This document shows positions 1-39,703 of a DNA stretch of 39,703 bases, one piece after another. Below the pieces are notes generated by a model. The model did not search any database. It worked only from the letters and a program-made list of their open reading frames with translations, and had not been told where the DNA came from. The translations under genes and the position numbers were made by a program. Location of the stretch: positions 1-39,703 of IMG/VR virus record IMGVR_UViG_3300037502_002375; one strand, given 5' to 3'. Source of the DNA: a virus. Within the stretch, counting starts at the first letter, position 1. Each line of letters begins with the position of its first letter.

Positions 1-1
1 A

Positions 2-130
2 GAAGATTTAAGAAAAATGAAAGAAAAAATAAAAGAATTAAAAGAGCTAGGATATAAGCAAGTGTATGATGATATGGATTATTTGAATAGATATTTCTAT
101 TTTGAAAAAGATGGAGAAGAAGTAATTTGA
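2..130 (+). CDS. C-terminal part of a hypothetical protein (5' end outside the window)
   Basis: An open frame runs from the left edge to TGA at 128-130, giving about 42 residues rich in Lys, Glu and Tyr (ends ...FEKDGEEVI). No start with a ribosome binding site is seen; an internal ATG at 17 has none in front of it. It is probably the tail of a gene starting left of the window. It lies 40 bp upstream of the SpoIIID-like gene on the same strand. The lysine/glutamate-rich composition suggests a helix or coiled coil. No family is recognised. Confidence 0.55.
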   Translation, partial: EDLRKMKEKIKELKELGYKQVYDDMDYLNRYFYFEKDGEEVI

Positions 131-170
131 ACTTGAAAAGCAACAAAGGGAAAAAGGGGGGAGGTAAATA

Positions 171-413
171 ATGAGACAATATATAATAGATAGGACTTTG
201 TTGGCAGCTGATGCTATCATAGATGAAGATTTGACATTAAGGGAGGTAGCGCCATTATTAGGAATAAGTCATACAACATTACACGCAGATATACATGACA
301 GGTTGTCTAAAATTAATCCTAGTAAGTATTCACAAGTAAAGACTGTATTTGAGAGACATAAACATAATAAAAAAGCTCATGGAGGTAATGACGAATGGAA
401 AAAATTGTTATAA
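171..413 (+). CDS. SpoIIID-like helix-turn-helix transcriptional regulator
   Basis: This 80-residue protein resembles SpoIIID, the mother-cell sporulation regulator of Bacilli and Clostridia. It starts MRQYIIDRT, has a helix-turn-helix at about residues 23-45 (LREVAPLLGISHTTLHADI), then a basic segment with INPSKYSQVK and a HKHNKKAHGG stretch. That matches SpoIIID's order: the ...STVHKDLTERLPEINP... recognition-helix region, then a DYHKSIRHLRGG-type second DNA-contacting basic segment. The length is close to the family's (about 80-95). The start is well supported by GGGGGAGGT just upstream. The 3' end overlaps the next gene by 19 bp, suggesting translational coupling. In hosts SpoIIID activates or represses mother-cell genes. 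Here it could act on phage early promoters or on host sporulation genes; which one is inference. The similarity is from memory of the family, not a search. Confidence 0.85.
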   Translation: MRQYIIDRTLLAADAIIDEDLTLREVAPLLGISHTTLHADIHDRLSKINPSKYSQVKTVFERHKHNKKAHGGNDEWKKLL

Positions 414-595
414 TTAATGCACGAGAAAATCACTGGTATCATGATCAGATAGGGAAAGTTTACTTAACGGATGGTATCATTAAGGATGTTGGTGGGCGTA
501 GATGGTGGCATCTAGTAAACTATGATGGTAAAAGCAAAAACTTATTAATAGATGTTGCCGATGCTGCATATCTTCGTAAGGTGGTGGAAATATAA
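395..595 (+). CDS. Small hypothetical protein, possibly SH3/KOW-like beta fold
   Basis: A 66-residue acidic/aromatic protein (YHDQIGKVYLTDGIIKDVGG, then RRWWHLVNYDG). The alternating hydrophobic pattern and conserved-looking glycines suggest a small beta barrel of SH3/KOW type, which is inference. GGAGGT at 382-387 lies about eight bases before the ATG, inside the end of the SpoIIID-like gene, so the two are probably coupled. A similar KOW-like region appears at the C-terminus of the protein at 836-1420. No function is recognised. Confidence 0.75.
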   Translation: MEKIVIINARENHWYHDQIGKVYLTDGIIKDVGGRRWWHLVNYDGKSKNLLIDVADAAYLRKVVEI

Positions 596-676
596 GTGTC
601 TGAAGTATTAAAAGCCGTAATAGTGTACTTAGTGTTGTTTGGAGTCGCCTTATTAATGATTAAGTCAATAAAATAA
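596..676 (+). CDS. Micro-ORF, single-pass membrane peptide (GTG start)
   Basis: A 26-codon frame begins with GTG directly after the TAA of the preceding gene. It encodes MSEVLKAVIVYLV then LFGVALLMIKSIK, essentially one hydrophobic transmembrane helix with a lysine-bearing C-terminus. AGGTGGTGG lies about eight bases upstream. Position, binding site and coherent membrane composition support expression, but the length leaves doubt. It is the last frame before the 836 promoter region. Confidence 0.5.
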   Translation: MSEVLKAVIVYLVLFGVALLMIKSIK

Positions 677-711
677 TTCTAAATTTTAGAGAATTATTTC
701 GATGAATTCTA

Positions 712-740
712 TTGAAATTTTAGTGTATATATATTATAAT
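712..740 (+). promoter_or_regulatory. Housekeeping-type (sigma-A) promoter
   Basis: TTGAAA at 712-717 and a perfect TATAAT at 735-740 are separated by 17 bp, in the 159-bp gap between genes. Transcription would start near 747 and read into the gene at 836, with a leader of about 90 nt ending in AGGAGGAATGTTTA. It is the best consensus promoter in the window and should be read by host RNA polymerase early in infection. Confidence 0.8.
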
Positions 741-835
741 TTAATTATCATAATAAATAATAAATACATAATCCAACGTACTTCAGGATTAAAAAAGGTA
801 GTACCAAAAAATAAAATTTATAGGAGGAATGTTTA

Positions 836-1420
836 ATGAGTACAAAAATTGTTGATGGTGTAGTAATTGAGGACAACACAGAGGAGCTTAAGAAAACTGA
901 AAAGCAGGAGCAGGATTATGATGCGGAATATGGATTAAAAAAATTAATGGATTCTTATGAAATTCCAACCTTCGTATCATTAGCTCGTGTAGTTGGTATG
1001 GAGCCGCAGCCTTTATATGGTAAAAAGAATAAGAGCACAAGAGTTTATTACTATGACAGAATAGCTGCATTATTACTTAGAAATGCTGAAAAGAATGGTA
1101 GAGAGTTTGAAACTATTGAAGATGTAGTAAAAGCTGCAAGAGCATATTTAAATGAAAAGGAAGCAAAGAAGAAATCTAAACAAAATAATAAGAAACAAGA
1201 GCCTAAAGTAGAATATGAGTTCAATCCTGGAGATAAAGTATTCTATAAGACATTTAGAGCCGCTGACGGCGTAAGAGAATATTACAATGCTATAGGAACT
1301 ATTGAAGAGTTTACTCAAGGTGGTTACAAAGCTAAACTTAAGATGGAAGAAGATGACAAGATTAAAGAAATCACTGTTAGCAAACTTAGACCTATAAGCT
1401 TACTTGAGGAAGAGGAATAA
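836..1420 (+). CDS. Hypothetical protein, charged, possible nucleic-acid-binding C-terminal KOW-like domain
   Basis: A 194-residue, highly charged protein. Residues about 35-110 look helical and contain PTFVSLARVVGMEPQPLYG, which resembles a helix-turn-helix in spacing. A lysine-rich linker (about 108-125, KEAKKKSKQNNKKQE) follows, then a beta-rich C-terminal part (FNPGDKVFYKTF, then YNAIGTIEEFTQGGYKAKLK) like a KOW/SH3 module. The end is acidic (LLEEEE). The start has a perfect AGGAGG and its own sigma-A promoter, so it may be an abundant early protein. Function is not recognised. Confidence 0.85.
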   Translation: MSTKIVDGVVIEDNTEELKKTEKQEQDYDAEYGLKKLMDSYEIPTFVSLARVVGMEPQPLYGKKNKSTRVYYYDRIAALLLRNAEKNGREFETIEDVVKAARAYLNEKEAKKKSKQNNKKQEPKVEYEFNPGDKVFYKTFRAADGVREYYNAIGTIEEFTQGGYKAKLKMEEDDKIKEITVSKLRPISLLEEEE

Positions 1421-1429
1421 AATAAGTGG

Positions 1430-1532
1430 GAGTATTAGCTCCTGCTTGATACACATACGTCAGCTACTAGTTCACATACCAACATGACTAATCTGCGATT
1501 GATGTATGTGTATCAAGGAGTAGTTAATACTC
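1430..1532 (+). promoter_or_regulatory. Long imperfect inverted repeat in the leader of the nuclease gene
   Basis: Arms 1430-1458 and 1504-1532 are 29 nt each and pair at 26 positions (GAGTATTA...TTGATACACATAC against its complement), around a 45-nt loop. It fills most of the 135-bp gap and ends 23 nt before the ATG at 1556, just upstream of the AAAGGGGGT binding site. It is not followed by a T-run, so it is not a simple terminator. It could be an RNA structure controlling translation, a processing site or a small RNA. Confidence 0.7.
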
Positions 1533-1555
1533 TAACAAATGAAAGGGGGTAGTAT

Positions 1556-2377
1556 ATGTTAGTAGATGTTTCGGAGGTTAAAACCTTTAGAACTTGTACA
1601 AGAAAATGGGCATTTAGTTCTAGAAATATGATGCATTTAAGATCTATTAAGATGCCGCCCGCATTAGCATTAGGGATAGCGTTCCATAAGGGCATAGAGT
1701 TAATTTACATGGGTATGGTACCAGGTGTAAACGAATTATCTAATAGATATGAGTTAACACCAACTCAGCATCGCATTTTAGAAAATATGCTCGGAGGGTA
1801 CTTAGTGGAAGCTTATCCAGCTGACAAGGAAAGATTTAAAGTACTTGACACTGAATACAAATTTGAAATACCATCAAAACATACTGATATTATAATCACG
1901 GGCTCAATCGATATGATTGTAAAAGAGAGGGGTACAGGAAAAATATTTGGATTTGAACATAAGTCAGTTAAAAATTTCAGGCCAAATATTTATGATACTC
2001 TAGATGAACAACCGCAATTATATTTCAATGCCATTAAGAAAGATTTTGGTAGATGTGATGGTATGTGTATTAATCAAGTACGGAAGCTGAAAACAAAGTT
2101 CGACATGAGAAGGGTTTGGCTTACATATACGGATAAACAAATATCAGACTTTATGCGGTGGTTTGAAGCAGATGCTTTAAATATAAAGAACTGTATAGAA
2201 TGGGGTGAATATCCAGCTAAACCGTCGTATATGGGATGTACAATGTGTCAATATTCCGATATATGTGAAAAAATGCAAAAAGAAGGTATAAGCTGTATTA
2301 GTGAATTTGATGACCCAAACAAGTTAGCATTATACGGCTTGGAGAGAAGGGAAATTGATCATTTAGAAGAGAAGTAA
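1556..2377 (+). CDS. Cas4/RecB-family PD-(D/E)XK exonuclease with probable Fe-S cluster
   Basis: A 273-residue protein with the RecB/Cas4 nuclease layout. A single Cys lies near the N-terminus (FRTCTRKWAF), followed by a GIAFHKGIE helix. The active-site region has GSIDMIVKE and then GFEHKS (the D...ExK core). A C-terminal C-x2-C-x5-C cluster (GCTMCQYSDIC) follows. One N-terminal plus three C-terminal cysteines is the pattern of the 4Fe-4S staple in Cas4 and AddB. It probably resects DNA ends for the neighbouring Sak4-like ATPase and ssDNA-binding protein. The start is set by AAAGGGGGTAGTAT. No cas genes are nearby, so a CRISPR role is unlikely. Confidence 0.85.
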   Translation: MLVDVSEVKTFRTCTRKWAFSSRNMMHLRSIKMPPALALGIAFHKGIELIYMGMVPGVNELSNRYELTPTQHRILENMLGGYLVEAYPADKERFKVLDTEYKFEIPSKHTDIIITGSIDMIVKERGTGKIFGFEHKSVKNFRPNIYDTLDEQPQLYFNAIKKDFGRCDGMCINQVRKLKTKFDMRRVWLTYTDKQISDFMRWFEADALNIKNCIEWGEYPAKPSYMGCTMCQYSDICEKMQKEGISCISEFDDPNKLALYGLERREIDHLEEK

Positions 2378-2488
2378 AACAAAATACCAAAGGGGAAATG
2401 TAAATGTACTGTATGTGATTCTACTAGAGAGAAGACATTTATTGAAAAGGCTATCGAAAATACCAGAAGGGATTTAAGACTATTAGCA

Positions 2489-2761
2489 ATGCTAGAAGAT
2501 GCAATTTGGAGAACATCAGATGGTAGAAATATTAAGATTAAAAATCTTACTGACGATCATCTATTAAACATAATTAACTATAAAGTAAAAAGAGTTGAAA
2601 GACTAGAAGATGCGCAAGACTTATTACATGAACTAGCAGATAGCTCAGATCTATTTAATGGAGTAATAAAAAGAAAAAGTACAGATTTTTATGCAGAATT
2701 ATTATCAGACGATACATTCGTAATGTTATCATTGGAGGCTAATAAGAGAGGATTGATGTAA
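2489..2761 (+). CDS. Hypothetical protein with uncertain start (possible frameshift near 2404)
   Basis: From the first in-frame ATG this is 90 residues, acidic and helical, containing the sequence NIINYKVKRVERLEDAQDLL. The ATG at 2489 has no well-spaced binding site. The same frame stays open back to the previous stop at 2377 and reads KCKCTVCDSTREKTF, which looks like real coding sequence with a Cys cluster. A good site, AAAGGGGAAATGTAA, precedes an ATG at 2404 in another frame that stops after four codons. The true gene may therefore start near 2404 with a one-base shift, or use a non-standard start. Function unknown. Confidence 0.65.
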   Translation: MLEDAIWRTSDGRNIKIKNLTDDHLLNIINYKVKRVERLEDAQDLLHELADSSDLFNGVIKRKSTDFYAELLSDDTFVMLSLEANKRGLM

Positions 2762-2859
2762 GTTGGAGCTAGTGGTGATATTATTCGTAGTACTATTTAT
2801 AGGAGGAATTTTATTCCCATTAATGGATTTTATACAAAGGTTTATGAGGAGGTGATATA

Positions 2860-3105
2860 GTGGCAATGGAATTAGATGTAAACACAATCAAAGAAGTATT
2901 TGAAGAATATCCTATATTAAAAGATATATTAAAATCGGGATATTTAAGGAAATATCAAATACAGGACATATTAGATATCACTAAGGCTGAAACTACTGCG
3001 GTTATGGATAAGCTCATAGTTGCAGGTGCAGTTAAGATGACGCCTTTTGGATATAAGATGTTAGTCAAAACTCAGAAAGAGTTAGAATCAAAGGGGGTGA
3101 TGTAA
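2860..3105 (+). CDS. Small winged-helix protein, paralogue of the primase-helicase C-terminus
   Basis: An 81-residue protein with a GTG start behind GAGGAGGTGATATA. Its body (YQIQDILDITKAETTAVMDK, then MTPFGYK) is a winged helix-turn-helix. It closely parallels the last 50 residues of the primase-helicase at 4296-6944 (YMIQEILGIERDEANKLTAE, then ITPYGYK). It stands directly upstream of the Sak4-like ATPase. It may bind DNA at the origin or replication fork, or mimic the helicase domain to load or regulate it. That role is inference; the homology is visible. Confidence 0.85.
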   Translation: MAMELDVNTIKEVFEEYPILKDILKSGYLRKYQIQDILDITKAETTAVMDKLIVAGAVKMTPFGYKMLVKTQKELESKGVM

Positions 3106-3106
3106 T

Positions 3107-3859
3107 TTGGAATTGTATAATTTAGATGAGGAACATAGAACCGATAATGTATTGTTATATGGACCTCCAGGTATTGGTAAAACAAGATTAGCTGCTACAG
3201 CTGGTGAGATATATTATACATTGTTTTACGATACTGAAAAAGGTGCTAAAACGATTAAGCAATTACCAAAAGAAATAAAAGAAAATATAGTAATTGTCAG
3301 TCATACAGAATTTAGCGACTTAAATGACATATACCAAATGCTCAGTAAGAATAATACTCCTGACAAATGTGAAGCTTACTTTAAGAAAAAAGGTATTGAT
3401 TTTAAACCAAAAAAAGCTTTTGAATGTGTAGTAATTGATACATTTACTGAGCTACAACGTAAAATGGTTGAACAATTAAACAAAACGGATCTGACAGCAT
3501 TTATGAAAGACCCTGCTAGATACACTCCATTAAGGATACAAGATTGGGGTGCGATATCAGATCTGACTATCATGACAATAAAGGCATTTTGTGAGTTACC
3601 AATGACATTTATAGCAACCTGTCATGAAGAGTTAAAAGTTGATGATGTAAGTGGATCTACATTTGGTGCGCCTAAGTTGTATGGTAAAATACAACAAGAT
3701 TTTGGTAAATATTTTGATATCATGGCGCATCAAGTAATGACACAGAAAAATGAGTTTGCGATTGCAACAGTACCACATGGTAAATACCAGGCAAAGAACC
3801 GTGATGGTTTACAGCCTGTAATAGTAAATCCAGTTTTCAAAAACCTTTTAGGTAAATAA
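3107..3859 (+). CDS. Sak4/AAA_24-like RecA-fold recombination ATPase
   Basis: A 250-residue P-loop protein. Walker A is YGPPGIGKTRLA (about residues 18-29). A Walker B-like strand FECVVIDTFTEL lies near 105-116, and a further strand is MTFIATCHEE. This matches phage AAA_24/Sak4 proteins, which anneal or pair single strands together with an SSB. The next gene is a DUF669-type SSB, the usual partner. The TTG start overlaps the end of the previous gene's TGATGTAA and is placed by AAAGGGGGTGATG. It probably drives phage recombination or replication restart with the Cas4-like nuclease. Confidence 0.85.
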   Translation: MELYNLDEEHRTDNVLLYGPPGIGKTRLAATAGEIYYTLFYDTEKGAKTIKQLPKEIKENIVIVSHTEFSDLNDIYQMLSKNNTPDKCEAYFKKKGIDFKPKKAFECVVIDTFTELQRKMVEQLNKTDLTAFMKDPARYTPLRIQDWGAISDLTIMTIKAFCELPMTFIATCHEELKVDDVSGSTFGAPKLYGKIQQDFGKYFDIMAHQVMTQKNEFAIATVPHGKYQAKNRDGLQPVIVNPVFKNLLGK

Positions 3860-3884
3860 AAAATATTTTAAGGGGGACATGTAA

Positions 3885-4265
3885 ATGATTAAATTAGATT
3901 TTTCAGAAGTTCAAGGCGGAGATTTTGAACCAATCCCAGAAGGAGATTACTTAGTGGAAATTGAAGAAGTAAAAGAGAAGGAATCTAATTCTGGTAATCA
4001 AATGTTGCAAATGAAGTTTAACGTTGTAGAAGGTGAATATGAAGGAAGAAAGATTTTTGACAACTATGTACTTACTCAAAAAGCACTTTGGAAACTTAAG
4101 AACCTATTTGTAGCTCTTGAAAAAGACGTGTCAGGTATTGCTGAGTTTGATCCTAAAGATTTAGAAGGTATGAAGTTCTTAGCTACTGTAACTATTGAAG
4201 AATACCAAGGTAATGAAAATAATAGAATTAAGAAGCACAAAAAAGCGCCAGGTGTTGTAATTTAG
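3885..4265 (+). CDS. DUF669-type single-stranded DNA-binding protein
   Basis: A 126-residue protein beginning MIKLDFSEVQ, with PIPEGDYLVEIEEV near the N-terminus, then NQMLQMKFNVVEGEYEGRKI and a TQKALWKLKNLF helix. This arrangement is typical of phage DUF669 proteins, which act as SSBs with Sak4-type ATPases. It is acidic, but the C-terminus is basic (KKHKKAPGVVI) rather than the acidic tail of bacterial SSB. The start has AAGGGGGACATGTAA in front. It should protect ssDNA at the fork and assist annealing. Confidence 0.85.
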   Translation: MIKLDFSEVQGGDFEPIPEGDYLVEIEEVKEKESNSGNQMLQMKFNVVEGEYEGRKIFDNYVLTQKALWKLKNLFVALEKDVSGIAEFDPKDLEGMKFLATVTIEEYQGNENNRIKKHKKAPGVVI

Positions 4266-4295
4266 TGAGACTAGATAATAAAGGGGGCGTTCTAC

Positions 4296-6944
4296 TTGAT
4301 ATATGAGCGCTTTATGGACCTTGAAAAAGTTCATAGTCATCAGCATAGAGGGCTTTGTCCCTTTCATGCTGATGAAGACCCTTCCCTTTATGTAAAAGAC
4401 ACAGGCCAATGGTTTTGTTTTGGGTGTGATGAAGGTGGAGGGCCTGTTAAATTTATACAAAAATTGTTAGAAGTACCTGAAGACATAGCACAATACATTG
4501 TTGATTTTTATGACGAGCACGATCGATTACCGCTACCTAATGAAGAGGAAATTAGAAAATACCAAGAGAACCTTTCTAAAGAGCCCGCAGTATTAGCGTA
4601 TTTAAAGGCGATAGGAGTTACAGACGATGTCATTGAAGAGCTAGAGATAGGTTGGGAGTATAACAGATTAATATTTCCGATAAAATCACGTTCCGGATAT
4701 TATGTGAATCTCCGAAAATATATGCCTCCTGGCTCATTGCGTAACAAGCATACACCTAAAACTATTCACGTTAGAGGTTTAGGTCATGCTAGATATTTTC
4801 CATATCATGCGTTCGATGAACAGGAGATTTTTATTGTTGAAGGCGAAAAAGATTTAGCGGTTGCTCGCTCACAAAACATAAATGCAGTCACTTCTACGAG
4901 CGGCGGAAGAATACCTACCGATCAAATACACCTGTTTAAAAATAAAGATGTATATATTATGGTAGACACAGATAACGTCGGCACAAGACTCGCAACACAG
5001 TACAAAACAATTCTTAATGACATAGCAAAAAGTGTTCATCGAGTAATTTTACCCACTAAGGACTTTGCTGAGTATTACGAGCTTTACAAAGATAATAACA
5101 TTAAAAGATTTATTGAATATGATAGTGTAGATTATGCTGGTTCTAAAATAAGAAAAATGAAACTCAAACAAAGTTTAAACACTGATACTATTGATGAAAT
5201 TATTGTTCTTGAAAATATGAAAATAACGGGCAAGCATTTTAATACATATACAATACCGACGGCTATGACAATTAATTGTAGTGAAAGTACATGTAATAAA
5301 GATTGCCCTTTTAAAGAAGTAGATACGACAATAAATGTAGCTGAACGTGATGCATTAACTTTTGTGCAAGCAAGTGACACAGCTCAATCAAACTATTTGA
5401 AACAGCAAATAGGATGTGCAAAAGCCTTAGTAAAAGATAAGCAATACATCAATGCACAAATAATATATTTTCAAGAAGATGTTACGATGATGTCTGCTGA
5501 CGATTATTACAACCAAATGCAAACAGGTATATACATGTTTAATGAAGAACCTTTACAAACAAATAAAACATATAATTTTAAGGCTGTAAGAACCACAAAT
5601 CCTAAAACACAGCAAATAGTATTTATAATACTTGAAGCACAGGAAAAAACATTAAGTATAGAAGTAAATGAAGAGAAATTGAAACATTTTTCAGATCTAG
5701 CACAAAACAAAAGTATAAGTGAGTTACTGGATATGTATTACGATATGTGGACACCTCACTTAGAAGTTTTTGGAAGAAAGGATTTGTTTAGTTTAATATT
5801 ACTGACATATTTATCAGTAATAGGTTTTTACTGGGGAAATACACTCATAAAGGGTTGGTTAGATTGTCTAGTAGTTGGTGATACACGTACTGGTAAATCA
5901 AAGTTAGTAAAAAATTTCATGCGTACATTAGGTGTAGGTGCTTATGTATCTGGTGAGAACTCACGTAAGACAGGTATTATAGGTGGTATCCAAAGATTGG
6001 GTGATAATTGGTCATTAAGTTGGGGTGTTGTTCCATTAAACGACAAACGCTTGGCTGTTATTGATGAGGCTTCGGGGTTAGCTGTTGAAGATATACAAGA
6101 GTTATCTCAAATGCGTTCTGAAGGTATTATATCAATCACTAAGATAATTGCAGAAACAACTACTGCTAGAACAAGACTATTTTGGATATCAAATCCGCGC
6201 TCAGGAAAACAGCTCAGTGATTACTATTGGAAAGGTGTTGATGCATTAAGAGAGTTTTTACCAGTTCAAGAGGATTTGGCCAGATTCGATGTAGTTACAA
6301 CGGCTGCACTAGAAGATGTGGATAATATCCATGTTATAGATGATAGACCATTAATGAGCGAACAACAAATAAACTTGTGGCGACAATTAGTATTATTTGC
6401 ATGGGATTTGAAACCTGAGCAGATTGTTATAACAAATGATTTAAGAAGGTATATAATTGATATAAGTGAAAAAATGGGTTCTTTTTATAAAGGATTACCA
6501 TTATTTCTGAAAACCAATGGATATGAAAAACTAACAAGAGTTGCAATAGCAGCAGCCGTATTAACATTTAATTATAAGGATGGAAATTTAATAGTTACAA
6601 GAGAACATATAGACTTCGCAAAAGAGTTCATCGAGGAGATATACGCAAAAGATTCCTTTAGATTCAAATTACTTAGTGAAAAAGAAAACAGAGAAAACGT
6701 AATGACTGATGACAAGAAAACTAAAATTAATAGATTATTTGATTTATATGAAAATTTAGGGTTGTTATTTGAAAGTGGTACCATTCGTAGCTATATGATT
6801 CAAGAAATACTTGGTATCGAAAGAGATGAAGCAAACAAACTAACAGCAGAGTTGTTAAAACTTGGCTTCATAAAAATAACACCCTATGGATATAAAGCAA
6901 CACCACAATTTTTAGATACTATAAGGGAGGTCAATGGAAGATGA
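4296..6944 (+). CDS. Bifunctional primase-helicase: CHC2 zinc finger, TOPRIM primase and MCM-like AAA+ helicase with winged helix
   Basis: An 882-residue replication protein. The zinc finger uses C21, H24, C41 and C44 (CPFH...CFGC). TOPRIM shows VEGEKD at 181-186 and VDTD at 223-226. A second Cys cluster (C328, C333, C337, perhaps C374) and a beta-rich part precede the motor. The motor has Walker A GDTRTGKS (528-535), Walker B RLAVIDEA (585-592), sensor-like WISN (630-633) and LARFD (661-665). These match the MCM pattern GDPGTAKS, VIDE and the SRFD arginine finger, not the RecA-like DnaB/T7 gp4 helicase. The last 50 residues form a winged helix, as in MCM. The TTG start follows AAAGGGGGCG. 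It probably primes and unwinds DNA for the family A polymerase. Confidence 0.85.
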   Translation: MIYERFMDLEKVHSHQHRGLCPFHADEDPSLYVKDTGQWFCFGCDEGGGPVKFIQKLLEVPEDIAQYIVDFYDEHDRLPLPNEEEIRKYQENLSKEPAVLAYLKAIGVTDDVIEELEIGWEYNRLIFPIKSRSGYYVNLRKYMPPGSLRNKHTPKTIHVRGLGHARYFPYHAFDEQEIFIVEGEKDLAVARSQNINAVTSTSGGRIPTDQIHLFKNKDVYIMVDTDNVGTRLATQYKTILNDIAKSVHRVILPTKDFAEYYELYKDNNIKRFIEYDSVDYAGSKIRKMKLKQSLNTDTIDEIIVLENMKITGKHFNTYTIPTAMTINCSESTCNKDCPFKEVDTTINVAERDALTFVQASDTAQSNYLKQQIGCAKALVKDKQYINAQIIYFQEDVTMMSADDYYNQMQTGIYMFNEEPLQTNKTYNFKAVRTTNPKTQQIVFIILEAQEKTLSIEVNEEKLKHFSDLAQNKSISELLDMYYDMWTPHLEVFGRKDLFSLILLTYLSVIGFYWGNTLIKGWLDCLVVGDTRTGKSKLVKNFMRTLGVGAYVSGENSRKTGIIGGIQRLGDNWSLSWGVVPLNDKRLAVIDEASGLAVEDIQELSQMRSEGIISITKIIAETTTARTRLFWISNPRSGKQLSDYYWKGVDALREFLPVQEDLARFDVVTTAALEDVDNIHVIDDRPLMSEQQINLWRQLVLFAWDLKPEQIVITNDLRRYIIDISEKMGSFYKGLPLFLKTNGYEKLTRVAIAAAVLTFNYKDGNLIVTREHIDFAKEFIEEIYAKDSFRFKLLSEKENRENVMTDDKKTKINRLFDLYENLGLLFESGTIRSYMIQEILGIERDEANKLTAELLKLGFIKITPYGYKATPQFLDTIREVNGR

Positions 6945-7618
6945 GTAAAGTCATAGTATTATTAAGTGGAGGTATGGATTCAGCTACTGTACTCGCGCAT
7001 GCTTTATCAGTTGCGAATGATGGTGATGAGGTAATCGCGCTAAATATGCATTATGGCCAGAGACACAATATTGAGTTAGAATGTGCACGAAATATTGCAA
7101 AGTATTATGATGTAGAGTATATCGAATTAGACATTAGTAGTGCATTCAAAAATATTTCAAGTGCACTGCTTCCACATTCAGGTATTGAGATTGATGACAA
7201 TCAGGATAAAAATCAAATTGGTTCGACTTATGTACCTGGTAGGAATATTATTTTTCTAAGTATTGCAGCTGGTATAGCAGATAGTATAGGTGCACAATAT
7301 GTTTATTATGGTGCACACAGAGATGATCATTCTGGATATCCAGATTGTACTGTTGAATTTTTTAAACATATGACTCGAGCCGTATATGCGGGCACAAAAA
7401 ATGAAGTAACGTTAATGGCACCATATATTTTCTCTCCTAAAAGAGCAATAGTAGAAGATGGAATGAGGTACGGTGTACCATTTGAATTAACACATTCGTG
7501 CTATCGTGGTGAAAGACCTGCTTGCGGTACTTGTCCTACATGTAAATTAAGATTAGAAGCTTTTAAAGAAGCTGGTTATGAAGACCCAATCGAGTATAGG
7601 GAGGAATCAACATGTTAG
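6941..7618 (+). CDS. queC: 7-cyano-7-deazaguanine synthase (QueC)
   Basis: A 225-residue enzyme that converts 7-carboxy-7-deazaguanine to preQ0 using ATP and ammonia. The PP-loop signature is VLLSGGMDSATVLAHA near the N-terminus, and the C-terminal zinc site is HSCYRGERPACGTCPTC. Both are hallmark QueC features, and the length is normal. The ATG overlaps the stop of the primase-helicase gene, so the block is translationally linked to replication genes. It is the first gene of a queC-queD-queE-folE run that makes preQ0 from GTP, apparently for DNA modification by the downstream DpdA-like protein. Confidence 0.95.
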   Translation: MSKVIVLLSGGMDSATVLAHALSVANDGDEVIALNMHYGQRHNIELECARNIAKYYDVEYIELDISSAFKNISSALLPHSGIEIDDNQDKNQIGSTYVPGRNIIFLSIAAGIADSIGAQYVYYGAHRDDHSGYPDCTVEFFKHMTRAVYAGTKNEVTLMAPYIFSPKRAIVEDGMRYGVPFELTHSCYRGERPACGTCPTCKLRLEAFKEAGYEDPIEYREESTC

Positions 7619-8049
7619 CAGTTACAAAAGAATTCACTTTTGATTGTGCACATATGTTATCTGGACATCGTGGGTTATGTAAAAATGTACATGGACATAC
7701 TTATAAAATGCATGTAACAGTTGTTAGAACCGATGATGATACAGATTACGAAGGATTAGTAATAGATTTTAAAGATCTTAAAAAACTTGTAAACGATGAG
7801 ATTATCAATAGATTTGATCATAGTTTTATAGCATGGGTTGATGGTAATAAGGATGAGCAAACAATAGCGCATGTATTAGATAAATTAGGTATGCGCATCG
7901 TCTATGTAGATTACAGACCTACAGCAGAAAATATGGCCAAAGATTTCTTTAAGCATCTGAATAGTATATTAAATAGGGGTCCATATGAAGTTATATCTAT
8001 AAAAGTTTGGGAAACACCTACAAGCTATGCAGAATATAGGGGGGAATAA
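7612..8049 (+). CDS. queD: 6-carboxy-5,6,7,8-tetrahydropterin synthase (QueD)
   Basis: A 145-residue member of the PTPS/QueD family. Zinc-binding histidines are in FDCAHMLSGH and NVHGHTYK, with the catalytic Cys in GLCKNVHGH. The FDHSF and PTAENMAKDF segments and the terminal VWETPTSYAEY are also typical. It converts 7,8-dihydroneopterin triphosphate (made by FolE) to carboxytetrahydropterin. The start overlaps the end of queC and has GGGAGGAATCAAC in front. Confidence 0.95.
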   Translation: MLAVTKEFTFDCAHMLSGHRGLCKNVHGHTYKMHVTVVRTDDDTDYEGLVIDFKDLKKLVNDEIINRFDHSFIAWVDGNKDEQTIAHVLDKLGMRIVYVDYRPTAENMAKDFFKHLNSILNRGPYEVISIKVWETPTSYAEYRGE

Positions 8050-8050
8050 T

Positions 8051-8635
8051 ATGCAAAAGTATCCTGTTATTGAAATATTTGATAGCATACAAGGTGAGGG
8101 TTCCTTTATTGGGACTCCTTGTACCTTCGTTAGATTAGCAGGATGTAATTTATCTTGTGAATGGTGTGACACTAAGGAATCGTGGTCTGTGGAACAGGCT
8201 GTAGAGATGACTGGTAAAGAGATAGCTGCAAAATGTAATCATACTTTAGTTGTGATCACAGGCGGTGAACCTTGTATAAATGATTTAACATCATTAGTAT
8301 ATTGGTTACAGAAAGACAAAGAGAATCCTCATTTCGTAGCGTTAGAAACTAATGGTACTTATAGAATTCCTAGTAGTTGGAGAATTGATTGGATAACTGT
8401 ATCACCAAAGCCACAAAGCAACTATAAGATAAACTGTGAGTATAATGAATTAAAATATGTTGTAGATGAAGAATTCGATCCTTCAGTAGTACCTGACACT
8501 AAGGATAACGTGTGGTTACAACCAGAAGGATATAACTTCAAGGAAAGTAGTAAAAGAGCATATGAATTAGTTATGTCAAACCCTAAGAAATTTAAAATGG
8601 GTATTCAACTACACAAGGTATTGGAGGTAAGATAA
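8051..8635 (+). CDS. queE: 7-carboxy-7-deazaguanine synthase (QueE), radical SAM
   Basis: A 194-residue radical SAM enzyme making 7-carboxy-7-deazaguanine. The 4Fe-4S motif is C-x3-C-x2-C in AGCNLSCEWCDTK. FDSIQGEGSFIGTPCTFVRL precedes it and ITGGEP follows, all typical of QueE. An upstream ATG at 8027 is in frame, but 8051 is better placed behind AGGGGGGAATAAT and starts at the conserved MQKYPVIEIF. It sits two bases after queD. Confidence 0.95.
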   Translation: MQKYPVIEIFDSIQGEGSFIGTPCTFVRLAGCNLSCEWCDTKESWSVEQAVEMTGKEIAAKCNHTLVVITGGEPCINDLTSLVYWLQKDKENPHFVALETNGTYRIPSSWRIDWITVSPKPQSNYKINCEYNELKYVVDEEFDPSVVPDTKDNVWLQPEGYNFKESSKRAYELVMSNPKKFKMGIQLHKVLEVR

Positions 8636-9196
8636 ATGCTTAGACGTGAAATGAGACAGAGAGCAGTGCAATTATTAATTGACAGTATTCCAAATGAGGA
8701 TAGAACAAGAGAGGGCCTAATAGACACACCTGACAGAGTTGCTAGGATGTATAATGAGATATTTGCAGGATATGAAATTGATCCTTATAGTTTATTCACG
8801 ACTTTTGAAGATGAAAATCATGAGGAAATGGTTATTGTAAAAGATATACCATTTTATAGTCATTGCGAACATCATATGGTTCCATTCTTTGGTAAAGCAC
8901 ACGTAGCATACATACCTAATGGTACTGTTGTTGGAATTAGTAAAATAGCGCGTGTAGTTGAATGTTTTGCAAGGAGATTACAAATTCAAGAAAGACTCAC
9001 TAAGCAAGTGGCAGATATAATCGAAGAAGTGTTAAAACCACTAGGCGTAATGGTTGTTATAGAAGCTGAGCATATGTGTATGACTATGAGAGGTGTACAA
9101 AAACCAGGAACAAAAACTGTTACCTCAGCTATAAGAGGCGTATTTAAAGACAATGAAAATAATGCTAGAGCTGAATTTTTACAATTAATTAAATAG
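8636..9196 (+). CDS. folE: GTP cyclohydrolase I (FolE)
   Basis: A 186-residue GTP cyclohydrolase I. The zinc site appears as [20 protein letters not shown] with a second Cys in [24 protein letters not shown] and the [10 protein letters not shown] helix are typical. It makes dihydroneopterin triphosphate from GTP, the first step of both folate and 7-deazaguanine synthesis. Its place beside queE suggests the phage supplies the whole path from GTP to preQ0. The ATG follows queE directly behind GGAGGTAAGATAA. Confidence 0.95.
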
Positions 9197-9218
9197 CGTA
9201 GTATAAGGGGGACATATC

Positions 9219-9662
9219 ATGAAAACAGTTAAATATAAAGGACTAACTATTTCAGGTCCTGATTTAGAAGTTGATAAAATATTATATGATTTACAAGATA
9301 AACAAGTAAAAGTTAATGTTGAGGAAGCAGGATTTAGTAAGGCAGTAGACACAGTTTTTAAACTCAACAACCGATTCATCCCTAATGATCTCGATGCAAA
9401 TGAGCGAGTTATGTGGACAAAACAATTCATATTATGTATGCAGGCAGAACTTATTGAATTATTAGATGCATTACCTTGGAAACATTGGAAAAATTATGAT
9501 GGTATATTAATAGATGATGAAGAGGTTGAATTCGAAATAGCCGATTTATTCATATTCTTGATAGGAATAGCAGGTATAAATGGAATGTCTGCAATAGATA
9601 TCATTACACGAATTATGCAGAAAATGGATACTAATTTTAAGCGACAAGATAGAGGTTATTAA
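9219..9662 (+). CDS. All-alpha NTP pyrophosphatase, MazG/dimeric dUTPase-like
   Basis: A 147-residue helical protein. The metal-binding helix pattern appears as MQAELIELLDALPWKHWK, then EVEFEIADLFIFLIGIA: an E-x-x-E-type helix, a WKHWK segment and a second acidic E...D helix. This is the layout of dimeric dUTPases/dCTPases in the MazG superfamily. It probably hydrolyses a dNTP (dUTP or dCTP) to shape the nucleotide pool. It lies between folE and the kinase in the modification block, behind AAGGGGGACATATC. Confidence 0.75.
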   Translation: MKTVKYKGLTISGPDLEVDKILYDLQDKQVKVNVEEAGFSKAVDTVFKLNNRFIPNDLDANERVMWTKQFILCMQAELIELLDALPWKHWKNYDGILIDDEEVEFEIADLFIFLIGIAGINGMSAIDIITRIMQKMDTNFKRQDRGY

Positions 9663-9683
9663 AAAGTTCAAAGGGGGACAAAT

Positions 9684-10250
9684 ATGAACTTTAATTTAAT
9701 TGTAATCGGCCCCGATGGTGCTGGGAAAACTACTTTATGTAAACAGATAGCAAAAGAATTAGATATGAAATATGTCAAAAATGATTATAGAGAACCACAT
9801 AAATTAAGTAAAGCACATGATTACGCTAGGTATTCAAATCATACTATATTCGATAGATTTTTCTATCCTGATGATATGGTTTATAGACAAGTAAAGAAAC
9901 TACCATTAAGCAAAGAAGATATTTATAATTGGAATGAATTAGAGCCTATATTGATGGACAGTCGATTCGGTATAGTGTATGTTACAGCGAGTTTACGTAC
10001 ATTAATTTCTAGGTTGAAAGAGCGTGGTGATGAATATATTACAACTGATGACTTAGAAAGTATTAAAAGACACTATGATGCGTTTTTAAATGCTACATCT
10101 ATACCATTATTAAAATTAAACGAATCGGATATACCATTAGATAGGTTACCCAAAAAGCTATTTACATTTATAAAAGAAATGAGCCGATTTTACGATAAAA
10201 GAAATATAATGTTAAATTATGAATGGGATGATTTTAAAAGGGGGCTATGA
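9684..10250 (+). CDS. Deoxynucleoside monophosphate kinase-like P-loop protein
   Basis: A 188-residue protein with Walker A GPDGAGKTTLC at residues 9-19, then SNHTIFDRFFYPDD (the DR-type substrate/Mg segment of thymidylate and deoxynucleoside kinases). A later RLKERGDEY resembles a LID region. It resembles thymidylate kinases in layout but is divergent. It could phosphorylate dTMP or another dNMP for phage DNA synthesis; substrate is not inferable. The start follows AAAGGGGGACAAAT. Confidence 0.7.
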   Translation: MNFNLIVIGPDGAGKTTLCKQIAKELDMKYVKNDYREPHKLSKAHDYARYSNHTIFDRFFYPDDMVYRQVKKLPLSKEDIYNWNELEPILMDSRFGIVYVTASLRTLISRLKERGDEYITTDDLESIKRHYDAFLNATSIPLLKLNESDIPLDRLPKKLFTFIKEMSRFYDKRNIMLNYEWDDFKRGL

Positions 10251-10251
10251 T

Positions 10252-10980
10252 ATGAAATTTGCACATATCGTACCAGTTAGTAATATGGAAGCAATAGCCG
10301 ATCAAGAATATAGTATGTATTTAACACATCTTGTTGAGAAATATATGAATTATACAAAAATAGCTAAAGCAAATAATGGCTATAAAATACTTGATAATTC
10401 ATTAATTGAACTAGGTGACGCTGTAAATTTAGATAGGATAATTCGTGCAGCATATATGATTGGCGCCGATGAAATTGTCTTACCAGATAAATTCCTTAAT
10501 GGAACAGAAACAATTAGAAGAGTTACAAATGCCTTGGACGAGCTAACGAAATTGCGTGAGTTAGGTAATTTTAAATTAATGGCTGTGGTACATGGTTCTA
10601 ATGTAGAGGATTGGTGTAAGTGTTTTGATTACTTAAACAATATCAAAGAAATAGATGTACTAGGTATACCTAAAGTAACGTCTACATTACATCCAGCGGG
10701 ACGATATGAATTTGTGAAATTTGCTATCGACAACACACATAAGGAAATTCACCTTTTAGGTATGTGGAGCTCTCTTATAGAATTATTTTATTATAGAGGT
10801 TATGGAAGATTTATAAGAGGTGTCGATTCGTGTTTACCTGCTCTCATAGCTTCTAAAAACCAGGCGTTTAGTTATATACGCTCAAAAGGTGAAACACTTG
10901 ACTTAGAAAAAGATGGTGTGTTACCATACGCTTTAGATGCGTGTATTAAAGAGGTGAATCAATTTGTTCAAATGCTCTAA
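10252..10980 (+). CDS. dpdA: DpdA-like DNA 7-deazaguanine transglycosylase (TGT fold)
   Basis: A 242-residue protein resembling the TGT/DpdA barrel. YKILDNSLIELG stands where TGT has its DSGGFQ active-site strand. IVLPDKFLNG, then LMAVVHGSN, DVLGIPK and LLGMW follow in the order of TGT strands. RGVDSCLPALIA parallels the GVDMFDCVxPTR nucleophile segment, its Asp being the likely catalytic residue. No tRNA-binding PUA domain and no obvious zinc cluster are present, as expected for DNA-acting phage DpdA. It would exchange guanine in DNA for the preQ0-type base. An earlier in-frame ATG at 10219 is less likely than 10252, which follows AAAAGGGGGCTATGAT. The assignment rests on motifs and genome context. 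Confidence 0.75.
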   Translation: MKFAHIVPVSNMEAIADQEYSMYLTHLVEKYMNYTKIAKANNGYKILDNSLIELGDAVNLDRIIRAAYMIGADEIVLPDKFLNGTETIRRVTNALDELTKLRELGNFKLMAVVHGSNVEDWCKCFDYLNNIKEIDVLGIPKVTSTLHPAGRYEFVKFAIDNTHKEIHLLGMWSSLIELFYYRGYGRFIRGVDSCLPALIASKNQAFSYIRSKGETLDLEKDGVLPYALDACIKEVNQFVQML

Positions 10981-10993
10981 GGAGATTAAAAAT

Positions 10994-12994
10994 ATGTTCA
11001 GGAATGTAAAAGTTCCTGAACATAAAACTATAATTGAAACAAAAAATCCTGAACTATTCTATAAATTTACATTAAACGAATATTATGTACCACCTATTGA
11101 ATATATCAGAAAAAATTTAAAAGAACTGGATATATTGTTTGAATCAGTTAATGCGTTCATTCATAATGATAAACCACAGATCTATGATTGGAACAATTTA
11201 AAAACTGCTCACTATAAAACTGAATCAGATGCAGTAGCTTTAATAGATTATTTAAAAGCCACACAGAAATTTATAGCTTGCGATATAGAGTCAAAAAATA
11301 CAAGATTTCATGGAAACAGAGTACTAGTAATGAGTTTTGCATGGAAAGAGAATACTGCTGCAAGTATTACAATATTTACAGATACAGTACTAAAAAAGTT
11401 ACAGCAACTATTTAATAAAAAGGATATTACATTTATTTGGCAAGGTGGTAAATTCGATAGAGGTCGATTAAAATTTTTATTTGATTTAGATGTTCGTGTA
11501 GATGAAGATACTATGTTACAACACTATACAGGTATAAACGAAATAGTAGGTACACATGACCTAGAAACATTGGCGCAACTTTATTTGCAAGCACCTGACT
11601 GGAAAAGTGAATTAGATAAAATAAAGAAACGAAGATGTAAGGAATTGGGCATTAAGGTTGCCGATTTTGATTATAGTATGTTTGATTTAGATGATGAATT
11701 GGTACCTTATGCAAATAAGGACGTTATTGCAACATATAGACTACATTTCTTATTCAAAAAGATAGTCCGCCCAGATTCGGAATTTATTTATAGAAAGCTA
11801 ATAAGAGCTTCAAATATTTTTGCCGATATTGAAAGAAGAGGCGTATATGCGGATTTAGCTTATATAGATAAAGTAGACGAAGAACTTACTGAAGAAATCA
11901 ACCAACTACTTAGTGAAATAAATAAAATAGCAGCAGAAAAATGGGATGCAGAAAAATATGTAAAAGAGACTGGTGCTAAATCCTGTCCAGATGAATTTAA
12001 CGTAAATTCATCTAAACAATTAAAATGGTTATTAAATGAATTTGGTATACGTGCTAAAAGTACTGATGCTAAAACATTAAAAAAATGTAAACAAATACCA
12101 TTAGTAAAGGCCGTAAGAGAATATAGGAAAGTTAAAAAGTTGCACAGCACTTATGTTGATAGTTTAAGACAGCAAGTAGAAGCTGATGGTAGAATTCATA
12201 CATCATTAAACTTACACGGCACAGCAACTGGTAGACTTTCCAGTTCAGATCCTAACCTACAAAACATACCTAGAGATAAACGTATTAAAAATATCTTTGT
12301 CGCTACTCCAGGATATGTATTAGTACAAGCGGATTATAAACAGGCTGAACTTTGTACATTAGGTGTACTAGCTGATGATCCTTGGTTAAAACAAGTATAT
12401 ATCGATGGTAAAGACTTACATGATGAAGTTTCTATTCAAATGTTTGGTCCTAATTTTACAAAGGAACAAAGAGTCCGAGCTAAAGGTGTTAACTTTGGTA
12501 TAGCTTATGGTAGAACAAATATAACACTAGCAGAAGAATTTAAAATAAGTAAACGTGAAGCACAAAAATTAATAGACGATTGGTTTATACCAATGCCTAA
12601 AGTTAAGAAATTCTTTGACGATTGGCGCTCGAGACCTCTTAAAGGAAAAGAATGTAAGACTGTGTTTGGTAGAGTGCGTCATTTCGTTGTCACTAAGAAG
12701 AATGCTTGGCGCGTACAAAACGAGGCCATGAACTTCCCAATACAATCAACAGCATCAGATCTAACATTATTCAGCTTAATGGACATACATGATGAGTTAG
12801 AAGCTACTGGATTGGGTAGATTAGTATTAACTGTTCATGATTCCATAATAGCTGAATGTAAGCCAGAAAATGTTGATAAGGTTGCTGAGATAATGACTAA
12901 ACATATGAAACGAATTCCAAAAGAGTATCTGAAGACAGACGTACCATTTAGAGCTGATATAGAAATAGGTACCAGATGGGGAGAAGTAGCCTAA
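10994..12994 (+). CDS. polA: Family A DNA polymerase with 3'-5' exonuclease domain
   Basis: A 666-residue replicative polymerase. The 3'-5' exonuclease motifs are FIACDIES (Exo I), WQGGKFDRGR (Exo II) and YANKDVIATYR (Exo III). Polymerase motif A is VLVQADYKQAELC (usually DYSQIELR), motif B is AKGVNFGIAYG and motif C is LTVHDSII. There is no 5'-3' exonuclease domain. The start at 10994 has AAGGAG about nine bases ahead and lies 14 bp past the dpdA stop; an in-frame ATG at 10964 would overlap dpdA and lacks such a site. It works with the primase-MCM protein. Confidence 0.95.
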   Translation: MFRNVKVPEHKTIIETKNPELFYKFTLNEYYVPPIEYIRKNLKELDILFESVNAFIHNDKPQIYDWNNLKTAHYKTESDAVALIDYLKATQKFIACDIESKNTRFHGNRVLVMSFAWKENTAASITIFTDTVLKKLQQLFNKKDITFIWQGGKFDRGRLKFLFDLDVRVDEDTMLQHYTGINEIVGTHDLETLAQLYLQAPDWKSELDKIKKRRCKELGIKVADFDYSMFDLDDELVPYANKDVIATYRLHFLFKKIVRPDSEFIYRKLIRASNIFADIERRGVYADLAYIDKVDEELTEEINQLLSEINKIAAEKWDAEKYVKETGAKSCPDEFNVNSSKQLKWLLNEFGIRAKSTDAKTLKKCKQIPLVKAVREYRKVKKLHSTYVDSLRQQVEADGRIHTSLNLHGTATGRLSSSDPNLQNIPRDKRIKNIFVATPGYVLVQADYKQAELCTLGVLADDPWLKQVYIDGKDLHDEVSIQMFGPNFTKEQRVRAKGVNFGIAYGRTNITLAEEFKISKREAQKLIDDWFIPMPKVKKFFDDWRSRPLKGKECKTVFGRVRHFVVTKKNAWRVQNEAMNFPIQSTASDLTLFSLMDIHDELEATGLGRLVLTVHDSIIAECKPENVDKVAEIMTKHMKRIPKEYLKTDVPFRADIEIGTRWGEVA

Positions 12995-13155
12995 TGTTAT
13001 ATAATAAAGTATATGTACATCCTAAAAACCAAAAAGGTATAGAAACTGTAAGGAAAATGTTACCACATATAGAGATAGTAATAACTGAGTATGCACCATT
13101 AAACGATTTAGTATTTGTGAACAGTAAATCTTTTAATAATATAATATTCCCGTAG
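12994..13155 (+). CDS. Small hypothetical protein coupled to the polymerase gene
   Basis: A 53-residue frame whose ATG overlaps the TAA of the polymerase gene (TAATG), with GGGGAGAAG eleven bases upstream. The product, MLYNKVYVHPKNQKGIETVR through NNIIFP, alternates hydrophobic and polar residues like a small alpha/beta domain. Overlap, binding site and coherent composition make it likely real. No family is recognised. Confidence 0.7.
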   Translation: MLYNKVYVHPKNQKGIETVRKMLPHIEIVITEYAPLNDLVFVNSKSFNNIIFP

Positions 13156-13164
13156 AATTTCGTC

Positions 13165-13211
13165 TTTGTATTTTTAAGTATATCAAGAGATATCTAATAT
13201 ATTAATATATT
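13165..13211 (+). promoter_or_regulatory. Phage-specific promoter element, copy 1
   Basis: CGTCTTTGTATTTT (TTTGTA at 13165) is followed by TATATCAAGAGATAT and by TATATT at 13206-13211. The TTTGTA-to-AAG distance (20) and AAG-to-hexamer distance (21) are the same as in the copies at 18018-18064 and 39441-39487. It lies in the 82-bp gap before the thyX-like gene and nrdJ. The -35 region does not match TTGACA, suggesting an activator or altered polymerase. Confidence 0.65.
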
Positions 13212-13237
13212 TATATTATTAAATAAGGAGGTAAATT

Positions 13238-13822
13238 ATGAAAATTTCTAATGTATTGATAGCAGGTTTAGAGCCTAGTTTACGTGCAATGCATTATGCT
13301 AAGGCTGTAGATGTAGATAGTATTGAGCCTAGTTTTGAATTAGCACAAAAATTAGGTAATACACCACTTGCGAGCGGTCATGATTGTTTTTTAAAAGGTG
13401 TAGTAGTACAAGCAGATATCAGAGCTCCGCAGTATTGGTGGTTACAATGGGGCCGCTATCATTTTGCTGATATTGTAACTAGTCAATCTAAAATGCATCG
13501 TATCACTAAGATGAATATTAAAGGACAGACTAATGGTTTTGTACATCCTATGATTATAGACATAGTTCAAAAGCTTGTGGATGAATATAATGCACTGGAT
13601 GATGATACACCAAAAAATGAAAAAGAGGAGTTGTTCCATAAAATACTTTCTTCTTGTCCTATGGGATTAGAGCTCACTGCTCGTGTTACTACGAACTATT
13701 TACAGTTAAAAAATATGTATGTACAGCGAAAAAATCATAGAACTTATGATTGGAAGTTGTTCTGTAAGTGGGTAGAAAATTTACCTTACTTCAAAGAAAT
13801 CGCTGTAGCTAAATATGTTTAA
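13238..13822 (+). CDS. ThyX-like (flavin-dependent thymidylate synthase-like) protein
   Basis: A 194-residue protein with ThyX-like segments. ADIRAPQYWWLQWGRYHFAD leads into SQSKMHRI, in the position of ThyX's RHRxxSxNExSxR signature. The C-terminal part LTARVTTNYLQLKNMYVQRK parallels the ThyX TgNaReL...R region. The signature is clearly altered, so substrate or chemistry may differ. ThyX methylates dUMP with folate and FAD. Next to nrdJ it fits pyrimidine supply or base modification. It starts behind AAATAAGGAGGTAAATT and has its own promoter element. An unrelated fold cannot be excluded. Confidence 0.5.
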   Translation: MKISNVLIAGLEPSLRAMHYAKAVDVDSIEPSFELAQKLGNTPLASGHDCFLKGVVVQADIRAPQYWWLQWGRYHFADIVTSQSKMHRITKMNIKGQTNGFVHPMIIDIVQKLVDEYNALDDDTPKNEKEELFHKILSSCPMGLELTARVTTNYLQLKNMYVQRKNHRTYDWKLFCKWVENLPYFKEIAVAKYV

Positions 13823-13837
13823 GGGGGAATATATTGT

Positions 13838-15922
13838 ATGAGCCAAAAACAAAAAGCATTGGAAAAACGATATTTTGCACCAGGAGAGACAACAGAGGAT
13901 GAAATGTATCTTAGGGTAGCACAAGCTGTTGCGTTTGATAGTAATGAATCACAGAAGTTTTTTGGCATGATGTCAAATCATGAGTTTTTACCAAATAGTC
14001 CCACATTGATGAATGCAGGTGTAAAAAACTCTTCTGGACAACTAGCAGCATGTTTTGTTTTACCTATTGATGATAGTATGGAATCTATTTTTGAAACATT
14101 AAAGAATATGGCTATTATTCAAAAGACTGGTGGTGGTGTTGGTTACAGTTTTGGTAGGTTAAGACCCAAAGATGCACCTATCAAATCTACATTCGGCACA
14201 TCATCAGGTCCTATAAGTTTTATGAAAGTTTTTGATGGTGCTACAGAATCCATTAAGCAGGGTGGTAGACGTAGAGGCGCAAATATGGGTGTAATGCCTG
14301 TTTGGCATCCTGATATTGAACGTTTTATTACATGTAAAGATGATAACGATGAATTAAACAACTTTAATATCAGTGTCGGCATCACCGATGATTTTATATA
14401 CGCTGTTAAAGAAGATGCGCAATGGCCTCTTACATTCAATCGCAAAGTATATAAAAAGGTAAATGCTAGAGAATTATGGGATAAAATATGTTATCAAGCG
14501 TGGAAAAATGGTGAACCTGGCGTTATATTCCTAGACAAGATTAATGCTACACATCCTATCTATGATGAAGAAATTGAGGCTACAAATCCATGTGGCGAAC
14601 AACCTCTTTTACCTTATGAGTGTTGTAACTTAGGTTCTATAAACTTATCTAAGATGGTTGATGAGCATGGTGTATTTGACTGGGATAAATTCAAGGAAAC
14701 AATTTATTGGTCTGTGAGATTTTTAGACAATGTCATTGATGTAAATAAATATCCATTACTTGAAATCGAAGAGACTGTTAAAGCAAACCGCAAGATAGGA
14801 CTAGGTATAATGGGATACGCCGACATGCTAATCAAAATAGGCCTAGTGTATGGTTCGGATGAGGCACTAGAATTTACTGCAGATGTTGCTGATTTCTTTG
14901 ATAAAATGTCAATAGATGCCTCTAAGCGTTTGGCGCAAGAAAGAGGTACATTCCCTAACTGGAGTAATTCTAAATGGGCAGATATAAATCAACCTATGAG
15001 AAATGCTACAACAACAACCATTGCACCAACGGGTACTATATCAATCATAGCTGAATGTAGTGGGGGTATTGAGCCTTTATTCGCATATGAATACGAAGTT
15101 AACAGAATGGATACTACATTCACAGAATATCACCCATTATTTAAACAAACGATGATGAAGAAAGGTATATTTACAGAATATCAAGCAGGTAGAATAGATG
15201 TACCAAAAGACATTAAAAAATTATTTGTATGTGCGCATGATGTAACACCTGAACAACATGTCAAAACACAATCAATATGGCAAAAACACATACATAATGC
15301 AGTAAGTAAAACAATAAACCTACCTAGTGATGCAACTGTAGAAGATGTAAAAGATGCATACGGCTTAGCGTATGAATCATATTGTAAAGGTGTTACAGTT
15401 TATAGAGATGGTTCAAGAGGTGCTGGTGTATTGTCAACCACTAAGAAAAGTAGTAATGTGACTCAAGTTAGGGAAGCTACTCAAGTCGCTGATGGTACAC
15501 GATATAAAATTCAGACAGGTTGTGGAACTTTATATATGATGGTGTTTACAGATGATGTTGGTAAGGTAAGAGAGATATTCACTAATTCTGCTAATGGTGG
15601 TTGTACTATATTTACAAATGCAACATCGCGATTGATAAGTTTAGCACTACGTGGTGATATACCAGTGGAGGATGTTATTGATCAATTAGAAAGTTCTGGT
15701 AGTTGTCCTTCTTATCAGTATGCAAGAGGTAAAGGTAAACAAGTAGCTGCTGGAAAATCTTGCCCAAGTGCCGTAGCAAAAATACTTAGAGAATATGTCA
15801 AAAGTGATAAAATTCAACGTAGCGTAAGTAATGGACCAAAGTGTCCTGAATGCGGTGCTAAAGTAGATATGGCTGAAGGTTGTATGACATGCCATAGCTG
15901 TGGTTATTCAAAATGTAGTTAA
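13838..15922 (+). CDS. nrdJ: Class II (adenosylcobalamin-dependent) ribonucleotide reductase
   Basis: A 694-residue reductase of NrdJ type. An active-site Cys lies in AACFVLPIDDSMESIFE, and the radical-site Cys is in EATNPCGEQPL, followed by YECCNLGSINL. TTTTIAPTGTISIIA (phosphate-binding loop) and the C-terminal CPECGAKVDMAEGCMTCHSC zinc-ribbon/redox tail are also present. The NPCGEQP layout and single-chain form mark class II, which generates its thiyl radical from vitamin B12. It lacks the class I pair gene and a class III activase nearby. It would supply dNTPs aerobically or anaerobically if the host provides cobalamin. The start follows AAGGGGGAATATATTGT. Confidence 0.93.
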   Translation: MSQKQKALEKRYFAPGETTEDEMYLRVAQAVAFDSNESQKFFGMMSNHEFLPNSPTLMNAGVKNSSGQLAACFVLPIDDSMESIFETLKNMAIIQKTGGGVGYSFGRLRPKDAPIKSTFGTSSGPISFMKVFDGATESIKQGGRRRGANMGVMPVWHPDIERFITCKDDNDELNNFNISVGITDDFIYAVKEDAQWPLTFNRKVYKKVNARELWDKICYQAWKNGEPGVIFLDKINATHPIYDEEIEATNPCGEQPLLPYECCNLGSINLSKMVDEHGVFDWDKFKETIYWSVRFLDNVIDVNKYPLLEIEETVKANRKIGLGIMGYADMLIKIGLVYGSDEALEFTADVADFFDKMSIDASKRLAQERGTFPNWSNSKWADINQPMRNATTTTIAPTGTISIIAECSGGIEPLFAYEYEVNRMDTTFTEYHPLFKQTMMKKGIFTEYQAGRIDVPKDIKKLFVCAHDVTPEQHVKTQSIWQKHIHNAVSKTINLPSDATVEDVKDAYGLAYESYCKGVTVYRDGSRGAGVLSTTKKSSNVTQVREATQVADGTRYKIQTGCGTLYMMVFTDDVGKVREIFTNSANGGCTIFTNATSRLISLALRGDIPVEDVIDQLESSGSCPSYQYARGKGKQVAAGKSCPSAVAKILREYVKSDKIQRSVSNGPKCPECGAKVDMAEGCMTCHSCGYSKCS

Positions 15923-15963
15923 AATAAAAGTCTAAAATTATGTTATAAATTTTATGTGAATGG

Positions 15964-16020
15964 CTCATAATAATATTAAGAGATAAATAATTATCTCAAA
16001 TAAAATTATTATGAGGAGGA
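15964..16020 (+). promoter_or_regulatory. Nested hairpin in the SASP leader, overlapping the ribosome binding site
   Basis: The outer stem CTCATAATAAT (15964-15974) pairs with ATTATTATGAG (16005-16015). An inner stem GAGATAA (15980-15986) pairs with TTATCTC (15991-15997) around ATAA. AGGAGGA at 16014-16020 begins inside the outer arm, so folding could hide the site. An extended -10-like TGTTATAAAT at 15941-15950 lies upstream. Translational or DNA-level control of the SASP gene is plausible but inferred. Confidence 0.6.
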
Positions 16021-16026
16021 ATACAA

Positions 16027-16410
16027 ATGCCAAGAAGAGGCGGAAGACATTATGTATTAGTAAAAGGTGCAGAGGAAGCAATGAATGCTTTCAAAATGGA
16101 GATTGCGAGAGATTTAGGACTTGATCACAAAATTGATGCTGATGGAAGTTATAAAAACATGACTACAGTGGAAGTCGGTCAAATAGGTGGTGAAATGGTT
16201 CGAAGAATTCAAGCAGCTGGTGAATATGCTATTTTACAAAGATATCAAAACAATGAAGAAAGGTTAATGCCAGAAGAAGTATTACCAAGACCTGACAGAG
16301 TAAGAGAAGTAACCAATAATGGTAATCCAACATTACACAAGTCTTTAAATCCGTCTTATGCACCTGGTTCAGGACAACAAGGAGTTAGTACAGACGGGTA
16401 CCAACATTAA
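16027..16410 (+). CDS. Alpha/beta-type small acid-soluble spore protein (SASP)
   Basis: A 127-residue protein whose first about 75 residues match alpha/beta SASPs, the abundant proteins that coat DNA in the spore core and protect it from UV and heat. YVLVKGAEEAMNAF is followed by K23-M-E-I-A-R-D-L-G-L32, which fits the SASP signature K-x-E-[IV]-A-x-[DE]-x-G and keeps the E|IA bond cut by germination protease GPR. TTVEVGQIGGEMVRRI (about 46-61) parallels the G-S-V-G-G-x-x-x-[KR] second signature. A 50-residue Pro/Asn-rich tail ending GQQGVSTDGYQH is unusual; family members are about 60-75 residues. The start has GAGGAGGAATACAA. It may coat phage DNA in spores, which is inference. Confidence 0.88.
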   Translation: MPRRGGRHYVLVKGAEEAMNAFKMEIARDLGLDHKIDADGSYKNMTTVEVGQIGGEMVRRIQAAGEYAILQRYQNNEERLMPEEVLPRPDRVREVTNNGNPTLHKSLNPSYAPGSGQQGVSTDGYQH

Positions 16411-16415
16411 ACACA

Positions 16416-16437
16416 GAGGAGTCTTAACCGACTCCTC
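16416..16437 (+). terminator. Hairpin without T-run (weak terminator or RNA processing site)
   Basis: GAGGAGTC (16416-16423) and GACTCCTC (16430-16437) form a perfect 8-bp stem with a TTAACC loop, just after the SASP stop. AAAATCTTAT rather than a T-run follows, so termination would be inefficient. It may instead stabilise the SASP mRNA 3' end or attenuate read-through into the helicase gene. Confidence 0.5.
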
Positions 16438-16460
16438 AAAATCTTATAAAGGGGGATATT

Positions 16461-18002
16461 ATGTTAAATGTTCAACCTGAAATAAAAAATGGCTATATTA
16501 TAATAAATCAACCTAATATAGATATTATGACTAAATATGTTTTGCAAGGTATTGGTATGTCGTATAAAGAAAAACAAGGAATTTGGAAAGGAAGAGATGA
16601 TGCTTTAAAAAGAGCATATCTAGGCATACCTATAAAAAAGCAATTTGGGCAATCTATTGAAAGAGTTACTTTCCCACCATTAATGGATTTTCAAAGAGAA
16701 GACATTAAGAAAATGGTGCAAGCTGGTAAATGTTTAAATGCTAATGAAATGGGTTTAGGAAAAACATTAGAGGCAATCATTGCAGCAGAATTATTAAACG
16801 TAAGAAAGGAATTAATAATTTGTCCAAAGTCTGTAAGATATAACTGGATAAAAGAATACCAGAAATGGCTTAATATGCCTCGCGAAAATTTCTTAGTAAT
16901 AGAAGGTAATAAAAAACAACGCACTAAATTGCTTAATGAATTGAATAATGCAGACATTGTAATTACTAATTATGAAACAGCTAGGTTAGACGATGTTGCT
17001 AAAGAGTTACAGAAAATAAACTGGGACTTAGTGATATTGGATGAGGCACATCGTATTAAAAATGGTAAAGCAAAACAGACAAAAGTCATTAAGAAAATAA
17101 AGTCGACTTACAAATTTGCCCTTACTGGAACACCAATCCAAAATAGGCCAGATGATTTATGGTCTATATTACATTGGATAGATCCATTTTTTAGTACAGG
17201 TAGTTACTGGAGATTTGTTGAAAATTTTTGTGAGACATTTGATAATGGTTATGGTATGCAAATTGTAGGTATCACTAAGGATGCGAGTAAAGTGGAGGTA
17301 CTGAGCAAGATTTTGCAAAACATAATGATACGTAACGAAAAGAAAAAAGTTTTGAGAGAATTACCAGATAAAATCTATCAACAAATTAATATTAAGATGA
17401 CTAGCAAGCAAGCTAGATTATATGATAAGATAAAGAAAGAGATCCTTGTTGAATTAGAAGAAAGCGGTGAACTGTTTATAAACAGTGCACTGACTAGATT
17501 ACTCAGATTACAGCAATGTACTTCTAATCCGGAATTATTTGATCTTAAAACAAATCCTAAGTTTGAAGTTATAATGGATATACTAGAAGACTGTGACCCA
17601 GATAAGGTAGTTATTTTTAGTAGATTCTCAAAGACAATCAACAAGTTAGAACAATGGTTAAAAGACAAGAAAATAAAGAGTGTGAAAATAACTGGTGATG
17701 TCAAAGATAGAGATAAACAGATAAAAGCATTCATCGAAGATAATGATGTACGTGTATTTTTAGGTACTATTAAGGCGGTAGGTGAAGGTATAGATGGGCT
17801 TCAAAATGTCTGTGATAAAATGATTTTTGTAGATCGTGAATGGTCGCCAGCAGTTAATTTACAGGCGGAGGATAGACTCCATAGAAAAGGACAAACTAAA
17901 GGTGTGCAAATTATAGATTTGATATGTGAAGGTACTATTGACCGATATGTTGAAAAGTTATTAAATAAGAAAATAGAGGATATTATAAAATTAATAGGAT
18001 AA
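16461..18002 (+). CDS. SNF2-family DEAH helicase/translocase
   Basis: A 513-residue SF2 enzyme. Motif I is NEMGLGKTLEA, motif II is LVILDEAHR and motif III is LTGTPIQNR, with later KVVIFSRFS, GTIKAVGEGID and EDRLHRKGQ (motifs IV-VI). This is the SNF2 set, with Q-x-x-x-R-x-x-R replaced by a close match (QAEDRLHRKGQ). An N-terminal segment of about 75 residues precedes the motor. It probably remodels DNA-protein complexes or forks in replication/recombination. The start follows AAAGGGGGATATT. Confidence 0.92.
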   Translation: MLNVQPEIKNGYIIINQPNIDIMTKYVLQGIGMSYKEKQGIWKGRDDALKRAYLGIPIKKQFGQSIERVTFPPLMDFQREDIKKMVQAGKCLNANEMGLGKTLEAIIAAELLNVRKELIICPKSVRYNWIKEYQKWLNMPRENFLVIEGNKKQRTKLLNELNNADIVITNYETARLDDVAKELQKINWDLVILDEAHRIKNGKAKQTKVIKKIKSTYKFALTGTPIQNRPDDLWSILHWIDPFFSTGSYWRFVENFCETFDNGYGMQIVGITKDASKVEVLSKILQNIMIRNEKKKVLRELPDKIYQQINIKMTSKQARLYDKIKKEILVELEESGELFINSALTRLLRLQQCTSNPELFDLKTNPKFEVIMDILEDCDPDKVVIFSRFSKTINKLEQWLKDKKIKSVKITGDVKDRDKQIKAFIEDNDVRVFLGTIKAVGEGIDGLQNVCDKMIFVDREWSPAVNLQAEDRLHRKGQTKGVQIIDLICEGTIDRYVEKLLNKKIEDIIKLIG

Positions 18003-18017
18003 CATCAAAATTTCGTC

Positions 18018-18064
18018 TTTGTATTTTGCGCTATATCAAGAGATATTAGCGCACACTATATAAT
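18018..18064 (+). promoter_or_regulatory. Phage-specific promoter element, copy 2
   Basis: TCGTCTTTGTATTTT runs into GCGCTATATC-AAGA-GATATTAGCGC, a near-perfect dyad over the -35 zone, and then TATAAT at 18059-18064. TTTGTA (18018) to AAG (18038) is 20 and AAG to TATAAT is 21, as in the other two copies. It precedes the RuvC-like gene. The dyad suggests a regulator binds here. Confidence 0.7.
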
Positions 18065-18102
18065 AATATGATGCGATTTTTTAAAAAGGGGGACTAAATA
18101 AA

Positions 18103-18501
18103 ATGGTAAATTCGTTAATTCGCGTTATTGCATTCGATCCAGGTGAAATTACAGGAATTGCTAAGTATGCAGATAAGTTAATAACTACAGAGCACATTAA
18201 AATCGATTTGATGGCTATCGAAAAATGTGTATTAGATTTTAAGCCTGATATTGTAGTAATAGAAGAATTTAAACTTTATCCAAGTAAAGCTAAACATCTT
18301 GTATGGAATCAAATGTATCCAGCACAAGTAATCGGCGTAATAAAGTTAGCTGCTAAAAAACTCGATGTACCAGTAATAATGCAAGCAGCAACCATTAAGA
18401 AATTTAGTACTACTGAAGGCTGTCCAAAAGATTCAAATATACATGAAAAAGACGCATATATGCATTTATGGTTTTACATGAAAAAACAGAAGCTCATTTA
18501 A
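18103..18501 (+). CDS. RuvC-like Holliday junction resolvase (RNase H fold)
   Basis: A 132-residue protein. The RNase H-like strands begin IRVIAFDPGEITGIAKYAD (first catalytic Asp in AFDPG), with KPDIVVIEEFKL giving the central Glu and HEKDAYMHLW a terminal Asp. This is the RuvC-type order D...E...D. It would cut branched DNA before packaging or during recombination. It has its own promoter element and AAAAAGGGGGAC, and is the last plus-strand gene of the left arm. Confidence 0.8.
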   Translation: MVNSLIRVIAFDPGEITGIAKYADKLITTEHIKIDLMAIEKCVLDFKPDIVVIEEFKLYPSKAKHLVWNQMYPAQVIGVIKLAAKKLDVPVIMQAATIKKFSTTEGCPKDSNIHEKDAYMHLWFYMKKQKLI

Positions 18502-18520
18502 GAGCTCCTGTTTTTTTTTT
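18486..18520 (+). terminator. Bidirectional rho-independent terminator between convergent arms
   Basis: ACAGAAGCTC, ATTTAA, GAGCTCCTGT form a stem followed by ten Ts on the plus strand. On the minus strand the same stem is followed by TTTTTT. The hairpin overlaps the resolvase stop codon and lies right after the stop of the minus-strand 58-residue gene. It therefore ends both the early and the late transcription units. Confidence 0.9.
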
Positions 18521-18695
18521 ACATCTTATCCTTTGTAGCTTTGTTACCGAAGTAGAAACCACCCACTAGGTATGCGAGCTTTTCCATAGATGATAAATCG
18601 CCTTGATAAACTGCTAGGCCTGTGAATGTGCCGATTACTACAATCGCAACTAAGTCCCTGGTTTCAAACTCCTCTAACCATTGTTTAAACATCAT
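18519..18695 (-). CDS. Small membrane protein, candidate holin or holin partner
   Basis: A 58-residue product, MMFKQWLEEFETRDLVAIVV then GTFTGLAVYQGDLSSMEK, with LAYLVGGFYFGNK near the end. It has two short hydrophobic segments and a basic tail. GGGGAGGAGGTTGAG precedes the double ATG (18695 or 18692). It is the last gene of the late operon, right after the lysin, a typical place for a holin. The second segment is glycine-rich and short, so a membrane anchor or accessory role is possible. The terminator starts just past its stop. Confidence 0.85.
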   Translation of the reverse strand: MMFKQWLEEFETRDLVAIVVIGTFTGLAVYQGDLSSMEKLAYLVGGFYFGNKATKDKM

Positions 18696-18712
18696 CTCAA
18701 CCTCCTCCCCTT

Positions 18713-20143
18713 TTATCTAAACCACAAATTTGCCTTAGTCATTATAAATTTAACAATCCTTAATGCTAGTGCAAATACTTCGCCTCTGGTAATTGGGTCA
18801 TCAAATCTCTTTTCGTGTATTGTAATACCTAGGTCATTTAGCTCTTGCCAAATATCCTCAGCCCAATGTTTATGAGTCATTTTTTCCACCGCCTTCCAAG
18901 GGAATTTTTTACCTGGACATGTTTTATTAGCATATTTAAAATGTCCTTCTATTGGTAAATCACCGTATCTGTCTCTAATATCGTTTATAAGGTTTACTAA
19001 AGCTTCTAACATAGTACTTGGTACATAATCTTCATCAAAATTACCTACGAGACAGATACCTATTGATCTGTCATTCTGTCCTTTAGTATGTGCGCCTATC
19101 TCTTTTTCGTCTCTTCCTTTTCTGACTATTACTTTGTTATGTACTTTTTCTATGACATAATGATAACCAATGTCTTTCCAACCTTTGACATTCATATGAT
19201 ATTGTCTTATTGCTTCAAAATCTGAAAGTACTTCATTATCGTCGGTTAAACTATGATGCAATATAATTTTTTCAGGTTTGTTCATAGTTTCTACCTCCAC
19301 GTATTTACTCATATCAATATCGTCCGGATCCGGTAATATAAATAACCCGTATCCATGTTCTACATCAAAACCTAATTCACCCAAATCCTTAGTGTTATCT
19401 TTAACAAATTTGTAAACTTCGTTTTGATACAACGTTCTCCTGGTTTTTTCCAAGAAGAATTGTTGCACTAGTGCTAGCATACCACAAAGCATGGGGCTGC
19501 TAAAAGAAGTACCAGTCATAGGAAAGTAATGCCCTTTTCTTTTAGCATCGTGAATATATAGATTGGAAAATGTCATGAAATCTAAATTTTCATCATAAGA
19601 AGAGTATCTTGCTCTATAATATTTCCCTGTGCTGTTGTTGTAGTGTAAAGCACCTACACTTATCCAAACGTTACTTCTAGCAAAAGCACCTAAACCTTTT
19701 TCAGCAGTATTACCAGCGCTTGTAACAAATACAACGCCCCTCTTTTGTGCTTCTAAAATTCGTTTGTTTAGAAGGTCGTTATCAGTTCCTCCTAAACTAG
19801 CACCTATTATGTGGATATTATTCTCTTCTGCATAAGGTATAGTTTTCTCTACAAAATCACCTTTTATTTCATCATTACTATAACTTCCACCACTGGGTAA
19901 TACATAAAGTGTTGCTTCTGGTGCTATCTGATGCATTACGTCTAATACTTTTTGTCCATGGCTATTCCAGTCTCTTTCTCTATCTGATTCATTAAATGGG
20001 TCTTTCAACTTCCCATCGAAAAACCACAATGACGGATCAGCATCTTCTATTTCTGCTATGTTAATACCTTTACCTGTATAACCTTTCTCCCACCACAAAG
20101 GTATATTACATATTTCAAACTCTTTACGATTTTGCTCAATCAT
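18713..20143 (-). CDS. Endolysin fusing subtilisin-like protease, amidase_2 and SLH-like domain
   Basis: A 476-residue, three-part protein. Residues 1-270 are an S8 subtilase with D34 (AEIED), H62 (NSHGQK), the oxyanion N145 (TSAGN) and S213 (GTSFSSP). Residues 288-415 are a zinc N-acetylmuramoyl-L-alanine amidase: HH at 296-297, GYHY with H328, and H401...C409 (GHFKYANKTCPGK). Residues 427-465 (WAEDIWQELNDLGI, then DPITRGE) look like one S-layer-homology repeat, which binds secondary cell-wall polymer. No signal peptide is seen, so holin-dependent release is expected. A protease fused to an amidase is unusual for a lysin. It may remove an S-layer or spore proteins; Csp proteases of clostridial spores are also subtilases. 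The start follows AAGGGGGTTTAAAA. Confidence 0.88.
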   Translation of the reverse strand: MIEQNRKEFEICNIPLWWEKGYTGKGINIAEIEDADPSLWFFDGKLKDPFNESDRERDWNSHGQKVLDVMHQIAPEATLYVLPSGGSYSNDEIKGDFVEKTIPYAEENNIHIIGASLGGTDNDLLNKRILEAQKRGVVFVTSAGNTAEKGLGAFARSNVWISVGALHYNNSTGKYYRARYSSYDENLDFMTFSNLYIHDAKRKGHYFPMTGTSFSSPMLCGMLALVQQFFLEKTRRTLYQNEVYKFVKDNTKDLGELGFDVEHGYGLFILPDPDDIDMSKYVEVETMNKPEKIILHHSLTDDNEVLSDFEAIRQYHMNVKGWKDIGYHYVIEKVHNKVIVRKGRDEKEIGAHTKGQNDRSIGICLVGNFDEDYVPSTMLEALVNLINDIRDRYGDLPIEGHFKYANKTCPGKKFPWKAVEKMTHKHWAEDIWQELNDLGITIHEKRFDDPITRGEVFALALRIVKFIMTKANLWFR

Positions 20144-20145
20144 TT

Positions 20146-20355
20146 TTAAACCCCCTTATTATTGACGAGGTAAACTATAATTGCTACTATTACTGTAGAT
20201 GTTTGACCTAACAGAAACCAAAGTATTTTATCAACTTTTGCCTCTATTCGCTCTTTCCATTTATCGTCTTTTTCGTCTTGTTTTTTAAGACTTTCAATAT
20301 TAGCCTGTATAGTAGCAATTATACCTTCTTTTTTACACTCGTGCGACTGTACCAC
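20146..20355 (-). CDS. Coiled-coil plus transmembrane protein, XhlA/holin-like
   Basis: The likely start is GTG at 20355, behind AAAGGGGGTGTTATC; an in-frame ATG at 20373 would put the binding site inside the coding sequence. The 69-residue product has a charged coiled coil (IQANIESLKKQDEKDDKWKE) and one C-terminal membrane helix (ILWFLLGQTSTVIVAIIVYL). This is the plan of XhlA/BhlA-like lysis proteins. It stands just upstream of the lysin in the operon and probably helps deliver it or forms the lesion with the 58-residue protein. Confidence 0.8.
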   Translation of the reverse strand: MVQSHECKKEGIIATIQANIESLKKQDEKDDKWKERIEAKVDKILWFLLGQTSTVIVAIIVYLVNNKGV

Positions 20356-20382
20356 GATAACACCCCCTTTCATACTATGTTA

Positions 20383-23300
20383 TTACCCCTGAGATGTCAA
20401 TTTCTCTAAGTCGTCAATAAGTTTTTGAATCCTTTTTTGTAGCTTATCAATTTCTTTGTTAACCTTATTAGTTGAATAATTTGGATTTTTATAAACATTT
20501 CTCATCTGATTTTCTAGCCTTTTTATCTCACGTACTTTTTGTATTACATCATAGGTTTTCTGTGGATTTTTTGTATTCTCTACTTCCCTTGTCTGATACT
20601 CAGTTAACGGCACTCTATCACGTTCATAATATTCTCTAGCTTCAGGTGTTGAACTTGGTCCAAACAAACCAGCTTGTAATTCTCTTGAGAATTTATCTGG
20701 AATTAAATATTTCAACGTTTTCTTACCTGTTTCATCATTTGTATTATATACGCCAGGTAAAGGTTGTTTTTCAGTAAGTGGATTCTTGTTCAATGCTGCT
20801 AATCCTTCAAATGATCTTCTCATCTGATCTCCACCATAAGCTGGTAGTAATTGCCATAAAGGATTTTGTAGTGCCTTCTGTAACACTAAGCCGCCTCCGA
20901 ATCTAGTTGGATCTGTCGAACCAAAAAATTCTTCTCTTTGTTGTTCTGGAACAATAGATGCTAATGACTGACCTAATGGTATACTGGACAATACTTCACC
21001 TGCTAATCTACCAGTTACCTTTAGCGGACTATTATCGGGATCTTCAACAGCATCAGCTACTGCTTGTATTGGATCAAATGTTACAGGGAAACCTCTTACT
21101 TGCTCCATTCCTTTATTTAACAAATTGTTTGCAAGGTATAACATTGCTAGGCCGGTAAAATCTTTTTCTTTTACCATATCTCTTTGTACATTCCATAAGT
21201 TACCAACTTCTACTTGGAAAGGTGCTATAGTTTGGAACACGTCTGATTGTTGTAATAATGGAACTTCACCAACACCTCTACCAGCCACTAAACTACGTGT
21301 TACATCATCGGCATATTTTATTGGGTTCTCAATTCCTTCTGCTAATGCTTTTCTATGCTGTGCATTCCAAATATATCTAGTACCAATCTCATCTAAAGCA
21401 CTAAGTAACCAGCCGGCGAACTTCTTAGGCTGATCTAATATACGTCTGTCAAATTGTGTATAAAGTTTTTCACTATAACGCTCATTAAGGAATGGAGATC
21501 TTTTTGCTGCTGTTGATACTTGATTATCAGCAACCAACCCAGCTTTATTCATAAGTTCTACAACTAAATCTCCTGCTGCTTTAGTTAGATGTTTCGGATT
21601 CTTAACTGTTGCAATTCCTTGAGGTATATTAGCAATCTGCGCTAATGCAGAACTTGCTTTACCAACAATCATATTAGCCTTAGCTCTTTTATTTAACCAG
21701 TTTAGTACTTTATATGGTCTTTCACCAATTACCTTCTTTACTGCATTATCTATCTTATGTGATTTACCAGACAAATTATCTGCAAACTCATCCAAGTATT
21801 CAATAAATGTATTTACATTTCCTTTATTCTGTGTAGCTTCTGCTAATGTTTTAGCTAGGTTTCTAAACTTAACAATTTGTGGGTCAATATGTGTTGCATA
21901 ACTTGCACCTCTGAGATAGTCTAAAAATCCACCTACAGCATCTGATGTATACTCAGCACTACCAGTTCTGGCTTTCTCAGCACCAAAATACTTTTTAAGA
22001 GGCTTGATGAAATCTGTTTTGCTTGCAAGCTCTGGACTCATTTGACTAGGTGAATCAAACAATTTTTTAACACCAGCAAATTCTTGCGTTAAATCTCTAA
22101 AATGTCTGTAATAATCTTTTCTCTTAGGAATGGCCGCATCTTCACCATAAGTCGTAATTCTTGATTGATTTATTGTATCTAGTAATTCATCATAAGCATC
22201 TCTAAAGAATTTATCCGCTGCAATGACCTTTTTCCAATCTTTAGGGTGAAGTTCTTTTAATTTGTCCAACGTTATAGTTCCTTCACCATAATCCTGTACA
22301 GCTTTTGAAAGTTTAGACTTTTTATTTATACCTAATGTATCAGTTACATACTTTAACTTGTCTGTCCATTCTTTCTGCATTTCTATATTTTGCTTTTTAG
22401 CTTCATCAAATGGGTCTAGTATTCTTTTCTTAACTTCTGGGAATTTGTCTTTAAATACTTTTTTAAAGTTTCTGTATATATCTGTCATGTTTTTATCGAT
22501 GGAACCTATATCATTAAGCTGTGGAGCTATATTTCTTATTAAATCTTCGGTGTTCACATCGTTTTTTGTCATTTTATTTTTCGCTATATCAAGATTTTCT
22601 TTAGCGCTCTTTATATTTATATTGTTATTTATTTTCATATTTGGTACGTCTTCAACACCTGCAACACGTGCAAGTTGTCTTTTTTCACCTATTTTACGTA
22701 AGTTGTCAATCGGATCAATTTTTTGGGCTTTTTCCCATCGTCTAAGTATATCATCCAAATCAATACCCAACTCAGGCTTAATGCGTTCTACTTCTTCTGG
22801 TGTTAATTTGTAATGTCTAAAATGATTGTGTATTTTTTCAATAGCTTCATTCCACTCTTGAGCTATACGATCAACTTCGGCTGTAGGTTTCTTAACTTTA
22901 AATTTACCTTTTAATTTAGGTGTAGTAGTTTTAGTAATTGCAAGTTCAGGTTCTGCAGTAGGTATTTTTACTTTAGCATTTGCTAAATCGCCGTTTTTCA
23001 CATTTCTAAATGCTCTCCCTAATCCATAAGTAGCTAAATCTATTGCTGTACCAATAGCAGCACCTTTACCAACTCTTTTAGCTAACTGCTTAGTGTCATC
23101 GCCTTCTTTAAGACCTTGTCCTACATCTATAACAGCACCAGCAGTAGCACCATGTAGGAGATGTTGTCCTAGTTTACTTGTAGCTTTAGTTGCAACTTTA
23201 TCCCCAATAGAAGTACCTGCTTTAAGTAAGCTAGGTGCTCCTCCACCCATAGGTGTCGCTAAGCCGAATGCACTGCCTGCAAATCCTGAAATGGTATTGA

Positions 23301-23613
23301 GAAGTTTACTTCCTGTATCTACTGGTTGTTGGTAATCTCTATCTCCGGGCTTAGCACCCGCAAACATATTATAGCCAGTATTTCTAAAATTAACTAAGGT
23401 GTCAGCAAATTTGTTTCCAACAGGTTTACCACTAAGGAAGTTATTTATTTTGTCTTTGAATGAAAGGGGTTCTGATTGATTTAAACTATCAACCGTTTCA
23501 ACCCCGCTAGCTTCCTTAATGATATAATCCCAATTTCTATTTGATTTTTGAGTTGTTTTAGGTACAATTTTCTTTAATGCAGTTTGTTCAATTAAATCCC
23601 AATTTCTATCCAA
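20383..23613 (-). CDS. Large internal virion (DNA ejection) protein
   Basis: A 1076-residue protein. The N-terminus has a tandem-like RNWDLIEQ/RNWDYIIK repeat. Residues about 105-200 are Gly/Ala-rich with several hydrophobic stretches (ISGFAGSAFGLATPMGGGAP, then HGATAGAVIDVG), plausible membrane-active segments. The middle and C-terminal parts are helical with long charged runs. There is no enzyme motif. Size, position between tail genes and lysis, and a glycine-rich membrane-type region fit an ejection protein that forms a channel for the genome. The start is TTG at 23613 behind AAGAGGTGATTTAA. Confidence 0.75.
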   Translation of the reverse strand: MDRNWDLIEQTALKKIVPKTTQKSNRNWDYIIKEASGVETVDSLNQSEPLSFKDKINNFLSGKPVGNKFADTLVNFRNTGYNMFAGAKPGDRDYQQPVDTGSKLLNTISGFAGSAFGLATPMGGGAPSLLKAGTSIGDKVATKATSKLGQHLLHGATAGAVIDVGQGLKEGDDTKQLAKRVGKGAAIGTAIDLATYGLGRAFRNVKNGDLANAKVKIPTAEPELAITKTTTPKLKGKFKVKKPTAEVDRIAQEWNEAIEKIHNHFRHYKLTPEEVERIKPELGIDLDDILRRWEKAQKIDPIDNLRKIGEKRQLARVAGVEDVPNMKINNNINIKSAKENLDIAKNKMTKNDVNTEDLIRNIAPQLNDIGSIDKNMTDIYRNFKKVFKDKFPEVKKRILDPFDEAKKQNIEMQKEWTDKLKYVTDTLGINKKSKLSKAVQDYGEGTITLDKLKELHPKDWKKVIAADKFFRDAYDELLDTINQSRITTYGEDAAIPKRKDYYRHFRDLTQEFAGVKKLFDSPSQMSPELASKTDFIKPLKKYFGAEKARTGSAEYTSDAVGGFLDYLRGASYATHIDPQIVKFRNLAKTLAEATQNKGNVNTFIEYLDEFADNLSGKSHKIDNAVKKVIGERPYKVLNWLNKRAKANMIVGKASSALAQIANIPQGIATVKNPKHLTKAAGDLVVELMNKAGLVADNQVSTAAKRSPFLNERYSEKLYTQFDRRILDQPKKFAGWLLSALDEIGTRYIWNAQHRKALAEGIENPIKYADDVTRSLVAGRGVGEVPLLQQSDVFQTIAPFQVEVGNLWNVQRDMVKEKDFTGLAMLYLANNLLNKGMEQVRGFPVTFDPIQAVADAVEDPDNSPLKVTGRLAGEVLSSIPLGQSLASIVPEQQREEFFGSTDPTRFGGGLVLQKALQNPLWQLLPAYGGDQMRRSFEGLAALNKNPLTEKQPLPGVYNTNDETGKKTLKYLIPDKFSRELQAGLFGPSSTPEAREYYERDRVPLTEYQTREVENTKNPQKTYDVIQKVREIKRLENQMRNVYKNPNYSTNKVNKEIDKLQKRIQKLIDDLEKLTSQG

Positions 23614-23626
23614 TTAAATCACCTCT

Positions 23627-25048
23627 TTATTTACCTAACGGTAATCCATTAATACGTAACAATTCGTCGATAATAGTTTCGTCTACACCAGAATTTTCTA
23701 GATTTCTAATGTATTGCACTTTATCTTCTACTGTTGGATATCCTCTGTTTAAGTTCTCAATTTGTTCCTGATATTTATTTACCTGTGAATCAACTGTTTC
23801 CATATCTAAACCACTGCCTAATTGATTCGGAATTAATGTTCTTCTTAGGTCATTAATTAACGTAGAATCAATACCATCGGTCTCTAGTGAATTAAGATAT
23901 GACAATGCATCTCCTTGTGACCACTGACCTGATTGTATCATAGTATCAAGATAATTTTTGTATTCATCGTATCCAAGACCTGTTTCATTATTTAAGTTTT
24001 CTAGCTGTTTTTTGGCGATATTTACTTTTATTTTAGCTAATTCAATTTCTTCTGGTGTTCGTGGTGGTGCTTTACCAATTTGATCGATTGTTTTTCTTAG
24101 TTGTTGGATTTTTAATTTATTCATTGTTGGTAATGCCTCAAGATTTATTTTTGCCATTTCGTTAGCAAGTAGTTGTGCTTGGTATACTGGATTATCTACA
24201 CTTCTTTGCCACTCTCTTTCATCGATTTTGAAATCCCACTCTTTTTGTTTCCATTGCTGCGCATCTTGATATGTTTTATTTCTCCAATCAATTTGATCTT
24301 GATATCTCATATCATTAATTAGTGCATTCAATTTTTCGGCATTAATCTGACTTAAAAGTGCTGCTTCTTGTGCTGAACTAGCATCATTTAGCTGTGCAAG
24401 AGCATTTTCAATATCATTAAGGGCTGTATTGTAATTGCTTCTTAGATTTGCCCGTTTATTTTCTATGTCTCTGTTAAAATTAGTTTGTGAAGTATTTATT
24501 GATGCTTGTGCTTGCTGTCTGTCACCTGCTAACTGAGCCTCAGATGATAAATTTCTACCAGAACCTATAGCACCCTCACTTGCTAGTAGTTCCTCTAATC
24601 TTCTTGCAGCTTTGAAATATCTTACATCAGTTTGATTTCTTTGATTTCTAAACTGTTGTCTAGATTCAGCTAATGTATCATCTAAATCTTCAATAGCTTG
24701 TCTATACCTACTTTCTAATTTGTTTCTATTTGAAAGTAGTTGTTCGCGTGCTGCTTCACGTGCTTGTCGTAATCGTTCTAATTCGGTACGTTGTCTTTCC
24801 TCATACATATCCTCAATCATTTTTCTAACATCTGAGCTTGAAGTGGGTTTTTTTCTAACATCTGAGCTTGAAGTGGGTTTTTTTCTACTCTTGCCGAGTT
24901 TTGTATAAATATCGCCATATTGCCTATCTTCACCACTTGCTACGGCTCCTACATATGCTGGATCGATTTTATCGGGTGATATACCTAAACCTGCCGCTTC
25001 GCGTTTAACTCGTTCCCAAGCTTCTTTATATTTATCTTTACTTGCCAT
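23627..25048 (-). CDS. Coiled-coil internal virion or tail-associated protein
   Basis: A 473-residue, mainly helical protein rich in Gln, Arg, Glu and Leu. The arginine-rich coiled coil from about 75 to 260 includes ERLRQAREAAREQLLSNRNK. A duplicated RKKPTSSSDV block near residue 55-75 reflects an exact 30-bp tandem repeat. It lies next to the 1076-residue ejection protein in the late operon, so it is likely a second internal/ejection protein. No enzymatic motif is visible. The start has AAAGGAGGGATAAGT upstream. Confidence 0.7.
   Translation of the reverse strand: MASKDKYKEAWERVKREAAGLGISPDKIDPAYVGAVASGEDRQYGDIYTKLGKSRKKPTSSSDVRKKPTSSSDVRKMIEDMYEERQRTELERLRQAREAAREQLLSNRNKLESRYRQAIEDLDDTLAESRQQFRNQRNQTDVRYFKAARRLEELLASEGAIGSGRNLSSEAQLAGDRQQAQASINTSQTNFNRDIENKRANLRSNYNTALNDIENALAQLNDASSAQEAALLSQINAEKLNALINDMRYQDQIDWRNKTYQDAQQWKQKEWDFKIDEREWQRSVDNPVYQAQLLANEMAKINLEALPTMNKLKIQQLRKTIDQIGKAPPRTPEEIELAKIKVNIAKKQLENLNNETGLGYDEYKNYLDTMIQSGQWSQGDALSYLNSLETDGIDSTLINDLRRTLIPNQLGSGLDMETVDSQVNKYQEQIENLNRGYPTVEDKVQYIRNLENSGVDETIIDELLRINGLPLGK
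24821..24880. repeat. Exact 30-bp tandem duplication in a structural gene
   Basis: Two identical 30-bp units, 24821-24850 and 24851-24880, keep the frame of the coiled-coil gene. They encode two copies of a KKPTSSSDVR-type ten-residue stretch. It is a recent slippage-type duplication. Confidence 0.95.
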
Positions 25049-25050
25049 AC

Positions 25051-25095
25051 TTATCCCTCCTTTTTAGGAAGTTTGAAATCATCAAGTTTAATCAT
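25051..25095 (-). CDS. Possible 14-residue leader peptide
   Basis: ATG at 25095 follows AAAGGTGGTTAATT and encodes MIKLDDFKLPKKEG before TAA. Its last codons contain the AAGGAGGG binding site of the gene at 23627-25048. It could couple translation or be chance; only its fit between the two genes supports it. Confidence 0.3.
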   Translation of the reverse strand: MIKLDDFKLPKKEG

Positions 25096-25107
25096 AATTA
25101 ACCACCT

Positions 25108-25446
25108 TTATACTTTTTCAACCCACATAACTTCAAAATGTAATTCTGAATCCTTTGACACAGAAAAACTATTGCTAAATGGTATATTCACCATCATAGC
25201 ACCTTCTCCTGCATCATTCCCTTTTTCTTGAACATGAACTCCTAAAAAACCTTTTGTACTAGGTGAGATATCGCCTATGTTTGCCCATCCGATATTAACT
25301 GCATTCCAAATTACTTGCCCATCTACATTTACAGTAATAAGATTATTATTTACGTACCTAAATCCAACTATAACTCCACTTTTTCCCGATACACTTACTA
25401 CTGTACCTGACGATGATGAATGTACTACTTTATAAGTTAATGCCAT
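25108..25446 (-). CDS. Small beta-rich virion protein
   Basis: A 112-residue protein of Ser/Gly/Val-rich strands (YKVVHSSSSGTVVSVSGKSG, then GFRYVNNNLITVNVDGQVIW). Composition suggests a beta sandwich, as in fibre-tip, decoration or adhesion proteins. It lies among the fibre genes, with a good GGAGGAATATTAAA. Function is not recognised. Confidence 0.75.
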   Translation of the reverse strand: MALTYKVVHSSSSGTVVSVSGKSGVIVGFRYVNNNLITVNVDGQVIWNAVNIGWANIGDISPSTKGFLGVHVQEKGNDAGEGAMMVNIPFSNSFSVSKDSELHFEVMWVEKV

Positions 25447-25461
25447 TTTAATATTCCTCCT

Positions 25462-25623
25462 TTAAACTAAATTATTATCATTTTTTAATTTTCGTATTAT
25501 ATAATCTGTGTGCATCATTGCCATAAGCTTTGCTTGCCTAATATACCAAAACAATTCAAGTTCATCCATACCATCCCCAACCTCTATCCATGAACTACCA
25601 TCATAAAATTTAAACTTTGCCAT
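25462..25623 (-). CDS. Small hypothetical protein in the fibre region
   Basis: A 53-residue product, MAKFKFYDGSSWIEVGDG then MDELELFWYIRQAKLMAMMH. The YDGSSWIEV start resembles short beta motifs at fibre ends. The ATG overlaps the preceding gene's TAA (TAATG) and AAGGAG lies upstream, suggesting coupled translation. Probably a small virion or chaperone component; not recognised. Confidence 0.8.
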   Translation of the reverse strand: MAKFKFYDGSSWIEVGDGMDELELFWYIRQAKLMAMMHTDYIIRKLKNDNNLV

Positions 25624-25778
25624 TACTCATCACTCTCCTTACTTTCTTCCCCTTCTAATTCATTAAGAAGATTAATTTGTGCTAGGAGCTCTACTGCTCT
25701 TTTATCAAGTAATCTAATTGTGTTAATTGCCTTGTTATATTCCTCTATAAGCTTTTCTTTTCTCTCTTTTAAATCCAC
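25623..25778 (-). CDS. Small coiled-coil protein
   Basis: The start is probably GTG at 25778 behind ATAGGAGGTGTTAAT; an in-frame ATG at 25811 lies inside the fibre gene's end and lacks a site. The 51-residue product is a leucine-rich coiled coil (KAINTIRLLDKRAVELLAQI) with an acidic tail (LEGEESKESDE). It may be a fibre trimerisation or assembly partner; this is inference from position. Confidence 0.75.
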   Translation of the reverse strand: MDLKERKEKLIEEYNKAINTIRLLDKRAVELLAQINLLNELEGEESKESDE

Positions 25779-25789
25779 ATTAACACCTC

Positions 25790-28027
25790 CTATGCTGATG
25801 TATCTATCCATATATCATTTATTTGTGGTGAGATTGGTGCTGAACTTGAAATAGTTATCTTACCACAATTTCCTACCGGCACTTTATCCCATTCAGTCCA
25901 TGCACCTCCACTACTCCACCTTGTATAAATTCTTTCCTTGCCACCAGATAAACCAACTGCTATCTGTGCATTATGTCCATCATTATTATGGTGGTGCATA
26001 TTTATTATATGCCACCAATTGCCTTCTATTTGAGCTGTATTGTTTGCATTATACAATCCTTCAGCAGTAGTGTAGAATCCGCTTTTTAATGTTGTGTTAT
26101 TATGTAAGACATCATGTGTAACGTTCTTCGACACATTAGCTAAATATTCACTGTTATTATATTTGTAATATTTTATATCTCCATCAACAGCTACAGCTCT
26201 ATTAAAGTAAAATGATGGTCTATCTGTGAAAAAGTGAGAATAACTTGTATTACCAGCCCCTATACTTATAAATCCATATGGTGTTTGTATTCTAAGATAC
26301 TCCCCTTCACCTCTTATATACCTATCGTCGCCACTATGTCCCCCAAAACTAAGCCTATCTTTTAGTTTTAATCTTCCATCTGTAGTAAGTGACATAGCAC
26401 CATCTGATTTTGACTGTCCTTGATACCCCCACCACCAACCTCTGTCACTATCATTGTTCATACAAAATGTCATGGCGTAATCTCCGAGATATCCATAGGT
26501 TACTCCACTCACCATGCCTACACCATAATAGTTACTCGTACCCCATAATCTAAATTTAGTTTCTTCATCTCCTGCTTTTACATAATGATAACTTGGAGAT
26601 AGTGGAGCATAACTATGTGTATGCCCTACATCAGCTTTAGTTGATGGGTCGAAATTACCAGTATGCCAAAATTCTCTCCAAGCATTCCAAGAACCACTAC
26701 CACCTACTTCTGGAGGGTTACCACCTCTCCAATAAATATCTTGACTTTGATGGTCAGCAACAATCTGTACTACAGTATCGCTAGAACCATGCATAACCAA
26801 AAGTTGACCCCATGCAACACCACTTGGTGCATTTGTTAGACCATCATCTATTCTGTAAACACCAGAATCAACAACTGTATTTAAATCTACATCACCTTTA
26901 AAACCATATTGCATATAATTATGTGTATGTCCCGTATCAGCCTTACCACTAAGTAATGAAGTTATCTCGCTTTCTGTATAGTACCGGCCATCGTGATTAT
27001 GGTTTATTGCTGAATAAACTGAATCGTGATTATGGGAAGCTAGAGCATAATTTCCTAAATCAGTTATTTCAGATTCGGTATGTGTATGACTTAAAGCTGC
27101 ATAAGTTAAATCGTGGTTATGACTTGCTAGAGCATAATTCTTTAAGTCGGTTATATCTGCTTCTGTGTGGGTATGTCCTATGTCAGCTTTCCCACTTATT
27201 GCAGTAGCGTTATTTTCTATCTCTATTAAGTCAATACTCTGCAAAGCTCCGCTATATACAAGTAAGTTTAAAGCATCTAGATTAGCGTGACTATGACCCT
27301 CTGTGTACCCATTTTCTATATTCCAAAGTCTTTCTTCGTGATCGTGTAACATTGATAAATCGTAACTTTCATAAACTAATTGTTCTGTAATTTTATCAAG
27401 TACAGCTCTGTTCGTAAATATGTTAGCTTTACCACTAAGCATAGAATTTATTTCGCTTTCAGTGTAGTAGCGCCCGTCGTGGATATGGCCTACTAAGGCA
27501 TAATTTTGTAAATCTGTAATATCGGCTTCTGTATGTGTGTGGATAGTATCGGCTTTATTTGATTGAAGATTTTCAATTTCAATTAAATCTATACTTTGTA
27601 AAGCTCCTGTATAAGTTACAATATCCAAGATACTCATATTACTATGAGTATGAAGTTCGGAATGAGTGTGCGATAAATCAGCTTTACCACTAAGTAGGCT
27701 GTTTATTTCTGCTTCTGTATAGTACAAATCGTTATGATTGTGTGATGTAGGATTAAATTCTGTTGGCTTGTTTTTTACATCGGTCCAATCAATGCTTCTG
27801 TCATCAGCTCCAATAAGTTCCCATGCCGAGCTAGTTGAATTCCATTTATATATCTCATTTTTATGCTCACCTTCTGTAGTAATTATAGCATATTCATGGT
27901 TATCTGGGTTTAAGTTCCCTGTAATATCTGTATAAGGATGTGGAAATATTTTAGCTGATGCATTTATTAAATTTTGCAACTCAGTGTCGAAAAGACTCAT
28001 GTCTATTCGCTTTGGTGATTTGGACAC
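25790..28027 (-). CDS. Tail fibre with many H-x-H repeats
   Basis: A 745-residue fibre. The first about 90 residues probably attach to the particle. Then come repeated modules such as YYTEAEINSLLSGKADLSHTH and ADITDLQNYALVGHIHDGRY, many with H-x-H pairs (HTH, HNH, HIH, HSH). In other phage fibres H-x-H motifs bind metal (iron in T4 gp37) inside a trimer. The C-terminal part (about 400-745) has Trp/Gly-rich knob-like sequence, likely the receptor-binding tip. The end, SPQINDIWIDTS, is shared with the neighbouring fibre. The GTG start follows AAGGAGGTGATTAA. Confidence 0.88.
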   Translation of the reverse strand: MSKSPKRIDMSLFDTELQNLINASAKIFPHPYTDITGNLNPDNHEYAIITTEGEHKNEIYKWNSTSSAWELIGADDRSIDWTDVKNKPTEFNPTSHNHNDLYYTEAEINSLLSGKADLSHTHSELHTHSNMSILDIVTYTGALQSIDLIEIENLQSNKADTIHTHTEADITDLQNYALVGHIHDGRYYTESEINSMLSGKANIFTNRAVLDKITEQLVYESYDLSMLHDHEERLWNIENGYTEGHSHANLDALNLLVYSGALQSIDLIEIENNATAISGKADIGHTHTEADITDLKNYALASHNHDLTYAALSHTHTESEITDLGNYALASHNHDSVYSAINHNHDGRYYTESEITSLLSGKADTGHTHNYMQYGFKGDVDLNTVVDSGVYRIDDGLTNAPSGVAWGQLLVMHGSSDTVVQIVADHQSQDIYWRGGNPPEVGGSGSWNAWREFWHTGNFDPSTKADVGHTHSYAPLSPSYHYVKAGDEETKFRLWGTSNYYGVGMVSGVTYGYLGDYAMTFCMNNDSDRGWWWGYQGQSKSDGAMSLTTDGRLKLKDRLSFGGHSGDDRYIRGEGEYLRIQTPYGFISIGAGNTSYSHFFTDRPSFYFNRAVAVDGDIKYYKYNNSEYLANVSKNVTHDVLHNNTTLKSGFYTTAEGLYNANNTAQIEGNWWHIINMHHHNNDGHNAQIAVGLSGGKERIYTRWSSGGAWTEWDKVPVGNCGKITISSSAPISPQINDIWIDTSA

Positions 28028-28041
28028 TTAATCACCTCCTT

Positions 28042-29064
28042 CTAACTTGATGTATCTATCCAGATGTCGTTAGTAGATGGATTAGACGGAGCTGTAGATG
28101 CAACCGTTATTTTCATAGGTACTCTATTGTTTATATCATTTATAGAACTTGTATTAGCTGATATAGAACTTGTATTAGCTGATATATTGGTTTCATTCGT
28201 ATTAGCTTTTGCTACTACGTCATTTATTTTAGTTGCTAAAGCACTTGCTAGCATTGCTTCTGATACAGTGATAGTATCTGTTCCACCTTCTTCATGTGTT
28301 ATAGCATGCTCTCCCGTTAGTCCTAATCTTTCAAAATATACGAATGATATTTCAGCACCATTACCTTCAGGACTTATTGCTACAGTTGTATCATCAACTT
28401 CTTTTAAACCACCGCTAGCTTGAGAACGCCTTAATGTATCATTAATAATTGCTTCTATTTTTCTTTCGCCTACTGGGTAGGTACCTTGTTGTAAATCAAA
28501 CACTTGATAACCATCAACATCTAATGTTCCTGTATATTGTACATCGTTACTATCTGAATAAGTAAATGTGCCATCGCCATTATCGGCAGTTACTATTGTA
28601 AATATTTCTTCTTTTATAAGTGTATCTCCACCCCTGAGATAACCTTCTAGCTCTGATTTTGTATAATACCTTCCATCATGATCATTTGAGGATTTATGTG
28701 TATTTAGAGCATTGTAAATATTTGTATCTTCATCTTGTAAATTACTTATGTCAGTGTCATTAGATGTTATTTGATCTTGTAAGTTTGTATTAATTGAATC
28801 TATGAAAGTTTTTAACTCTTCTAGGATTGCTTGAACGGTTGTTCCTGAAAGTCCAGCAACAGCTGTTGCACCTATATTGTCAGCACCGCTATCGCCATCT
28901 GTAGTCGAATTAAGTTGTGTCACTAAGGAGTTGATGAAGTCGCGTAATTCGACGCCGCGTGAGTCAAATTTTTGTTTTATTTCTGTGGATGAGAGAACTT
29001 TATAGAGAGCATCTACTTGTTCTGAATGTTTAAATGTAAAATCGTTCATTTGTTGTAAAGGCAT
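28042..29064 (-). CDS. Second tail fibre or fibre connector
   Basis: A 340-residue fibre-type protein. The N-terminus (MPLQQMNDFTFKHSEQVDAL) is probably for attachment to the nozzle. A long helical/coiled region follows (FIDSINTNLQDQITSNDTDI), with NDHDGRYYTKSELEGYLRGG, the same module type as the larger fibre. ISANTSSISANTSS comes from a 21-bp duplication. It ends PSTNDIWIDTSS, nearly the same as the next fibre. It may be the proximal part that links the long fibre to the tail. GAGGTGAAATAA precedes the ATG. Confidence 0.8.
   Translation of the reverse strand: MPLQQMNDFTFKHSEQVDALYKVLSSTEIKQKFDSRGVELRDFINSLVTQLNSTTDGDSGADNIGATAVAGLSGTTVQAILEELKTFIDSINTNLQDQITSNDTDISNLQDEDTNIYNALNTHKSSNDHDGRYYTKSELEGYLRGGDTLIKEEIFTIVTADNGDGTFTYSDSNDVQYTGTLDVDGYQVFDLQQGTYPVGERKIEAIINDTLRRSQASGGLKEVDDTTVAISPEGNGAEISFVYFERLGLTGEHAITHEEGGTDTITVSEAMLASALATKINDVVAKANTNETNISANTSSISANTSSINDINNRVPMKITVASTAPSNPSTNDIWIDTSS
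28141..28182. repeat. Exact 21-bp tandem duplication in a fibre gene
   Basis: Two 21-bp units, 28141-28161 and 28162-28182, encode a doubled seven-residue SANTSSI stretch in the coiled C-terminal part of the fibre. It is in frame and looks recent. Confidence 0.95.
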
Positions 29065-30858
29065 TTATTTCACCTCTCTTTGTATAGTGTATTTAACACT
29101 CAATGACATTATACCCATACTTTCATGATCTACATTGTTCCTGACAATAATCTGAAAATAAGACACCTTCTTAGCTTTGATTTTCTTAGTGATTTCTTGC
29201 GGAAATTCTCGTGTTAAATAATTCATTTTGCTATAGTCAAACATTGAATAATCAAACAAATCCATTCTACTATAATCTACATCTAACATAGTTTTCTTAT
29301 CTGTTATATAATCTAATATGATTGACGTATTAGCGCCTGGACGCATTGTGTAGAATATTTTACTAACCATTTTTAGATTTTCAATCGAACCTAAGTCAGT
29401 AACTTTAGATTTCCAATATGCTTCGATTGTTTCACCGTCGTAATCTACATACGGTTGATAATCACCTTTATGTGATAACACACTTATAATAGGTCTATCA
29501 CTATTGCTAAAATACAAATACTCATCATAAATTATATAATGTGTTGGATACATATTATCCCAGAAAAACCATTCATTTTCTCTATAATCAAGGATATAAC
29601 TGTTACCATTAACACATAAGAAATATTTATTATCAAAATCAAGACTCACTGCTTCTTCTAAGTTTAATTCATTAAGCAGTCTGTTATTAATCCTCTTACT
29701 TATCATCTGCACGTTACGTTCATGTCTAATTTCTGATGATACTAATTCATATATACCATCATCTGATAAAAATACTGGGTTATTATCTACTAATTGTATT
29801 GAACGGGGTGCGATACATCCTACTTGAGAATTGAGCGGTTTTGTTATAAATTTAGGTTCGCCATTTTCTAAATAAAAATCCATTAACCAGATGCTGTCTT
29901 CCTTAAAAATCACTAAGCTGTCGTATTGATTAGCATATCCGACGATCTTACCTGATTTAGAACCTATCTTATCGAAAGAGTTTTCTGGGAAATAGTTTGG
30001 TTTATAAACATAACTTCTTCTTATTATATTTGGATAATCCGGATGACCTCCTAAGAAAATTCTTGTATCGTTTTTACCACCATAAATTCCAAAGTTAGTA
30101 CATCCAGTAATTTTCTCCTTATTTCCTGTTACAGTTTTGTAAGCTATAATTTCTACATTGTTAGTACCTTCTACAGGTGCTCCATGTGGGCTAGTACCTG
30201 CTGAAAAATTTATTGTGCCCGCCGTTCTATCAACTGTAAAATGTGTTCCTTCAGTAAGTGTAGTTGTATCTACAGTTATTTCAACTGTTGTAGCATCTAA
30301 TTCATCTACAATTAAATTATATGTTGTAGATGTACCATCACCACTAAACAGTTGTTTGAAACCTGCTCCTAACAAGTTAAAGTCATCTAACTTCTCCCCA
30401 TCACCTGCTGGATTAGTAGATACCATCACTGTTGGGATATGTGGTTCTGGTTCTTGTACAGTAGTTCCATCATATTCTAAATATTCATAACCGTTAATAA
30501 AATAAAATTTATCTTCAAATGTAAAACCTCTAGCTGGTGCATCTGTTATTCCTGTATATATTTCAGTAGGCTCATTTTGAAAATCCCACTCATAAAGTTT
30601 AGTACCACTTGCTATTATACATGTATCTAAATATTTAAAGAAGCCATTTACACTAGTTCCATTTAAAACCGTCGTAAAAGCTTGTTTAAATCCTGTACGT
30701 TTTTCTAAATCTCCATTTCTGTCTAGTATAACATTCTTGCAGTCAGGTGTACGAAAATCTTCTATTTGCGTTTCATTTAATGACCAATCTACTCCACCAA
30801 ATTTTTCAATTCTAAATAGGTTAGGTGCCGGGACTTTTGGTACTCTAAATTGAACCAT
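29065..30858 (-). CDS. Tail nozzle/stabilisation protein (T7 gp12 / P22 gp10-like)
   Basis: A 597-residue protein, NLFRIEKFGGVDWSLNETQI near the start and GDLEKRTGFKQAF soon after. Many short WxY-like strands suggest a beta-propeller (TKLYEWDF, DKFYFINGYEYLEYD, SPVFLSD-type turns). This start and repeat style is typical of phage nozzle proteins that follow the adaptor. It sits between adaptor and fibres, where such a protein belongs. No enzymatic motif. Start behind GGATGGTGATGTAA. Confidence 0.75.
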   Translation of the reverse strand: MVQFRVPKVPAPNLFRIEKFGGVDWSLNETQIEDFRTPDCKNVILDRNGDLEKRTGFKQAFTTVLNGTSVNGFFKYLDTCIIASGTKLYEWDFQNEPTEIYTGITDAPARGFTFEDKFYFINGYEYLEYDGTTVQEPEPHIPTVMVSTNPAGDGEKLDDFNLLGAGFKQLFSGDGTSTTYNLIVDELDATTVEITVDTTTLTEGTHFTVDRTAGTINFSAGTSPHGAPVEGTNNVEIIAYKTVTGNKEKITGCTNFGIYGGKNDTRIFLGGHPDYPNIIRRSYVYKPNYFPENSFDKIGSKSGKIVGYANQYDSLVIFKEDSIWLMDFYLENGEPKFITKPLNSQVGCIAPRSIQLVDNNPVFLSDDGIYELVSSEIRHERNVQMISKRINNRLLNELNLEEAVSLDFDNKYFLCVNGNSYILDYRENEWFFWDNMYPTHYIIYDEYLYFSNSDRPIISVLSHKGDYQPYVDYDGETIEAYWKSKVTDLGSIENLKMVSKIFYTMRPGANTSIILDYITDKKTMLDVDYSRMDLFDYSMFDYSKMNYLTREFPQEITKKIKAKKVSYFQIIVRNNVDHESMGIMSLSVKYTIQREVK

Positions 30859-30863
30859 TTACA

Positions 30864-31460
30864 TCACCATCCTGTCACATTATGAATTTGTGTGACATTA
30901 TTATCTGGTAATTCATCTATTTCAGCTAACATTGCATGATATTCATTTAGTTTAAGTGTGGCTCTACCAATGTCTTCATCCATCATACATTGTGCTGCTA
31001 TAAAAAATGGTATAGCGCTTTGTACATCTTCATCAACTTCAAATTCATAACTATCATCTGTTGTACTGGTGATTGTTGTAGGTAATCTAAAATAATGTAC
31101 GTGAAATGTTCCTGTAATATCATTAGGAATTACTAGGGTCTTTTTTCCTTCCCAGTTAAAGGATGTAACTTGGGCATATACACCATCTTCGTTTGTATAT
31201 ATTATTTTATCCAGTTGATAAAAATCATCGGGTAAATCATATTTGTTCATTTCGACTGTTTCTGTATCTTCGGCTGTTTGTGTAATATCATATGACGCCC
31301 TAATACGCCGTCTTTTAGCAATTTGTTTTTGTGCTATATCTGCAAATGCATACATACTATTTAGATAATCAGCATTATCTCCATCTGGTATTTTAACACC
31401 ATCAGTGGACCATTCACGCATTAACATTAAAGCTCTATCTTTGACTTCACCTAAGTTCAT
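30864..31460 (-). CDS. Head-tail adaptor protein (P22 gp4 / T7 gp11-like)
   Basis: A 198-residue protein. LGEVKDRALMLMREWSTDG is followed by a helical DYLNSMYAFADIAQKQIAKR and YDLPDDFYQLDKIIY. The pattern of an early helix pair, a YDLPxDFxxl strand and later helices is typical of adaptor proteins that connect portal to nozzle. Its place after the major capsid protein and before the nozzle fits. GGAAGTTGGTGATTAA precedes the ATG. Confidence 0.78.
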   Translation of the reverse strand: MNLGEVKDRALMLMREWSTDGVKIPDGDNADYLNSMYAFADIAQKQIAKRRRIRASYDITQTAEDTETVEMNKYDLPDDFYQLDKIIYTNEDGVYAQVTSFNWEGKKTLVIPNDITGTFHVHYFRLPTTITSTTDDSYEFEVDEDVQSAIPFFIAAQCMMDEDIGRATLKLNEYHAMLAEIDELPDNNVTQIHNVTGW

Positions 31461-31483
31461 TTAATCACCAACTTCCTTTTTAA

Positions 31484-31511
31484 AATAGGAGAGGACTGCT
31501 CCTCCCCTATT
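31484..31511 (-). terminator. Hairpin after the major capsid gene (partial terminator)
   Basis: Reading the minus strand, AATAGGGGAGGA, GCAG and TCCTCTCCTATT form a 12-bp stem with one mismatch, followed by TTAAAAAGG. It lies just after the capsid stop and before the adaptor gene. A weak terminator here would let the capsid gene be transcribed more than downstream genes. Confidence 0.55.
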
Positions 31512-31521
31512 ATATTAATTC

Positions 31522-32481
31522 CTATGCAGGTTTGTTAACTACTACCCATCTCCAGTCAGTAAAACCTAGAGAATATCTTTCATATGCTTTAATTAACCAG
31601 TTATCAGTATTGAAATCTTTCTTAGATTCGATCTCTAATTCAACCCTGTTTAACCAGTATAAACATTTCTTCATGTATTTGGAATCTATTAAGAACCATT
31701 GATCATCATCAATCATATCTAACCACTTAGATACGATTACCCTATAAGAATTCTTATATGGGTTAGCAATACCTGAGTTTCCACCTGAGTTATTGGTAAC
31801 AGTTGATTCTGATTCTACTAATTTGTATGCTTCATGCCTTAATTTATATGGTACAAAAAGCGTATCTGGTACAAAGTTTCCAGGTTCGCCATTATCAATC
31901 TTAAAGTTAATCATCATTTCTTCTGCTACTTTAAGATTTGCTTCAGTTAACGTATTTGTAGTTAAGTTTGATTGAGTTACACCTTTACCTGAATGACTTG
32001 GGTGTGAATCGTGTCCTAGAGTTAATCCATCAGCTCCAACATTTTGGAATGTTTTACCAGCTAAAGTAAATGTAGGACTAGTTGCGTACCAAAATGGAGC
32101 ATGTACGAACTTTTCCTTAGTTCTGTTAGCAGCATCCATTAATTGGCCTGCTTGATTTTCCATATTTAAAAGTAACGCATCATCCATAGTTTCTCTTTTA
32201 ATTTCAATACCTTTTTTGAATACTTGATGGATGAATGTTTTAGCGAATCCTTCTTCGAACTCATCATATGGAACAGGACCATCAGTTGCTACCATATCAC
32301 CTATTCCAGTCATTCCTGTAATACTTTCGGAATAGTGCTTAGATGACTTAACATTATATAACACATTCTTCAATGAACGTTGAGCGTAATCGCCTTCTTC
32401 TTTTTCCATAAATGCTAATATTGGACCTTCAAATCTACCAATTACAGCATCTATCTTTCCAGCTGTAGACTTAATAATCAT
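31522..32481 (-). CDS. Major capsid protein (HK97-fold candidate)
   Basis: A 319-residue protein. The N-terminal helix RFEGPILAFMEKEEGDYAQR is followed by an extended loop region, GPVPYDEFEEGFAKTF, then an A-domain-like part (DTLFVPYKLRHEAYKLVES) and a terminal WLIKAYERYSLGFTDWRW. Size and order with scaffold and decoration gene directly upstream and adaptor downstream support it as the capsid subunit. There is no obvious cleavable N-terminal domain. TAAGGAGGTAATGTTTA is a strong binding site, as expected for an abundant protein. Confidence 0.85.
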   Translation of the reverse strand: MIIKSTAGKIDAVIGRFEGPILAFMEKEEGDYAQRSLKNVLYNVKSSKHYSESITGMTGIGDMVATDGPVPYDEFEEGFAKTFIHQVFKKGIEIKRETMDDALLLNMENQAGQLMDAANRTKEKFVHAPFWYATSPTFTLAGKTFQNVGADGLTLGHDSHPSHSGKGVTQSNLTTNTLTEANLKVAEEMMINFKIDNGEPGNFVPDTLFVPYKLRHEAYKLVESESTVTNNSGGNSGIANPYKNSYRVIVSKWLDMIDDDQWFLIDSKYMKKCLYWLNRVELEIESKKDFNTDNWLIKAYERYSLGFTDWRWVVVNKPA

Positions 32482-32495
32482 TAAACATTACCTCC

Positions 32496-32903
32496 TTATA
32501 CAAATTTCACTATTGCTTTATTTGTAGTATTATCTACACTTTGTACAAGTGCTTTACCTGGTGTCGCACTTAAATCAACATCACTATCAATGTTCATTCC
32601 AGTTGAATCTAAAGCAGCAAGTACACCTGGTTCTATAGTCGTACCTGTACCACTACCTACTATATCTATCTCAAATTCCTGCTCATCTTTTCTAACTTTT
32701 ATATATTCTGTTTCTACATCTGTACCAGCGTCAGTATCTTTAAGTAAAATATATTCTGGGGCTGCTGCAGCACCTACCTTTGTGAGTCTTCCGCTAGTAA
32801 GCACTACGCCTTCGCCATAACTTCCTGCTTCTGCGTCTTTCATTAAAAAGTCCCTTTCAACAACGGTCGCAGCACCGTCAAGCGTTCTAAATAACTTAAT
32901 CAC
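32496..32903 (-). CDS. Head decoration/stabilisation protein candidate
   Basis: A 135-residue, Ala/Gly/Val/Asp-rich beta protein (GYGEGVVLTSG-type strands, then PEYILLKDTDAGTDVETEYI). It resembles small capsid-decorating proteins encoded just upstream of the capsid gene. The GTG start at 32903 follows TAAGGAGGTAAATATA. The specific family is not certain. Confidence 0.7.
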   Translation of the reverse strand: MIKLFRTLDGAATVVERDFLMKDAEAGSYGEGVVLTSGRLTKVGAAAAPEYILLKDTDAGTDVETEYIKVRKDEQEFEIDIVGSGTGTTIEPGVLAALDSTGMNIDSDVDLSATPGKALVQSVDNTTNKAIVKFV

Positions 32904-32916
32904 TATATTTACCTCC

Positions 32917-33693
32917 TTAACTGTACAATTTTTTATAGTGAGCTATAGCTTCTTTTTTACTCATGCCTTGTTCTAGATACATTTGAAGTGTTTCTTGTGG
33001 GATGTTTACAACGTCATTAGACTGTCCTCCATTCCCTAATTCTGCACCTAGATGTTGTTTACTATTTAGATTATTTAGGGTCTGTTGTTTAGTAGCTTTT
33101 TGCATATGTTCTAATATTTGTTTCCTATTTACTGACATATACGCATCTAATAAACTATAACCCTTTTCGTATTTCTCCCATGCTTCAACTGGGATATCAT
33201 CGGGAGATTTTACTAAATCTCCAAACTCATCTTTTACAGCTTTAAATTCATTTAATAGCCTTTGATCTTCTCTTAACTGTCTTGCAGCTTGTACATCGGG
33301 ATGTTGTGCAATCAAATCATTTATAAGATTTGGATCTAATCCCATTTGTTGATATTGTTGCATCTGTTGATTTCTTTCCATCTCTTGTACTTTAGCTTCT
33401 AACTCATCTATAGTCTTTATACCAAATTCATCACCATATAATTTCTCAATTAATTTATTTGCCTTCTCAATATTTCTTCGCATTTCTGCAAATGCTCTAT
33501 CCTGCGCAGGTGTGTTAACATTCTTAGTGTTATTTACCGGTGGGTTATCTCCACCTTGAGGTTCATTTGCTGGAGGATCGGCGGGCTCCCCTTCTGCGCC
33601 TTGTGAGCCATCATCTGGTGCAGGTGGTTCATCTCCTGCTATTGGCCCATCAGCAAATAGTTGTAAGTTAATATCAAATAATTTCTCATTCAT
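32917..33693 (-). CDS. Capsid scaffolding protein
   Basis: The start at 33693 (MNEKLFDINLQLFADG) is chosen because GTAGGAGGT lies six bases before it; longer in-frame starts to 33735 have no site. The 258-residue product has an INLQLFADG start, common in scaffolds, then a Pro/Asp/Glu/Gly/Asn-rich disordered part (about 20-60) and a long coiled coil (FAEMRRNIEKANKLIEKLYG). It ends in basic helix KKEAIAHYKKLYS, which can bind the capsid. It lies between portal and capsid genes. Confidence 0.85.
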   Translation of the reverse strand: MNEKLFDINLQLFADGPIAGDEPPAPDDGSQGAEGEPADPPANEPQGGDNPPVNNTKNVNTPAQDRAFAEMRRNIEKANKLIEKLYGDEFGIKTIDELEAKVQEMERNQQMQQYQQMGLDPNLINDLIAQHPDVQAARQLREDQRLLNEFKAVKDEFGDLVKSPDDIPVEAWEKYEKGYSLLDAYMSVNRKQILEHMQKATKQQTLNNLNSKQHLGAELGNGGQSNDVVNIPQETLQMYLEQGMSKKEAIAHYKKLYS

Positions 33694-33767
33694 TTTCATA
33701 CCTCCTACGTTTACGCTCGTCAGCGAAATTTTCATCGTCTTTCCGATGTGTCATTAAGAATTAATTT

Positions 33768-33887
33768 TTACTTTTTGCCTTTACCTGCTCTCAAATCAGT
33801 ACCATACTTAATTTTGCTTGTTTCTTTCTTTGATTGATTTGAAGAACCGTAAATTTGTACTCCATTAGCTGAATTCTTATTAGCCAT
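33768..33887 (-). CDS. Small basic protein between portal and scaffold
   Basis: A 39-residue product, MANKNSANGVQIYGSSNQ then SKKETSKIKYGTDLRAGKGKK. The ATG overlaps the end of the portal gene by eight bases and follows GGAGGTGAGGTAG. It is basic and probably disordered. Overlap with the portal suggests co-translation and a small head component; unrecognised. Confidence 0.75.
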   Translation of the reverse strand: MANKNSANGVQIYGSSNQSKKETSKIKYGTDLRAGKGKK

Positions 33888-35745
33888 CTACCTCACCTCC
33901 TTGTAAAACATCATCTATCAATGCTAGCTGTTCTTCGATTGGCTTGTTTAAAAACATTTCTCTTGCTTCTGGACTCATTTCATTAAGTAGTGATAATATA
34001 TCTTGTGCTGGATTACCTTCCATTAGTTGTGCTATCTCTAACATCTTACCAGAATTTGGATAACCTAAACCTTCCATGATTGTCCAATATCCAACAGGTG
34101 TTATTGCACCATATTGTAATGCTTCTCTAGCTGCTTCCATAATAGCTGTTTTATCTTTTCTCCAACCAGTTTCGGCGTTAATATAAATATCAAATTCAGG
34201 ATAATACCATGTACCAGCATCATCACGCTTTAACATTTTACTTTTGTCAAAATACCCAAATTGTGGTTTATTGTCAGTTCCCTCAGTTCTCCAAGGTCTG
34301 GGCTCATCATAAAATGCTAATATAAAATCAAAGAATAATTGGTATAACTCTGTAAACGCTAATTTCTTTTCATGAGTTTTAGTACTCATTCTTCCAAGTG
34401 AGTTCTGTGTTAATTGCTCTATTGCTCTACCACTTATATTTGATCTTTCTAACTTACCCTGTGATGCATCAGTTACTCCTAGTGCATCTTTAGCAGCTTG
34501 TCTCAATAATTGATAACGTTCCACTAAGGAGTTATCTGATGTCTTCATGTCGATTACTCTTACGTCTGACATTGGATCATCGGTTTCTAATATTTGAGTA
34601 ACTGCGTTGTTTATTTTATTTTTGAGACCTGTACCTTTTCTAGTTATGATTTTTGTAGTACCAAGAACATGTCTTGCTTCTTCCATTGATAACATTTTCT
34701 TGATACTTTCCTGTTGATCTCTAATTACCTCTGGATCGGCTTTACCAGCGAATTGCTTTTCCTGTGGAATGTTGTATTGAATCACAAACGGTAATCTTGT
34801 TGGGATGTAAGCATCTACTTCAACATCCGTAACTTCACCTGTATCTGGATCCTCTATACGAACTGTCTCCTTCGTTATAGGATTACCGTCTGCATCTCTT
34901 TTATAATAATATTTTGGAATATCTTTTAAAATTGTTTCATCAGCCCATACAAATAATCCAATATCACCATCTTTATCTCTGTACCAACATTCAACTACTG
35001 ATACTTCATTAGGTGCGTATGCATGATTTGTACTCTCATCTAGGCTCTCTAAATATTTATATGCGGCATTAGACTGTTCTAATTCCTCTCTAAATTCTTC
35101 ACCATAGGTTCTACAGATGTAATCAATAGTTCTTGTTTCAATATGGAAAATATAATCCATATCTTGAACTCTGTACACACCTGGTTGTGGTATTATATTA
35201 ACTGGGTGAGGGTTTGTAACTTTTATTTTACCTCTAAACCTGTGTGATTTATGGTTGGGATCGAAAATTACTTTCATGATTGACATGCCATTCTTTTTGG
35301 TTATGCGTTCGTTTTCTGATACGATCCTTTCAAGTTCGGGACCTTCACTCATATACGTTAACATACCTTCAACCATTCTCTTTTTATATTCAAAATCATC
35401 CTCTTCAATAGGGTCAACAGCAGGTTTAGGAACCGAAACATCAATTTGAGATTCGATTAATTCAAATATGATATTTACAACTTGTCTAGCATCTTCTGTT
35501 TGACCTGTATCGTCATCAAATCTACTGCTCACATAAACCTGACTTTTATTTGGTAATACCTTTTTAGTACCATTGTATAATGCATTACATACGGCAACTT
35601 TTTCTATAAATGAACCATGATTACTTAACGCATTATCTAACTTTGCCTGGTATGACTTCAGTTTATCCATCTGCTCCATTTGATCGGCTTTTTCTTCCAT
35701 TCCCAAACCTCTCACCACCTTTTTTAATAAATCCCTGAAAGCCAT
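33880..35745 (-). CDS. Portal protein
   Basis: A 621-residue portal. It has an N-terminal helical start (LKKVVRGLGMEEKADQMEQM), RFDDDTGQTEDARQVVNIIF, and the long middle with VVECWYRDKDGDIGLFVWAD. Late segments include ALGVTDASQGKLERSNISGR and FTELYQLFFDFILAF, resembling podoviral portals of the P22/P-SSP7 type. It follows terminase and two small genes and precedes the scaffold, the usual order. The ATG follows AAAGGAGTAAGGTAG. Confidence 0.88.
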   Translation of the reverse strand: MAFRDLLKKVVRGLGMEEKADQMEQMDKLKSYQAKLDNALSNHGSFIEKVAVCNALYNGTKKVLPNKSQVYVSSRFDDDTGQTEDARQVVNIIFELIESQIDVSVPKPAVDPIEEDDFEYKKRMVEGMLTYMSEGPELERIVSENERITKKNGMSIMKVIFDPNHKSHRFRGKIKVTNPHPVNIIPQPGVYRVQDMDYIFHIETRTIDYICRTYGEEFREELEQSNAAYKYLESLDESTNHAYAPNEVSVVECWYRDKDGDIGLFVWADETILKDIPKYYYKRDADGNPITKETVRIEDPDTGEVTDVEVDAYIPTRLPFVIQYNIPQEKQFAGKADPEVIRDQQESIKKMLSMEEARHVLGTTKIITRKGTGLKNKINNAVTQILETDDPMSDVRVIDMKTSDNSLVERYQLLRQAAKDALGVTDASQGKLERSNISGRAIEQLTQNSLGRMSTKTHEKKLAFTELYQLFFDFILAFYDEPRPWRTEGTDNKPQFGYFDKSKMLKRDDAGTWYYPEFDIYINAETGWRKDKTAIMEAAREALQYGAITPVGYWTIMEGLGYPNSGKMLEIAQLMEGNPAQDILSLLNEMSPEAREMFLNKPIEEQLALIDDVLQGGEVDG

Positions 35746-36123
35746 CTACCTTACTCCTTTTCGCGGATTTATGTAACCTCTGTTACCTTTCTTTTTATCA
35801 AGTTTAGTTTTTATCAGTTTTTCTAATTTATCTCTATATTTACCTGGTTCATTAACTCTTACATGAGAAATTAAGGTATTTATATCTCTACTTTTTGGAA
35901 AATGCTTTTTAAGTGAATTTTCTACTATTATATAAGCTAAATTTCTAGCTCTTTTTCCCCTAAGGAACATTATATGTGCATGTCCTGGCTTCTTACCTAA
36001 TCTTTTCGCTTCTTCTTCTGTCAACCATTTCATTTTAGTATTGTAAACAATGTAATATTCGTGATTTTTTGGCCCTCCCTCAAGTATTTTAAATGGTCCT
36101 ATCTTATCAATACATTTGGGCAC
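35746..36123 (-). CDS. Hypothetical basic protein between terminase and portal
   Basis: A 125-residue protein, very basic in its second half (KLEKLIKTKLDKKKGNRGYI). The first part, GPFKILEGGPKNHEYYIVYN, then PGHAHIMFLRGKRARNLAYI, looks like a compact alpha/beta domain. A GHAH motif is present but no HNH or other nuclease set is complete. The GTG start follows ACGGAGTGATATAA. A 100-bp leader with a nested inverted repeat precedes it. A head-completion or DNA-binding role is possible. Confidence 0.8.
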   Translation of the reverse strand: MPKCIDKIGPFKILEGGPKNHEYYIVYNTKMKWLTEEEAKRLGKKPGHAHIMFLRGKRARNLAYIIVENSLKKHFPKSRDINTLISHVRVNEPGKYRDKLEKLIKTKLDKKKGNRGYINPRKGVR

Positions 36124-36151
36124 TTATATCACTCCGTTTAGTTTATATCAT

Positions 36152-36219
36152 TAAGCGAGTGAGTTGAAGGGGGGTGAGTTCCGAATTCACACGAAAGACG
36201 TTTTTAACCCACTCGCTTA
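36152..36219 (-). promoter_or_regulatory. Nested inverted repeat upstream of the basic protein gene
   Basis: TAAGCGAGTGAGTT (36152-36165) pairs with AACCCACTCGCTTA (36206-36219) at 13 of 14 positions. Inside, GTGAGTTCCGAATTCAC folds as a second stem. It fills most of the 102-bp gap between two late genes. No T-run follows on either strand, so RNA processing, translational control or a protein-binding site is more likely than termination. Confidence 0.6.
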
Positions 36220-36225
36220 TTAACT

Positions 36226-36537
36226 TTATTGGAACTGCAATCTAGTATACATCTGTGGTCCATTCACTGTTTCCCATTTCTCAGGTTCAGTTCTCACTGA
36301 GCATTTTGCTCCTTTGTATTGCTTTAACACATCTTGAATTTGCTTAAGATGCATTTTTTCAAGTTCTCCTGGTTTTTCAACTCTTTCTATGTTAGCTCTT
36401 ATATTAAATCTATCAAGTGTAAAACCACAAGTTGTAATTATACCTACATCAACTGCTTCTCCATCTTTTATTGCTCTAGGGACATCCTTTAAGAATTTCT
36501 CAACTGTTACTTCCTTCTCCTTTTTTGGTGCTGGCAT
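36226..36537 (-). CDS. Hypothetical protein in the packaging block
   Basis: A 103-residue protein, MPAPKKEKEVTVEKFLKDVP with a helical middle (ELEKMHLKQIQDVLKQY) and a beta end (VNGPQMYTRLQFQ). It overlaps the end of the large terminase gene by 38 bp and follows GAGAGGGAGATGAAAA. Some phages encode small head or terminase-associated proteins here. Not recognised. Confidence 0.75.
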   Translation of the reverse strand: MPAPKKEKEVTVEKFLKDVPRAIKDGEAVDVGIITTCGFTLDRFNIRANIERVEKPGELEKMHLKQIQDVLKQYKGAKCSVRTEPEKWETVNGPQMYTRLQFQ

Positions 36538-38290
36538 TTTTCATCTCCCTCTCTTTCTCCTTTAATTTTAGCCAATGTGCTAAGGCATGTGGGTCTTCTA
36601 TCAAATCTTTTAACAAGTCAGGCGGTAAATCATCAGGTAATTCAACACCCTTGTCTATTGATATTCCAGTTGTTTGCTGTTCTCTGATTCTGTAAGCTAT
36701 TGCAAGTGCCATTATCCTGTCATCATGTTTACCTCTAATTGCCTCTGGCTTACCATGTTTTTCAGGGTTTCTTTCAAAATATAACATCTCTTCTAGCGTA
36801 TCAATATCATTAAGTAGGTGAATTTCTTCTCTTACAATTCTTACTAACTCATCAATAATCGGTCCTCTTGTTGTTGTTGTGGTTCTAAAACCATATTTAT
36901 GTTGCTTTTTCTTAGATATCTCGTCAAATACTTCTCTTTTATACTGCTTATGATACCCAAGTCTTATTAATTCTTTAACTGGGTGTAAATCAAAGTTTAT
37001 CTCTATACCAATTAAAGCTTCATTGGATAAGTGTCCAAGTGCATACATTTGCTTAGCGTATAAATCTGTGTCGGTTTTATCAACCCATACACCTACTTGC
37101 TCTCCAGTAGTATTATCTAAAAGCTGTCCAACACAGTTGTCAACTCCACCTTCTGCTGTATCTCCACCTATTACGTAAGGTGTTCCCGGTTTTAGATCTT
37201 TAAATAGTACTAACGGCCCATTTTTATCAAGTACAAGCCTTTCAGTACCTCTAATCGGATCGCCTTTCTTATCATATTTATACTCAATTTTGTAACGTTT
37301 AGGCGGATTCTTTTTATATTCTTCCTTCAAATATTCTATTCTAGCTTTAACTTTTTCAACATCGAACACTGGAGTACCTGAAGTTAAGAACGCATCCTCT
37401 GGAAAACTAGGATACTCTTGTTTAAACATGTTAGGGTCGCCATTAAGCTTGTCAGCTATAATATTCCTTCTCCATTGTAACTTATTCAAAGTCATTTCAG
37501 GAATATGTTCCATTAAGAATTTCTCGCGTTCGTCTAATTCAAAGCCTGTGTAAGGCGCCTCATAATTTGGATTTTCCCACCATGCAACAAATATAGGCAC
37601 ATAATTGTTCTCTCCAGCTTGTGCTCCTTGCCATAAATCGTAAAAATAATTCAAACCTTTTGCTGTAGATTCCACGATTACGATTGCATCATTATCCGGA
37701 ACTGACTGTAAAAGGGAGGTCATCGTTTCTTCAGGAGTGGGCCATTTAGCCAGCTCGGATATGTGCAATCTATTTATAGTATAGGAGGAACCAGCATTAA
37801 CATTTCGAGCAGTTTCAATAAGGAACTTACTCTGCAGGCCCGGGTGATTCTCAGGCCCGATAGGTTGATCCGGCTTGAACTTAGGATTCTCGAAAAAGAG
37901 TCCTTTTCCTTTCGCCGGTCTATATTTAGGTTTAATGACTTGAGGCAAGTATTGATAAAAACGTTGCGCCATGTCATTAATATTTCTTGCTGAATCCTCA
38001 TCATATGACACAATCATTGCAACCATGTTTTTTGTAAAGTTCAAATCTTGGAAAAACACAGCCTCTGTTGCAGTAGAGAAACCTATCTGACGTGCTTTTA
38101 ATATGATAATATAAAGAGTAGGCCTGGGTTTAGGTTGTTTTTCCCATTCTTCTATAACACTAATCAGCTTTTTCTGTCCCGAATTATACACTAAGGGGAT
38201 GATTCGTGATTGTTTGTCGCGTATTTTTAGGCATTTACTAGCGTACAAATGGCGATCTGTTTTGAGTTTTTGGAGTAGTTCCAAGTGCAT
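36500..38290 (-). CDS. terL: Terminase large subunit
   Basis: A 596-residue packaging motor. The ATPase has LKARQIGFST as Walker A, with a strand DNDAIVIVESTAKGLNYFYD as Walker B with catalytic Glu. The C-terminal nuclease has GGDTAEGGVDN (first acidic cluster) and KHDDRIMALAIAY (last). This ATPase-nuclease order defines TerL. ATG at 38290 overlaps the terS stop (TGATG); a GTG codon at 38293 is directly upstream in frame and is the alternative. It cuts and translocates DNA into the head with the portal. Confidence 0.93.
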   Translation of the reverse strand: MHLELLQKLKTDRHLYASKCLKIRDKQSRIIPLVYNSGQKKLISVIEEWEKQPKPRPTLYIIILKARQIGFSTATEAVFFQDLNFTKNMVAMIVSYDEDSARNINDMAQRFYQYLPQVIKPKYRPAKGKGLFFENPKFKPDQPIGPENHPGLQSKFLIETARNVNAGSSYTINRLHISELAKWPTPEETMTSLLQSVPDNDAIVIVESTAKGLNYFYDLWQGAQAGENNYVPIFVAWWENPNYEAPYTGFELDEREKFLMEHIPEMTLNKLQWRRNIIADKLNGDPNMFKQEYPSFPEDAFLTSGTPVFDVEKVKARIEYLKEEYKKNPPKRYKIEYKYDKKGDPIRGTERLVLDKNGPLVLFKDLKPGTPYVIGGDTAEGGVDNCVGQLLDNTTGEQVGVWVDKTDTDLYAKQMYALGHLSNEALIGIEINFDLHPVKELIRLGYHKQYKREVFDEISKKKQHKYGFRTTTTTRGPIIDELVRIVREEIHLLNDIDTLEEMLYFERNPEKHGKPEAIRGKHDDRIMALAIAYRIREQQTTGISIDKGVELPDDLPPDLLKDLIEDPHALAHWLKLKEKEREMKNASTKKGEGSNS

Positions 38291-38712
38291 CACTCTCCAA
38301 TTATCTCGTCAAGTTTTTCCTCAAATGATTTTTGAACGCTCACGTCAAGCTTATCAGTAAACATTCCAAGATGTTTACCAAGTAACTCAAGTGCTTTAAT
38401 TTTGTTCTGTGATTTAAGTATTTTTTCAGCCCTGCTCAATTCCACAAAGCCTATTGAAGCTAATTCGTTTACAATTCTTTGTACTGTTACCTCATTCTCT
38501 GCGAATCTAATTGCTAATCTTCGTCCAATTTCCTGTTGCACTAAGGGGTGATTTAACCATCTATGGGCTTGTTGTCTGGCTGTGTGTTCGTTTGAAACAC
38601 CTGCTCTTCTCATAGCTTTGAGTGCTACGAAATCTTTCATGTATTCATCTACAAATACTTGTGTACGTCTTGGTAAATCTTCAAACTTTTCCGGTTTTTT
38701 GCCGCCTGGCAT
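38290..38712 (-). CDS. terS: Terminase small subunit
   Basis: The start at 38712 (MPGGKKPEKFEDLPRRTQVF) is behind AGGAAGGGAATTGCT; an earlier in-frame start at 38766 has no site. The 140-residue product has a helix-turn-helix part (DFVALKAMRRAGVSNEHTAR) and LNHPLVQQEIGRRLA, as in Terminase_2 (phage small terminases). It recognises the packaging site, probably in the nearby repeat-rich region. It is the first gene of the late operon. Confidence 0.88.
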   Translation of the reverse strand: MPGGKKPEKFEDLPRRTQVFVDEYMKDFVALKAMRRAGVSNEHTARQQAHRWLNHPLVQQEIGRRLAIRFAENEVTVQRIVNELASIGFVELSRAEKILKSQNKIKALELLGKHLGMFTDKLDVSVQKSFEEKLDEIIGE

Positions 38713-38744
38713 AGCAATTCCCTCCTTCCTTACTTTAATTATCA

Positions 38745-38756
38745 TATACATGTATA
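38745..38756. promoter_or_regulatory. Perfect 12-bp palindrome upstream of terS
   Basis: TATACATGTATA is a perfect palindrome 33 bp before the terS start. A weak -10-like GATAAT lies next to it on the minus strand. It could be an operator for the late promoter or a start-site element. No good -35 was found, so the late promoter itself is not assigned. Confidence 0.4.
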
Positions 38757-38816
38757 AATAAAGCACGCGGTTTAAATGATTTTTTTTTTCTAGGGTGGGG
38801 GAATTTTCAAAAATTT

Positions 38817-38855
38817 GTACCGTATAAAAAAAATTCTTTAATGTATATACGGTAC
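38817..38855. repeat. Inverted repeat GTACCGTATA/TATACGGTAC
   Basis: Perfect 10-bp arms at 38817-38826 and 38846-38855 around a 19-nt A/T-rich spacer. It lies 105 bp upstream of the terS start. It could be an operator, a packaging-related site or part of an origin; there is no T-run in the right place for a terminator. Confidence 0.7.
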
Positions 38856-38884
38856 CGGGGGTTTCGTGCGTTAAAGTGGTACCC

Positions 38885-39011
38885 CGGGGTGCTTTCCAGT
38901 GCTAAACTGCTAAACCGCTAAACCGCTAAACTATTGAACATTATATAAAAGAGTTTTGCACTTTAGTAGGGGAAACCGTTAACGCGTTATAACTGGAAGT
39001 TGTTATAAATT
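38885..39011. repeat. 127-bp exact direct repeat, copy 1
   Basis: Identical base for base to 39577-39703, 692 bp downstream. The base before each copy differs (C here, A there), so the match is exactly 127 bp as seen. Each copy holds four 8-bp GCTAAACY units (here 38901-38932), an AACGCGTT palindrome and a TGTTATAAAT box near its end. See copy 2 for the possible assembly origin. Confidence 0.97.
38901..38932. repeat. Four tandem 8-bp iteron-like units
   Basis: GCTAAACT, GCTAAACC, GCTAAACC and GCTAAACT follow without gaps. The same set appears in the second 127-bp copy. Short tandem repeats of this kind are typical of replication-initiator or terminase binding sites; which protein binds is not known. 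Confidence 0.85.
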
Positions 39012-39043
39012 TTAATTTGGGGGGTATATTTTTCACTAATTTG

Positions 39044-39052
39044 TGTTATAAT
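39044..39052 (+). promoter_or_regulatory. Extended -10 promoter for the zinc-ribbon gene
   Basis: TGTTATAAT contains the TGn extension and a perfect -10 hexamer (TATAAT at 39047-39052). The -35 position is weak, which is common with an extended -10. It reads right into the gene at 39123. Confidence 0.65.
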
Positions 39053-39061
39053 ATAAATATA

Positions 39062-39091
39062 AGAAAGATAGATAAATATTTATATCTTTCT
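39062..39091. promoter_or_regulatory. Hairpin/operator in the zinc-ribbon leader
   Basis: AGAAAGATA (39062-39070) and TATCTTTCT (39083-39091) form a 9-bp stem just after the promoter and before an A-run. It covers the likely transcription start, so it may be an operator or a protective 5' hairpin. Confidence 0.5.
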
Positions 39092-39122
39092 AAAAAAAAA
39101 AATTTGATGAGGGGGAATAAAT

Positions 39123-39266
39123 ATGAAATCATGTGAATGTTGCAATAACAAGAAGGATTTTTTAGTCAAATATCAATATAAAGGGAAAACATATTATTTA
39201 TGCGAATATTGTGATGATGAAATTGGTTTTTTAGGATTGCAGGAGCTGGTTGATAATGCAAATTAA
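39123..39266 (+). CDS. Small zinc-ribbon-like protein
   Basis: A 47-residue product. SCECCNNKKDF and YYLCEYCDDEIG provide two C-x2-C pairs about 20 residues apart, as in small zinc ribbons. It has AGGGGGAATAAAT in front, its own promoter, and a strong terminator after it, so it is probably a separate early transcript. Such proteins often bind nucleic acid or host RNA polymerase; this one's role is unknown. It lies between the two 127-bp repeats. Confidence 0.85.
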   Translation: MKSCECCNNKKDFLVKYQYKGKTYYLCEYCDDEIGFLGLQELVDNAN

Positions 39267-39305
39267 ATTGGAATTGTAAAGAACAAGATAAAAATGTAAA
39301 AGAGT

Positions 39306-39334
39306 GAGTCCCAATTAGGGGCTCTTTTTTTTTT
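39306..39334 (+). terminator. Rho-independent terminator after the zinc-ribbon gene
   Basis: GAGTCCC, AATTA, GGGGCTC form a 7-bp stem (one G-U), followed by ten Ts at 39325-39334. It is a textbook terminator and insulates the small gene from the promoter element further right. Confidence 0.9.
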
Positions 39335-39440
39335 GTTCCCCACTTTAATCGACTAAAGTACTAAACTCTTTACACCTATTAAATAATATATTTTTCTATG
39401 CGTTTTAATTATTACGGCGAGTTTGTCATATATTTATTTC

Positions 39441-39487
39441 TTTGTATTTTGCGCTATATTAAGTTTTTTCATCTTAAAGCATATAAT
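39441..39487 (+). promoter_or_regulatory. Phage-specific promoter element, copy 3
   Basis: TTTGTATTTTGCGCTATATTAAG leads to TATAAT at 39482-39487; the text from TTTGTA to AAG is the same length (20) as in copies 1 and 2, and AAG to TATAAT is again 21. A 9-bp dyad GCGCTATAT (39451-39459) and ATATAGCGC (39489-39497) encloses it. It points right, toward the window end. Confidence 0.7.
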
Positions 39488-39576
39488 TATATAGCGCGCG
39501 ATTTTAGAAAGTGAATTTCAAGAGCGGGGGGCGGGAGTGGTAACACTAAGCAAGTTGTGCGGCGTAACGTGGATTA

Positions 39577-39703
39577 CGGGGTGCTTTCCAGTGCTAAACT
39601 GCTAAACCGCTAAACCGCTAAACTATTGAACATTATATAAAAGAGTTTTGCACTTTAGTAGGGGAAACCGTTAACGCGTTATAACTGGAAGTTGTTATAA
39701 ATT
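39577..39703. repeat. 127-bp exact direct repeat, copy 2, ending at the window edge
   Basis: Identical to 38885-39011. The copy occupies the last 127 bases exactly. A match of this length that ends at a sequence boundary is what de Bruijn assemblers with k of 127 give when a contig stops at a repeated node, so the repeat may be longer or tandem in the real molecule. Confidence 0.95.

Follow-up and report, generated by a model that had tools for sequence, protein, structure and literature searches.

Why would a bacteriophage carry a gene for a small acid-soluble spore protein (SASP), one of the proteins that coat and shield the DNA of dormant spores, among its replication genes, and what could such a protein do for it? 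The question is raised by an open reading frame with an ATG start codon in IMG/VR virus record IMGVR_UViG_3300037502_002375, all 39,703 nucleotides of which were analyzed and are referred to here as the window. The gene and the parts of its product are as follows.

16012..16018, + strand: ribosome binding site GAGGAGG, from the sequence
16027..16410, + strand: long-type alpha/beta SASP gene, 127 aa, with a PF00269 match and phage relatives
16054..16209, + strand: SASP core domain, residues 10-61, with a Clostridia-like loop insertion (Pfam and AlphaFold2 model)
16099..16119, + strand: GPR recognition and cleavage motif, residues 25-31, E^I-A-R-D-L-G, with Asp at position 29 (alignment)
16210..16329, + strand: conserved tail, residues 62-101, comprising the end of helix 2 and then RLMPEEVLP..VREVTNNGN (alignment, dN/dS and absence from clostridial genomes)
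16330..16407, + strand: distal tail, residues 102-127, poorly conserved and of low model confidence (alignment and AlphaFold2)

The assignment to the SASP family made in a first-pass annotation is confirmed by HMM search. PF00269 matched residues 10-61 with a score of 53.7 bits (E = 2e-14), against a curated cut-off of 22 bits, and a six-frame search of the window, run separately, returned a single SASP match of 54.8 bits. By profile, the window protein is a genuine alpha/beta-type SASP. The family is characterized by two turn-linked helices that bind double-stranded DNA non-specifically and change its UV photochemistry, and by forespore-specific expression under sigmaG/sigmaF. Such proteins are typically about 60-75 aa long, a length that is typical and not strictly defining. 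The window protein is above this usual size, and given that some cellular SASPs reach 106-107 aa, its length is no bar to membership.

The window protein contains the motifs FKMEIARDLGL and GQIGGEMVRR. In the alignment, the second Gly of the latter is matched with Gly52 of SspC, a residue required for DNA binding (PMC11392383), and the G54-G55 pair is invariant across the long-type family, that is, the window protein and its long-tailed phage relatives. The Glu25-Ile26 bond, the target of the germination protease (GPR), is retained (E25-I26-A27), and E-[IV]-A was observed at this site in 7 of 7 long-type members. Four positions after the Glu, at residue 29, all seven long-type members have Asp, whereas 39 of 40 other SASPs have Glu. 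The core signature and Gly-Gly block had been described as intact, cleavage bond included; this holds for the motifs and for the Glu-Ile bond, but the word is slightly too strong because Asp replaces Glu after the cut. Other signature positions at which the long type deviates are His8 (mostly Asn elsewhere), Lys13 (mostly Pro elsewhere), and Val50 (Asn, Cys, or Thr elsewhere). The long type also carries a loop insertion such as has been described for clostridial SASPs (PMC8452069).

An AlphaFold2 model built with seven sequences, and of moderate confidence, places helices at residues 15-30 and 47-74 with pLDDT values mostly between 70 and 90; the tail is modeled with low confidence. No match was found when this model was compared with the PDB by Foldseek or when the PDB was searched with the protein sequence, and a profile designated A1 gave a weak match (E = 0.046) to the SspC-DNA structure 2z3x.

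The relatives of the window protein are found in other phages. A tblastn search against annotated phages identified five Bacillus subtilis phages (BSP7 and BSTP5, BSTP8, BSTP10, and BSTP12) with 60.8% identity over 93% of the window protein, and four of these five matches are annotated as small acid-soluble spore protein. Scans of IMG/VR yielded seven more contigs (L008-L014), two of which, L012 and L013, encode an identical protein. Identity between the window protein and seven phage relatives ranges from 54 to 75%. The C-terminal extension runs for ∼55 residues past the usual SASP end, in agreement with the ∼50 additional residues first estimated. It had also been called novel, which can no longer be maintained, as the same tail is present in six distinct IMG/VR phage proteins and in the BSP7/BSTP phages.

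Alignment of the long-type proteins revealed a common N-terminal PRRG[GN]R start and, in the tail, shared Leu, Pro, Arg, and N-x-G-N positions; the final 20-25 residues of the window protein show no conservation. The closely related pair L008/L009 differs by 36 synonymous and 2 non-synonymous changes, giving dN/dS values of 0 in the core and 0.02 in the tail. For more distant long-type pairs, dN/dS is likewise below 1, with the tail higher than the core. Given these low values, the tail, excluding its last 20-25 residues, is under purifying selection. A known cellular SASP extension was ruled out as the source of the tail: the tails of the 106-107-aa cellular proteins differ in sequence, and a 45-residue tail query matched none of the 398 genomes searched from the clostridial phylum, while it recovered all five phage records used as a positive control. 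As to function, we would guess at a disordered stretch for interactions, which either tunes DNA binding or makes contact with a further protein of the phage or the host; the tail may show how a non-specific DNA-coating protein gets steered to one genome.

Long-type matches were absent from the plasmids searched, and when 84,980 species genomes were scanned for motifs, only two ordinary clostridial SASPs came up. Since the two motifs used would catch 4 of the 7 known long-type members and miss three, and Bacilli were covered by the motif scan alone, restriction of the long type to phages is likely but not proven. In a tree built from 64 columns of the core, all seven long-type proteins fall together (support 100/99) on a long stem of 1.32 changes per column, positioned among clostridial-type SASPs. 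The SASPs of SPbeta, Goe12, SPO1, and phage G cluster with Bacilli in the same tree, and that of a Ruminococcus phage pairs with a clostridial SASP. Although 64 columns limit the resolution, these groupings suggest that phages probably took up SASPs more than once. The SPbeta and SPO1 proteins appear to be recent captures from Bacillus. A recent capture from Bacillus was also considered for the long type and is contradicted by the tree, within the limits of its 64 columns, even though B. subtilis is the host on which the BSTP phages are grown. SASPs of phages are not new in themselves, being already known as sspC of SPbeta and from SPO1/CampHawk and phage G; SASP is not named in the text of a study devoted to the sporulation genes of gut phages (PMC10294663). 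What is new here is a clade of long-tailed phage SASPs whose genes are preceded by a conserved promoter block of forespore type, in phages in which no integrase was detected.

This block lies upstream of the gene, close to a short hairpin.

15941..15972, + strand: predicted forespore (sigmaF/sigmaG-type) promoter TGTTATAA-N13-GGCTCATAATA, 54 nt before the ATG, from cellular-ssp and leave-one-out matrices
15980..15997, + strand: hairpin GAGATAA-ATAA-TTATCTC near the predicted transcript 5' end; 9 of 300 shuffles were equally stable

A block of the form GKWATAA-N13-GGNNMATAATA precedes the SASP gene in all eight phage members, 21-74 nt ahead of the start codon. Its spacing is nearly fixed, the block of L014 being shorter by one and less perfect; the final A is present in every member and the GG in most. 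To limit circularity, a two-box matrix was derived from cellular ssp genes. Here, an EM fit, initialized with a sigmaG consensus, was applied to 33 cellular ssp upstream regions (clostridial regions and six Bacillaceae plasmid loci) and resulted in GcATAa-N12/13-gg.a.ATAcTA. With this matrix, the best site within 130 nt upstream of every long-type phage gene was the conserved block, at 9.3-18.8 bits, scores that were matched or exceeded by 0-12 of 200 dinucleotide shuffles per member. When matrices were instead built from the phage blocks in a leave-one-out design, the SASP block ranked first in each of the seven phage sequences scanned, with 20.0 bits against 14.6 for the runner-up in the whole 39.7-kb window and 23.5 against 14.7 in 36 kb of BSTP8. 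With the cellular matrix alone, the window block scores 9.3 bits, and several sites elsewhere in the AT-rich window score higher; the case for a promoter therefore rests on conservation across the phages.

In Clostridium difficile, sigmaF promoters are distinguished by a G ahead of the -10 element and sigmaG promoters by an A behind it, and spoVT, which has both marks, may be a direct target of both factors (PMC3789822). Judged from its sequence, the phage block looks to have the anatomy of a sigmaF/sigmaG forespore promoter. A sigma-70 promoter was considered for the SASP gene, and the scan of the upstream stretch yielded no such site on the + strand. Matches resembling parS or the Spo0A box did not exceed chance frequency in scans of the window. 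The hairpin downstream of the block has a perfect 7-bp stem, with comparable structures in L010, L011, L012, and L014 and none in BSTP8; it possibly stabilizes the mRNA.

The factor that reads the block need not be of host origin. Four of the eight related records (the contigs of L011, L009, L010, and L014) encode divergent sigma-70 proteins (L071-L074) of 249-311 aa, whose closest named models are mostly SigK, SigG, and SigF, with scores far below the cut-offs of those models, and sigF/sigG-like phage sigma factors exist that can alter sporulation gene expression (PMC9429907). The SASP gene might thus belong to a phage regulon served by a sporulation-like sigma factor of the phage itself in place of host sigmaF/sigmaG. 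However, the block is found just as well in the window and the complete BSTP8 genome, in neither of which such a protein was detected, so its dependence on a phage factor is unlikely. The block also matches cellular ssp promoters, and in the leave-one-out scan it was top-scoring at the SASP gene only and not at other phage genes. Transcription by a phage-encoded factor is, on balance, rather improbable.

The surroundings of the gene bear on whether it is expressed during lytic growth. In the window, it lies between two replication genes, as follows.

13838..15922, + strand: ribonucleotide reductase large subunit, upstream neighbor
16416..16437, + strand: hairpin GAGGAGTC-TTAACC-GACTCCTC past the stop codon, with no + strand T run
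16461..18002, + strand: SNF2-type helicase, downstream neighbor

The position in a phage replication arm, given in the first-pass annotation, is borne out by these neighbors, and the arm further includes PolA, a primase-helicase, a dNK-like kinase, a dUTPase, and a QueC/PTPS/QueE/FolE set. Given that it lacks a + strand T run, the hairpin past the stop codon is a weak terminator at best. Among the relatives, the SASP gene is a lone gene with neighbors on the opposite strand in L008/L009, L010, L014, and BSTP8. It lies beside or near a ribonucleotide reductase gene in the window, L011, and L014, and adjoins the small terminase gene in L008, L010, and L012. Compared with a phage moron (an independent cassette that brings its own promoter and terminator and takes no part in the core cycle), all members have their own promoter block, and a clear terminator, consisting of a hairpin and a T-rich stretch, was found only in L010, L011, L012, and L014.

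Several other features of these genomes were recorded. The QueC, PTPS/QueD, QueE-like, and FolE genes (window 6941-9196, + strand) represent a 7-deazaguanine pathway and suggest that the phage DNA is modified; QueC is present in six of the eight long-SASP records and missing only from two shorter fragments. On the - strand, the window encodes a 476-aa protein (18713-20143) in which an N-terminal subtilisin-like Peptidase_S8 domain is fused to a lysis-type Amidase_2 domain, an unusual pairing, and its structural arm contains two long open reading frames (20383-25048; 1076 and 473 aa) with no Pfam or PHROG match. In L011, a ribonucleotide reductase open reading frame of 1035 aa (4560-7667, - strand) contains an internal HNH endonuclease-like stretch, probably an intein or similar insert.

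The arrangement in the window could suit a nucleoid protein of the lytic phase, made together with the replication enzymes, that compacts phage or host DNA, silences host transcription, or shields phage DNA from nucleases. The gene is co-directional with the replication genes on either side and no terminator precedes it, and an engineered Staphylococcus aureus phage carrying a SASP gene is antibacterial (PMC8538823). Because the ribonucleotide reductase gene is co-directional and no clear terminator separates it from the SASP gene, lytic read-through is possible in the window. In most relatives, by contrast, the neighbors are on the opposite strand, and therefore the SASP gene would rely on its own promoter. 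That promoter block is forespore-like, the scanned upstream stretch contains no + strand sigma-70-type site, and replication would presumably suffer if free SASP were present during lytic growth. Chromosome compaction during infection, one of the roles initially suggested, is thus disfavored by the type of promoter and, in most relatives, by the arrangement as a lone cassette facing opposite-strand genes, possible read-through in the window notwithstanding, and a lytic function is considered unlikely.

The reading that we favor, with a probability of roughly two in three, is that the long-tailed clade consists of phage SASPs expressed in the forespore from their own cassette, which coat spore DNA including a trapped phage genome. 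The infected host would commit to sporulation, and the phage genome would come to lie in the forespore. There, sigmaG, probably along with sigmaF, would direct the host RNA polymerase to the predicted forespore-type promoter of the SASP gene, and the two-helix core of the protein would bind DNA and help to coat that of the spore core, together with the trapped phage genome. The coated DNA would stay silent and protected until germination, when GPR would cleave the SASP at Glu25-Ile26. Forespore expression, DNA coating, entrapment of the window phage, and GPR cleavage are all inferred here. Entrapment of phage genomes in spores has been described for other phages, for example phi29 (PMC9429907), sspC of SPbeta is regulated by SigG (PMC8270828), and phage DNA protection has been proposed for the CampHawk SASP (PMC3868849). 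The first suggestion that the protein protects phage DNA carried in spores gains support from the predicted forespore-type block in all long-type phages.

The same protein could serve the host, an additional SASP aiding spore survival or changing how the infected lineage germinates or transcribes genes in the forespore, without protecting phage DNA specifically. SASPs bind DNA non-specifically, sspC of SPbeta has been discussed under host conversion (PMC8270828), and the SASPs of C. difficile influence sporulation (PMC11392383). Since coating would affect both genomes, such a trait is hard to separate from coating of a trapped phage genome. Neither a tyrosine integrase nor a serine recombinase was found in the eight records, several of which are fragments, and as no integration gene was found there would be no stable lysogen to profit. 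A purely host-directed trait therefore appears very improbable.

It has long been described that virulent phages become trapped in spores. A SASP of a phage clade, purifying selection, a forespore-type block, and the absence of a detected integrase point to an adaptation to dormancy. More tentatively, and with considerable doubt on our part, these apparently non-integrating phages might possess a gene devoted to dormancy, namely that of a SASP triggered in the forespore whose tail and altered GPR motif would target it to, or retain it on, the trapped genome, such that entrapment would be selected and programmed and not accidental. The dormancy hypothesis is open to direct test in B. subtilis, for which the BSP7 and BSTP phages are available in culture.

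Comparison with known systems places the long type as follows. In the phi29-type "virospore," a phage genome is carried in the spore (PMC9429907), the outcome that is proposed for the window phage. The SASPs of SPO1 (gp34.25)/CampHawk and phage G (gp417) resemble the window protein in being encoded by phages, which were isolated as free virions and for which phage DNA protection has been proposed (PMC3868849), but are 80-81 aa long with a Bacillus-like core. No matching forespore block was found in their upstream regions with the cellular matrix, and phage SASPs may thus be regulated in more than one way. The SASP genes of the SPO1 group (SPO1 and SPO1L1) are also lone and opposite-strand.

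SspC of SPbeta/phi3T is likewise a phage-borne alpha/beta SASP encoded by a lone, opposite-strand gene, with reported SigG control (PMC8270828). It differs in its length of 70-72 aa, the lack of a tail, its grouping with Bacillus host SASPs, and its origin in a temperate integrating phage. Clostridial SASPs of the C. difficile SspA type share with the long type the inter-helix loop insertion, the E-[IV]-A and Gly-Gly motifs, and the promoter type; by contrast, they are without the PRRGG start and the RLMPEEVLP..NNGN tail and have Glu, not Asp, in the GPR motif. In the B. subtilis phages BSP7 and BSTP5/8/10/12 (∼55 kb), the SASP is encoded by a lone gene among opposite-strand genes, has a shorter distal tail, and is annotated by name only, but these phages have in common with the window the same long-tailed protein, the promoter block, and the QueC and PolA genes.
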